Translations under genes and position numbers: made by a program
NCBI GenBank assembly: GCA_009777935.1
Contig: WRKU01000009.1
Location: 1-50,944 of the forward strand
Direction: 5' to 3'
DNA: 50,944 nucleotides
DNA from: Coriobacteriia bacterium
GTDB taxonomy: Bacteria; Actinomycetota; Coriobacteriia; WRKU01
Notes under the pieces: model-generated
What the model was told of the DNA's origin: nothing
Seen by the model: only the letters and a program-made list of their open reading frames with translations
The model's database searches: none
Shown here: positions 1-50,944 of the stretch, piece after piece
Layout of the letters: every line of letters begins with the position of its first letter
Position numbering within the stretch: position 1 is the first letter of the stretch

Positions 1-15
1 GTGGTTATCGTTCAT
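1..15 (-). CDS. Start of a leftward surface-protein paralogue (partial)
   Basis: Only the first five codons (ATG at 15, reading MNDNH) are inside the window. The 30 bases here are the reverse complement of 50830-50859, which start the third surface-protein copy at the right end, and the upstream 100 bp match the promoter regions of that family. An SD-like GAGGG lies 5 nt before the ATG. The gene body, and any G tract after codon 8, lies to the left of the window. That it is another phase-variable paralogue is inferred from the identical start. Confidence 0.6.
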
Positions 16-61
16 GTGTGCCCTCATTTCATAGAAAAACGTACTTGATTAACTATCCTCT

Positions 62-90
62 AGTATTCCCTCTGCGCGTCGCTTGCGCAA
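62..90 (-). promoter_or_regulatory. Promoter of the leftward surface-protein gene
   Basis: On the - strand, -35 TTGCGC (85-90) and -10 AATACT (62-67) are 17 bp apart. The same layout with near-identical sequence occurs at 48309-48337 and 50738-50766. A long G tract lies 18 bp upstream of the -35. Confidence 0.7.
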
Positions 91-108
91 CCAAAAGCCG
101 CAAAATTG

Positions 109-121
109 CCCCCCCCCCCCC
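109..121 (-). repeat. Homopolymer tract (13 G on the - strand) upstream of a promoter
   Basis: Thirteen C on the + strand, that is G13 in the sense of the leftward gene. It ends 18 bp before the -35 hexamer. Equivalent tracts occur at 48280-48289 and 50703-50718 at 19 bp from their -35 boxes. Slippage here could change transcription strength; that is inference. Confidence 0.8.
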
Positions 122-131
122 GAGCACCGTT

Positions 132-189
132 ATGCAAATGGTAGCGCGCAATATATGCATACAGTAAATTAAATACCGTGCATATGGTA
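132..189 (+). repeat. Three 23-bp-period repeats upstream of the first DUF4143 gene
   Basis: Twelve-base cores start at 132 (ATGCAAATGGTA), 155 (ATGCATACAGTA) and 178 (GTGCATATGGTA), exactly 23 bp apart. The last sits in the imperfect palindrome TACCGTGCATATGGTA (174-189), which matches TACCATGCAAATGGTA upstream of the second DUF4143 gene (33251-33266) at 14 of 16 positions. An extended -10 (TGG then TAAAAT, 185-193) overlaps the third repeat, so a bound protein would be expected to affect transcription. Confidence 0.7.
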
Positions 190-226
190 AAATAGTCTGA
201 GACATAACTCGCCACAAGGAGGCAGA

Positions 227-1498
227 ATGCCGGCCCACATACCACGCTATACAGACATATGGCTCGCCGAGTATCTTCCGCATTTACGAGCAATAATGAT
301 TGACGGCGCAAAGGGTGTCGGCAAGACTGAAACGGCGGAACTTTTTGCAAAGACCACATTCAGGCTTGACCAAGCAAATGTTCGAGAGAGCCTTGCGGCT
401 AATTATGAGCAGCTCCGCAGTAGCCCTCCACCTGTGCTGATTGACGAATGGCAAAATCTTCCAGAGGTCTGGAACAGAGTGCGGCGAATGGTTGACGACC
501 GTATTCCCGAGGGCAGTATTATCCTTACCGGAAGTTTGCAAAGCAAAGACCCGACGCTTCATAGCGGCGCCGGAAGAATCGTACGTGTGCGCATGCGTCC
601 CCTTTCGTTGGCGGAGCGTTTCCGGCTGCCCGAAATCATAAAATTAGAGGATTGTTTGACGGGTAATGTGCCCGAACAACCCATAATCACCACTTCTATC
701 TCGTATCCGGAGTATGTTCAAGAAATAATGCGATCGGGATTTCCAGAAATTTATGGGGCGCCTAAAGGCACTCGTGAACTCTTGCTCGACTCATACATCG
801 AAAATATCACTTCCAGAAATTTTGCGAATCAGGGTGTTCAAATTCGCCAACCGGCTACTCTTAAAAGATGGATGAGGTCTTACGCGGCTGCCGTCGGTAC
901 CACCGCAAGCTACACTAAAATCCTAGATGCCGCCACTCCGGGTGAAGACAATAAACCTTCAAAACCAACTACTATTTCATATCGTGAGGCCTTGCATAGT
1001 CTCTGGCTTATCGATGATCTTTCCCCATGGGATGAAGGCGAAGATTTTTTTGGTCGCCTCAAACAATCGCCAAAACATTTTTTAGCAGATCCCGCCCTTG
1101 AGTCGCGTCTGTTGGGCCTTGAGGCAGAAGATCTGATAACCGGAACTGCGCAGACACAATATGACCTTGATTACGGCAGCATAGCCGGGCGCCTTTTCGA
1201 GTCGTTGTGTGCGATGAGTGTCCGTACCTATGCCACGCGCCTCGACGCACGTACCGGTTTTTTAAGAACGGCAACGGGCAGTAGAGAAATCGACCTTATC
1301 GTTCAGAAGAACCGCAATATTGCAGCAATTGAGACAAAAATCGGTGCAACAGTCAGCGACGAAGACGTACGTCATCTTAACTGGTTTGAGAAAAAAGTGG
1401 GCAGCCGCGTAAAGAGCAAAATTATTCTTACCACAGGAGAAAAAGTGTATCGCAGACAAGACGGTGTCTTGGTTATCCCGGCTGCGCTCTTTGGCTAG
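227..1498 (+). CDS. AAA ATPase with C-terminal DUF4143 domain
   Basis: A 423-residue protein of the ATPase/DUF4143 family, usually of unknown function. A Walker A motif GAKGVGKT lies at residues 27-34 and a Walker B region VLIDEW at 70-75. The C-terminus has a PD-(D/E)xK-like pattern, REID at about 353 and ETK at about 369, typical of the DUF4143 nuclease-like fold. The start ATG has a strong SD (AAGGAGG, 5 nt spacing). A close paralogue lies at 33337-34608, with the same family of 23-bp repeats upstream. No membrane segments or signal peptide are seen. Function is not known; roles as a stand-alone defence or mobile-element-associated ATPase have been proposed for relatives but nothing here proves one. 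Confidence 0.85.
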   Translation: MPAHIPRYTDIWLAEYLPHLRAIMIDGAKGVGKTETAELFAKTTFRLDQANVRESLAANYEQLRSSPPPVLIDEWQNLPEVWNRVRRMVDDRIPEGSIILTGSLQSKDPTLHSGAGRIVRVRMRPLSLAERFRLPEIIKLEDCLTGNVPEQPIITTSISYPEYVQEIMRSGFPEIYGAPKGTRELLLDSYIENITSRNFANQGVQIRQPATLKRWMRSYAAAVGTTASYTKILDAATPGEDNKPSKPTTISYREALHSLWLIDDLSPWDEGEDFFGRLKQSPKHFLADPALESRLLGLEAEDLITGTAQTQYDLDYGSIAGRLFESLCAMSVRTYATRLDARTGFLRTATGSREIDLIVQKNRNIAAIETKIGATVSDEDVRHLNWFEKKVGSRVKSKIILTTGEKVYRRQDGVLVIPAALFG

Positions 1499-1505
1499 TT
1501 ATCCT

Positions 1506-2324
1506 ATGCAAAATGACGTAGTACATACGGTGCACTTTCGGCGTGGGCTTAAGCTGGGGCTGCCTATCTTTTTGGGATACGTGCCGGTGGGGGCTGCATT
1601 CGGCATTCTCGCCTGTCAGTACGGATTCAGCTTCGTAGCTGCACTCGTCTGCAGCGCAACCGCCTTGGCCGGGGCGGGGCAATTCATCGCATTGACCACG
1701 CTGGTAGCGGGGGGAAACGCGCTGACCGTTCTCGTCGCATGCGGAGTCGTCAATCTGCGCTACGTCTTGTTCGGCGCGACGCTCTCGCCCTATCTGCGAC
1801 ATGTGCCGCCGCGTATCATGGCATGGCTCGGCTTTACTCTGACCGACGAAACGTTCGCCATCAACATTGCCGATCTGCGAGCAGGCGACGCAACCTGCTG
1901 GTCGATGGCGGGTGTCGGAGTTATCGCGTGGACAGGGTGGGTGCTCGGTACTGCGATCGGGTGGCTCTCAAGCGGATGGCTTGGTGACCCGACACGCTTT
2001 GGTGTCGACTTTGCCATGGCTGCAATGTTTAGTGCGCTGTTCGTCGCGCTTGCGGAAAACTGGCGGCAGGTGGTATGCGGCGTGCTCGCCGGTGCGCTGG
2101 TGTGTGGGCTTTGGCTCGTGGCGTCTTTGGGCGTTGCGCTCGATGCGAACTGGTTCATCACGATTGCATCTCTGGCCGGTGCCACCGTAGCGGTGTTTAT
2201 GTTTCGGGATGAGGGAAAATCGCCTGAAGAGATAGCTGCTAACGACGAAATACTCGTGACCGAGCGGGCAGTACGCTTGGACAGCCGCGCGGACAGCAGT
2301 ACGGGCGGTGAGTGCGGTGAGTGA
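1506..2324 (+). CDS. azlC: AzlC-type branched-chain amino acid exporter, large subunit
   Basis: A very hydrophobic protein of about 272 residues beginning MQNDVVHTVHFRRGLKLGLP, with the AzlC-family start region GYVPVGAAFGILA and several membrane helices. AzlC with AzlD forms a transporter that exports branched-chain amino acids and analogues in characterised cases. The start at 1506 lies 7 nt after the upstream DUF4143 stop; an upstream start at 1464 would overlap that gene and is less likely. The last 17 bp overlap azlD, which indicates translational coupling. The C-terminal 40 residues are hydrophilic. Substrate is inferred from the family only. Confidence 0.85.
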   Translation: MQNDVVHTVHFRRGLKLGLPIFLGYVPVGAAFGILACQYGFSFVAALVCSATALAGAGQFIALTTLVAGGNALTVLVACGVVNLRYVLFGATLSPYLRHVPPRIMAWLGFTLTDETFAINIADLRAGDATCWSMAGVGVIAWTGWVLGTAIGWLSSGWLGDPTRFGVDFAMAAMFSALFVALAENWRQVVCGVLAGALVCGLWLVASLGVALDANWFITIASLAGATVAVFMFRDEGKSPEEIAANDEILVTERAVRLDSRADSSTGGECGE

Positions 2325-2664
2325 GCTGGCTCCCACACTGATATGGGTCGTCATCGTGGGCATGGCCGCCACGAACTTCACACTACGCTTCGTGCCTATG
2401 GCGGTTCTTTCGCGTGTCACGTTGCCCGCACCTGTCATGCGCTGGTTGGGCTTTATTCCGGTAAGTGTGATGGGAGCCCTGTTCGCGCAGGTGATACTGC
2501 TGCCCTCCTTTGAGGCTGCACCCAACGTGCCGCTCTACCTCAATCCCGGCATTTTTGGCGGCCTCGGCGCCATGCTCGTATTCCGCCTTACGCGAAGTTT
2601 CATGATTGCCTCGCTCGCGGGCATGGGGGTATATGTGTTGGTTCGCTGGTTGGTGGGAGTGTAA
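2308..2664 (+). CDS. azlD: AzlD-type branched-chain amino acid exporter, small subunit
   Basis: A protein of 118 residues with three to four predicted membrane helices and the AzlD-like segment TLRFVPMAVLSRVTLP followed by MRWLGFIPVSVMGALFAQ. It is the usual partner of AzlC. The gene starts inside the end of azlC (GTG at 2308, alternative GTG at 2317), so the two are translated as a unit. It converges on the end of addA at 2689 with only 24 bp between. Confidence 0.85.
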   Translation: MSAVSELAPTLIWVVIVGMAATNFTLRFVPMAVLSRVTLPAPVMRWLGFIPVSVMGALFAQVILLPSFEAAPNVPLYLNPGIFGGLGAMLVFRLTRSFMIASLAGMGVYVLVRWLVGV

Positions 2665-2688
2665 ACGCCTTATACCCGCATCTAGCAT

Positions 2689-5187
2689 TTATAATGGGTA
2701 GAGAGAAGCAGACGGGACGTCATCCGGACGCCGAGGCAAGGGAACGGAAAGGTGCTCGTGTTCAGGTGTGTCGAGTGCGACAGTGCGACCAAGACTACGT
2801 TCATTTTTGATAACGGTGAGCGCATCGGTAACAGCTGGTGTCTTTGCCGGATCACGCGGCGGGTTGGCCGGTACGCGATGCGTAAGAAAGACATGTTTGC
2901 GCGCACGAGTCAATGCCACGTAAAGCAAGCGTATACGCTCATCATAGTCACGCTGCTTCGCAAGAGTTTGACTAGGAATGACCGGGTTGGCAAGCGCAAG
3001 GTCATTGCGTGGTGCAGTTGCCTTCATCTGCGCACCAAGAACAGCAACGTAATCGAACTCAAGACCTTTCGATTTATGGATTGTCATGACGCGAACAGCG
3101 TTTTTCGTGTCGCTGTGCCACTGTCCGATAGGTTCAAGGCGCTGTGCGGCAATCGCTGCATCAAGTTCGCGTAGAAAGGGTGCAAGACCTATGCCTTGTG
3201 TGGCAGCAATTTCGTCGGCAAATCGGAGGATCTTGCGATAGTTGGCACGCTGACGATCGGTCTTGCTTCCCGGTTGCGAGGCCCAAAGATCGAAGATACC
3301 GCGTGTGCGGTAGATATGGTTAAGGATAGTGACGAGTGAACGGCGCCCGATATTGTAGCGTGCATGCTCGATAGTATCGATTAGATGCGCAAGATTGGTG
3401 AGGTCTTCTTGGGGCAAGGTCGGTGTTGCAGGATAGGCGGTCGTGTTGGTCACCAAAACCGTTGCAGCAGCATAGAGCGAGCACGAGCCCGTATTTTGTG
3501 GTACGAAATCATCCTTGGCAAAAGTCGAGTTATTGTTCTCAGAATGTTCTATAACACGGGTTGTGGCGACTATTTGTCCTAGCGCCGCCAATATCTCGTC
3601 AGAAATGCGCCCTAGCAGTGAAAGCATCAACTTGAGAAATGCAGCGTCGTCGTGCGGATTATAGATAGTGTGCGCTAACGTTTGGATATCGATCACAAGT
3701 GGCTCACGATAAAAGCCCCTTCCGCCAACAATCTCAGCATTTACGTGAAGGGTTTCGAGTTCACGCAATACAACCTCACTAATCGTATTTCGATGAGTAA
3801 GAACTGCAATTTGCGCAGGCTGGACACCGTCTTCGATGAGCGTGGCACAGTGTTCAGCGATAAGCCGTGCTTCCTGATTGACCGTAGTATTCACGCCTTT
3901 CATTTCGACTCCAACGATTTCGAGAGGTAAAAGCGCTGATGAGGTCCTTTGTTTCGGGGTTTCAAGACTTTTAGGCGGCTGAAGTTGCTGCATGGCAGAA
4001 CCAAAGAGCACTTCGTGGGCGAAAAGCTCATTAATCGCCTCAATAAGCGCCGGTTCGGAACGAAAATTGGTCGAAAGTTGCACGGCTATACCACTATCAG
4101 TGTCTTCCCATTGGTCCGCTATATCGGAAATAAGAGACATGTCTGCCCCGTTAAAGCTAAAAATAGACTGTTTGCTGTCTCCTACGATACAGAGATTGTC
4201 GCTGCAGATAGGATCAATAATTGCCATCATCGCGCGGCTTGTATCCTGAAACTCATCGATCATAACCATACGAAAATGCGCGCGGTAATGTGCGGCAACG
4301 CGAGGATGTTCTTGGAAGAGACGGCGCGCATAGATTAGAAGATCGTCAAAGTCGAGAACACCGCGTCGTTGCTTAATATCCAGATAATGTCGCATAAAGC
4401 GTTGAGCCAGCTCAATAGTCATCAATGTTCGTAAAATAGTGCTACGTACTTCTGTCTCGTGCTGAGCAGCGCTCTCCCATGACTGTGCGGCAAGCGTGGT
4501 CGGTTCTACCCCCTGGACCACACAAACATTGAGAATGCGGTCGATATCACCACGTATGGTCTGTGCGCGCATGCCCTGCACAAGTAATGCCTGACAAAGC
4601 TCACCGTCGGAAGCGGTATGGAGCAGCCCGTTTATCTCATCGTGCGTCCAGTCGTTGCATGTTTCAAGCGTAAAGCGTGCATATCGAGCACTGCGTTCGC
4701 TGTACTCAGGGATCTCTACATCCGCAAAAAGAGCCCGATGAGCCTGTGCACGTAACTCTCTTGTCTTTTCCTCATCGAGCACCGTAAACGTAGGGCTGAT
4801 ACCAAGGTCAAGCGCATGAAGGCGTAATATCCGCGCACAAAATGCGTGTATGGTGGAAATCCACGCCTGATCCATGTCGCGCGCATATTGCACAAGCTGT
4901 GCACCCAGTTCGGCCGGGACATCCGGACACGTTGCCTCGGCACGTAATGTACGCTGAATACGCGAGCGTAACTCCTCGGCCGCAGCTTCAGTGTAAGTGA
5001 TCGCAAGGACCGAGCGAGGTGTATAGGCAGAGTCACTCTTCAGTGCATTAACGAAGCGCTCAGTAAGCGTGCGCGTTTTACCGGTTCCTGCTCCTGCATT
5101 CACGGCAATATTTCCTGAAAATGTCTCGATGACGTCCTTTTGCGCGGGGGTTAGACCCGATGTTTCACGTGAAACATTCTTGCTCAT
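2689..5187 (-). CDS. addA: UvrD/AddA-type ATP-dependent helicase lacking the nuclease domain
   Basis: Superfamily 1A helicase of 832 residues, from ATG at 5187 (SD GGAGG, 5 nt away). Visible motifs in order: NAGAGTGKT (Walker A), DEFQDT (motif II), NFRSE, MTIHKSKGLEFDYV (motif V) and LYVALTRARKHVF (motif VI). AddA and RecB proteins normally continue with a RecB-type nuclease domain to about 1200 residues; this one stops about 65 residues after motif VI, and azlD follows directly. Its ATG overlaps the addB stop by 4 bp (ATGA), so the two form a recombination/repair helicase-nuclease operon. Codons 5 to 9 lie within a perfect parS site. A plain UvrD/PcrA role is an alternative, but the addB partner argues for AddA. 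Confidence 0.8.
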   Translation of the reverse strand: MSKNVSRETSGLTPAQKDVIETFSGNIAVNAGAGTGKTRTLTERFVNALKSDSAYTPRSVLAITYTEAAAEELRSRIQRTLRAEATCPDVPAELGAQLVQYARDMDQAWISTIHAFCARILRLHALDLGISPTFTVLDEEKTRELRAQAHRALFADVEIPEYSERSARYARFTLETCNDWTHDEINGLLHTASDGELCQALLVQGMRAQTIRGDIDRILNVCVVQGVEPTTLAAQSWESAAQHETEVRSTILRTLMTIELAQRFMRHYLDIKQRRGVLDFDDLLIYARRLFQEHPRVAAHYRAHFRMVMIDEFQDTSRAMMAIIDPICSDNLCIVGDSKQSIFSFNGADMSLISDIADQWEDTDSGIAVQLSTNFRSEPALIEAINELFAHEVLFGSAMQQLQPPKSLETPKQRTSSALLPLEIVGVEMKGVNTTVNQEARLIAEHCATLIEDGVQPAQIAVLTHRNTISEVVLRELETLHVNAEIVGGRGFYREPLVIDIQTLAHTIYNPHDDAAFLKLMLSLLGRISDEILAALGQIVATTRVIEHSENNNSTFAKDDFVPQNTGSCSLYAAATVLVTNTTAYPATPTLPQEDLTNLAHLIDTIEHARYNIGRRSLVTILNHIYRTRGIFDLWASQPGSKTDRQRANYRKILRFADEIAATQGIGLAPFLRELDAAIAAQRLEPIGQWHSDTKNAVRVMTIHKSKGLEFDYVAVLGAQMKATAPRNDLALANPVIPSQTLAKQRDYDERIRLLYVALTRARKHVFLTHRVPANPPRDPAKTPAVTDALTVIKNERSLGRTVALDTPEHEHLSVPLPRRPDDVPSASLYPL
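5161..5176. promoter_or_regulatory. parS: parS site 1
   Basis: Perfect 16-bp consensus TGTTTCACGTGAAACA, the binding site of chromosomal ParB/Spo0J. It lies within codons 4-9 of addA, where it encodes NVSRE. Confidence 0.95.
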
Positions 5188-8093
5188 GTCGTCCTCCTTC
5201 CATGTGACACAGGGCAATGCACATGAGGACAGTACTCGCAAAGGTGAGGATCATATGCACCTTCTGTCGGCGCTTTAATAACGCCTTCAGTGTGGGCAGC
5301 TCCTACCTCGCGGACGATTTCACGCACCTCATTGAGCACGTTCATATCCGCAACAAACCGCATGAGTCCGTTATTGTAAGAGCGATAGAAGAATGCGTGT
5401 GCACAGGTGAAGCGCACGTCGGCGCATTCGAGAAGCGCAAGTACGTAGATTGCTGCTTGGATATGGCGCTCATTACGTATTTTAACGTTACTTGTAGGGA
5501 TGCCCCCTTTATAGTCAAGAACGACAAAATCCCCTGCTTGGTTCGCATCGATACGATCGGCAGAGCCATGAACGCGTAGTCCCTCTATCGAGACACTATC
5601 CTGCTCGGTGATGGTGTGTTCAAACGCAGTGGGCACGAGTTCGGGAATGTCTTCCTTTGCCAGTTGCTCATAGTAGACGAGCTCGGCCTCTATAAGCACG
5701 CGCACATTGTGCAGCACACGCAAATACCATTCAGGGTATAGGTCACACATCATGCGAAGATTGTGCACGTTTCGCTGGTTGCGTTTCCGTTCCCACATGT
5801 CGAGTGGTGCCGTCTCTAGATGCTCTACCGTCGACTCGAAAAGCTCTATCAATCGATTCAGAGCCTCTTCGTCACCAATCGCACCACCACCTTGCCGCGC
5901 CCACACGGTAAATGTCTGCTCCAGGATAAAGTGAGTCAACGTACCGACTTCACGAAATCCGACAGCTTTATCAAACTCGCGCCCACCAACTGCCGACACA
6001 AGAAACCAGTGATAGGGGCATTTTGCGTATTTCTCCAACTGCGTGATTGCCCACGATGTGCGATTAGCTGGCAGGACGATTGGCGCACCTCCTCGCTGAA
6101 AAGACCGTGTTTTTTGAGGCTCTGAGAGCCTCTGTACGGCGTTTTTCGGGACGGGGATGGTGCCACTATCGTCAAACAGTATTGCAAGCGTTTCAGGGCT
6201 ATCCCAGACGCTCAGCGGCGTTTTACCGTTTTTTGCCACGATATCGAACTCAATATCGAGATGTGAGGCGATTTCCTCGAGAAGCCCCGAGGGTGGCACA
6301 TCATCGGCTTCGTCATCTTGATCCTGATAGATGAGCGTCAAACATTCGCGCGGTGCCGCAAGCATTAGAATCTCAGTGTAGCGAAGCCATTCAGTATCGG
6401 AGGTGGGGTAGCCGAGTTCTTGCAACACACGTTCCCTGCTCCCGATATCGGCTGCCAGCGCATAGGTTCGAGCATCTGTGCCGGCCAAGATAAGCGCATC
6501 ACACGTAAGTCCGGCAAGCCGCTGAGGTGTCGTAAGTACTACCGACGCAGCCTGCCATGGCGCATTGAGCGGCACAAAGGTAGTCTGCAACGTTGTCAGA
6601 AGCGTACGCGGCGTGATGCGGTTCTCTGAGAGGTCAGCGAGCTCCTCGAGAACCTGTATTGCAACTCGATGCGCAGCGGGATTGCCGATTTCTTGCAACG
6701 GTGTAGGTGAAACAGGGGCTACGAGCAGACTGTCAAACAGTGTGCGCCATATTTTGTCCTCTTTATCCGAAAGGCAGGACAGCAACAAGGTGAGGTTTGG
6801 GTCAACATCTTCGACGCCGGGAAGATCGACGGGGGCGCCTTCACAGCGAGCACCACGATGAGCAGCAAGGGCTCGGGCGCCTTCCTCAAGCACAAATTCA
6901 ATCGCCGCACGCCCCCGAAGACGCTGAGCCGCCTGTGCGGTGGTGCGCAGCTGTGTATCAAGCGCTACAGCCACCTCCGGATCAAGTCTTGCACAGGGAG
7001 ACTCGGCATATGCGGCTAGGTTTAAGGGCTCTAATTCTCCGGTTGCAAGAACCAAAAGAGCCTGCACAGCCGCTCCACACTCAGTCGCTGTAAAAGGAAG
7101 GCTCACATCGATGCCGTATGTCTGTCCCGCACGATCAAGTGCACGTGTCAGTGGTAAAAGTCGCTGCTCGAGCCCCTCGATGGCAACCGCAATGCGCCAT
7201 GTGGGATGTGCGATGCGTGTTTGGGTAACTTCGTCGACAACTGTCGCAATCTCAGCCTCCGAACCACGCGCTAAACGAAACTTTGTCGTCGAATCTGGGA
7301 CAATTTTGTCACTTGCGGCGGTGTGGTAGTGCTGAACGAGGGTTTTAAGGGCTCCTAGCGGCTCTGAGGGCACTTTACGACCATCTGTATCACCGCATGG
7401 TTCGGCGCCCAACGGCGCGAGGATGCGCTCGGCGTATGCGCGCGCGACTGCGTTGCCGGCATCAAGAGCAGCCACGTAGATGTCGCTCGCTGCAGCCACC
7501 GCGCGAAGTAGTGCAAACCACTCGATACAGGGTGTCTCTACCCCTACAACCACAACATCGGTGTCAAGCTTCGGTGCATGCGTCGCCAGCCACATGACAG
7601 CCGTGGCGGCGTCGATACGTTCCTCGGCAATAAGCGCATCGTGATACCTTTGCGCAATCTCTGCAACTCTTGTGGTTGTGGTGTCGGTGCCATCGGCGGC
7701 ATCGGTGTCATCGGTGTCATCGGCAGCCTCGGCAGCGGTGGTGCCTGTATCGGTAACGGCACCGTCACAGACGGTTTGTGCAACGAGTAATTCGCGCACG
7801 CGCCGCTGTCGTTGCACGGTCGATATCAACGTGCGGCCATCACCATATGTGCGCCATAGCTCAGCAATCCATGCATCGGCCGTCATAAAGGTGTACGGCG
7901 TGTGGTTTGGCTGTGCTTTAGATGACTCCCCAGAAAACTCTTCAAAAAGCGCCTCAAGTGTCATCTTTTGTGCCATATTTTTGCATACAATCACCAGAGG
8001 GCGCCCCGTACCGCGTCCCGAGTCAAGCACACGTGTGCTCAATTCCGCCACCGCATGCGGTAGATCTGCAGCCCAAACGATGTGTGCAGCCAT
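5184..8093 (-). CDS. addB: AddB-like / RecB-family nuclease subunit with Fe-S cluster cysteines
   Basis: A 969-residue protein. The N-terminal region has no Walker A lysine motif, so this subunit is unlikely to be a motor. The C-terminal quarter has a RecB-type nuclease: the His motif in GTLTHFILEQTF, the LDYKGG motif, and AddB-type cluster cysteines (KCPYHWF, then CEYC and HC near the end). Together with addA, which lacks a nuclease, it would give a complex with one motor and one nuclease for double-strand break processing. The start ATG at 8093 overlaps the stop of the upstream parB paralogue (TAATG). Residues around 110-140 are an Asp/Thr/Ala-rich low-complexity linker encoded by short GC-rich near-repeats. 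Confidence 0.8.
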   Translation of the reverse strand: MAAHIVWAADLPHAVAELSTRVLDSGRGTGRPLVIVCKNMAQKMTLEALFEEFSGESSKAQPNHTPYTFMTADAWIAELWRTYGDGRTLISTVQRQRRVRELLVAQTVCDGAVTDTGTTAAEAADDTDDTDAADGTDTTTTRVAEIAQRYHDALIAEERIDAATAVMWLATHAPKLDTDVVVVGVETPCIEWFALLRAVAAASDIYVAALDAGNAVARAYAERILAPLGAEPCGDTDGRKVPSEPLGALKTLVQHYHTAASDKIVPDSTTKFRLARGSEAEIATVVDEVTQTRIAHPTWRIAVAIEGLEQRLLPLTRALDRAGQTYGIDVSLPFTATECGAAVQALLVLATGELEPLNLAAYAESPCARLDPEVAVALDTQLRTTAQAAQRLRGRAAIEFVLEEGARALAAHRGARCEGAPVDLPGVEDVDPNLTLLLSCLSDKEDKIWRTLFDSLLVAPVSPTPLQEIGNPAAHRVAIQVLEELADLSENRITPRTLLTTLQTTFVPLNAPWQAASVVLTTPQRLAGLTCDALILAGTDARTYALAADIGSRERVLQELGYPTSDTEWLRYTEILMLAAPRECLTLIYQDQDDEADDVPPSGLLEEIASHLDIEFDIVAKNGKTPLSVWDSPETLAILFDDSGTIPVPKNAVQRLSEPQKTRSFQRGGAPIVLPANRTSWAITQLEKYAKCPYHWFLVSAVGGREFDKAVGFREVGTLTHFILEQTFTVWARQGGGAIGDEEALNRLIELFESTVEHLETAPLDMWERKRNQRNVHNLRMMCDLYPEWYLRVLHNVRVLIEAELVYYEQLAKEDIPELVPTAFEHTITEQDSVSIEGLRVHGSADRIDANQAGDFVVLDYKGGIPTSNVKIRNERHIQAAIYVLALLECADVRFTCAHAFFYRSYNNGLMRFVADMNVLNEVREIVREVGAAHTEGVIKAPTEGAYDPHLCEYCPHVHCPVSHGRRTT

Positions 8094-9334
8094 TAAAGTT
8101 GACAAACAAGTTGAACGACACGTGCAAGATCATCGGCATCGGTAAAATCGATAACGATGCGATTTTGGTGCGAAGAACGCTTGATTTGTACGTTAGTGCC
8201 GAGCCTGCGAACCATAGCCGTCTCAGCTTGCGTCTTTTTTCTGCGTGGAATACGTGGCGTTACCTCCGGTTTCGCGTTGCTCGGTGCGCCTTTTGCAGCA
8301 GCATCACCCGCAGTATCCATTGCCCCTACGGCACCGGCAGAGCCTGATTCATCGGATATTTCACCTGTTGTAACACCGGTCACAGCGTCGGTACTCACCG
8401 TGGCGGCCGTTTCTGCATCAGCGTCTACGCCAGCAGCATCAAGGGCGGTGTCGCTCTCCTCACCGCTCGCGCCTACATCGTCCGTAGTGTTAGCCACTAG
8501 ACCTTCCGGAACTACCTCAAGCCCAGGAAGAAAGGTTTTTACCCTTAAATCGAGCTTTTTCCCATCAAAACCACGCACAGTGTCTTCAACATCACGCACT
8601 GAGAGCTGCTCTTTGATGGCAAACTGTGCCAATTCTAAGCGGAACTCCGGGGGTAATCCGAGCAACGCACGCGCATGTCCCGCCTTCAATTTATCCTGAA
8701 AGACCAACAGCTGAATATCTTCGGCGAGCTCGGTCAAGCGCATGATGTTAACGAGCGTCGAGCGTGATTTACCCAGTCTTGCGGCAAGATCGCCAGGCGT
8801 CAAATCGTACGACGATGTCAGGCGCAGATAGCCATATGCCTCCTCAATCGGATTGAGGTTGGTGCGCTGAAGGTTTTCCACAAGAGCAAGCTCGAGCGTT
8901 TCGTAGTCGCTGCGTGGCATCACGCGCACGGGGACTAGCTTTAAGCCGGCAATGCGAGAGGCTCGCCAGCGGCGCTCCCCGGCAATAATTTGATAGCGAT
9001 CACCGTGCGGCCGCACAATGATGGGATGGATAAGACCGTACGTCTTAATCGACTGCGCCAGACCGGCCAAATCCTCATTCTTGATGCCCGAACGCGGCTG
9101 ATCCTTGTTCGGCTCAATAGCGTTCAGCGGCAACTCTCGAAGCGCGCTTCCTGCCGTGCCGGCAGTCGCTGTCGGCACTTGTTTCGGCGTCTCTTCACGT
9201 GCAGCTTCACGGGGTGCTATCGGCTGAGCCTTCCACTCCGGCAAATCCTGCGAGCGTTGTGCACGCCGCGTATCGGACCTGTCCGATTTCTCGCCATCTG
9301 ATGCTTGCCCCACAAATCGACCTCGAAGTGCCAT
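8093..9334 (-). CDS. ParB/Noc-like nucleoid protein with long acidic linker
   Basis: A 413-residue member of the ParB/Spo0J/Noc family. It has the ParB N-domain with the nucleotide-binding motif GERRWRASRIAGL, a DNA-binding HTH region (DLAARLGKSRSTLVNIMRL) and a C-terminal dimerisation-like segment. Between HTH and C-domain lies a linker of about 70 residues rich in Ala, Asp, Glu, Thr and Gly. The ATG at 9334 has SD AAGGAG. It follows parB (9394-10251) in the same direction with a perfect parS in the 59-bp gap and is translationally coupled to addB. It may be a Noc-like second ParB that binds its own site; this cannot be decided from sequence alone. Confidence 0.85.
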   Translation of the reverse strand: MALRGRFVGQASDGEKSDRSDTRRAQRSQDLPEWKAQPIAPREAAREETPKQVPTATAGTAGSALRELPLNAIEPNKDQPRSGIKNEDLAGLAQSIKTYGLIHPIIVRPHGDRYQIIAGERRWRASRIAGLKLVPVRVMPRSDYETLELALVENLQRTNLNPIEEAYGYLRLTSSYDLTPGDLAARLGKSRSTLVNIMRLTELAEDIQLLVFQDKLKAGHARALLGLPPEFRLELAQFAIKEQLSVRDVEDTVRGFDGKKLDLRVKTFLPGLEVVPEGLVANTTDDVGASGEESDTALDAAGVDADAETAATVSTDAVTGVTTGEISDESGSAGAVGAMDTAGDAAAKGAPSNAKPEVTPRIPRRKKTQAETAMVRRLGTNVQIKRSSHQNRIVIDFTDADDLARVVQLVCQL

Positions 9335-9376
9335 TCTGTGTCTCCTTTGATAGTCACCCTCACCACAAAAACTCTG

Positions 9377-9392
9377 TGTTTCACGTGAAACA
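9377..9392. promoter_or_regulatory. parS: parS site 2
   Basis: Perfect TGTTTCACGTGAAACA in the gap between the parB stop (9394) and the start of the second ParB gene. Confidence 0.95.
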
Positions 9393-9393
9393 G

Positions 9394-10251
9394 CTATGAT
9401 TTGTGAGCAATTATATCAAAGATTCGCATTAAGTCATCCTCATCTTTGAATTCTATCTCAATTTTGTTCTTGCCACGGCTCACTCGCACGCTTACGCTGG
9501 CCTGCAAGAGACGGCGTAAACGACGCGCCACATTTCGATATGAGGTGGGTGAGACAGGGCGTTTCGCTTTCGGAAGTTTACCGCCGGTGTAGAGACGCGC
9601 AAGATTCTCTATATCGCGCACCGAAAGCTGTTCGGTAACGGCTTTTTCGGCAAGCTCGATTCGCGCCTCACTCCCACGCACACCCATAAGCGCACGCGCT
9701 GCGCCAGCGGACAGAGTGCCCTTGAAAACCATCTCCTGGATGACCTCGGGAAGGTCGAGCAAACGTAACGCATTGGTAACAGCCGTACGCGAGATGCCAA
9801 TGCGATCAGCGGCGTCGGCCTGAGTCAGATCGTAGCTTACGATGAGGCTCTGGTAGCCATATGCGGCTTCAATGGGATTGAGATCATCGCGCTGAAGGTT
9901 CTCTATAAGAGCAAGTTCGGCCGTCTCACGGTCATCTTTGGTGAGAATTCGCACCGGCACCGTCTCAAGCCCGGCCGCCTTACATGCTCGCCATCGGCGT
10001 TCACCGGCAATAATTTGATAGGTATCTCCCAGCGGCCTTACCACGATTGGCTGCAGCAAACCATGCGTCTTAATTGAGGCAGCAAGCTCCTCAAGTTTTT
10101 CTTCGTCAAAATCAGAACGTGGTTGTTTTGGATTTGGTTCTATTAACTCGACTGACAGGTCATCGGTTGAGTCCTGTTCGAGTTCAGCCTCGTCCATATT
10201 CGTTGCAATCAGACTCGCCAATCCGCGTCCAAATCCGCCTTTTGCTGCCAT
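9394..10251 (-). CDS. parB: Chromosome-partitioning protein ParB
   Basis: A 285-residue ParB. The N-terminus (MAAKGGFGRGLASLI) is typical of Spo0J/ParB, followed by ELIEPNPKQPR, the CTP-binding motif GERRWRACKAAGL and the HTH QADAADRIGISRTAV. ParB binds parS, spreads as a CTP-dependent clamp and organises the origin; it usually works with ParA. The ATG at 10251 has SD AAGGAAGG, and a promoter is visible at 10365-10392. No parA lies beside it: the next gene upstream is rsmG, with a 245-bp gap. Confidence 0.92.
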   Translation of the reverse strand: MAAKGGFGRGLASLIATNMDEAELEQDSTDDLSVELIEPNPKQPRSDFDEEKLEELAASIKTHGLLQPIVVRPLGDTYQIIAGERRWRACKAAGLETVPVRILTKDDRETAELALIENLQRDDLNPIEAAYGYQSLIVSYDLTQADAADRIGISRTAVTNALRLLDLPEVIQEMVFKGTLSAGAARALMGVRGSEARIELAEKAVTEQLSVRDIENLARLYTGGKLPKAKRPVSPTSYRNVARRLRRLLQASVSVRVSRGKNKIEIEFKDEDDLMRIFDIIAHKS

Positions 10252-10364
10252 TGCTGTGCCTTCCTTTCGGTACCGCGTCGCCATATGCGCCGCCACTATC
10301 ACACCGTCATTACATACCCGTGTTACACACTCATTTGTTGGCTATGCTTTCTTCACTGAGGTCT

Positions 10365-10392
10365 ATTGTACTGCAAAAGAGAACCATTGCAA
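10365..10392 (-). promoter_or_regulatory. Promoter for parB
   Basis: On the - strand -35 TTGCAA (10387-10392) and -10 TACAAT (10365-10370) are separated by 16 bp, in the gap between rsmG and parB. The 5' leader would be about 110 nt. Confidence 0.55.
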
Positions 10393-10495
10393 GCGCTTTA
10401 GAGATATATGTGGCTGCGCGTAATCGTTTTCGTAGCAGCTCAAAACACCGAGTGCCGACTATAGGCATCTTGCCACACCGGCCGGTAAACTGCCA

Positions 10496-11248
10496 TTATC
10501 GATAGGGGCGCTTCTGTGCCACACCGTTGCGTCGTGGAAGGGCTACTCGCGGCTCGTGCGTCTTGATATAGCGCACGATGGTGCGCGTGCGTGCCGGTGT
10601 AGCCTGAACAGGGGTTTGAGGACCGTCACTGAGATCCTCAAGCGCATAAGACTCAAGCACGTCTTCGGTCAGCCCACAGATCTGAGCAGCAGCGCGTCCT
10701 GCCTCGCGTTCCTCAACAGTTAGCTGCCCCTTAAAAAACAGCGCGTGTCCACCAGGCTGGAGAAGTGGACTCGCTAGCTCAACAAGACTAGGTAAACCTG
10801 CGAGTGCTCGAGCAACAACAACCGCATACCAAGGGTCACTCGAATCTGTTGTAAAGTAATTCGAGTCTTGCTCTGAATTTCCTAAATTGCGCGCTATTTC
10901 TTCTAGCCGCTGTCCGGTAGAGGTGATATGCGAAAACTCCGGGTCACTGCGCAAAAAAGCTTCGAGTGCGTGTGCCTTTTTCTGCACGGAATCTACGCAA
11001 AGCGTCTCTCGTCCGCTCAGAAGCCCGAGAGGAACTCCTGGGTACCCTGCCCCCGAACCCATATCTAATAGCGCGCCAGAAGGCGCCTCAGCGACAAGTT
11101 TTCCGGCAGCGCACGAGTCAAGAACATGTCGCTGCCATGCCTCTTCGGGATTGGTAATGGTGGTTAGATTAAGCGTGCGCGTCGTATGGAGCACCCATTG
11201 CAGATGCTTACGTAGAGCATTTTCCGGAAAATGTTTCACGTGAAACAT
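10496..11248 (-). CDS. rsmG: 16S rRNA (guanine-N7) methyltransferase RsmG
   Basis: GidB/RsmG, about 250 residues, methylates G527 of 16S rRNA using S-adenosylmethionine. Visible: the Rossmann motif LLDMGSGAGYPGVPLGLL, the segment LCVDSVQKKAHALEAFLR and the late motif VVARALAGLPSLVELASPLLQPGGHALFFKG, all in the usual order. The ATG at 11248 gives the N-terminus MFHVKHFPE, which is the translation of a parS site. An in-frame TTG at 11284 with an SD (GGAGG) only 3 nt away is an alternative start. It lies in the common order jag-rsmG-parB. Confidence 0.9.
   Translation of the reverse strand: MFHVKHFPENALRKHLQWVLHTTRTLNLTTITNPEEAWQRHVLDSCAAGKLVAEAPSGALLDMGSGAGYPGVPLGLLSGRETLCVDSVQKKAHALEAFLRSDPEFSHITSTGQRLEEIARNLGNSEQDSNYFTTDSSDPWYAVVVARALAGLPSLVELASPLLQPGGHALFFKGQLTVEEREAGRAAAQICGLTEDVLESYALEDLSDGPQTPVQATPARTRTIVRYIKTHEPRVALPRRNGVAQKRPYR
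11232..11247. promoter_or_regulatory. parS: parS site 3
   Basis: Perfect TGTTTCACGTGAAACA inside the first codons of rsmG (encoding MFHVKH from the ATG at 11248). Confidence 0.95.
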
Positions 11249-11316
11249 TTTGCCAAAAATCCACGGCTCATGAGTTTTTGGCAACTCCCTCCACAGTCAG
11301 CTCCTCGCGCAGCAAG

Positions 11317-11913
11317 TTATTCGGCCGGCACAACAACGACGTGGCGATAATCTCCGCGCCCCTCACTTTCGGTCGTCACAGATGCCACCTCGCTCAAAGC
11401 CATGTGCACTTGACGGCGTTCCGCTGGGTTCATTGGCTTGAGCGTAATCTCACGACCGGTAGAAATGGCGCGCTCGGCAGCATCCTGTGCAATATCGATG
11501 ACTTTCTGTTTGCGGCGGTGTTTGTAGCCCGCCACATCGATCGTAACAGGGTAATACACCCCACACCGACGACATGCTATCGCTGCTGCAACAACCTGTA
11601 GCGCCTCGGCCGTGCGCCCGTGATAGCCAATAAGACGGTTCATATCCTCGCCTGCGATATCCAAAATGAGCTCACCTTCATCGCCCTCAAACTCATCGAT
11701 CTCATAGTCCTCGAGCCTGAAAAACGCAAGTATCTCTTCGAGAACCTCTTTCGCAGTATCAGCTAGTGTGTCAATCTCTTCGTCGCTTACCGCGCTCGCT
11801 TCACGCCCGGCACGACTGTCCGCATTAGTTGGCTCGATTGACTCATTCGCCTCTTCCGATACACCTTCATCTGACGCTATGTCGGTATCGATTGTTTCGT
11901 TAGGTTCACTCAT
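11317..11913 (-). CDS. jag: RNA-binding protein Jag/KhpB (KH and R3H domains)
   Basis: A 198-residue protein. Residues 1-50 are acidic and low in complexity. A KH domain follows with the loop motif GEDMNRLIGYHGRTAEALQ, then an R3H domain near the end (MNPAERRQVHMALSE, followed by VTTESEGRGDYRHVVV). Jag/KhpB binds RNA and is linked to cell division and envelope growth in Gram-positive bacteria. The ATG at 11913 has SD AAGGAGGA, 7 nt spacing. It sits downstream of yidC, the usual order. It lacks the N-terminal Jag_N domain seen in many firmicute versions, with an acidic extension in its place. Confidence 0.9.
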   Translation of the reverse strand: MSEPNETIDTDIASDEGVSEEANESIEPTNADSRAGREASAVSDEEIDTLADTAKEVLEEILAFFRLEDYEIDEFEGDEGELILDIAGEDMNRLIGYHGRTAEALQVVAAAIACRRCGVYYPVTIDVAGYKHRRKQKVIDIAQDAAERAISTGREITLKPMNPAERRQVHMALSEVASVTTESEGRGDYRHVVVVPAE

Positions 11914-11993
11914 GAAATATCCTCCTTGGTTCTCAGCCATTCACGGCCTTTCACGCGCTCACGCCCCTGTGGCATGCCTTCATAACACGCACA

Positions 11994-12860
11994 CTAATCT
12001 TTTTTCTTGCCTCCAAAAACATTCTCGAAGGCACTCTTTTTCTTGGTTAAATCTGCGCCTCCGGCAAAGCCCGTTGCCTCTTCACGCGCGGCTTCGTGCT
12101 TGAGTTGTTTCTGGCTCTTTTTCTTTGGCTTATCGACCACAATCTCGTCATCGCCAGTCGCTTTTTTCATCGCACGTTGCACGAACCACTGCTGCCCGAT
12201 ACCGATGAACGACGAAGTATCCCAATAGAGAAGCACACCGGCAGGCATTCCCCAACCGATATAAAGCATGAAGAGTGACATACCGCCCATAAGCCACCGC
12301 TGGTTTTTGTCACCCGGCATCATGAGCGTCGGGACAAGCATGCTGGACGCAAAGAGCACCAGCAGCACGACGTAGGGGACAGCAGCAGCCCATCCTTGCT
12401 CGGCAAACACCCTACTTGAACTCAGCATAATATCGGGAATAATACCGAAAAAGCTGCCGGTGCCTCCGCCTTGTGCCTCAAAATACTGCCAGAGCGGCCC
12501 CCCGGCTCTATCCCCCATAGGGGCAGCGAGCATCTGAAACAGTGCGAAAAACAAGGGCATTTGTAAGAGCATTGGCAAGCAACTTGCAAACGGGTTGATC
12601 TTGTGCTCAGAATACAGTTCGGCCATCTTTTTGCGCTGCTCTTCAGGATTGTCACGATATTTATTTTGAATCTCCTTCATGAGCGGCTGCACTTTTTGGA
12701 GCTCATAGGTTGAGCGTACCTGCTTGATCATCAACGGCGTCATCAACAGACGAAACACCACGGTCAGCAGGATGATGGCAAGCCCCCAATCACCCACCAC
12801 ATAATAGACCTGCAGTAATGCCTCAAACAGCAAATTTACAAAACTCGTCCATATACCCAC
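11994..12860 (-). CDS. yidC: Membrane protein insertase YidC
   Basis: A 288-residue Oxa1/YidC family insertase with about five membrane segments. Conserved features are the first-helix region WGLAIILLTVVFRLLMTPL, the cytoplasmic loop KVQPLMKEIQNKYRDNPEEQ, and INPFASCLPMLLQMPLFFALF. It helps membrane proteins enter the bilayer, alone or with SecYEG. The C-terminus is a basic tail (KPKKKSQKQLK, ending GGKKKD) that probably contacts the ribosome. Start is GTG at 12860 with SD AAAGGAG. It follows rnpA and yidD in the common rpmH-rnpA-yidD-yidC-jag order. Confidence 0.93.
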   Translation of the reverse strand: MGIWTSFVNLLFEALLQVYYVVGDWGLAIILLTVVFRLLMTPLMIKQVRSTYELQKVQPLMKEIQNKYRDNPEEQRKKMAELYSEHKINPFASCLPMLLQMPLFFALFQMLAAPMGDRAGGPLWQYFEAQGGGTGSFFGIIPDIMLSSSRVFAEQGWAAAVPYVVLLVLFASSMLVPTLMMPGDKNQRWLMGGMSLFMLYIGWGMPAGVLLYWDTSSFIGIGQQWFVQRAMKKATGDDEIVVDKPKKKSQKQLKHEAAREEATGFAGGADLTKKKSAFENVFGGKKKD

Positions 12861-12946
12861 AGTGGTCTCCTTTACTGGGCACCCTTGCTAGATTACTAAC
12901 ACTGTTACCTTATAATAGTGCTAGCAATACGTCAACTCGCCTTGGA

Positions 12947-13177
12947 TTACGGCACGGGGTCGTAACCACCATGACTCCATGGGTTGCAGCGAACAATCCG
13001 CTTGATCGCAAGCCAACCCCCACGAAAAACTCCTTGTTTCTCAACGGCCTCAATAGCATACATTGAGCACGTTGGGTAATATTTGCAGGTTGCGGGAAAA
13101 AGAGGGGAGATGACCTGCCGATACCCTCGTATCACGAGCGCAAGTATCGTACGAGGCCACAGCTTCATCGAGCTCAT
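12947..13177 (-). CDS. yidD: Membrane protein insertion efficiency factor YidD
   Basis: A small protein of 76 residues with the full YidD signature: [23 protein letters not shown] followed by [28 protein letters not shown] and a terminal HGGYDPVP. It supports membrane protein insertion next to YidC. The ATG at 13177 overlaps the rnpA stop by 4 bp (ATGA). A downstream ATG at 13168 is an alternative start. Confidence 0.93.
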
Positions 13178-13650
13178 TGAGCCAGCCGCGCACGCACCAA
13201 CGCACCGTCTAGCATTGTAGCAATAATCTGTGCGTTTTCCCATATAATTTCACGTTGTGCGACCAGCACCATGTCAACGCCCACCACATCCTCGCAAGCA
13301 CTGTCGGCTGCCCCACCGGTTACTACACTGCCTGTAGCGCTCTCGCGCACACCCTCACAAACTCCGCCCTCGCATCGCATCTGCACACTTTTGAGTCGCC
13401 ACGCCGCACGAAGTTTGCGCTTGGCGCGTGAGCGCCAAACCGCGTTACCGTTTTTCTTACCAGCAACATATGCAACACGATACACGGGGACCACTCTCTC
13501 GCAAGCCCCATCGCTCGTGTGAACCTCACTAAGGTTATCGCCCCACTGTCCATGCGCCAAATAGTACAAAGAAAAGAGAGGTGTCGTTATTCGACGACCT
13601 CCCTTCAAAACCGCACCAATATCGTCTGATGAGCGAATAACCACATCCAT
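13174..13650 (-). CDS. rnpA: Ribonuclease P protein component
   Basis: Protein subunit of RNase P, which cuts the 5' leader from tRNA precursors. The start [20 protein letters not shown], the strand [19 protein letters not shown] and the RNR-like motif [12 protein letters not shown] are recognisable, with [11 protein letters not shown] as the later strand. At 158 residues it is longer than usual (about 110-130) because about 30 extra residues separate the RNR helix from the last strand. ATG at 13650 is chosen by alignment with family starts; ATG at 13662 and GTG at 13677 are possible. It lies just downstream of rpmH. Confidence 0.88.
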
Positions 13651-13679
13651 CACGCCGCCCATCCTAGACAAACCCACCG

Positions 13680-13817
13680 TTAGGCAGACAGAACGTGGCG
13701 TCCCTTACGACGGCGGCTAGCCAGCACCGCACGCCCACCAGCAGTAGACATGCGTGCGCGAAAGCCATGCACCTTGGCACGCTTGCGATTATTGGGTTGA
13801 TACGTTCTCTTGCTCAC
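13680..13817 (-). CDS. rpmH: 50S ribosomal protein L34
   Basis: A 45-residue, highly basic protein beginning with GTG at 13817 ([15 protein letters not shown]), continuing [20 protein letters not shown] and ending [10 protein letters not shown]. This is the complete L34 signature. The SD GGAGGAATT is just upstream. It stands at the head of the rpmH-rnpA-yidD-yidC-jag-rsmG series reading away from oriC. Confidence 0.96.
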
Positions 13818-13970
13818 AATTCCTCCTCAGTGAACCGCTGCGCACTTATCCCGCGCAAGCACACCATCACGGCTATCTCCACGCCACACACAGCGCGTGT
13901 CGTGCGCTTTTTACGGACACACCATTGTACGAATAGCCCTCATCCCTGTCAAACGAAAAACTTTGCAATC

Positions 13971-14305
13971 TGTGGAAACTGTGGAAAGCCCAGTCTTTTC
14001 ATGGAAACTACCGTGGAAAAACTGGAACGCTACGGAAAGTCCTGAAAACCCTCTTTTTTAGTGGTAGGATATGGTTCCTTTGTGTATCTTGACAGTTGAA
14101 AATATCTTGTGTATCTTTCCCGCGAAGTTTTCATTCTTTCGCAAAGTTTCCCACAAGTTTTCACCAGTTGTGGAAAAATATGAAAGATGCAGGTCACGTA
14201 GCACGAACATCGGTTCGATTATGAAAAACCGCTGTTTATTTTTCACTCAGCCACCTCTAGCAGAGGTAAAAAGTTATTGACAGCTGTGGATATCTTTGTG
14301 GATTA
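13971..14305. other. oriC: Replication origin, left DnaA-box cluster
   Basis: The gap of about 500 bp between rpmH and the next gene holds many DnaA-box-like 9-mers: TGTGGAAAC (13971), TGTGGAAAG (13980), CGTGGAAAA (14012), TTTCCCACA (14147), TGTGGAAAA (14169, exact complement of TTTTCCACA), TGTGGATAT (14285) and TGTGGATTA (14297). No reading frame in the gap looks like a gene, apart from the start of rpmH and the GHKL gene at its edges. Box density and position upstream of dnaA support a bipartite oriC with the cluster at 16748-16890. Confidence 0.8.
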
Positions 14306-14329
14306 TGGAAACGAGTGGAAAGGATCGGT

Positions 14330-15211
14330 GTGGCACACGCACCACAAAGAGAGGCACCAACAGTCGCTCCAATCGGTGGTCGTGACGGCCTTGCGCTTGT
14401 TCACAACCTTGACCATTCAGAATACGTCGCTGAAGCGAAAATGTTTGAGCCACAGACTTCACGCATCGCCATCTATGAAGATCCCGCACATCCGCCGCGC
14501 ATCATCGATGTGCCATACACGACTGCACGCGATACTATTGGTGCTCTTGCCGCCACCACTCACTCGCAGCTCTCCGCATTGGGTGCGCCATTTCCCTATC
14601 ACATCATCGCCGAGGCATGCTCGAATTTCATCCACGCCCACTTCGCTGAAGTCGTCATCTCGATAACTGAGGCCGGCCAAACCCTTAGTTTTAGCGATCA
14701 GGGTCCGGGCATTGCACACCCCCATGCAGCACAGAATACCGGTTTTTCAAGCGCAACGCCTGAGATGAAACAGAGTATCCGCGGTGTTGGTGCCGGGTTC
14801 ACCATCATGCGCGAGTACATTGAGAGCCGCAACGGCTCGTTACGTCTGGCTTCAAATCTGCAGGGTGGTACGATGCTCACGCTTAGTGTGCGCCCGGACA
14901 GCCCACTGCCGACTAGCACATCGCTTCCTGTGGCGGCCGATACGCCTGTCCGGCCAGCACCCCACACATCAGCACTCCGCACCACATTCCCGCTTACCTC
15001 ACGCCAAAAAGAGGTGCTCACCGTGTTTCTGCGGCACGAGATGGTCGGGCCCCAGCTTATCTGCGACACACTGGGGATCGCCGTTGCCACCGCACATCGA
15101 GACCTGTCCGCACTTGAACACCATGGGCTTGTCGCCCGCACCAATGCAGGAAAACGAACGCTTTCACCTGCTGGATTTGAATACGTCGAGTATCTTTCCT
15201 CACTTGATTAA
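14330..15211 (+). CDS. GHKL-ATPase domain fused to a C-terminal winged HTH
   Basis: About 293 residues. The middle has a histidine-kinase-like ATPase fold: N-box region HIIAEACSNFIHAHF (about residue 90), G1 box DQGPGI (about 123) and G2 box GVGAGFTIM (about 152). There is no phospho-acceptor His domain, so it resembles anti-sigma-factor kinases rather than a sensor kinase. The C-terminal 70 residues form a helix-turn-helix (LTSRQKEVLTVFLR, then ICDTLGIAVATAHRDLSALE). It lies inside oriC, between the left DnaA boxes and dnaA, which starts 20 bp later. GTG at 14330 has SD AAAGGA; GTG 14315 and ATG 14441 are alternatives. Function is unknown; a regulator of dnaA is an inference from position. 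Confidence 0.8.
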   Translation: MAHAPQREAPTVAPIGGRDGLALVHNLDHSEYVAEAKMFEPQTSRIAIYEDPAHPPRIIDVPYTTARDTIGALAATTHSQLSALGAPFPYHIIAEACSNFIHAHFAEVVISITEAGQTLSFSDQGPGIAHPHAAQNTGFSSATPEMKQSIRGVGAGFTIMREYIESRNGSLRLASNLQGGTMLTLSVRPDSPLPTSTSLPVAADTPVRPAPHTSALRTTFPLTSRQKEVLTVFLRHEMVGPQLICDTLGIAVATAHRDLSALEHHGLVARTNAGKRTLSPAGFEYVEYLSSLD

Positions 15212-15230
15212 CGGACGATTGGATATTACT

Positions 15231-16706
15231 GTGCCACAAGAACAGACAACGGAACGAACGACCCTGATCCCCGAAACGCCGACACCTGACGAACAGCCCA
15301 GGCAGGACTACCGCTTTCTCCATGATGACGTCATCGATAAGGACACTTTGTGGTCCGAGATGCTTGTGCGGCTCAACAAAAATATCGGCCAGGCGCGTAT
15401 GGAAAGCACATTTTCGCGCGTGGTTCCGCTCGGCATCACCGAAGATGGTGAGTTCGTCGTCGGTGTTACCAACTCGTTTGTATATAGTCTCATCGCCCGC
15501 ATGCACCAGTCAGAACTGAGTGAGCTTGCTACGGAGATATCCGGGTTGCCGGTGACCGTCGAAGTTGTGCTCGACCCAAATCTTACGGCACTTATTGAGG
15601 CAAAGACTGAAGCCGATGCGGTCGATGCGGTCGTACAAGAAGAAAGTATTCCCGAAACGGTTGAGGACAATCAATTTGATCAAAAGTTCACCTTCGACTC
15701 GTTTGTTACCGGCGAGTCAAACGATCTCGCATACAGCGCAGCGCTTGCCGTAGCCGAGTCGCCCGGCCTTAAGTACAACCCCCTTTTCCTCTGGGGCGGC
15801 CCGGGACTTGGTAAAACGCACCTCCTCCACTCAATCGGCGCCTACATTGCAGAATGTTATCCCCATAAGCGAATTATTTACACAACGCTTGAGGCAATGC
15901 TCAACCAATATGTAAAGGCCATGATGAGCAAGAAAAAGGTCGATATTGAGTGGCTGCGTGAAACATATCGCTCAACCGATGTTCTGATCGTTGATGACAT
16001 TCAATTTATCGAAGGCAAACAGGGCATGACTGATTTCTTTTTTCACACCCTTAACACCCTTGTCGACCAGCACAAGCAGGTCGTTATTGCTTCTGACCGA
16101 TCACCCGATCGCCTTGACTTAGACAATCGTCTTGTTTCCCGCTTTAAGATGGGCATGATGGCCGATATACAAACCCCCTCGTACGAAGTTAAGCTGGCTA
16201 TTCTTCAACAATACACACAAAAAATGGATGCCACTTTTGATGACGAATCACTTTCTTACATTGCCGAAAAGTCATCGGGCAATATTCGTGAGATGGAAGG
16301 TATTTGTAATCGTGTTACGGCATGGGCCGGTCTACGACACGCTGCCAATATTAATCTTGATCTTGTGCTGGCGGCGACATCCGAGTGTTTCACCGAGGAA
16401 CAGAAACGCCCTATCTCTATAGAAACTATTATGAAGGAGACCTGTCGATATTATCATCTGACCCGTGACGAGCTGATCGGCACTAAACGTAAACAGGATA
16501 TTATTCATGCGCGCCACATTGCAATGTTTCTTTGCCAGGAGATGACCGACTCTTCATACCCGGCAATTGGACGTGCTTTTGGCGGAAAAGACCATACAAC
16601 GGTACTTCATGCAGTAAAGAAAATATCGAAAAAAATGGGCGAAGACCGAGATGTTTTTAACCAAATTAAGCAATTAACAGACTATGTGAATAAGCGTGCT
16701 ATCTAA
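15231..16706 (+). CDS. dnaA: Chromosomal replication initiator protein DnaA
   Basis: A 491-residue DnaA. The N-terminal DnaB/DciA-interaction domain (LWSEMLVRLNKNIGQARMEST) is followed by an acidic linker, the AAA+ domain with FTFDSFVTGESNDLAYSAAL, Walker A GGPGLGKT at about 189-196 and Walker B VLIVDDIQF, and the C-terminal DNA-binding domain with the signature IGRAFGGKDHTTVLHA. It opens oriC by binding DnaA boxes, which lie on both sides. The start GTG at 15231 is the best in-frame candidate after the upstream stop, but its SD is weak; TTG 15219 is possible. Confidence 0.96.
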   Translation: MPQEQTTERTTLIPETPTPDEQPRQDYRFLHDDVIDKDTLWSEMLVRLNKNIGQARMESTFSRVVPLGITEDGEFVVGVTNSFVYSLIARMHQSELSELATEISGLPVTVEVVLDPNLTALIEAKTEADAVDAVVQEESIPETVEDNQFDQKFTFDSFVTGESNDLAYSAALAVAESPGLKYNPLFLWGGPGLGKTHLLHSIGAYIAECYPHKRIIYTTLEAMLNQYVKAMMSKKKVDIEWLRETYRSTDVLIVDDIQFIEGKQGMTDFFFHTLNTLVDQHKQVVIASDRSPDRLDLDNRLVSRFKMGMMADIQTPSYEVKLAILQQYTQKMDATFDDESLSYIAEKSSGNIREMEGICNRVTAWAGLRHAANINLDLVLAATSECFTEEQKRPISIETIMKETCRYYHLTRDELIGTKRKQDIIHARHIAMFLCQEMTDSSYPAIGRAFGGKDHTTVLHAVKKISKKMGEDRDVFNQIKQLTDYVNKRAI

Positions 16707-16747
16707 TGGGGAAAAAATGGCATACTTAAAAGATATGTACCGCACGC

Positions 16748-16890
16748 GGTGGAAAGTGTGGAAAAGTTTGTTGCTTTTTAACATGCTTTTCCTAACGATA
16801 ATTTAGTAGTTGATGTGGGAAAAAATGACTTATTAACATAATTAACACGTCTTATTATTAGTATTATTATTTTAATATATAAGGAAGGAA
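16748..16890. other. oriC: Replication origin, right DnaA boxes and AT-rich unwinding region
   Basis: In the 188-bp dnaA-dnaN gap: CGGTGGAAA near 16748, TGTGGAAAA at 16757-16765 and TGTGGGAAA at 16814-16822, followed by a strongly AT-rich stretch (about 16823-16884) with repeated TTA/TAT triplets. This is what a DNA-unwinding element with DnaA-trio-like triplets looks like. The exact melting site is not proven. Confidence 0.75.
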
Positions 16891-16894
16891 TACT

Positions 16895-17992
16895 ATGAAG
16901 TTGAATATCTCAAAAAGTAATCTGGCCGAGGCCTTACCTGAAGTTCTCAAAGTCATCGCATCGCGCTCCTCCATTCCTATCCTTGCCGGTATTTTGATTG
17001 TTGCCCAAAAAGACACGGTAGAATTTTTTGGCACAGATCTCGAAACATCGATTTGTGTTCGCTGTGCTGGTCTTGTTGAGGAAGAAGGACGTGTCGTTGT
17101 ACCGGGCAAAATATTCAACGATATTGTACGTTCATTGCCTGAATCTTCGGTATTACTTGAAACCGAGGATGAAATGTTAAGCATTCGTTCTCAACAAGCT
17201 CACTTCATTATTCGTACTCTCAATACCGATGAATTCGCTCACTTTCCTGAAATAGAAGGAACCCAATCAATTGTTTTACCAGCATCCACCATAAAAGACA
17301 TGGTAAACAAAGTAAGTAAGGTAGTAAGTCGAGATGAAACTCGCGCAGTGCTCACGGCCATCTTAGTTATTATCGAGGAAAATACTATCAAGATGGTTGC
17401 AACCGATGGGTATCGGCTCGCTATGTCTGAACAGCAAACAGAGGCTAAAACGAGTGAGAAGTTTGAAATTTTGGTACCCGGTAAGGTCTTTAATGACGTA
17501 GTGAACATGGTATTACCTAAGGAGAATATTGAAATTACTCTCACCACTAACCAGATACAATTTTCCTGTGAAAATATAACACTAGTAACTCGTCGTATAG
17601 AAGGTAATTATCCTAACTACCGCCAGCTTATCCCCACCGAGTTTAATACCTCTGTGATACTTGTTCGAGAGGAGATGATTGCTGCGGTTAAGCGCGCTGC
17701 ACTTCTTGCATTCAATAATGCAGCCCTTAAGATGACCGTTTCGGTTGAGGATAGCGCTCTTACTATCGCGGCGAGCGCACAAGATTATGGGCAGGCTGAA
17801 GAAAATGTTATGGTAAAAATTGAAGGAGATGACAATTTCATCGCGGTTAATCCCAACTATCTACTTGATGGGCTTAGTGTTATGAGCAGTGAATTTATAA
17901 CACTTGAGATTGTTGAATCGATGAAGCCAGGCGTGATGACAAGCGAAGAAGAGAACTTTACGTATCTCTTTATGCCGGTTCGCTCGACATAG
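16895..17992 (+). CDS. dnaN: DNA polymerase III beta subunit (sliding clamp)
   Basis: A 365-residue beta clamp beginning MKLNISKSNLAEALPEVLKVI. The three-fold clamp architecture is recognisable, including ATDGYRLAM in the middle domain, EGNYPNYRQLIP, and the C-terminal FMPVRST in the usual M-P-x-R form. It holds the replicative polymerase on DNA. The ATG has SD AAGGAAGGA. It lies between the oriC AT-rich region and recF. Confidence 0.96.
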   Translation: MKLNISKSNLAEALPEVLKVIASRSSIPILAGILIVAQKDTVEFFGTDLETSICVRCAGLVEEEGRVVVPGKIFNDIVRSLPESSVLLETEDEMLSIRSQQAHFIIRTLNTDEFAHFPEIEGTQSIVLPASTIKDMVNKVSKVVSRDETRAVLTAILVIIEENTIKMVATDGYRLAMSEQQTEAKTSEKFEILVPGKVFNDVVNMVLPKENIEITLTTNQIQFSCENITLVTRRIEGNYPNYRQLIPTEFNTSVILVREEMIAAVKRAALLAFNNAALKMTVSVEDSALTIAASAQDYGQAEENVMVKIEGDDNFIAVNPNYLLDGLSVMSSEFITLEIVESMKPGVMTSEEENFTYLFMPVRST

Positions 17993-18010
17993 CGTGTGCC
18001 TTGGTGTGGC

Positions 18011-19090
18011 GTGGCCTTCCTCGTTAAAAAACTTCAGCTAAAAGACTTTCGTGTGTTTAAGGAGGCGGAATACACCTTTGACCCACACCTTACCGTTATT
18101 CATGGGCCGAACGCAACAGGAAAAACAAGCATCATAGAGGCATTGCAACTAACGTGCGAAGGGGTGTCATTCCGACGACCTCGCCACGAGGAGCTTATTT
18201 GTCACGGGTCACCTTTTGCACGCGCCGAACTTGTGGCGTGCGACGGCGACCGTATCCGCGAAGTCTCGATGCACATAGAACAAAACGCGCGCGAGTTCAT
18301 CGTTAACGGCAAGCAGCACAAAAACGCGCGCGAAATTGCGGGCGTCTTGCCGGTCATTGTGTTTACGCCCGATAATCTACGCATAGTTAAGGACTCTGCG
18401 CAAACGCGCCGCAATGAAATCGATGATCTTGGCTGCCAGCTCTCCTCATCGTTTGGGCGACTCAAAACCGAATATAACAAAACACTCGCGGGGCGCAACA
18501 AGCTCTTGCGGGACGGCCACTATAAAGGTGATATTTTTGACGCATGGACCGATCAGCTTATAGATCTCGGAATAGCTCTCTATGGTCATCGGCGAGGGCT
18601 TTTAGAAAGACTTACTCCGCACATAGTCGCACAACACAAAGCTCTCGATGCAACCTGCACACTTGACATCAACATCGCGTCGGCGTGGGCGGGCAGCAAC
18701 CAGAAGACCGAGGCTCTCAAGGCCGATCTTATACAGGCACTCGCAGCCAGTCGCGACGATGAACGCGCGCGGCGAATAACCACGGTCGGACCACACCGCG
18801 ACGATATTGAGTTTTTGCTCGATGGACATAGTGCGCGAACTTTTGGTAGCCAAGGACAGCAGCGCACCATCGCGCTGGCGTGGAAGTTGGGGCAAATAGA
18901 GGTCGTACGTGAGGTGACCGGTGCAAAACCGCTCCTTCTCCTCGACGATGTCATGAGCGAGCTTGACGGGTCGCGGCGTCAAGCACTTGCTGAACGCGTG
19001 GGTGACATCGCCCAGACCGTCATCACTACTGCGCACATCGAGTATTTTGATGCCAACCTTCTCAAGAGGGCGACCCAATGTTTCACGTGA
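18011..19090 (+). CDS. recF: DNA replication and repair protein RecF
   Basis: About 359 residues. Walker A GPNATGKTS is near residue 30, the SMC-like signature region FGSQGQQRTIALAWKLGQ and Walker B PLLLLDDVMSELDGSRR are near the C-terminus. RecF loads RecA at single-strand gaps. The GTG at 18011 is chosen since the family core (FLVKKLQLKDFRVF) begins right after it; GTG 17996, 3 nt after the dnaN stop, is also possible. The stop codon lies inside a parS site (19079-19094), which fixes the last codons as CFT. Confidence 0.94.
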   Translation: MAFLVKKLQLKDFRVFKEAEYTFDPHLTVIHGPNATGKTSIIEALQLTCEGVSFRRPRHEELICHGSPFARAELVACDGDRIREVSMHIEQNAREFIVNGKQHKNAREIAGVLPVIVFTPDNLRIVKDSAQTRRNEIDDLGCQLSSSFGRLKTEYNKTLAGRNKLLRDGHYKGDIFDAWTDQLIDLGIALYGHRRGLLERLTPHIVAQHKALDATCTLDINIASAWAGSNQKTEALKADLIQALAASRDDERARRITTVGPHRDDIEFLLDGHSARTFGSQGQQRTIALAWKLGQIEVVREVTGAKPLLLLDDVMSELDGSRRQALAERVGDIAQTVITTAHIEYFDANLLKRATQCFT

Positions 19091-19094
19091 AACA
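19079..19094. promoter_or_regulatory. parS: parS site 4
   Basis: Perfect TGTTTCACGTGAAACA spanning the recF stop codon. It is on the opposite side of dnaA from the other three sites. Confidence 0.95.
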
Positions 19095-19151
19095 TACGTT
19101 CGCTTTTCCCAGGCCACCGCACCATCGAGGGCACCATCGAGGGTGTCACTT

Positions 19152-19487
19152 ATGATTCCCGATAAATACAATCTCGACAAAAAAACGTATATGCCCTCGT
19201 TTCAGCTTTCGCTTGACCGGCTCGTCAATCGTCTCGACCCTGCCGGCACACACCTCAAGCAGCAGAGCGGTATCGCACAGGCCTTCCGTGAAATCGCGGG
19301 CCCCACGGTCAGCGAACACACGACATCAATCATTCTCAGAGACACCACCGTCATGGTAACGGTTGACGATGCGATATGGGCGCAGGAGCTGTCTTTCCTT
19401 GCACATGAGTACGCTCAGAAAATAAACGAAAAGCTTGGTGCCGATGTCGTAACGTCGCTCAAGTTCTTTGCGCGCCCCGTGCGATAA
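19152..19487 (+). CDS. DUF721 / DciA-type helicase-associated protein
   Basis: About 111 residues (MIPDKYNLDKKTYMPSFQLS onward) with the DUF721/DciA pattern: a central AFREIAGPTVSEHT, then VMVTVDDAIWAQELSFLAHEY and LGADVVTSLKFFARP at the end. DciA interacts with the replicative helicase DnaB in bacteria lacking DnaC/DnaI, and in actinomycetotes it lies between recF and gyrB, as here. The start is uncertain: ATG 19152 and ATG 19191 both lack a good SD, and the frame is open upstream through the parS site. Confidence 0.82.
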   Translation: MIPDKYNLDKKTYMPSFQLSLDRLVNRLDPAGTHLKQQSGIAQAFREIAGPTVSEHTTSIILRDTTVMVTVDDAIWAQELSFLAHEYAQKINEKLGADVVTSLKFFARPVR

Positions 19488-19589
19488 TGTGATAGGCGCC
19501 AATAGGCGCTCATAGGGGTGCTCTAGAGGGGCGCTTATCGTGTGGGAGAGACGTGCGGCAAGGGCGCATGAAACACAAGGAGAATACCG

Positions 19590-21506
19590 GTGGCAAAAAA
19601 GACTGAATCGTCGTATTCGGCTAAAGATATTCAGGTGCTTGAGGGTCTCGAGGCTGTTCGCAAACGGCCCGGCATGTATATCGGCTCGACGGGGCCGCGC
19701 GGCCTCCACCATCTTGTCTACGAGATCGTCGACAATAGTGTTGACGAGGCACTTGCCGGACACTGTACCGCCGTCGACATTACCATCAACAAAGACGGAT
19801 CGGTCACAATTATCGACAACGGCCGCGGTATCCCCGTTGAAAACCATCCCAAACTACGTAAGCCAACCGTCGAGGTTGTGCTCACGGTGCTCCATGCTGG
19901 CGGTAAATTCGGTGGCGAAGGGTACAAGGTCTCCGGCGGTCTTCACGGTGTTGGCTCATCGGTCGTGAATGCACTTTCCGAGCGCCTTACGGTCGAGGTC
20001 AAGCGCGATGGCAAAATCTGGGCGCAGGAATACCAATACGGCAAGCCGACGGCCAAACTTATTGCGACCGGCACGTCAAAGGCAACCGGTACCAAGATTA
20101 CGTTCTGGCCCGATGCTGACATCTTTGAAACGACCGACTTCGACTACGAAATACTCCGCACCCGCTTGCGCGAAACGGCGTTCCTCAATCGTGATCTACG
20201 CATCACACTTACCGATGAGCGTGGCGAGGAGCCCATCAAAGACGAGTTTCGCTACGCAGGTGGCATCATTGACTTCGTAAAATACCTCAACAAAAACAAG
20301 GAGACGATTCACGCGAAGCCCATCTACTTTAGCGCCGAGGCCGACGACGGCGCGGTCGAGGTGGCACTCCAGTGGAACACCGGCTATACCGAGAACACAC
20401 TCGCGTTTGCAAACAACATCAACACCCATGAAGGCGGCACGCACCTCGATGGCTTCAAAAACGCGCTCACACGTACGCTCAATGACTATGCGCGCCGCCA
20501 AAATATCCTTAAAGAAAAAGATGCCAATCTCTCGGGCGATGATGTGCGCGAGGGTCTTACGGCGGTTTTAAGCGTGAAGCTGCACGACCCACAGTTTGAG
20601 GGACAGACCAAAACCAAGCTCGGTAATACTGAAATGCGCTCGCTCGTGCAACAGGTGGTGACCCAAGGGCTTGCCGAGTATCTGGAAGAACATCCACGCC
20701 CGGCACGGCTTATCGTGGGCAAGGCCACGCAGGCGGCTAAGGCGCGCGCGGCTGCTCGCAAAGCACGCGAGGCGACGCGCAAAAACGCGCTTTTTGGCGC
20801 TGGCTCGCTGCCCGGCAAGCTCGCCGACTGCTCGCTAACCGACCCCACGCTCTGCGAGATATATTTCGTCGAGGGCGACAGCGCCGGCGGCAGCGCAAAG
20901 CAGGCGCGCGACCGGGCATCACAAGCAATTTTGCCTTTGCGTGGTAAGATTCTCAACGTCGAGCGTGCCGGCGCAAGTCGCGCGCTCTCGAACCAAGAAA
21001 TACAGGCGATGATAACGGCGATGGGTACCGGCATCGGCGAGGAGTTTGACATCGAAGGGCTGCGCTACCACAAAGCCATCATCATGACCGACGCCGACGT
21101 CGATGGCGCACACATTCGCTGTCTTATCCTCACGTTTTTCTTCCGCTTTATGCGTGAGATTATCGAGCAAGGCTACGTCTATATTGCCCAGCCGCCACTC
21201 TATAAGCTCACTGCCGGCAAAACGAATCGCTATTCGTATAGCGATGATGAGCTGCAAGAACACATCGCCGAGCTCGGTGAAAACGCACGGTATCGCATCC
21301 AGCGCTACAAGGGTCTCGGTGAGATGAACCCCGAACAACTCTGGGAGACGACGATGAACCCTGCCGGGCGTACACTCATACAGGTCACGATGGAGGACGC
21401 AATGCTCGCCGACGAGATCTTTAGCGATCTTATGGGAGATCAGGTCGAGCCACGCAAAGAATTCATTCAGCGTCACGCTAAAGACGTTCGATTCTTGGAT
21501 ATCTAG
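19590..21506 (+). CDS. gyrB: DNA gyrase subunit B
   Basis: A 638-residue GyrB. GHKL ATPase domain with [25 protein letters not shown] and DNGRGIPV; transducer domain; TOPRIM with [27 protein letters not shown] and [10 protein letters not shown]; and the C-terminal [19 protein letters not shown]. Together with GyrA it introduces negative supercoils using ATP. Start GTG at 19590 with SD AGGAG. gyrA follows after 15 bp. Confidence 0.97.
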
Positions 21507-21521
21507 GGAGGGGGTACAGCC

Positions 21522-24140
21522 ATGGCAGATAAAAAGACAGGCAAGAGCGAGACTCTTCCGCTCGATACCGGCGGTACCACCGTGCTACCGGTTGAAATTC
21601 ACAAGGAGATGCGCGCTTCGTTTCTTGAGTATGCGATGAGTGTTATTGTGTCGCGCGCACTTCCCGATGTGCGCGACGGGCTCAAGCCGGTGCATCGACG
21701 CATTCTCTACGCGATGAGCGAGTCAGGGCTTACTCCCTCTAAACCGTATAAAAAATCGGCATGGACCGTCGGTGAAGTCATCGGTAAGTATCACCCTCAT
21801 GGTGACCAGGCTGTCTACGACACGATGGTGCGCATGGCGCAGGAATGGTCGCTGCGCGTGCCGCTTATCGACGGGCACGGCAACTTTGGGTCGGTCGATG
21901 GCGACAATCCGGCCGCGATGCGTTATACCGAATCGCGCCTGCAAAAAGTCACCCTTGAGCTACTGCGCGATCTTGAAAAAGAAACGGTCGACTATGGGCC
22001 GAACTACGACGAGTCGCTCCAAGAACCGTTGGTGCTCCCGGCACGCTATCCGAACCTGCTCGTCAACGGCAGTGCCGGCATCGCGGTGGGCATGGCTACC
22101 AATATCCCGCCACACAACCTCGGTGAGGTCATCGATGCGACAATTCTGCTCATTCAAGAGCCGGATGCAACGCTCGAAGACCTGCTCAAAGTGCTTCCTG
22201 GGCCCGATTTGCCGACGGCCGGCCTTATTATGGGTACGAGTGGCATCCGGCAAGCCTACGAGACGGGCCGCGGATCGATCTGCATGCGTGGCCGCGCGAA
22301 CATCGAGCAGACCTCAACCGGTCGCACACGTATTATCGTTACCGAGATTCCCTACCAGGTGAACAAGGTCAAGCTCGTTGAAAAGATTGCCGAGCTTGTA
22401 CGCGACAAAAAGATTACCGAAATCAGCGCGCTACGCGATGAATCAAACCGCGAAGGCATGCGTATCGTCATCGAGCTCAAGCAGCAGGCAATCCCGCAGG
22501 TTGTATTGAACAAACTGTACAAAAACACACAGCTGCAACAGAACTTTAGCATCATTAATCTGGCGCTCGTCGATGGCGTGCCACAGGTGCTCACGCTCAA
22601 GGAAACTCTCCATCACTATATCGAGCACCAAAAAGAGGTCATCACGCGCCGTACCGAGCACGACCTACGCAAGGCCAAGGAACGCGCGCATATTCTCGAA
22701 GGATACGTCATTGCGCTCGACAATATCGACGAGGTCATAAAGATTATCCGTGGCTCGAAGACTGACGCAGACGCAAAAACTGCGCTGATGAAACGTTTCA
22801 AGCTCACCGATATACAGACAAACGCGATTCTCGAGATGAGGCTACGTCGCCTTACCGGGCTCGAGCGTGGCAAAATCGAGGACGAACTTGCTGAACTGCT
22901 CGAAAAGATTGCCTACTTTGAGGAAGTGCTCGCCAACATCCATATGGTGCTTGAAATCATCGTGACCGAGCTCACCGAAATCAAGCAAAAGTTTGCCGAT
23001 AAACGCCGCACCGAGATTACCGGCGCCGCCAAAGACCTCGATGTTGAGGATCTTATCGCTGAGGAGGACATGGTCGTCACCATCACGAAGGCTGGCTACG
23101 TCAAGCGATTGCCGGTTGCGACGTATCGCCAACAAAAGCGCGGCGGCAAGGGCGTGGCAGGTGTCAACTTGAAGGACAATGACTTCGTTGAGCACCTCTT
23201 CATCGCCTCTACGCACGATTACGTGCTGTTTTTCTCGACGAAGGGCAAGGTCTATCGTTTGAAGGTGCACGAGCTGCCGGTGGGCAGCCGCCACGCGCGG
23301 GGCACCGCGGCTATCAACCTGTTGCCGTTCGAGCAAGGCGAACAGATTGCAGCCGTCATCAATGCAAAAACATTCCCTGAAGACGAGTTCTTGCTCTTTG
23401 CGACCGAGCGTGGCATGGTCAAAAAGACGAACATGGCCGCCTATGGACGCGTACAAAGCAATGGCATCATCGCAATCAATTTACGCGAGAACGACCAGCT
23501 CATCGCGGTGCGTCGTGTGCAGCCGGGCCAAAAGGTCGTGCAGGTCTCAAGCGCAGGCAAGGCGCTTCTGTGGGATGAAGCGGAGGCGCGCCCCATGGGA
23601 CGCGATACGCAGGGTGTCCGCGGCATCAAACTTGCCGATGACGACGTGTGTCTTGGCATGGAGATTGCGCCTGAGGACAGCGAGCTTTTGGTTGTGACGG
23701 CGCGTGGCTATGGCAAGCGCACGCCGATTTCAGAGTATCCCGTTTATCATCGTGGTTCCGGCGGAGTGAAGACGATTGTCATGACCGACAAAAAAGGCCT
23801 GTTGAGCGCGATGAAAATAGTCCAACCTGACCATGAACTCATGCTGGTCAGCGAGGAGGGCGTCGTCATTCGCGTCAAAGCGAGCGGTATATCGTGTCTG
23901 GGACGCGCAACACAGGGCGTGAAGATTATGAACGTCGGCGATGATGATCGTGTAAGTGCCATAGCGCGTGTTTCAAGTGCAAAAAAACGCAAGTCGAAGG
24001 CTGCGGCAGACGTCGGTGAAAACGAAGACACCGAGCCCACGCTTCTCGACGAGTTAGGCGACGATGATATTGGAGATGACGATATCACAGGCGATGAGTC
24101 TACCGTTGATGAGGTCGCTGCAGACGAAACAGGCGCATGA
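21522..24140 (+). CDS. gyrA: DNA gyrase subunit A
   Basis: An 872-residue GyrA. The breakage-reunion domain includes [19 protein letters not shown], the quinolone-region [17 protein letters not shown] (Asp then Ala at the two commonly changed positions in place of the E. coli Ser and Asp order), and the catalytic Tyr at about 135 in AMRYTESRL. The GyrA box appears as [11 protein letters not shown] near 535. Six-blade C-terminal repeats follow, ending in an acidic tail ([17 protein letters not shown]). SD AGGGAGGGGG precedes the ATG. The last codons overlap the next gene by 4 bp (ATGA). Confidence 0.97.
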
Positions 24141-24838
24141 AGCGAGTTATCTGGATAGGTATCGCACTGGTGGCGGTGTTGGGTCTAGCAGCAGGGGTAA
24201 ACTACTGGTGGCAGTTGCAACGCGTTGAGGTCACCGTCGTGCCGGTTACGCGTAGCGATTTCATCGTCGAGGTTACGGCCTCTGGTCTCATTACGATGGG
24301 CAATCTCGACGAGATAAACCCCTTCGGCGCCGATGTAGAATTCACGGCCGATGTCGACGAAGCCGATATCGCCGAAGTCGCCGTCGACCAAACTGCAAAG
24401 ATTACGCTCAATAGCTACCCCGACATCGAGCTCACCGGCCGCATAAGCACGATTGCGCCAACGGCGACTCCGACGTTGACCGGCTCCATTGTCTTTCCGG
24501 TGGTAATAACGCTCGACGAGCTCGATGATGAGCTCACCGAAGACATCAGCCTGCGTATCGGCATGCAAGGCGAAGTCGTTATCTCCATCGGCACAGAACA
24601 CGATGTGCTGATAACTGAAATCGATGCGCTTTTTACCGAAGGCGGTCACGATTATGTCTACGTGGTGCAGGGCGCAGATGGCACCGGCCCCTTTGCGAGT
24701 GATACGCTTGCCAAACGCGAGGTCACGGTAGGGCGCCGAAGTGACACGCTTGTCGAGCTCATTGGTGGCGTTACCGAAGGTGAAGAGTTGGCTTTGGCTA
24801 CAAAGACTCCCTTTACCGACAACTTGCGCGTACGGTGA
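24137..24838 (+). CDS. Small membrane-fusion (HlyD/MacA-like) protein
   Basis: A 233-residue protein with an N-terminal membrane anchor (residues 4-21) and a beta-rich exterior. [21 protein letters not shown] and [21 protein letters not shown], followed by [15 protein letters not shown], match the barrel-sandwich and beta-barrel parts of periplasmic-adaptor-type proteins. The helical hairpin is missing, and no ABC or RND transporter gene is next to it. It overlaps the gyrA stop by ATGA, so it is co-translated with gyrase. Function is unknown; the fold assignment is moderate. Confidence 0.65.
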
Positions 24839-24847
24839 GTGTTGTAC

Positions 24848-24876
24848 TTGCGCACAAACAGGCTATCTGGTACGCT
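24848..24876 (+). promoter_or_regulatory. Promoter for tRNA-Ile
   Basis: -35 TTGCGC (24848-24853), 17 bp, -10 TACGCT (24871-24876), 17 bp before the tRNA start. The -35 is identical to that of the surface-protein promoters. Confidence 0.55.
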
Positions 24877-24893
24877 GAGTCGGCACGTCTACC

Positions 24894-24970
<77 letters not shown>

Positions 24971-25008
24971 GCATTCCGTCAATAATCACAATCACCCTTG
25001 TTCTCTGT

Positions 25009-25014
25009 TATAGT
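25009..25014 (+). promoter_or_regulatory. Extended -10 promoter for the lipoprotein gene
   Basis: TATAGT preceded by TGT forms an extended -10, 40 nt upstream of the start at 25055. There is no convincing -35. Confidence 0.4.
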
Positions 25015-25054
25015 TAAAGGCTGATGTGTATTTTGGCATGGAGGGATGCGAGTT

Positions 25055-25738
25055 ATGAAAAAACGATTGTTATTGTTGGGGATGAGCGTTGTGCTGATGT
25101 GCAGCGCATTCTTGCTTGTGGGCTGTGGTGACAACACCGAGGCCGAAGCAGAGGTTCGTGCTACCGTCGAGGACATGTTTGCTGCGCTAAATTCCGGTAA
25201 TTTCGAGGCGGCGAATGTGTTTATTGTAGATGAAGGATCTTTTGGTGCCATCAATGCTGAGGCAGCGCAAGACATGAATGCTGCTCTTGAAAACGGCATC
25301 ACTTATGTCATCAAAGATGTGGATTTTCCTCCTAATAAGCTTGAAGTAGAGCTGGTATCTGGCGAAACTATCACGGGAGATCAAGCAGTCGTTGAACTTG
25401 AGATAACGCGCCGAGACACGGACTATCTTCTCACCGAAGCAGTTCAGGAAGAGCTCGTGGCCTACATGCAAGAACTCAAGGAGCAAGATGCTTTGGATAC
25501 GCTTGACGAAGATCAGATTCTTCAACTCACGCGCGATACTCTGAGAAAAGCTGAGCCGACTATTACGACAACTGTAACGGCACGTCTGGTCAAGGTAGAC
25601 GACACCTGGCTTCTGGTGGGCGAACAAGAGTTGGTTGATGCCATACTGGGTACGGGGGTTATGGTTTCACCAGATGCTGAGATCATTATTGAGCGAGCTA
25701 CTAAAGAAGCTCTCGAAAAATCAGGTCTTGCTAACTAG
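25055..25738 (+). CDS. Putative lipoprotein
   Basis: About 227 residues with a basic start (MKKRLLLLG), a hydrophobic stretch and the lipobox LLVGC, so it is probably a lipid-anchored surface protein. The remainder is acidic and has the style of NTF2/DUF4878-like lipoproteins (AEVRATVEDMFAALNSGNFEAAN at the start, VKVDDTWLLVGEQEL near the end). ATG at 25055 is preferred since GGAGGGA lies 8 nt upstream; ATG at 25046 would sit directly on the SD. No specific function can be given. Confidence 0.75.
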   Translation: MKKRLLLLGMSVVLMCSAFLLVGCGDNTEAEAEVRATVEDMFAALNSGNFEAANVFIVDEGSFGAINAEAAQDMNAALENGITYVIKDVDFPPNKLEVELVSGETITGDQAVVELEITRRDTDYLLTEAVQEELVAYMQELKEQDALDTLDEDQILQLTRDTLRKAEPTITTTVTARLVKVDDTWLLVGEQELVDAILGTGVMVSPDAEIIIERATKEALEKSGLAN

Positions 25739-25759
25739 CGAACCTACACATATGCAACT

Positions 25760-25790
25760 CAAGAGTGCCGGCAAAATGTCGGCACTCTTG
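25760..25790 (+). terminator. Hairpin terminator after the lipoprotein gene
   Basis: An 11-bp perfect stem (CAAGAGTGCCG with CGGCACTCTTG) around a 9-nt loop, followed by a weak T stretch (CTTTC). Confidence 0.7.
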
Positions 25791-25822
25791 CTTTCGCCGT
25801 CACTTTGCTGTAATAACTCTGC

Positions 25823-25828
25823 CATAAT
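25823..25828 (+). promoter_or_regulatory. -10 box for an apparently leaderless P-type ATPase mRNA
   Basis: CATAAT ends 6 nt before the ATG at 25835, so transcription would start at or next to the start codon. No SD is present. Confidence 0.4.
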
Positions 25829-25834
25829 AGATGC

Positions 25835-28306
25835 ATGAGTACGGACGTTGCAAAAACAAGCGCCAGCACACCGCCACACAAGGCACTGCAGATGGGGCTG
25901 ACGGCCGCTGAGGTCGAGGAACGTGTTGCAGCTGGCGAGGTCAACACGGCGCCGCGCACCTTGACGCGCTCAATCCCTCGCATTATCCGCGACAATACCT
26001 TTACGCTGTTCAATGTGCTTAACGCGGCACTTTTTGCGCTTGTGCTTACTACGGGAGAGTATCGAAACGGATTGTTTTTTCTCGTTGCGGTGGCAAACAC
26101 GTTTATCGGTTCGGCGCAGGAGATTCGCGCAAAACTTACCATCGATCGGCTTGCAGTTCTGACACAGGCGTACGCGCGCGTGCTGCGCGATGGACGCACG
26201 CACGAAATCGCAACCGATGAGGTCGTACTTAACGATACGATACTTCTCGCGCTGGGCACGCAGGTGTGTGCCGACGGAGTCGTGCTCGATGTTGAGGGGC
26301 TTGAGGTAGATGAGTCGCTCTTGACCGGTGAGGCAAATCCGGTGGCAAAACGTGTGGGCGACAAGATCTTCTCGGGAAGCTTTGTGGTGGCGGGAAGTGG
26401 CGCGGCACAGGCAACGTCGGTTGGCGCACAGAGCTACGCGCAGTCAATCTCGGCCGATATGCGCTACGAAAAGAAATCAAACTCGCAGCTCATGCGCATC
26501 ATTCGGATTATCATTAGAGTGCTGACGTTCACTATTGTGCCACTCGGCGCGCTTCTCTTTGCGCGAACCTATTTTAGTGAGGGTGACTATTCGACGGCGG
26601 TGCTCGGTGCAGTGGCTGCGACCGTCGGTATGGTGCCGGAGGGGCTGGTGCTGCTGACCGGTGTGGCGTTTGCGGTCGGCGCATACCATCTCGTGAAGCA
26701 CCGGACGCTTACGCAGTCGATGCCATCGATTGAGACGCTCGCACGTGTCGATGTGCTGTGCGTTGACAAGACTGGCACGATTACCGACGGTACCCTCAAT
26801 ATCGATGAGGTGGTGCCACTTGTGTCGGCCACCACGTACACTACGCACACCACGCACGCGCCGTCGACGCCATCCACGGCTGCTGCTATCGATACGGCAC
26901 TTCGGGAGTTTGTCGCCACGCTCAGCAACAATAACGAGACGGCACATGCACTACACGCACGGTTTGGCGGAGGCGGAAGCTGGACAGTCGAACACGCGAT
27001 TGCGTTCTCCTCAGAGCGCAAGTGGAGCGCGACATCGTTTGCGACCCACAGCACGTTTGTGCTCGGTGCGCCCGAGTTCGTCTTACCTGGACACGAAATG
27101 CCACCAGATGTACGCGCGGCGATTAACGAGCGCACCGCCTGTGGCCTGCGCGTTTTGCTGTTTGCGCACAGCTTCGAGCCGCTTGACGAAGGTACCACAA
27201 CACCACCTGCTAATCTCACGGCTTATGCGCTTATTGTGTTTGCCGACAATATCCGCGAGACAGCCACCAATACGTTCGCATTTTTCGCCGAGCAAGATGT
27301 TGCTATCAAGGTCATTTCGGGCGATGACCCCTGCACGGTCTCAACGATTGCCGCAAAGGCGGGCGTCGCGCACGCTGAGCGCTATATTGATATGAGTGCG
27401 CTTGAGCTCGATAGTGACCTCAAGACTGCCGACGGCACGACCCTTGATGACATCATGGAGACCTACACCGTGTTCGGACGCACAACGCCAGCACAAAAAC
27501 AGGAGATGATACGCGTACTCAAGCGCAACGGGCATACCGTCGGTATGGTCGGTGACGGTGTTAATGATACGCGCGCGCTACGTGAGGCTGATGTGGGCGT
27601 GGCGATGGCGAGCGGCTCTGACGCAGCGCGCACTGTCGCCGACTTCGTACTCATCGATTCGGACTTTAGCTCGATGGTCAACGTTGTCCAGGAGGGGCGG
27701 CGTGTCGTCAACAACATCGAGAACGTCGCGTCGCTCTATCTGGTAAAGACCATGTTTTCAATGATGCTGACCGTCCTCTTCATCTTCCTGCCGTTTGTCT
27801 ATCCGTTCGTGCCGATTCAGCTGACGCTCGTCAACTTCTTCATGATTGGTGTGCCGTCGTTCATCCTGACATTTGAGCGCAACTATCACCCTATGCGTGA
27901 TCGATTTGTGCAGCGGTTTATCCGAGATGCCGTGCCGGCAGCGCTACTCATTACGCTCAACATAATCGTTATCAAGACGATTGGTGATGCGGCGGGCCTG
28001 CCGTTCGAGCAGACCTCAACGCTGAGCACATTGCTTAACGGAGTCGTTGGTATGTGTCTGCTCATGCGTATAACACAGCCATATACGCGCACTAAACTGG
28101 TGATGAATACGGTACTTGCTGTCGGATTTATGAGTGGATTTATCCTGTTTGGCGCATTCTTTGAGCTGGTGCCCATCTTTAACGAGTTAGCAGTTATTTG
28201 GGTGCCGCTCGTAGTGCTGGCGTGGCCGTTGTATCAAGGCCTCACATATCTTGCTCTCTTTCTTAGCGAGCACGCTAGACGTCGTGTCGAGCATATGCTA
28301 CCCTAA
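25835..28306 (+). CDS. P-type cation-transporting ATPase (CtpE-like)
   Basis: An 823-residue P-type ATPase. Key motifs in order: actuator loop DESLLTGEANPVAKR (about 160), membrane-helix motif MVPEGLVLLTGVAFA (about 267), phosphorylation motif DKTGT with Asp at about 311, and the hinge MVGDGVNDTRAL (about 573). C-terminal helices follow. The MVPEGLVLL helix and the short N-terminus resemble the CtpE calcium-type family of actinobacteria. The nucleotide domain has a Thr/Ala/Pro-rich insertion shortly after the DKTGT motif. The substrate (probably Ca2+ or another divalent cation) is inferred. It may be translated from a leaderless mRNA. Confidence 0.85.
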   Translation: MSTDVAKTSASTPPHKALQMGLTAAEVEERVAAGEVNTAPRTLTRSIPRIIRDNTFTLFNVLNAALFALVLTTGEYRNGLFFLVAVANTFIGSAQEIRAKLTIDRLAVLTQAYARVLRDGRTHEIATDEVVLNDTILLALGTQVCADGVVLDVEGLEVDESLLTGEANPVAKRVGDKIFSGSFVVAGSGAAQATSVGAQSYAQSISADMRYEKKSNSQLMRIIRIIIRVLTFTIVPLGALLFARTYFSEGDYSTAVLGAVAATVGMVPEGLVLLTGVAFAVGAYHLVKHRTLTQSMPSIETLARVDVLCVDKTGTITDGTLNIDEVVPLVSATTYTTHTTHAPSTPSTAAAIDTALREFVATLSNNNETAHALHARFGGGGSWTVEHAIAFSSERKWSATSFATHSTFVLGAPEFVLPGHEMPPDVRAAINERTACGLRVLLFAHSFEPLDEGTTTPPANLTAYALIVFADNIRETATNTFAFFAEQDVAIKVISGDDPCTVSTIAAKAGVAHAERYIDMSALELDSDLKTADGTTLDDIMETYTVFGRTTPAQKQEMIRVLKRNGHTVGMVGDGVNDTRALREADVGVAMASGSDAARTVADFVLIDSDFSSMVNVVQEGRRVVNNIENVASLYLVKTMFSMMLTVLFIFLPFVYPFVPIQLTLVNFFMIGVPSFILTFERNYHPMRDRFVQRFIRDAVPAALLITLNIIVIKTIGDAAGLPFEQTSTLSTLLNGVVGMCLLMRITQPYTRTKLVMNTVLAVGFMSGFILFGAFFELVPIFNELAVIWVPLVVLAWPLYQGLTYLALFLSEHARRRVEHMLP

Positions 28307-28397
28307 ATCAGAGTTGTTCAGGCTTCTGTAGCTGGTGAGGGCACAACGTACGTGCACATAGCTGGTTTCGTAGCTCATACAAAAGAAGAAGGTGCCT

Positions 28398-29402
28398 ATG
28401 ATTGTCTCGTGGATGACCACCAACGAATGCAACCTGAAGTGCAAGCACTGCTATCAGGATGCTGAAGGGATTGACGAGCGCGAGCTAACCACCGAAGAGG
28501 GCAAAAAGCTCATCGATGAAATCGCACGCGCCGGGTTCCAAATAATGATTTTTTCAGGCGGCGAGCCGCTTCTTCGCGCCGATATTTTTGAGCTGGTAGC
28601 ATACGCTTCTTCAAAAGGTCTCCGCCCGGTGTTTGGCACCAATGGCATGCTCATTACTGAGGAAGTGGCGCGCAAGCTTAAAGAGGCCGGCGCCATGGCG
28701 ATGGGTATCAGCGTTGACAGTCTTGATGCCTTGCGACACGATGAGTTTCGTGGTGTTGAGGGCGCGCATGAACTTACCCTTGCCGGTATTGAGAACTGCA
28801 AAAAAGCCGGTCTGCCGTTTCAGATTCATACAACCGTCGTGGATTGGAACCGAGGCGAAATCTGCGATATCACTGACTTTGCCGAGGAGATCGGCGCCAT
28901 TGCACACTATATCTTCTTCCTCATCCCTGTCGGGCGTGGCGAGTACATTAAGGAAACAAGTCTTGAAGTACTCGACAACGAAGCCTTGCTCCAAGACATT
29001 ATGCGCAAGCAGACCGAGGTCTCTATCGACGTCAAGCCGACCTGCGCCCCTCAATTTACTCGCGTTGCTCAGCAGATGGGTATCGATACGCGGTTTACAC
29101 GTGGGTGCCTTGCCGGGCTGACTTACTGCGTCATTGGCAGCGAGGGTATCGTGCGCCCCTGTGCCTACATGGTCGAGGAGGCTGGCGATGTGCGCGAGAC
29201 CCCCTTCGATGAAATCTGGAATGAGAGCGAGGTCTTCACCAAGCTTCGCACGCAGCAATACAGTGGGGCCTGTGGCACCTGCGATTACAAAGAAGTGTGC
29301 GGCGGCTGTCGCGCGCGTGCGGCATACTATCATGAGGGTGATATCATGGCACAGGATGAATACTGTGCGCATGGGCAAAAATTGCTGGAAGAGGAGGCGT
29401 AA
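28398..29402 (+). CDS. Radical SAM / SPASM protein of the AhbC/AhbD/NirJ type
   Basis: A 334-residue radical SAM enzyme. The cluster motif CNLKCKHC gives Cys11, Cys15 and Cys18. IFSGGEPLLRADIFE, GTNGMLIT, the segment IGAIAHYIFFLIPVGRGEYI, and a C-terminal SPASM-like cysteine set (CLAGLTYC, ACGTCDYKEVCGGCRARA) follow the pattern of haem and haem-d1 biosynthesis enzymes (AhbC, AhbD, NirJ). Those remove side chains from iron-porphyrins or sirohaem derivatives. It begins a run of genes leading through an iron-type ABC transporter to ferrochelatase, which supports a porphyrin role. ATG 28398 has SD AGAAGG. Exact reaction not decided. Confidence 0.8.
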   Translation: MIVSWMTTNECNLKCKHCYQDAEGIDERELTTEEGKKLIDEIARAGFQIMIFSGGEPLLRADIFELVAYASSKGLRPVFGTNGMLITEEVARKLKEAGAMAMGISVDSLDALRHDEFRGVEGAHELTLAGIENCKKAGLPFQIHTTVVDWNRGEICDITDFAEEIGAIAHYIFFLIPVGRGEYIKETSLEVLDNEALLQDIMRKQTEVSIDVKPTCAPQFTRVAQQMGIDTRFTRGCLAGLTYCVIGSEGIVRPCAYMVEEAGDVRETPFDEIWNESEVFTKLRTQQYSGACGTCDYKEVCGGCRARAAYYHEGDIMAQDEYCAHGQKLLEEEA

Positions 29403-29430
29403 GGGAACCTTACGCAGGAGAGGAGTTTTC

Positions 29431-30444
29431 ATGACAGGCGCCACGGAAACAAACATCACAGATAAGCTTACTCGTTACGATAGGCGTGCAGTACGCGCCG
29501 GTGTTTTCGTTCTTATTGCGGCCGTGCTCGGTCTTGGCCTTGTCGGCTGCGCACAGACCGTTGATGAACCCGAGCCCACTACGTCGTCGGCTTACACGTT
29601 TACCGATGACCTCGGCAATACCGTTACCGTTGACAACCCGCAACGTGTTGTTGCGCTGATGGGCAGCTTTGCCAATGCGTGGGAGCTCGCCGGTGGTACG
29701 CTTGTCGGTGCAACGAGTGACGCCTTCGAGTTCGGCGGATACGAGCTAACTTCGCCGGATATCGTACAGGTCGGTGACTTTTCGTCTCCCAATATCGAGG
29801 AAATTATCGCGCTCGAGCCCGACTTTGTCATCCTTACCAGCGCAGCGACCGGCCGTGATGGTGCGGCTGCCCAGGTCGATCTCAAGGACACGCTTGAAAG
29901 CTCAGGTATTACCGTCGCCTACTTTGAGGTAGTCGATTTCGAGGACTATCTGCGCCAACTGCGTATCTTTACCGACATCACCGGCCGCGATGATCTCTAT
30001 AAAGTCAACGGCCAAGATGTTGCCGATGAAATCGAAAGCATCAAAGCTGAGGTACCGGCCGATGCCGAGCCAAGCGTACTGTTGATGACGACGTTCTCCG
30101 GTGGTACACGTGTGCAGAACTCCGAGACGCAGACCGGTATCATGCTCGAGGAGCTCGGTGCCAATAACCTTGCCGAAGAGCACCCGAGTGTTCTGCGCGA
30201 CTTCAGCCTTGAAGCAGTCATCGAGATGAACCCGGACTTTATCTTTGTCATACCAATGGGTAACGATGATGAGGCTGCCATGAAAAACCTGACCGAGGAG
30301 ACCGAGGCTAACCCGGCGTGGGCGACGCTCGATGCGGTACAGGACGGCAACTTTATCACGCTTGCCAAAGAACTCTTTCGCTTTAAGCCTAACAACAACT
30401 GGGCCGAGGCCTACCGGACGCTCTTTAACTATCTGTACCAGTAA
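29431..30444 (+). CDS. Iron/haem-type ABC transporter substrate-binding lipoprotein
   Basis: A 337-residue type III periplasmic-binding lipoprotein (FecB/BtuF style). The lipobox LGLVGC puts the acylated Cys at about 40, followed by YTFTDDLGNTVTVDNPQRVV, which is typical of the family, and IEEIIALEPDFVILTSA. It should capture an iron chelate, haem or porphyrin. SD GAGGAG precedes the ATG. The gene lies between the radical SAM gene and the permease gene, with short gaps. Confidence 0.88.
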   Translation: MTGATETNITDKLTRYDRRAVRAGVFVLIAAVLGLGLVGCAQTVDEPEPTTSSAYTFTDDLGNTVTVDNPQRVVALMGSFANAWELAGGTLVGATSDAFEFGGYELTSPDIVQVGDFSSPNIEEIIALEPDFVILTSAATGRDGAAAQVDLKDTLESSGITVAYFEVVDFEDYLRQLRIFTDITGRDDLYKVNGQDVADEIESIKAEVPADAEPSVLLMTTFSGGTRVQNSETQTGIMLEELGANNLAEEHPSVLRDFSLEAVIEMNPDFIFVIPMGNDDEAAMKNLTEETEANPAWATLDAVQDGNFITLAKELFRFKPNNNWAEAYRTLFNYLYQ

Positions 30445-30475
30445 TGGTCGCAGATTAGCACACGGATAACATCTC

Positions 30476-31492
30476 GTGCGAGGAGCGCCCAGTAAGAAAA
30501 CTATCGGTGTCGCTGCGGTTTTCACCGCGGCGACGCTGGTTGTGCTTACGATATGCGCGTTTTTTGTGGGATCGTCCTCCGTAGGTGTGCAGGAGTTCTG
30601 GGCATGGATTACCGGTGCGCCGGTAAGTGACGCGGCGCGAAGCATTCTCATTAACGTTCGTCTTCCTCGCGTGATTGCGGCGCTGCTTGCCGGTGCAGGT
30701 CTGGCCGTATCGGGTGCCATTATTCAGGCTGCACTCGACAATCCGCTTGCGAGCCCGAATATCATCGGTATCAACTCCGGAGCAGGACTGTTTGTGCTGT
30801 TGGCAGCTTCGTTTTTCCCTGCGATGACGTGGCTGACACCTTTGGCGGCCTTTGCCGGTGCACTCTGTACCGCGCTCATCATCTTTGGCATTGCGATGGG
30901 GGCTAACGCCTCTCGCTTGACAGTCGTGCTCGCCGGCATTGCAATTACGGCGGTATTTGGAGCCGGCATGAACACGATTCTTATCCTTAACCCTGATGCC
31001 TACGTCGGCGCGTCGACCTTTCTGGTGGGCGGACTTGCTGGTGTGTTGTTTCGGGATCTGGTGTGGCCCGCTGGCTACATCATTTTCGGGCTACTCGCTG
31101 CATTTGTGACGGCTAACAACCTCAACATTATGATGCTGGGAGACGAGACCGCACATTCTCTGGGCATGAACGTGACGCGTGCGCGCCTGCTTATGCTCGC
31201 GCTTGCGGCGGCGCTGGCGGGAGCCTCGGTAAGCTTTGCCGGACTGCTGGCTTTCGTGGGGCTCATCGTGCCGCACCTGTGCCGCTTTTTTGTGGGCAAC
31301 GACAATCGGCTCGTGTTGCCGTTCTCTGCGGTGGTCGGGGCTTCGTTTGTAGTGGCATGTGACATGGCCTCGCGTGTTATCTTTGCGCCCTTTGAGGTGC
31401 CGGTCGGCATTGTGATGGCGTTTCTCGGAGGCCCGTTCTTTATCTATCTGATTTTACGCAATCGTCAGGGGGGTCCCGTTGCCGGCGATTGA
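30476..31492 (+). CDS. FecCD-type ABC transporter permease
   Basis: A 338-residue integral membrane protein with about nine or ten helices. Family motifs include LPRVIAALLAGAGLAVSGAI, DNPLASPNIIGINSGAG and FVGLIVPHLCRFFVG. It is the BtuC/FecCD permease of an iron-type importer. GTG start at 30476. The last 14 bp overlap the ATPase gene. Confidence 0.92.
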   Translation: MRGAPSKKTIGVAAVFTAATLVVLTICAFFVGSSSVGVQEFWAWITGAPVSDAARSILINVRLPRVIAALLAGAGLAVSGAIIQAALDNPLASPNIIGINSGAGLFVLLAASFFPAMTWLTPLAAFAGALCTALIIFGIAMGANASRLTVVLAGIAITAVFGAGMNTILILNPDAYVGASTFLVGGLAGVLFRDLVWPAGYIIFGLLAAFVTANNLNIMMLGDETAHSLGMNVTRARLLMLALAAALAGASVSFAGLLAFVGLIVPHLCRFFVGNDNRLVLPFSAVVGASFVVACDMASRVIFAPFEVPVGIVMAFLGGPFFIYLILRNRQGGPVAGD

Positions 31493-32252
31493 TATACAAC
31501 AGGTCAGTTTTTCTTACACAAGCGCTCCGTTTTTGGAGGACTTTTCCGCGAAGTTTACGCGCGGGAAGGTTACCAGTATCGTGGGGCCCAACGGGTGTGG
31601 CAAGTCCACGCTTGTACGGCTCATCAGTGGCAGAGAGCGTCCGAGCGAAGGACAGGTGCTTATCGATGGTACCCCAACGCTGAGCCTGAAAAACAAGGAA
31701 CGCGCCTGCCAGATTGCGGTACTAGCCCAAGGAAATAGGCCACCGGCGATGACCGTCGAGGCGCTTGTCGCCTGTGGACGTCATCCCTATCAGCGTTTCG
31801 ACAAGCGCCTCGGCCCGGCCGACCAAGAATACGTCGAAACAGCACTTGAGCTGGTCGGTATCGAGCCACTTCGCAATCACGACCTGCGTTATCTGTCGGG
31901 CGGTGAGCGCCAAAAGGCGTTCCTTGCGATGACGCTGGCACAGGATACCGGCACCATAATCCTCGATGAACCGACAACCTATCTTGATATCGGCGCGTGC
32001 CACGAGACGATGCAGCTGATACGCATGCTCAACGAGACGATGGACAAGACGATTATCATGGTTATACACGATATCGATCTTGCGCTTCGATACTCCGATG
32101 AGCTCGTGGTGATGCAGCGAGGCGCCTGTCTTGCCGGTGGTACGGTCGATGAAGTGATTGCTGCCGGTGCGCTTGAGCAAGCGTTTTCGATACGCATCTG
32201 CCAGGCGACGTTTGACGAAGGAGTGTCGTATGCGTTGTTCCCCGTGCGCTGA
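31479..32252 (+). CDS. Iron/haem-type ABC transporter ATP-binding protein
   Basis: A 257-residue ATPase. Walker A GPNGCGKST (residues about 36-44), Q-loop VLAQGN, signature LSGGERQKAFLAMTLAQ, Walker B TIILDEPTTYLD and the switch MVIHDIDLALRYSDE are all present. TTG start at 31479 overlaps the permease gene, and the 3' end overlaps ferrochelatase by 23 bp, so the three are translationally linked. Confidence 0.93.
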   Translation: MPAIDIQQVSFSYTSAPFLEDFSAKFTRGKVTSIVGPNGCGKSTLVRLISGRERPSEGQVLIDGTPTLSLKNKERACQIAVLAQGNRPPAMTVEALVACGRHPYQRFDKRLGPADQEYVETALELVGIEPLRNHDLRYLSGGERQKAFLAMTLAQDTGTIILDEPTTYLDIGACHETMQLIRMLNETMDKTIIMVIHDIDLALRYSDELVVMQRGACLAGGTVDEVIAAGALEQAFSIRICQATFDEGVSYALFPVR

Positions 32253-33240
32253 CACCGGTATTCTGCTGGTCAACACGGGAACGCCCGACGCGCCGACACC
32301 AGAGGCGATCCGAGCATATCTCGCCGAGTTCCTGCGCGACCGACACCTCATCGATATACCATCGATACTCTGGCTGCCGATACTGTACGGCATTATCTTA
32401 CGTACGCGTCCCCCAAAAAGCGCTGAGCGCTATCAAGCTATCTGGACGAAGGATGGCTCGCCCTTGCTCTGCACCTTGCAGGCGCAGGCGGCCGGGGTCG
32501 AGGAGCGACTTTTAGGGAGCGGCTATCGTGTTAAGGTGCGCGCCGCCACCCGTTACGGTAATCCCTCGATTGCGAAGGTCTGTGGCGAGCTGCAGCAGGC
32601 CGGATGCGAACGTTTGGTGATAATGCCGCTCTATCCGCAGCAGGCGCGTGTTATTACCGGTAGCATTCGTGCCGAGGTCGAGCGCCTCCAAGCACACGGC
32701 GACATCACGGTTCCGCTTACGTTTATCGACGACTACTACCGCAACGAGCGGTATCTCGATGTGGTAGCCGCGAGCGTGCGCGAAGCCGGTGTGGCGATGC
32801 CAACGCCGAACTCTGGCGTGGCACCCGGAGCGCGGCTCCTGTTCTCGTTTCATTCGACGCTCAAGAAGGATATCGAGCAGGGTGATCCCTACCTTATCCA
32901 GGTGCAAGAGACCGTCGATGCGCTCGTCGAACGGCTGGATCTTGCCCCTGAGCACTATGCACTCGTGTTTCCGTGTCGTTTCGACAGGCGTGCGTGGCTG
33001 GGCCCGACTCCTGAGGTAGTGCTAGAGCGCTGGGCCGAGGAAGGAGTGCGCGATGTCGCCGTCGTCTACCCGGGCTTTTCGGCTGACTGTCTTGAGACGC
33101 TGTACGATGGCGCCGTCGAACTACGCGCGTACTTTGCCACTATTACCGGCGAGCAGGGACGACTCACGTGCATCCCTGCACTTAACGACCGACCGGATCA
33201 CCTCGATGCCCTTTGCGATGTGCTTGAGGAGCGGCTCTGA
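32230..33240 (+). CDS. hemH: Ferrochelatase (protoporphyrin or coproporphyrin type)
   Basis: A 336-residue ferrochelatase that inserts iron into a porphyrin. Visible: GILLVNTGTPDAPTPEAIRAYLAEFL at the start, SPLLCTLQAQA, the His motif SFHST (His at about 208), GDPYLIQVQET, WLGPTPEVVLERWAEEG and PGFSADCLETL with the conserved Glu at about 289. The usual HSxP is HSTL here and the usual QSR region is FPCRFDRRAW, so parts of the active-site rim differ. No other haem genes lie close by apart from the radical SAM gene at the head of the operon. ATG 32230 has SD AAGGAG. Confidence 0.9.
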   Translation: MRCSPCADTGILLVNTGTPDAPTPEAIRAYLAEFLRDRHLIDIPSILWLPILYGIILRTRPPKSAERYQAIWTKDGSPLLCTLQAQAAGVEERLLGSGYRVKVRAATRYGNPSIAKVCGELQQAGCERLVIMPLYPQQARVITGSIRAEVERLQAHGDITVPLTFIDDYYRNERYLDVVAASVREAGVAMPTPNSGVAPGARLLFSFHSTLKKDIEQGDPYLIQVQETVDALVERLDLAPEHYALVFPCRFDRRAWLGPTPEVVLERWAEEGVRDVAVVYPGFSADCLETLYDGAVELRAYFATITGEQGRLTCIPALNDRPDHLDALCDVLEERL

Positions 33241-33250
33241 CAGAGGTGCT

Positions 33251-33313
33251 TACCATGCAAATGGTAGACTAAACACCATGCAAATGGTAGACTAAACACC
33301 ATGCAAATGGTAG
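33251..33313 (+). repeat. Three tandem 23-bp repeats upstream of the second DUF4143 gene
   Basis: The core ATGCAAATGGTAG occurs at 33255, 33278 and 33301, exactly 23 bp apart, with identical linkers (ACTAAACACC). The first copy is within a perfect palindrome with 6-bp arms, TACCAT-GCAA-ATGGTA (33251-33266). Each copy also contains TGG-TAGACT, which resembles an extended -10. The arrangement matches 132-189. Confidence 0.85.
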
Positions 33314-33336
33314 ACTACTCTGAAAGAGATTTGGAT

Positions 33337-34608
33337 ATGAGCTCAGATATACCTCGTTACGCAGACAGTACACTTTTTGAAATACTACCTTACCTACCTG
33401 CGATTATGATTGACGGAGCAAAAGGTGTCGGTAAAACACACACGGCAAAACGCTTTGCTCAAACGGTGGTTCAACTCGACAAAAAAAGTGAGCGAATAGC
33501 TCTTGCGAATGACTACGACCGTCTCTATCGTGAGACTCCGCCTATTCTCCTAGACGAGTGGCAATATCTTCCGGAGGTTTGGGACCGAGTGCGCAGAATG
33601 GTAGATGATGGAATTTCGCTTGGGAGTATTATTCTGACGGGAAGCATCCAAAGTAAAGACCCCACTCTTCACAGTGGTGCAGGTAGAATTGTGCGCATGA
33701 GGATGCGCCCACTTTCTCTTGCAGAGCGTATCCAACAGCCACCTCTGATTACTCTTAAGGAATGCTTGGAAGGGAGTATCCCCGAAAAAATTGACGGAAA
33801 ATCACCATTTAAGTATGAAGACTATATGAACGAGGTTGTCCGCTCCGGTTTCCCCTTCATATATCAGACGAATGAAGAGGTCCGGACTCGTCACCTGAAT
33901 TCTTACGTGGATAACATTATAAACAGGGAGTTCACCAAACAAGGAGTACGCGTTAGGCAGCCCGGCAAGCTGCTGAATTGGATGCAGGCGTATGCGGCTG
34001 CAACCGGCACCACGACGAGTTACAACAAAATGCTTGATGCTGCAACCGCCGGCGAAGACGATAAGCCCACCAAAGAAACGACGATTGCCTATCGTGAAGC
34101 TTTACGGAGCTTGTGGCTTATCGATGAGCTACCATGTTGGGGTGAAGGCGAAAACCTCTTTGGTCGCTTAAAACAGACACCGAAACACTATCTAGCAGAT
34201 CCAGCACTTGAAGCGCGACTGCTACGCCTTTCTGCGCACGATTTAATCACGGGTATTGCCAATACTCCTCACGATCCAGAATACGGCAGTATCGCAGGGC
34301 GTCTTTTTGAGTCACTTTGCATCATGAGCCTACGTACCTATGCTGCAAGTTTGGATGCAGATGTAGAATACTTGCGCACAGGAAATGGCACTCATGAAAT
34401 CGATGCAATAGTGCAAAAAGATCAGAGTATTGTTGCTATCGAAGTCAAGATGGCCGCATATATTACTGACACGGATGTCCGTCATCTCAACTGGTTCGAG
34501 GAGAAAGTAGGAACTCGCGTCAAAGAGAAAATCATTCTCACTACGGGAGACAGGGCCTATCGCCGCCCTGACCGAGTTCTTGTCGTCCCCGCTGCTCTTT
34601 TTGGGTAA
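33337..34608 (+). CDS. AAA ATPase with C-terminal DUF4143 domain (second copy)
   Basis: About 423 residues, co-linear with and clearly paralogous to the protein at 227-1498 over the whole length. Walker A GAKGVGKT, Walker B ILLDEWQ, the block TGSIQSKDPTLHSGAGRIVR and the C-terminal HEIDAIV with VAIEVK (PD-(D/E)xK-like) are all conserved. The start is placed at ATG 33337 (MSSDIPRY) to match the paralogue (MPAHIPRY); the upstream in-frame ATG at 33301 lies within the third repeat and would add 12 unrelated residues. A weak SD (GAAAGAGA) precedes 33337. Function unknown. Confidence 0.85.
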   Translation: MSSDIPRYADSTLFEILPYLPAIMIDGAKGVGKTHTAKRFAQTVVQLDKKSERIALANDYDRLYRETPPILLDEWQYLPEVWDRVRRMVDDGISLGSIILTGSIQSKDPTLHSGAGRIVRMRMRPLSLAERIQQPPLITLKECLEGSIPEKIDGKSPFKYEDYMNEVVRSGFPFIYQTNEEVRTRHLNSYVDNIINREFTKQGVRVRQPGKLLNWMQAYAAATGTTTSYNKMLDAATAGEDDKPTKETTIAYREALRSLWLIDELPCWGEGENLFGRLKQTPKHYLADPALEARLLRLSAHDLITGIANTPHDPEYGSIAGRLFESLCIMSLRTYAASLDADVEYLRTGNGTHEIDAIVQKDQSIVAIEVKMAAYITDTDVRHLNWFEEKVGTRVKEKIILTTGDRAYRRPDRVLVVPAALFG

Positions 34609-34673
34609 ACGCTATCCTTGTGTGACCCTGGTGTGACTATTGCGCCGATTTATTACGCCCTTGACAGTTTGTT

Positions 34674-36167
34674 TTACTGTGTGTCTTTGATGACGACATC
34701 GTGCGCGCCGCCTTCGACGATCGATACGCTTGATACCAGCGTTAAACGGGCCTTTTCGCGCAGTTCGGAGAGGCTCATTGCTCCGCAGTTGCTCATGGTC
34801 GAGCGCATCTTGGCAAGCGTTGTGCGCATATTATCCGTGAGCGAGCCGGCGTACGGCACATAGCTGTCGACGCCTTCGACGAAGCCCATCCCATCTGCGC
34901 CGACGCTTTCATAGCGCTCCCAATTACGCGCTCGCGCACTGCCCTCGCCCCAGTACTCTTTCATATAATGACCGTTGACCATAACCTTGTTCGTGGGGCT
35001 CTCATCGAAGCGACTAAAGTACCGGCCCAGCATACAGAAGTCAGCGCCCATAGCCAATGCAAGTGTCATGTGATAGTCGTGAACGATGCCGCCATCTGAA
35101 CATATCGGCACATAGATACCGGTTTCTGTGAAATACTCGTCGCGTGCCCGCGCCACCTCGATAACGGCGCTCGCCTGTCCGCGCCCAATACCCTTTGTCT
35201 CACGGGTGATGCAGATCGACCCGCCACCGATACCGACCTTCACGAACGCGGCACCGGCCTCGGCAAGAAAGCGGAAGCCCTCACGGTCAACGACATTGCC
35301 GGCCCCGACAAAGACCGTTTCACCGTACTTCTCGTGCGCCCATGCAAGCGTCCGTGCCTGCCAGGCGGTGTGTCCCTCGCTCGAGTCGATGCACAGGACA
35401 TCGGCGCCGACCTCGACGAGCGCCGGTACGCGCTCCTCAAAATCGCGTGTATTGATACCCGCACCTACCATGTAGCGTTTTTGGTCGTCGAGCAACTCGA
35501 GCGCGTTGCGCTTGTGTGCGTCGTAGTCCTTGCGGAACACAAAGCTAAGCAGGCGACCGTTCTTGTCAAGAATCGGTAGCTGGTTGAGCTTGTTATCCCA
35601 AATGATATCGTTGGCCGCCGAGAGCGTCGTACCCTCCGGTGCCGTTACGAGCTGCTCAAGCGGCGTCATAAACGTATCGACGCGCGTGGTCTTGTCGAGT
35701 CGTGAGACACGGTAATCTTTGCTTGTGATGATGCCGAGCATGCGCCCCTGCGCGGTGCCGTCTTCGGTTACCGCAACCGTTGAGTGCCCGGTGCGTTCTT
35801 TGAGTGCGAGCAACTCGGTGAGCGTTGCGTCGGGCTTGAGGTTCGAGTCGCTCGGCACAAAGCCGGCTTTATGCGCTTTCACACGCTTAATCATCGCGCA
35901 TTGGCTCTCAATATCCTGCGAGCCATAGATGAACGACAGGCCGCCCTCTTTAGCAAGCGCAATCGCCATTGTATCGTTGGAAACCGACTGCATAATTGCA
36001 CTGACGAGCGGGATGTTAATGCTTAGCGCAGGCTCTTCGCCACGCGCATATCGTACGAGGGGTGTTTCCAGCATTACTGCAGATGGAAGACAGTTTTCAT
36101 CGCTATATCCGGGAACGAGCAGGTACTCGCTAAAGGTGTGGGAGGGCTCGTCGTAGTAAAAAGCCAT
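34674..36167 (-). CDS. guaB: IMP dehydrogenase
   Basis: A 497-residue IMP dehydrogenase, first step from IMP to GMP. The N-terminal barrel part includes [20 protein letters not shown], a pair of CBS domains lies at about residues 115-225 ([12 protein letters not shown], then [12 protein letters not shown]), and the barrel continues with [10 protein letters not shown] and the catalytic loop [20 protein letters not shown] with Cys at about 319. This is a variant of the common GPGSICTTR sequence. ATG 36167 has SD AAAGGA and a promoter -10 (TACAAT) at 36213-36218. Confidence 0.9.
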
Positions 36168-36212
36168 GCATGCATCCTTTCCGGGTGGTCCGGTGAACTT
36201 TGTGTGACACTT

Positions 36213-36253
36213 ATTGTAGCACGTCTACCTAGGCACATAATATGCGCTACAAT
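36213..36253. promoter_or_regulatory. Divergent promoters between guaB and the thioredoxin-like gene
   Basis: Leftward -10 TACAAT (complement at 36213-36218) precedes guaB by about 45 nt. Rightward TACAAT (36248-36253) ends 7 nt before the ATG at 36261, which suggests a leaderless mRNA for the rightward gene. Confidence 0.45.
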
Positions 36254-36260
36254 GAGGCAC

Positions 36261-36857
36261 ATGAATACAAACAAAAACACCATCCAAATTGTGCTCGTCA
36301 TCGGCATCGTTGCCGTAGTTGTGCTGGGCGTGTGGGCATTCACCCAGTATCAGCGTCGTCCGGCAACGCAACCGATGAGCCAGACAGGTCTGCCTTCGAC
36401 ACCTGCGGCCGGTGGCGCAAACACCGAGCCAAGCAACATGGCAGAGGTACTGGCTGCAGTCGAGACGTTCACTATTCCCGTCGCTGACGTCGACGAACTT
36501 GCGGCAGCCGGTAAGCCAATCATTCTTGTGTTCGGTGGGCCTGACGGATGCGCCTCGTGTCGCGTCATGCTGCCGGGGCTCGTAGAGTTCTACAACGAGT
36601 ACCGGGACGATATCACCATTCACTTCGTCGATGTCTGGTCCAGCCAGCAGGCTATTGACGGCTGGCCGCTGATGGCGATTCCGACGGAGTTCATCTTTAA
36701 CGCCGACGGTACACCGTTCGTGCCGGGTGATCAGTTCCGCGCCGGCTCCTTCGACCTCATAGATCAGGGGGGCACCCACGCCTTTACGCGCCATACGGGG
36801 CCGCTTTCCTACGATGAACTGGTCGGAATTGCACAGGCTCTCCTTGCTGCAGAGTAG
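36261..36857 (+). CDS. Membrane-anchored thioredoxin-like protein
   Basis: About 198 residues. An N-terminal membrane anchor (residues 8-25) is followed by a Pro/Thr-rich spacer and a thioredoxin fold with the active site GCASCR (Cys97 and Cys100) and the cis-Pro region MAIPTEFIFNADG. It should act outside the membrane in disulfide exchange. The CcdA gene 9 bp downstream would supply its electrons. Start ATG 36261; ATG 36252 is an alternative. Confidence 0.85.
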   Translation: MNTNKNTIQIVLVIGIVAVVVLGVWAFTQYQRRPATQPMSQTGLPSTPAAGGANTEPSNMAEVLAAVETFTIPVADVDELAAAGKPIILVFGGPDGCASCRVMLPGLVEFYNEYRDDITIHFVDVWSSQQAIDGWPLMAIPTEFIFNADGTPFVPGDQFRAGSFDLIDQGGTHAFTRHTGPLSYDELVGIAQALLAAE

Positions 36858-36866
36858 CATCACATC

Positions 36867-37568
36867 GTGCTTGAATTCATCACCCCCATATCCGAACAGC
36901 TTGCCTTCTGGATAGTTGACGGCGCGTGGTGGATTGCGCCACTCATCGCGCTTATCGCCGGCGTGTTAACGAGCTTTCTGCCCTGCTGTTTGGCGGCGAT
37001 TCCGCTCGTTGTCGGCGTGGTAAGCGGGAGCGAGGCAAAGGGGCGGCGCGGCTTTCAGATTGCGCTCATATTTGCGTTGGGTAATGCGCTCACGCTTACG
37101 GCACTTGCCGTTATTGCGGCGCTTCTTGGACAGCTCATGCGCGGCGCTGGCTCGTGGTTTTACCTGATATTAGGTGTGCTTATGGTGCTGATGGCGCTGC
37201 AGATGTTCGGCCTCATTAACGTGCTGCCCGGCACACACTTGCTGGCTAAAAATAAACGGCGCGGCTATATCGGTGCACTGCTTGCCGGCATCCTGAGCGG
37301 CCTGTTTTCCTCGGCATGCGCAACGCCGGTACTTGTTGTCCTGTTGGGGCTTGTTGCTGTTGAGGGCAACATTTTGTGGGGAGTTACGCTGCTGCTGTGT
37401 TATGCGCTGGGACATAGTGTGCTGATGGTGGTAGCTGGTACGTCGGTGGGTCTTACGAACCAGATTTCGAGCTCGGCCAAGTATAAAACGGCAGCGAAAG
37501 CGGCACAAATCACGATGGGTGTGCTGGCACTATTGTTAGGTATTTATCTCCTGTACTTAGGATTCTAA
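36867..37568 (+). CDS. CcdA/DsbD-type electron-transfer membrane protein
   Basis: A 233-residue protein with about six helices. The two conserved Cys sites appear as TSFLPCCLAAIPLVVG and SGLFSSACATPVLVVLLG, the CcdA signature. It moves reducing equivalents from cytoplasmic thioredoxin to the exported thioredoxin-like protein encoded directly upstream. GTG start at 36867. Confidence 0.88.
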   Translation: MLEFITPISEQLAFWIVDGAWWIAPLIALIAGVLTSFLPCCLAAIPLVVGVVSGSEAKGRRGFQIALIFALGNALTLTALAVIAALLGQLMRGAGSWFYLILGVLMVLMALQMFGLINVLPGTHLLAKNKRRGYIGALLAGILSGLFSSACATPVLVVLLGLVAVEGNILWGVTLLLCYALGHSVLMVVAGTSVGLTNQISSSAKYKTAAKAAQITMGVLALLLGIYLLYLGF

Positions 37569-37578
37569 CGCACTTGCG

Positions 37579-37587
37579 TGATATAAT
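37579..37587 (+). promoter_or_regulatory. Extended -10 promoter
   Basis: TGA followed by TATAAT (37582-37587), 23 nt before the ATG at 37611. There is no clear -35. Confidence 0.5.
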
Positions 37588-37610
37588 GGTATTCGAGGTG
37601 AAGTGAATAT

Positions 37611-38435
37611 ATGTTACCGCTTGAAGTAAACTCACTCGGGTTGGACCCGCGTACCCAAACACCGGTTGTACTGCTTTCCGTTATGGGAGATGCATCGGTT
37701 TTTGTTGATCGTGTCATGCCCATGAACATCGGTGGCGCTGAGGCAAGTGCACTGCTTGCCGGCCTGCGTCGTGCACGACCTGCTCGGCCCGGTACCCACG
37801 ATTTGCTCGCTGCTATCATTCAGCGTTCCGGCTTTCAGCTGTTACGTGTGGAGATCTATGACTTTGCCGAGCAAGCGTTTTTAGCGCGGCTTGTCTTCGA
37901 TATAAACGGTGTTCAGAATACGTTAGAGGCGCGCCCAAGCGATGCGATGGCGCTTGCTGCTCGGCTTGAAACGCCGGTATTGGTCGACGAACATGTCTTC
38001 ATGGAGTATTCGATGCCTAAGCACGCGGTGCACGTGCACGAGGGACCGTCGTCTGCGCCGAGCGATGCGCCCGTGACCGTACCCGATGGTCTGAAAGATC
38101 AGGTTCGCGGACTGTACGAGCAGTTGGTGGATGCGCGTGGCGACAGCGGTGGGTGTCTGAACTGCGAAGAGGCGTGTGATGGTGGCTTCGATGAGGACGA
38201 ATTTGACATAGACGACTCTGAGTTTGTGGAGGCGATTACCGATATGCTTGGCATGATTGCCGAGACGTTTCAACAGCGCACCGGTGCGGCCGGTGTGGGT
38301 GTCGATATGCGTGTGATGGGCATGGTGCCGCGGTTCCAGCAGCCACAGGAAGCTCCGCAAAAGCGCGAGGTCAGCGAGGACGATGTACAGGAATTTCGCT
38401 CGTTTATGGATAATGTTCTACCGGAAGATTTTTAG
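37611..38435 (+). CDS. Bifunctional nuclease (BFN/DUF151) domain protein
   Basis: A 274-residue protein. The N-terminal 140 residues match the DUF151/bifunctional nuclease domain (VVLLSVMGDASVFV, FLARLVFDINGVQNTLEARPSDAMALAARLETPVLV). The C-terminal part is acidic, has a CLNCEEACDGG cysteine cluster and ends in a helix (EDDVQEFRSFMDNVLPEDF). Exact activity in bacteria is unclear. The gene ends 8 bp before a relic of tRNA-Ala. Confidence 0.8.
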   Translation: MLPLEVNSLGLDPRTQTPVVLLSVMGDASVFVDRVMPMNIGGAEASALLAGLRRARPARPGTHDLLAAIIQRSGFQLLRVEIYDFAEQAFLARLVFDINGVQNTLEARPSDAMALAARLETPVLVDEHVFMEYSMPKHAVHVHEGPSSAPSDAPVTVPDGLKDQVRGLYEQLVDARGDSGGCLNCEEACDGGFDEDEFDIDDSEFVEAITDMLGMIAETFQQRTGAAGVGVDMRVMGMVPRFQQPQEAPQKREVSEDDVQEFRSFMDNVLPEDF

Positions 38436-38443
38436 AAAACAAA

Positions 38444-38469
38444 TCTGGTGGAGCCTGGGGGGATCGAAC
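38444..38469. repeat. Displaced copy of the tRNA-Ala 3' end (attachment-site-like repeat)
   Basis: These 26 bp are identical to 39997-40022, which cover the CCA end, acceptor 3' strand and T-loop of tRNA-Ala. The identity stops at 38470. It marks the outer border of the AbiE insertion, as expected after integration at a tRNA 3' end. Confidence 0.9.
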
Positions 38470-38480
38470 TTTCTCCGTTC

Positions 38481-39314
38481 TTACACCCAACTACGCAATT
38501 CCTTAACAGTACGCATCACATCGTTCCAACTGACATTCGCAGCATAATCGAACTTACGCTGATAAGCAGCCCAGAGGTTCATCAGTCCGATATCGGCAGC
38601 AAGCTCGTCGAGAATGGTATCTGCGTCGGCTGCTACAGCCTGTGCGCCGCGTTTAGCAACGGTATTCTCAAACGCTGCCTTCACCTCATCGTGGTCGATA
38701 TTTGTTTGCGTATTCAAGAAGGCGTAAATATCGTAAAAATCGCGCATTCGTGTATTGGCGATACCACGGGATAGAACAGTTTCCAGCTTTTCAGCAAGTA
38801 TTGTCGACACGTTATACGCGAGCAGGGATATGCTACGTTCTTCAAACAGCAACTTGAAAGGATACGATATTTCACGCGGAGTTATCACGTCATCGGTCGA
38901 GAAATCGACCTTGAAGGGCGTGCGCATCTCTTCAAATACTCCGACCATCATTACACGTACACCAGGATAGTCCGCCTCATCCATAATGGTAGCAATGTCC
39001 GTAACCTCAAAAGATACGGCATCATCAAGATGAACTGCGATAATGTCTTCGGTTATCCGCCTCACATCTTCTTCCGAGAGCGGCAAACCCTTAATGGCAG
39101 TATCGATATCCATGGTAGTGCGGTTATCGAGTCCAACCATCGCAGAGACGAGTACCCCGCCTTTCAGAATCAGGTTATCACGATAGTATGAGAGTGAAAG
39201 ACGCTCAAGAAATCGCTCCATCATGTAGGCACGTATGATAGCCTGTGCTTTTGCGCTATCTCCATGTGATCTGTTGCGTACGAGGTCTTTGAACTGCTGT
39301 GTATTGCGAATCAT
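38481..39314 (-). CDS. AbiEii-type nucleotidyltransferase toxin
   Basis: A 277-residue member of the AbiEii/AbiGii family. The nucleotidyltransferase motif KGGVLVSAMVGLDNRTTMDID (residues about 46-66) has the expected G-G and D-x-D pattern. Other family segments are PFKVDFSTDDVITPREI, AEKLETVLSRGIANTRMRDFYDIY and the C-terminal helix. AbiEii is the toxin of type IV toxin-antitoxin modules that arrest growth and can protect against phage. It is co-translated with the antitoxin (TAATG overlap at 39314). Confidence 0.88.
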   Translation of the reverse strand: MIRNTQQFKDLVRNRSHGDSAKAQAIIRAYMMERFLERLSLSYYRDNLILKGGVLVSAMVGLDNRTTMDIDTAIKGLPLSEEDVRRITEDIIAVHLDDAVSFEVTDIATIMDEADYPGVRVMMVGVFEEMRTPFKVDFSTDDVITPREISYPFKLLFEERSISLLAYNVSTILAEKLETVLSRGIANTRMRDFYDIYAFLNTQTNIDHDEVKAAFENTVAKRGAQAVAADADTILDELAADIGLMNLWAAYQRKFDYAANVSWNDVMRTVKELRSWV

Positions 39315-39907
39315 TACAGAAGAACTTCCAAGTACTGTCGAACAGTTTTCTCAACCGAGAACATTTTGGCATAGCGCATCAAGAGAGGAATGTTTTTCTC
39401 GTCAGAGCGCAAATACGCCCTTACTGCTGATTGCAGCTCTTGAATCTCAATGTTGCGGCGACTACGAAAGAGGTCAATGATCGTACGCTCGGGATTATAG
39501 GTACGCACCATATGTCCGACCGGAGACGGCATCTCGATAATTCCCTCGTCAAACAGCTCATCTTTGACTTTATAAACCTTGATGCCCTGTTTTGTAAGAC
39601 CCGTCACGTTCGTTCCCGTCTTCAAAGTAAGCGTGTATTGCGTGGGTTCGCGTTCGGCTAAACCGAGAAGATACAGAGCTGTCTCATGTGAAAACACAGC
39701 TTTGGGGTAGCGGACCTGAATGATATAGAGCTCATCTTTCCACGCATCCGGAGCTAGATAGAGGCCATGCGCGACACGCTCAAATGAATGTAATCGTGCA
39801 TAACGTCTGATAGACGGTCCTGAAATACCATGCCGAACACCATCGGATGTCTTAAGAAACCCTTTATTCTCACGCACAAGCGAATCGAGCAGGGCAGACT
39901 TGCTCAT
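39314..39907 (-). CDS. AbiEi-type antitoxin / repressor
   Basis: A 197-residue protein with the AbiEi plan: an N-terminal winged helix (FLKTSDGVRHGISGPSIRRY, then FERVAHGLYLAPDAW) followed by VRYPKAVFSHETALYLLGL and a C-terminal domain (GHMVRTYNPERTIIDLFRSR). It should counter AbiEii and bind inverted repeats upstream of its own gene; a 13-bp inverted repeat is present at 39916-39961. ATG 39907. Confidence 0.9.
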   Translation of the reverse strand: MSKSALLDSLVRENKGFLKTSDGVRHGISGPSIRRYARLHSFERVAHGLYLAPDAWKDELYIIQVRYPKAVFSHETALYLLGLAEREPTQYTLTLKTGTNVTGLTKQGIKVYKVKDELFDEGIIEMPSPVGHMVRTYNPERTIIDLFRSRRNIEIQELQSAVRAYLRSDEKNIPLLMRYAKMFSVEKTVRQYLEVLL

Positions 39908-39915
39908 TTCCCACC

Positions 39916-39961
39916 TTTCTTTTCACGCACTTATTATACCTCATTGGAGCGTGAAAAGAAA
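39916..39961 (-). promoter_or_regulatory. Operator and promoter of the AbiE operon
   Basis: A perfect 13-bp inverted repeat, TTTCTTTTCACGC (39916-39928) and GCGTGAAAAGAAA (39949-39961), with a 20-bp spacer. The spacer holds a -10 TATAAT for the - strand (complement at 39933-39938). A repressor on both arms would cover the promoter. Confidence 0.75.
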
Positions 39962-39996
39962 TTACGAAAAAGTATATTAGAAGTGAAAGAGACGAG

Positions 39997-40022
39997 TCTG
40001 GTGGAGCCTGGGGGGATCGAAC
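39997..40022. repeat. tRNA-proximal attachment-site-like repeat
   Basis: The 26-bp identity with 38444-38469, located at the 3' end of the intact tRNA-Ala. The two copies are 1553 bp apart, start to start. Confidence 0.9.
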
Positions 40023-40074
40023 CCCCGACCTCCTGGTTGCAAACCAGGCGCTCTCCCAGCTGAGCTAAGGCCCC
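39999..40074 (-). tRNA. tRNA-Ala (TGC anticodon)
   Basis: A 76-nt cloverleaf with encoded CCA on the - strand. The acceptor stem GGGGCCT pairs with AGGCTCC and includes the G3-U70 pair, the identity mark of alanine tRNAs. The anticodon loop is TTTGCAA with TGC. Confidence 0.97.
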
Positions 40075-40125
40075 ACATCAACAGTGTACTAGAATAGCAT
40101 AACGGACGGCTACACGGCTATACCG

Positions 40126-40131
40126 TATAAT
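40126..40131 (+). promoter_or_regulatory. -10 box for an apparently leaderless pgi mRNA
   Basis: TATAAT ends 6 nt before the ATG at 40138, the same geometry as at 25823-25835. No SD is seen. Confidence 0.5.
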
Positions 40132-40137
40132 AGAGCT

Positions 40138-41523
40138 ATGGATTTTGTGAATGCCATAAAACGTATCTGTGCGCGCGATGCGACGCTTTTCTCTGCGGAC
40201 GAGCAGACACAAGCAGAGATATCCGAGCGATTGGGCTGGGTTAACCTGCCGGAAAAATCAATCGCACTTCTGCCCCTGCTCGATGAACTTGCTGCCGAAG
40301 CCGATGCGCGCGATATTCGTGATATCGTTTTGCTCGGCATGGGAGGATCTTCGCTTGCGCCGCTCGTCTTCGCGCAGACCGGCGTCACCTTGCCGTTCGA
40401 GGCAGCGACCGCTTTGATGCCGACCCGCACTCTTCATGTGCTCGACACCACGTGTCCTGACGATGTGCGTGCCGTTGATGCGGCGATCGACTACGCGCAT
40501 ACGCTGTTCATCGTCTCAAGCAAGAGTGGAACTACCATCGAGACAACTGCGCTTGAGTCATACTTTTGGACGCGTGCGCAGGCAGAGCTGGGTGGTGCAG
40601 ATACCGCCGCAACTCATTTTATCGCTATTACCGATCCGGGTACGCCACTTGCTGAACGCGCAGGTCAACGTGGGTATCGCACGCTGCTCGCTCCCCCTGA
40701 TGTGGGAGGGCGTTTTTCGGCTTTATCGATCTTCGGGCTTGCACCCTGTGCCTTGATAGGGCTTGATTATCGGGTACTTGTGGCCGAGGCTTTCACCACA
40801 CAACATATGTGCCAGGAGGCAAAAAATAATCCTGCTGCCACACGCGCTCTCCTGATATACGAGGGCTGGAAGAACAGCGGCCCCTTCCTGCCTCTTGCCG
40901 ACGCACCCCTTGCGCTTTGGATTGAACAGCTTATCGCCGAGTCGCTCGGCAAAGAGGGACGCGGCATCATACCGGTTGCCACCCCTGTCCCCCAATCGTG
41001 CCCGAACGCCGCCCATGAAATGATTGTGTGGCAATGGACGGTGGCGCTTCTTGGTGTAGCGATGGGGATCAATCCGTTCGATCAGCCCGACGTCGCGTCG
41101 ACAAAGGAGGCGACGCTCGCAACGCTTTCCGGGACGCAACGTATCGATACGACGCAACTGCTTTCGGTCGACGCGGCGCTTGAGACGCTGCAGCCTAATG
41201 ACTACGTGTGTGTGCTCGCGTTCGTGAACGAGCAAGAATATGCGCAACTGGCCGAGACGTACATTCCTGAGTTGCGCGCGCGCGCAGGTGTGCCGGTGCT
41301 TCTGCAGCGCGGCCCGCGGTATCTCCACAGTACCGGACAGCTCTATAAGGGAGGCCCAAACAATGGTGTCTTTCTGGTGAAGAGCTCAGATGTGCATACG
41401 GAGCATACGCCCGATATCGAGCTACCGGACGCAGACTATACGCTACGCGAACTTTTCAACGCTCAGCGCGATGGTGATATTGTGGCTCTGCTCGCACGCG
41501 GCCGACGTGTGGCTCTCGTATAG
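40138..41523 (+). CDS. pgi: Glucose-6-phosphate isomerase
   Basis: A 461-residue sugar isomerase, fructose-6-phosphate and glucose-6-phosphate interconversion. Visible: IVLLGMGGSSLAPLV, the phosphate-binding FIVSSKSGTTIET, ITDPGTPLAERAG, the segment QLIAESLGKEGRGIIP and the C-terminal YLHSTGQLYKGGPNNGVFLV with the catalytic His and Lys regions. The style matches the Pgi module found in transaldolase/Pgi fusion proteins, but it stands alone here. The start is likely leaderless. Confidence 0.9.
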   Translation: MDFVNAIKRICARDATLFSADEQTQAEISERLGWVNLPEKSIALLPLLDELAAEADARDIRDIVLLGMGGSSLAPLVFAQTGVTLPFEAATALMPTRTLHVLDTTCPDDVRAVDAAIDYAHTLFIVSSKSGTTIETTALESYFWTRAQAELGGADTAATHFIAITDPGTPLAERAGQRGYRTLLAPPDVGGRFSALSIFGLAPCALIGLDYRVLVAEAFTTQHMCQEAKNNPAATRALLIYEGWKNSGPFLPLADAPLALWIEQLIAESLGKEGRGIIPVATPVPQSCPNAAHEMIVWQWTVALLGVAMGINPFDQPDVASTKEATLATLSGTQRIDTTQLLSVDAALETLQPNDYVCVLAFVNEQEYAQLAETYIPELRARAGVPVLLQRGPRYLHSTGQLYKGGPNNGVFLVKSSDVHTEHTPDIELPDADYTLRELFNAQRDGDIVALLARGRRVALV

Positions 41524-41560
41524 AGAAGCGAGAGAGAAAGGTTCGTCTCGTAAGACTCGT

Positions 41561-42859
41561 CTAGTGCGTCCGTGTTATCGCTCGAAACTGTCCGGTCAAA
41601 GCGGCTCTATCGCCGTCACCATCATCGAACAAGAGCGGCTCAAACGTCACATCCTCGCCTACGACTGCCATGAGCTGTGCCCATGCGCGCTGGAACGTGC
41701 AGTAGTTCGCACAGTTTTCCGCAGCGTACTTTGCGGCAGACGTCAAAGCAGTGCGCCCGGCGTTGAAGTATCCGATACGATCCTTGCTCTTGATAAGCTT
41801 AAGGCAACCCGTTGCAAAGGCACGCCAGCCGATGCCCGAATCGATAAACGTTCCCGGAAACGGATTGAGCGCTTTCGGGTCAACTTGCCGCAGATCAACT
41901 TGCGATTTTGTAAACTCAATTTTGCGGTGCTTATAGACAAATCGCTCGGCGTCCTGTTTGAAGAGAAGCGCATGTTCGCTTACGGCGCGTGTCGGCTTAA
42001 CGATAGACCATTCGTCGTCTGAAAAGATGCTGTAACCGTGCATGCGAGCATTGATGACGTAATCGGTGTCCTCACCACGCCGGATCCAGGGATCGAAGGC
42101 CACACGCGTGTACAGGTCGTGGTGCAGCGCCATGATACCACCACATGCCATGCGTGCCTGCTGGAGGCGCGGGGCCTTAAGCATGCGCCTCATTGCATCG
42201 TTAAAGGTGCTTGCGCGTGGCCAAAAGATGTCGGTAAAGTCTTCCGTGACCTCGCATTCCCACCGTCCACGCTCGTCGACGCAGTAGCCGGTTTTGCCCA
42301 GCAGAGGCGTGCCATCCTCAAACGTCTCGCCCATGCCGTACAGGGCCGTTTCAAGAAAATTAGCGTTCTCTATAACTTCGTTGTCGTCGAGCATGACCGC
42401 AACGTCTGCATTCATTGCTGCCGCCGCAATCAGGCCCAAGTTACGCGCGCTTCCGTAGCCGGGCTGTTTGAGCGCAGGCACAAGAAATCCCATGTCAAGC
42501 TGCTCAAGGCGCCGATAGAGCGAGCCTCGTTCGCTCGGCCCAACGACAAAGATATCGAGGTCTTCGAAGTCACGCACCAGTTCACGTACGCGTTCATCGG
42601 CACGCACCTCAAGCGAGCTATTAGCTGCGTACACGAGGATAGCGATGCGCCCCAAGTCGCGCACGCGGCGGAGCGATTCCAACATACGTAGCAGCGGAGG
42701 GTTTTCCTCATCGAGAGGAGTCGGATGCGTGTAAAACGCTTCGCCACCACTGCTGCTACCGGTATCACGCCGCGTGCGCTCACGCGTTCGGCGCGAACCG
42801 TCGCTGTCCGGCTTAGTCCAAAACGTAGGAATAATAGTAAGTGTTTGTGGGGTAGTCAC
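41561..42859 (-). CDS. Glycosyltransferase-like protein (GT-A fold)
   Basis: A 432-residue protein. After an Arg/Ser/Gly-rich N-terminal segment come LRMLESLRRVRDLGRIAILVYA, GYGSARNLGLIAAAAMNADVAVMLDDNEVIE with a DxD-type metal site (VMLDDN), and RRGEDTDYVINARMHGYSIFSDD. This is the order of a GT2-like GT-A glycosyltransferase. There is no membrane segment, and donor and acceptor are unknown. GTG start at 42859 with SD AAGGAGG. It ends a - strand operon after lysC, asd and a winged-helix gene. Confidence 0.7.
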   Translation of the reverse strand: MTTPQTLTIIPTFWTKPDSDGSRRTRERTRRDTGSSSGGEAFYTHPTPLDEENPPLLRMLESLRRVRDLGRIAILVYAANSSLEVRADERVRELVRDFEDLDIFVVGPSERGSLYRRLEQLDMGFLVPALKQPGYGSARNLGLIAAAAMNADVAVMLDDNEVIENANFLETALYGMGETFEDGTPLLGKTGYCVDERGRWECEVTEDFTDIFWPRASTFNDAMRRMLKAPRLQQARMACGGIMALHHDLYTRVAFDPWIRRGEDTDYVINARMHGYSIFSDDEWSIVKPTRAVSEHALLFKQDAERFVYKHRKIEFTKSQVDLRQVDPKALNPFPGTFIDSGIGWRAFATGCLKLIKSKDRIGYFNAGRTALTSAAKYAAENCANYCTFQRAWAQLMAVVGEDVTFEPLLFDDGDGDRAALTGQFRAITRTH

Positions 42860-42871
42860 GAAAGAGCCTCC

Positions 42872-43180
42872 TTAGCGTACAGCAAAAAAGTAGCCGACGC
42901 CACGAATAGAGCGTATCATACGGCGGTTTGTGTCACCAATTTTGTCGCGTAAATGGCAAATATTGACATCAATGGTGTTGCTATGGGGACGTACGTCCGC
43001 CCCCCACACATGCTCGACGATTTCATCACGTGAAACGATGCGTCCTGCCTTGCTCATCAGGTAGTGCAGGAGTGCGAACTCTCGGCTGGTAAGGTCGAGC
43101 TCCTCGCCATCGAGGTAGGCAACCTGTCGTTTGGGGCTGGCGGTGAGTGCGCCGACGGTCAGATCTTCCGGATAGGTCAT
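42872..43180 (-). CDS. Stand-alone OmpR/PhoB-type winged-helix DNA-binding protein
   Basis: A 102-residue protein that is only the effector domain of response regulators: LDGEELDLTSREFALLHYLMS, then AGRIVSRDEIVEHVWG, SNTIDVNICHLRDKIGD and IRSIRGVGYFFAVR. No receiver domain is present. It overlaps asd by ATGA and lies 12 bp from the glycosyltransferase gene, so it is part of the lysC-asd operon. It may autoregulate this operon; that is inference. Confidence 0.85.
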   Translation of the reverse strand: MTYPEDLTVGALTASPKRQVAYLDGEELDLTSREFALLHYLMSKAGRIVSRDEIVEHVWGADVRPHSNTIDVNICHLRDKIGDTNRRMIRSIRGVGYFFAVR

Positions 43181-44250
43181 GAGCGCGCTCCCTCTGCAGA
43201 ATCTGCATGCACGAGCACCTCGGCGATCTGTACCGCATTGACGGCAGCGCCTTTACGGAGCTGGTCCGATACATTCCAGAACGAGAGCGCATGCGGCGCT
43301 GAAGTATCGATACGAAGCCGCCCAATGAATGTGTCGTCGGTGCCGGTGAGAAAGGCCGGCATGGGGTAGAGCTTTTCGCTCGGGTCGTCCATCATGACGA
43401 TACCAGGTGCGCTCTCAAGTGCCGCACGTATGGCGCTGAGCTCAAACGGTGCCGAAAACTCGACGTTGACCGACTCAGCGTGGCAGCGTAGCACCGGCAC
43501 GCGTACACACGTTGCATTGACGGTCAGCCCGGGTTCGTGCAGGATTTTCTGTGTCTCAACGACCATCTTCCACTCTTCTTTGGTCGAGCCATCGTCAAGG
43601 AAGACATCGATGTGCGGGATGCAGTTAAACGCGATGCGATGCGCAAATTCTTTGGGGTGGAGAGGGCGGTCGGCGAGAAAATCGGCCGTCTGATGGTAGA
43701 GCTCGTCCATCGCCGCTTGGCCAGCCCCGCTCGCCGCCTGATAGGTGGAGACGACCACGCGCTTGAGCGGCGCGACGGTGCGCATAGCGTTAAGCGCTAC
43801 GACAAGCGGAATCGTTGAGCAGTTGGGATTTGCGATAATACCACGATGTGCGAGTGCGTCGGCAGCGTTGACCTCGGGAACAATAAGCGGCACGTCCTCG
43901 TCCATACGAAAGGCCGACGAGTTATCGATGACGACGGCCCCGGCAGCCACGGCTGAGGGCGCAAACTCTTTGCTGATGCCACCACCGGCGCTAAAAAGCG
44001 CGATATCGACACTGGCAAACGAATCGTGCGTCAGCTCCTCTATCGTGACGGAGCCATCGATACTGCCGGGGCCGTTGTAGGGAAGCTGGGCGCCGGCGCT
44101 TCGTGCGCTGGCGAGTGCCTTTACGGTGGCGACAGGAAATGCGCGCTCCTCGAGTGCCAGCAGCATCTCTTGGCCGACGGCACCGGTCGCGCCTACGATG
44201 GCGACGGTAAGGTCGCGCATGCCACTCAGCATGCCACTTGTGCTACTCAT
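43177..44250 (-). CDS. asd: Aspartate-semialdehyde dehydrogenase
   Basis: About 357 residues. The nucleotide-binding start LTVAIVGATGAVGQEML, SAGGGISKEFAPSAV, the catalytic NPNCSTIPLVVAL (active Cys), STYQAASGAGQAAMDEL and the late VRVPVLRCHAESVNVEF all match Asd. It reduces aspartyl phosphate in the lysine, threonine, methionine and diaminopimelate pathway. ATG 44250 overlaps the lysC stop; ATG 44232 and ATG 44220 are alternative starts. Confidence 0.94.
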   Translation of the reverse strand: MSSTSGMLSGMRDLTVAIVGATGAVGQEMLLALEERAFPVATVKALASARSAGAQLPYNGPGSIDGSVTIEELTHDSFASVDIALFSAGGGISKEFAPSAVAAGAVVIDNSSAFRMDEDVPLIVPEVNAADALAHRGIIANPNCSTIPLVVALNAMRTVAPLKRVVVSTYQAASGAGQAAMDELYHQTADFLADRPLHPKEFAHRIAFNCIPHIDVFLDDGSTKEEWKMVVETQKILHEPGLTVNATCVRVPVLRCHAESVNVEFSAPFELSAIRAALESAPGIVMMDDPSEKLYPMPAFLTGTDDTFIGRLRIDTSAPHALSFWNVSDQLRKGAAVNAVQIAEVLVHADSAEGARS

Positions 44251-45460
44251 GGTCGAGTCCAAATGCCGTGTGGAGAGCGCGCACGGCACGCTCGGTGTCA
44301 TCGGTCGCTACCACGACGCTCAGGCGAATCGGCGAGGTGCTGATGAGGTCGATATTGATGTCTTCGTCTGCCAGCGTGCGAAACATCTTTGCGGTGACGC
44401 CGGGGTGCGTACGCATGCCGGCGCCGATGAGGCTAATCTTAGCGATGTTGTCATCGAGCACCCAGGTGCGCGCTCCGACCTTCTGCGCAATGGCATCTAT
44501 CGCGGTCTTGACGCGCTGCAGGTCGTCGTGCGGGGCCGTAAACGAAAGGTCGGTAAGGCCCTCTTCCGAGATATTCTGAATAACCATGTCAACGTTAACG
44601 TTTTCGCGTGCCAACATGTCGAAAATCGTAGCGGCAACGCCCGGTTTATCCTCAAGCCCGCGCAGCGTAACCTTCGCGTCGCTCATATCGTGTACGACCG
44701 ATGAAACGATGGCATTTTCCATAGTAGTCTCCTCATGGGTAACGATGGTGCCCGGCTCGCTCGTAAACGAGCTGCGACAGTGAATGATGGCATCATGGTT
44801 GCGTGCGAACTCGACGCTACGCATGCTGAGCACGCCGGCGCCGCTCGCTGCCATCTCGAGCATCTCTTCGTGGCTGATACGGTCGATTTTCTGTGCGCGT
44901 GGGACGACGCGTGGGTCTGCCGTGTAAACACCATCTACATCGGTGTAGATTTCACACACGTCGGCATCGATGCCGGTTGCAATAGCGGCGGCCGTCGTAT
45001 CGGAGCCACCACGCCCGAGGGTCGTAATCTCACCATCACGCGTGCTGCCCTGAAAGCCCGCCACGATGACGATGTTGTCGGCCGCCAGCGCTTCACGAAT
45101 AGCCGTCGCCTCTATCTCGACGATCTTTGCCTTCGCATGGGCATCATCGGTTACGATACCGACCTGCGGGCCGGTGAAGCTAATGGCGCGCTCGCCAAGC
45201 TCATGGATAGCCATTGCGAGGAGCGCGATGGTGACCTGCTCGCCGGTCGAGAGCAACATGTCGAGCTCGCGCATGCGCGGCGTATCGGTGATGGCGTATG
45301 CCATTTCGGTGAGCTCATCGGTGACGTGGCCCATTGCCGAGACGATAGCTACGACCTCATCGCCGGCCTTTTTGCGTGCGACGAGACGCTCGGCCACAGC
45401 CCGAATCTTTTCAGGCGTAGCTACGCTGGTCCCACCGAATTTAGTCACTACGAGCGCCAC
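44243..45460 (-). CDS. lysC: Aspartate kinase
   Basis: A 405-residue aspartokinase. N-terminal VVTKFGGTSVATPEKI, LSTGEQVTIALLAMAI, TTLGRGGSDTTAAAIA and ADPRVVPRAQKI mark the kinase domain; two C-terminal ACT domains (AKVTLRGLEDKPGVAATIFD, AKISLIGAGMRTHPGVTAKM) are the regulatory part that binds end-product amino acids. First step from aspartate, directly coupled to asd. GTG start at 45460, with an extended -10 promoter about 80 nt upstream. Confidence 0.95.
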   Translation of the reverse strand: MALVVTKFGGTSVATPEKIRAVAERLVARKKAGDEVVAIVSAMGHVTDELTEMAYAITDTPRMRELDMLLSTGEQVTIALLAMAIHELGERAISFTGPQVGIVTDDAHAKAKIVEIEATAIREALAADNIVIVAGFQGSTRDGEITTLGRGGSDTTAAAIATGIDADVCEIYTDVDGVYTADPRVVPRAQKIDRISHEEMLEMAASGAGVLSMRSVEFARNHDAIIHCRSSFTSEPGTIVTHEETTMENAIVSSVVHDMSDAKVTLRGLEDKPGVAATIFDMLARENVNVDMVIQNISEEGLTDLSFTAPHDDLQRVKTAIDAIAQKVGARTWVLDDNIAKISLIGAGMRTHPGVTAKMFRTLADEDINIDLISTSPIRLSVVVATDDTERAVRALHTAFGLDHE

Positions 45461-45542
45461 GGCTCTGCTACCTCACCTCTGTGTAGTCTCGCGCGCATGT
45501 CGACGCACGTCTTATTCATTAAGAAGTATTAATTGCGTGTTC

Positions 45543-45551
45543 ATTGTAGCA
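45543..45551 (-). promoter_or_regulatory. Extended -10 promoter of the lysC operon
   Basis: On the - strand TGC precedes TACAAT (complement at 45543-45548). It gives a leader of about 75 nt before the GTG at 45460. No riboswitch-like structure is evident in the leader by eye. Confidence 0.5.
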
Positions 45552-45632
45552 CAGGCGAGCCCTGCGCGCTTGGCTGCGGTTTCTGGGTGTCGGTTTTTGG
45601 GTCGGTCTTTGGGATATTAGCTTGCTGAGAGT

Positions 45633-45641
45633 TGGTATAAT
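45633..45641 (+). promoter_or_regulatory. Extended -10 promoter of the first surface-protein gene
   Basis: TGG followed by TATAAT (45636-45641), about 77 nt upstream of the ATG at 45718. Unlike the other family members, this copy has no G tract or TTGCGC box upstream. Confidence 0.55.
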
Positions 45642-45717
45642 TTGCTACACTAAAAAAGGTAGTTACGAGCTAGTCAACATAACGCGACATGCGTTTTTTG
45701 CATGAAATGAGGGCAAC

Positions 45718-47842
45718 ATGAGCACAATTGAGAAAACCACACGGGGGGGGGGGGCCATCGCAAAATAGCGTAGAGCCCTCTTCTACGGATACTAACGCGG
45801 CACCAAAAAGTCGCAAGCGTCAAAACACCACCATAGCTATCATAGTTGCACTGCTCCTCCTCCTGCTGGGTGCATTCGCCTGGGGTACGATGCAACGCGC
45901 CATCAATCAGTTTGCCAGTCTAAATACACCACGAGCAGTACTACACGATGAATTCAGGCGAATCGATGCGGCTGAGTGGCAAAAGAGAGTATGGATACAA
46001 AATAGTGGCAACTCACCTTTCATAGCACGCATATCCGCATCTGAGTTTATGCAATGGATTGAAAGTGAGAACTGGGATAGAGGACGCAACATCATAGAAG
46101 GTATTCCTTTTGCTCCTCCCATACCTGAAGCTATAGAGACTACCTTAACTCCCACCCTTGATACAAGCACCTGGGGCGTAGATGGCACTCTTATCGATAC
46201 TCAGACTGCTTGGTTTAACGTCACCCCTGACATGTGGTCGATACGAGGCCTTACTGACTCAGCAAGCCTTACCCAAGCAGCTCCTGCACGTGGACACGCA
46301 GCAGACGGCACTCCTTTCAGTCAGTACTGGGAGTGGGACTCAGATCACCTAACATATAGCGAGTGGACAGCACTCCCTCTCTCACAGCGTTCAAACAAGT
46401 GGGTGTTAGCTGACGATGGCTTTTTCTACTACACATCCGTCATCAGACCCGAGACTAATACGCTTCCCTTAATGACGGGAGTATCTGCCGCCACCGGCTT
46501 TGATCCGCTCAAGCATGCGTTTTACTATGCTATCGACATCCAGATGGAGGTCGTCACCCAAGATGATGTGGGTGCTATGAAAGACGGCACTGTCCCTAGC
46601 AGCGGTACCGATGGCGTGCCTCTTCGTGCTGCATCAACACAAGGTAAGGCTATCCTGGACAGCATTAACTGGACCGCACCCATTATCGGAGGCTTGAGCA
46701 TCAATGGCATCGAGGGCCTTGAGATAACCGTCTCTCAAGGTACACCGGTCACCCTCGAAGTCGATGCCGGTGGCGACCCTAACCTCACCTACCTATGGCA
46801 GACCACTAACTCACCCTGGAACGATGCTCCGGGTACTAACGACGAGACCGAATACATCGTAGACACTACCACCCCGGGCACCTTCGAGTTTAGAGTCCTT
46901 GTCTCTAACTCAGGCAATACACCCGTAGAAAACGACGGACACACCACCATTTCAGATACGATTACCGTAAAGATAGAGCCGTTGCCGCCCACACCGGTCA
47001 CCCCGACGCGTCGTGACTTTGGCCCGGTACAGTTCTTCCGGATAGCTGAGACAACAGTCGGCGGGGTTACCTATGACCTGCTCGTGACACGCTATGTCTA
47101 TGGCTCTAATCCCACGGCAGCTTGGGCGTACGTACAGTTCAATGAGGCGGGTCAGGGTAACTTCTGGCTGACGACTGAGGCCGGCACTGCCAAGTCCGCC
47201 GTTATGGCTGGTATGGACACCTGGTATAACAGTCTTACCGGAGCAGGCCTCGATTCTGGTACCAATAACCTTAAATCGCTTGCGGTGCAGGCCGACTTCA
47301 CCGGCAGCAATACAGGTGCGGGCTCAACACGCACCTTTGGCACCGAGGGCCTGACGGGTCATCCCGACGTGCGCGCTTTGGCAGGCACCACGAATGCTGA
47401 TGTGGCCGCAAACATCGCCTGGATGCAAAATCCGGAAAACTACCCGGAGGCGATCTCGACACCATCGAGCAGAGCAGCAGCGAGTGCCACTTCATCGCCG
47501 AGTACGGGTCAAGGTATCGTGGCATTCCCGCTGTCGGGCAAAGAGATACTGAGCTACTTCACCAATATTGGAACCGGTACTGCTACCGGACCAAGTGTGC
47601 TGGCACCGCTAGCTCATGGTATCGGTGCCAATCACGCTGAGACAACGACAGCGCGCTATTGGTGGTCACGTTCGCGTGGTAGCGCTGCCTCTTTGGCGGG
47701 CTACGTGGCTGTCAATGGTACTGTGCACGGGTCGTGGGGTTACCTGTACAACAATGGTACGTGGGACGGTCCCGATGGTGCTACGATTACTCATACCGAT
47801 TTCGGTCTGCGCCCCGCTCTCTGGGTGAGGCAGGCGCCGTAG
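45718..47842 (+). CDS. Phase-variable surface protein 1 (frame OFF as read)
   Basis: The ATG at 45718 with a good SD (GAGGG) is followed by eight codons and then G12. In this frame translation stops at TAG after 16 codons. With 11 (or 14) G the frame joins an open frame to 47842, giving about 707 residues. The long product has a membrane segment at about 37-55 (IAIIVALLLLLLGAFAW) and then a camelysin/TasA-like part: VLHDEFRRIDAAEW, QKRVWIQNSGNSPFIARIS, and LADDGFFYYTSVIRP. An Ig-like domain follows, and a DUF6273-like C-terminus with WWSRSRGS and FGLRPALWV. TTG at 45728 is already in the long frame but is 15 nt from the SD. Probably exported and exposed on the cell surface; a SipW-type signal is an inference. 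Confidence 0.75.
45743..45754 (+). repeat. G12 contingency tract in surface gene 1
   Basis: Twelve G following CAC, beginning 25 nt after the A of the ATG. One G fewer restores the long frame. Confidence 0.9.
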
Positions 47843-47870
47843 AGGAGGCATCTGCTACACTAGCCAACGC
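47842..47870 (+). repeat. Conserved 29-bp segment after surface genes (copy 1)
   Basis: The same 29 bp occur at 50590-50618, directly after surface gene 2. It begins at or next to the stop codon, so it is part of the unit that was duplicated. Confidence 0.85.
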
Positions 47871-47892
47871 GGCTGCAAGGCTGTAGGAATGA

Positions 47893-48060
47893 GTTACGGC
47901 GCGGCTGAGCAAGTGGTTTTCCGCCGCTCAGTGGCAACACCAGTGGCTGCGGTCTCCGGGTACGACTGCCGCTCAGGCGGCTTACGTGACCAGCAATGGG
48001 ACCGTGACGGGCGGTACTGCCACCAATGCGCTCGGCGTGCGTCCAGACTTACCCGCATGA
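47893..48060 (+). pseudogene. Remnant of a DUF6273-like C-terminus
   Basis: An open frame of 55 codons ending at TGA 48058-48060 and bounded upstream by TGA at 47890. It reads WLRSPGTTAAQAAYVTSNGT and, near the end, NALGVRPDLPA, which corresponds to the DUF6273 end of the intact genes (WWSRSRGS, then FGLRPALWV). No start codon or N-terminal part is present, so it looks like the tail of a lost paralogue or a recombination cassette. Confidence 0.6.
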
Positions 48061-48081
48061 CCCTTCCATGTGAAGTGGACT

Positions 48082-48234
48082 ATGCTAGGGAGTGCGTGTC
48101 AAGTGACACGTAGAGAGCAGGTAAGGGAACTCATATCCTTTCGCGTAGTGCTCGCACAGGGCGCCGGCGAAAAAGGGAAACGCACAGGCTCGGGTGGTCG
48201 CTACGTGTATCGTCTGAGCCTGCGCACATTCTGA
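48082..48234 (+). CDS. Small ORF of unknown function, possibly a gene fragment
   Basis: A 50-codon frame from ATG 48082 (MLGSACQVTRREQVREL at the start, GSGGRYVYRLSLRTF at the end). The basic C-terminus resembles the end of a winged-helix domain, but this is too short to assign. There is no good SD. The last few bases belong to the repeated block shared with 50651 onward. It may be debris between the surface genes. Confidence 0.25.
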   Translation: MLGSACQVTRREQVRELISFRVVLAQGAGEKGKRTGSGGRYVYRLSLRTF

Positions 48235-48279
48235 GTCGAATATATTCACTGACCTGACCTTTTCTGCGCGCCAGCGCCT

Positions 48280-48289
48280 GGGGGGGGGG
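48280..48289 (+). repeat. G10 tract upstream of a promoter
   Basis: Ten G ending 19 bp before the -35 at 48309. It belongs to the same class as the tracts at 109-121 and 50703-50718. Confidence 0.85.
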
Positions 48290-48308
48290 CGATTTTCGCA
48301 TATCTAGG

Positions 48309-48337
48309 TTGCGCAGGCGTGGCGCAGAGGGTATACT
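48309..48337 (+). promoter_or_regulatory. Promoter of surface gene 2
   Basis: -35 TTGCGC (48309-48314), 17 bp, -10 TATACT (48332-48337). About 46 nt later comes the ATG at 48383. The leader GTACGTTTTTCTATGAAATG is shared with the leftward copy at the window start. Confidence 0.75.
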
Positions 48338-48382
48338 AAAGAGTAGCTAATCAAGTACGTTTTTCTATGAAATGAGGGCAAA

Positions 48383-50585
48383 ATGAGCACAATTGAGAAA
48401 ACCACACGGGGGGGGGGGGCCATCGCAAAATAGCGTAGAGCTCTCTTCTACGCGCGCTATCAGTGGCGCAAATCCTACTTCTAACACTACGAATACACCT
48501 CGTACTCGCAAACGTCAAAACACCACCATAGCCATCATAGTTGCCCTACTCTTACTCCTTCTGGGAGCTTTTGCGTGGGGCACCATGCAGCGTGCCATCA
48601 ATCAATTCATGAGCGATAGTGCACCACGTGCCGTACTTCACGACGAATTCAGACGTCTTGATGCTGCCGAGTGGCAAAAGAGAGTATGGGTACAAAACTC
48701 AGGCAACTCACCCTTCATAGCACGCATTTCAGCGGCCGAATTCATGCAATGGATTGAAAGTGAAGACTGGACGCGCGGGCGTAACATCATAGAAGGTATT
48801 CCTTTTGCTGACCCCATTCCGGCAGCTATCGAGACTACTCTTACTCCCACCCTTGATTCAGGCACCTGGGGAGTCGATGGTACTCTCATTGACACCCAAA
48901 CAGCCTGGTTTAATGTCACCGCCGACATGTGGTCTATTCGCGGTCTGACTGACCCGACTAGCCTCACGCAAGCTGCTCCAGCACGCGGACATGCAGCTGA
49001 CGGCACGCCTTTCAGCGAGTATTGGAGCTGGACTCAGCCTCATCTGTTGACCTATGCGCAGTGGCAGACTAACTACACCACCAATCCTTCGGCCAACCTC
49101 GACAAATGGGTGCTTGCCGATGACGGCTACTTCTACTACACCTCCGTTATCCGTCCGGGCGATGCCGATAACGCAAGTCTGCCTTTAATAACCGGCGTGT
49201 TTGCCGCCACCGGCTTCGACCCGCTCAAGCATGCCTTCTACTATGCTATCGACATTCAGATGGAGGTCGTGACCCAAGATGATGTGGGTGCTATGAAAGA
49301 CGGCCTCGTACCTAGCAGTGGCACCGATGGTGTACCTCTTCGTGCAGCTAGCGCGCAAGGTAAAGCTATCCTTGATTCGATTAACTGGAGTTCAGGTCCT
49401 TCCATCGGCGGCTTTAGCATCACCATAAACGGCATCTCTGAAGATGTCAGCAATACTAATCGCACCGTCACTGTGGCTCAAGATGCAAGCCTTACCTTTG
49501 AGGTCAACGCCATCCATCCTACTGGCGGTACCCTCTACTACCAGTGGCAGTTAGAGAACTCTTGGACCGACATCTCTGGTGCCACCAACGCAACCTACAG
49601 TCCACCGACCACCACAGCAGGCTCGGAGAACTATCGCGTACTGGTGTCAACTGAAAGTGACCCGGCAGAGCGCGATGCAAGCAACACGACCGTCTCTGCC
49701 GTTATTACGGTAGAGGTAGAACGACTTCCTGGCATCGGTGGCGATCCTATCGTGATAGGCTCACCGCAGCGTGTCGTTATCGACGGCATCCCGTTTTGGC
49801 GCATCGCTAGTGATGGCGACTATGACCTGATCGTGACCCAATACGTCTACGGCACCAACCCAGCCGTTGACTTTATCGGCAGCGGGGGACCTGTCTTTAA
49901 CACATCGGGAGGTGGCAGCTACTGGCTTTCTAACAGTTCCTCTGGCTCAAGCCCCTCTAACGTATCAAACCTACAGCAAGCGACGGACACGTGGTGGAAT
50001 GCGCTAAGTCCTGCTACGCATCCGGACCTTAACGCATATGCCATCCAAGCTGACTTTGGTAATGCCAGCGGCATCATCACCGGTGTGGTCACAAGTCGCA
50101 ACTTTGGAGTTGAGACCGGCCTTACCACGAATAACGCCGGAAGTATTGCAAACGTGAACTTTACGACCTTCCCACAGGCCCAGTCAAAACCATCGAGCCC
50201 CGTGCGTGCAGCTGCTGCGAACACTACCTCGACAACGGCCGGTCAAGGTATCGTGGCCTTTGCCCTTTCAGGCACTGAGGTAGTGCGTTATTTCCCCAAT
50301 ACCGCTACGGGAGGTAGTGGCGTTGCGACAACAACAACCGACAGCGCACTAGGCCGCATTGGCCGCGGAGCCGGAGCAAATCACGCAGGCACGACGACAG
50401 CCCGCGGTTGGTGGACGCGCTCGCGTGGTGGCTCTGCCACTACGGCGGCCGACGTCTGGACCGATGGTGGTGTGAACGGGTCATGGGGTGACGTGCGCGG
50501 CAATGGCGCGTGGGGCGCTCCCACTGGCGCTTCGCTTACTGGTACCGCTTACGGTCTGCGCCCCGCCCTGTGGGTCAGACGGTGA
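48383..50585 (+). CDS. Phase-variable surface protein 2 (frame OFF as read)
   Basis: The same start as gene 1: SD GAGGG, ATG, eight codons, then G12, with the ATG frame ending at TAG after 16 codons. With 11 G the frame would read through to 50585, giving about 733 residues. The N-terminal 300 residues are closely similar to gene 1 (membrane segment at about 49-67, LHDEFRRLDAAEW, VWVQNSGNSPFIARIS, LADDGYFYYTSVIRPGD). The Ig-like part and the DUF6273-like end (GWWTRSRGGSATTAADVW, YGLRPALWVRR) have diverged more. Surface exposure is inferred from the membrane segment and the domain style. No LPxTG sorting signal is present. Confidence 0.75.
48408..48419 (+). repeat. G12 contingency tract in surface gene 2
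   Basis: Twelve G at the same codon position as in gene 1, and within identical flanks (CCACAC before, CCATCGCAAAATAGCG after). Confidence 0.9.
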
Positions 50586-50589
50586 CGCC

Positions 50590-50618
50590 GAGGAGGCATC
50601 TGCTACACTAGCCAACGC
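50590..50618 (+). repeat. Conserved 29-bp segment after surface genes (copy 2)
   Basis: Identical to 47842-47870. Further on, 50651-50702 is similar to 48229-48279, so the spacer between genes is also repeated. Confidence 0.85.
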
Positions 50619-50702
50619 AGCTGCTACACGCACCATCCGGGCCTTTGCATATTCTGAGTCGAATATATTCACTGAACAGCCCTTTTGTACGCGCTAGCGC
50701 CT

Positions 50703-50718
50703 GGGGGGGGGTGGGGGG
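50703..50718 (+). repeat. Interrupted G tract (G9-T-G6) upstream of a promoter
   Basis: The tract ends 19 bp before the -35 at 50738. The T interruption would be expected to lower slippage compared with a pure run. Confidence 0.85.
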
Positions 50719-50737
50719 ACAATTTCGCGGCTTTTGG

Positions 50738-50766
50738 TTGCGCAGGCGTGGCGCAGAGGGTATACT
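50738..50766 (+). promoter_or_regulatory. Promoter of the third surface gene
   Basis: -35 TTGCGC (50738-50743), 17 bp, -10 TATACT (50761-50766). The leader after it differs from the others until GAAATGAGGGCACAC. Confidence 0.75.
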
Positions 50767-50844
50767 AAAGATAGCAACTTATGTGACATGACATGTTATC
50801 TTTGCGTGGCATCTGCGACGCACGAGCACGAAATGAGGGCACAC

Positions 50845-50944
50845 ATGAACGATAACCACACCCTGCGGGGGGGGGGGGTCTCCACTTTTTGAGGGGGAGC
50901 GGCCCCCTACTGAGCCCATTACCGGCCGCGTTACCGGCCCCGAT
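50845..50944 (+). CDS. Phase-variable surface protein 3 (partial, frame OFF as read)
   Basis: ATG at 50845 after SD GAGGG reads MNDNHTLRGGGVSTF and stops at TGA. G12 starts at 50867. With 11 G the frame stays open to the window end (SPLFEGERPPTEPITG and on). The first codons equal those of the leftward gene at the window start and differ from copies 1 and 2. The rest lies beyond the window, so its domains are unknown. Confidence 0.6.
50867..50878 (+). repeat. G12 contingency tract in surface gene 3
   Basis: Twelve G starting 22 nt after the ATG. It has the same effect on frame as the tracts at 45743 and 48408. Confidence 0.9.

Follow-up and report, generated by a model that had tools for sequence, protein, structure and literature searches.

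A family of putative surface proteins in an uncultured gut-type actinobacterium of the class Coriobacteriia is very probably phase-varied through replication slippage at a guanine tract inside the reading frame. The window that we analysed is a whole contig of 50,944 nucleotides, and both of its ends fall inside members of this family. It belongs to a source genome (G000) of 1.1 Mb in 21 contigs that is 86% complete, a draft bin that breaks at family genes. Long G runs are strongly enriched in the window, with 20 overlapping G9 words where 0.16 were expected, a count reached in none of 100 shuffles. These homopolymers are thus longer than chance, and they are placed where the gain or loss of a single base shifts the reading frame. 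That the genes form a contingency-locus family had been proposed in a first-pass annotation of this DNA. The proposal is now supported by the variation of tract length among paralogs, one of which is joined in frame, by the constraint on the bodies of OFF copies and by a parallel family elsewhere in the order.

Three family genes lie at the right-hand end of the window on the forward strand. In gene 1, a Shine-Dalgarno sequence GAGGG (45709-45713) precedes an OFF-state ORF (45718-45768) that runs from the ATG at 45718 through a G12 tract (45743-45754) to a TAG at 45766, after 16 codons. The body follows directly as 695 open codons (45755-47842), is backed by profile matches and dN/dS, and encodes in order a basic cytoplasmic leader, a SipW-type signal/transmembrane segment, an ectodomain, an Ig-like region and a DUF6273-like C-terminus, which includes a hypervariable, VR-like region (47651-47824). 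Gene 2 has a promoter-like TTGCGC-17-TATACT (48309-48337), GAGGG at 48374-48378, an OFF-state ORF of 16 codons (48383-48433; ATG at 48383, TAG at 48431), a G12 tract at 48408-48419 and a body of 721 open codons (48420-50585). The latter exceeds the Pfam cut-off for DUF6273 if the C-terminal part is scanned alone, and its VR-like region spans 50400-50573. Gene 3 repeats the promoter-like TTGCGC-17-TATACT (50738-50766) and GAGGG (50835-50839), followed by an OFF-state ORF of 15 codons with the second class of N-terminus (50845-50892; ATG at 50845, TGA at 50890) and a G12 tract (50867-50878), after which 22 codons of the body (50879-50944) are visible before the contig end cuts it.

The tract thus consists of exactly 12 G from codon 9 in each gene, behind the same Shine-Dalgarno sequence and ATG, and the ATG frames stop shortly past it, as the annotation had described. 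Its long out-of-register frame is confirmed for genes 1 and 2 and can be seen in gene 3 for the 22 codons only. In genes 1 and 2 the ATG frame runs on into the body at 11 G (or 8 or 14), as had also been noted, and it does so in gene 3 by equal arithmetic; the joined proteins would read R-GGG-PSQNSVEPSSTD or R-GGG-SPLSEVEPPSTD across the tract. The earlier account was incomplete: it mentioned neither a fourth copy nor the extent of the family across the genome, and it did not note that the C-terminus is hypervariable. The fourth family gene start lies on the reverse strand at the other end of the window (1-121), with its ATG at 15-13, a G13 run (109-121) upstream of its promoter and a coding tract that would fall past the contig end. 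Two further intergenic runs were observed on the forward strand, a G10 (48280-48289) upstream of the gene 2 promoter and a G9-T-G6 (50703-50718, the G9 being 50703-50711) upstream of that of gene 3. Runs of this second type, which are 9-13 G long and precede the −35 of family promoters by about 20 nt, were found in the window and also at L065, L085 and L086. They may tune transcription.

The family extends over the whole genome, where the gene 2 protein used as a query had 37 matches. We found 42 tracts of at least 8 G in G000. Reading the surroundings of each tract assigned 24 to family gene starts, seven to intergenic sites upstream of family promoters and 11 to other places, mostly less than 250 nt from contig ends. 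The N-termini fall into two main classes, MSTIEKTTR-GGG (class A) and MNDNHTLR-GGG (class B), both behind a GAAATGAGGGC leader, and GAAATGAGGGC-N2-5-ATG is common to about 20 family starts. These include L062, one of seven tract-free paralogs with a start codon in the body frame, which begins MKPEKLTGSAG and has the same Shine-Dalgarno and ATG context in frame. An eighth tract-free match, L072 (16321-17577), is only weakly related. Relatives were not found in GTDB genome contigs (query P0002), nor was a second strain, and no member of the family was found in viral contigs or phages. By aspartokinase, the nearest named genomes are the MAGs Lab288P3bin21 (Coriobacteriia, 71%) and Emb289P3bin53 (68%), whose series we take to be from termite guts.

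Tract lengths were compared over the 14 loci at which Shine-Dalgarno/leader, ATG, tract and body are all present. Eleven of these carry 12 G, and one each carries 10, 11 and 13 G; outlying lengths at L061, L079:20 and L069 sit near contig ends and are unreliable. The joining length is 11 (or 8 or 14) everywhere except at L073, which needs 12 because the neighbouring base is G, not T. Only the 11-G copy, L083, is ON, as an uninterrupted ORF of 774 aa, and the other 13 are OFF. The annotation's statement that all three genes are OFF therefore stands for the window and fails for the genome. With equally likely registers, one or no ON copy in 14 has a probability of 0.027, so the lengths are biased to OFF rather than randomised. 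Such a bias would arise if mutation settled at an equilibrium near 12 G, or if selection favoured a mostly OFF state. At one further site (L066:15810-15821), a G12 junction has a left flank of intergenic type and a right flank of coding body, with promoter, Shine-Dalgarno sequence and ATG missing, and could reflect either recombination between G tracts or chimeric assembly.

Among 14 genomes of the order, G000 counted, eight have guanine tracts of at least 10 G. In one of these (G009), an unrelated family of signal-peptide surface proteins (MTARTPKSHGGGG-LSRKPKLALLLAAILLLALPFIAAANS; L250-L262) has the same coding-tract layout with 10-14 G. Its four ON copies have tracts of 12, 13, 14 and 14 G, and its six OFF copies have 14, 13, 14, 12, 13 and 10 G, so that ON and OFF lengths are both present among the paralogs of either genome. 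Homologs of the window family in a second genome (G008; L097, L099, L100) have no coding tract; runs of 11, 11 and 12 G precede their starts by about 300 bp. Together, the unrelated family in G009 and the upstream tracts in G008 show that the design recurs in the order in unrelated genes. In a third genome (G005; L264, L267, L268, L269), G12 tracts are followed at four places by a similar short sequence with TGTAACAA and ATT.

In the slippage model, ribosomes starting at the ATG of a 12-G copy would halt after 15-16 codons, leaving the gene OFF. Slippage within a population would give daughter tracts of 11 G (or 8 or 14), which would join the ATG to a body of 600-850 codons and turn the gene ON. 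The ON product would carry the SipW-type signal/transmembrane segment, ectodomain, Ig-like region and DUF6273-like C-terminus. The coding tract would sit just ahead of the export signal: it precedes a TIAIIVALLLLLLGAFAW segment that resembles a SipW-type signal, and a SipW-type peptidase is encoded in the genome (TIGR02228, over cut-off). The proteins of the family are therefore predicted to be exported and exposed at the surface, and they may have a role in recognition or avoidance. Because the tract lies before the exported part, the mature protein should stay unaltered by tract length. With roughly two dozen starts, most of them at 12 G, few copies are expected per cell and many combinations per population.

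Could the bodies be reached without any change in the DNA? Programmed frameshifting or transcript slippage might read the 12-G copies at a constant low level. One register does dominate, with 12 G and the body in +1, as a fixed slippery site would look, and transcription can slip on G runs. However, the 10-G copy would need the opposite shift and the 11-G copy none, while the G009 family ranges from 10 to 14 G and includes genuine ON copies. As no single ribosomal frameshift fits 10, 11 and 12 G alike, we consider constant frameshifting unlikely. A start elsewhere, with the tract as a mere glycine-coding stretch, is highly improbable. Several class A copies do have a body-frame TTG before the tract (45728 and 48393 in genes 1 and 2), but it is badly spaced, about 14 nt from the Shine-Dalgarno sequence, and other class A copies have CTG in its place. 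In class B, no ATG, GTG or TTG precedes the tract in the body frame, and the GTG that a few of these copies have after it lacks a Shine-Dalgarno sequence. Moreover, the tract-free L062 begins at ATG in the same Shine-Dalgarno context. Body-frame alternative starts were rejected on these grounds.

The remaining doubts concern whether the OFF lengths are real and whether the OFF copies are alive. The annotation had left room for a uniform homopolymer miscall, in which the real length is 11 G, all copies are ON and the assembly added one G to each. The predominance of 12 G and the obvious errors at contig ends near tracts would agree with this, yet interior tracts give 10, 11, 12 and 13 G, a shared error should not leave L083 at 11, and an independent genome (G009) has its own four ON and six OFF copies. 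Judged from the assembled paralogs, a uniform miscall is very unlikely, as the lengths are not uniform. There is also very little to be said for OFF copies as decaying pseudogenes, despite 13 of 14 complete loci being out of frame and the further copy without promoter, Shine-Dalgarno sequence and ATG (C4:26809-26820). The bodies are long and free of internal stops, and pairwise ectodomain dN/dS has a median of 0.10 and a maximum of 0.33 (55 pairs; median dS of 1.35), on which basis decay was rejected. Such strong purifying selection implies that OFF bodies are expressed sometimes, and with the high dS it shows that these are old copies which stay constrained despite their shifted frame. The 93-nt block of leader, ATG and tract is 96% identical between genes 1 and 2, whereas even the least diverged ectodomain pairs have a dS of about 0.7-0.8. 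This suggests that the 5′ end of family genes is held alike by constraint or gene conversion.

The slippage switch, which we prefer to these alternatives, would act at one end of genes that are also variable at the other. Over the C-terminal ~55 codons (RxWW...GLRPALW), variation recurs at set positions and leaves the third base unchanged: codon column 96, for instance, contains TAC, CTC, CGC, GAC, AGC and AAC, while all codons in column 120 are NNT. The third-base minority fraction in the hypervariable codons is 0.30, below the 0.42 of positions 1 and 2. In the remainder of these proteins the order is reversed, and the third base varies most (0.43-0.49; p = 8 × 10−9 versus the VR). This pattern fits adenine-directed mutagenesis of AAY codons and is not expected from ordinary divergence or gene conversion. 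The C-terminus shows the codon signature that diversity-generating retroelements (DGRs) leave, which indicates a second layer of diversification. As to a possible C-type lectin fold of the VR, DUF6273 was the only match, no PDB match was obtained and a two-sequence AlphaFold model had a pLDDT of 31.

A DGR-type reverse transcriptase (RT) with motifs LGNQSSQ and YMDD is encoded on another contig (C10; L106 2395-3528, reverse strand). Its best PDB match is 8ub7 (E-value of 3.8 × 10−23), which we take to be the RT of the Bordetella phage DGR, and it matches 115 phage records, Bordetella and Faecalibacterium phages among them. An adjoining ORF of 165 aa (locus L106:2395-4037, reverse strand) has a weak match to Avd (NF033474, E-value of 0.0056, 17 bits versus a cut-off of 80). 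No template repeat was found next to the RT and Avd-like genes, and a single all-adenine template beside the RT was accordingly rejected. No DGR RT was found in the 13 other genomes of the order.

Template-like sequences were found elsewhere. Directly 3′ of gene 1 lies a structured, DGR template-like RNA element (47856-48250, forward strand), with a TGCTACACTAG promoter-like site (TGCTACACT), a 121-nt VR-like core (within 47920-48046), a covarying hairpin and a terminal hairpin. It had no Rfam match. The core has 12 dispersed non-coding copies in the genome (in the window and at L154, L156, L068, L155, L157, L074, L077 and L080) and two coding copies (L120, L121). Each coding copy forms the C-terminus of a gene that is truncated at a contig end, and the L121 gene (L068) is a member of the window family, with 44% identity to the window proteins. 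As a set, the cores are adenine-biased, with variation in 20 of 23 A-majority columns versus five of 41 G columns, and by majority base the flanks are not. Common to the elements are TGNTACACTAG, which lies 178-192 nt upstream, a long-range helix of 11 bp and a strong hairpin at the terminus, and three neighbouring pairs of the covarying hairpin are altered on both sides in five of 11 element sequences. By these features, the dispersed elements resemble self-transcribed template RNAs.

The template-like elements differ from one another, which counts against a simple reading. In the best template/target pairs, nine of 14 and 11 of 20 mismatches are at template adenines, and none reaches 75%. 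The element 3′ of gene 1 was rejected as a direct template for the window genes, as its core is of the short VR type seen in L120 and L121, not of their long VR. No non-coding copy of the long VR, which would be the cognate template, was found in the assembly, from which about 14% of the genome is missing. The action of a DGR on the window genes is therefore deduced from the codon signature and the shared protein family, not from a matched template. We infer that the agent of C-terminal diversification may be a DGR acting in trans.

Among known systems, the window switch appears closest to the pilus switch of Bifidobacterium breve UCC2003. As set out in the sections of that report on loci bbr_0113 and bbr_1889, the reference state is OFF, a change of −1+3n turns the genes ON and replication slippage was measured (PMC9187656). 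Both cases involve an actinobacterial surface protein and a Shine-Dalgarno sequence, ATG, short ORF, coding G tract and out-of-frame body. They differ in that the B. breve sections concern two pilus loci, whereas here the switch is predicted from sequence for a SipW/DUF6273-type family with about two dozen starts; they also describe no C-terminal hypervariable region such as the one found here (PMC9187656). The contingency genes of Campylobacter, Helicobacter and Neisseria, as covered in the relevant parts of three papers, similarly have long G/C tracts in or near surface-structure genes, including intergenic tracts, with ON/OFF switching; unlike in those genera, a single paralogous family dominates here, with most copies at one OFF length (PMC8355987, PMC2823697, PMC5084427). 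The ectodomain weakly matches the SipW-dependent BsaA family (TIGR04090; 26.4 and 25.4 bits, below the cut-off of 60), and the SipW-type peptidase (TIGR02228) is present as for that family, but our proteins have additional Ig-like and DUF6273-like parts. We regard the switch as a convincing new example of an established mechanism, and its scale as unusually large.

The LGNQSSQ of the RT agrees with the DGR RT motif (I/V/L)GxxxSQ (PMC3521204), and its YMDD with YxDD. The RT motifs and the adenine-biased repeat shared with target C-termini are as in known DGRs, for which targets reached in trans are described (PMC8144416, PMC3521204, PMC10907252); the weakly matching Avd-like neighbour would be a further common feature. 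Unlike in those, the template-like elements here are multiple, dispersed and away from the RT. Template/variable repeat pairs usually have at least about 75% of their mismatches at template adenines (PMC8144416), whereas no pair reaches this value here and the window family's own template is absent from the assembly. Tentatively, we suggest that one family may combine two programmed diversity generators: the G tract at the start would determine the choice of copies to be made, and hypermutation of the C-terminal domain by a DGR would set binding. A dozen dispersed, self-transcribed template RNAs, some beside target genes, would then supply a single RT/Avd pair. No combination of a DGR with homopolymer phase variation was found in the literature searched, which was judged mostly on titles and abstracts. 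As far as that literature shows, the pairing of a G-tract switch with a DGR-type hypervariable end is undescribed, which makes the locus worth following up.

Within this order of Coriobacteriia, unrelated surface proteins have probably come under G-tract switches more than once, and the ON, OFF and tract-free loci provide natural controls. Studies usually treat phase variation and DGR hypermutation separately; if the combined reading is true, both mechanisms could be compared inside one gene. A gut-type bacterium with a small genome could then hold a large reserve of binding surfaces, of which few would be exposed at once and which would be renewable.
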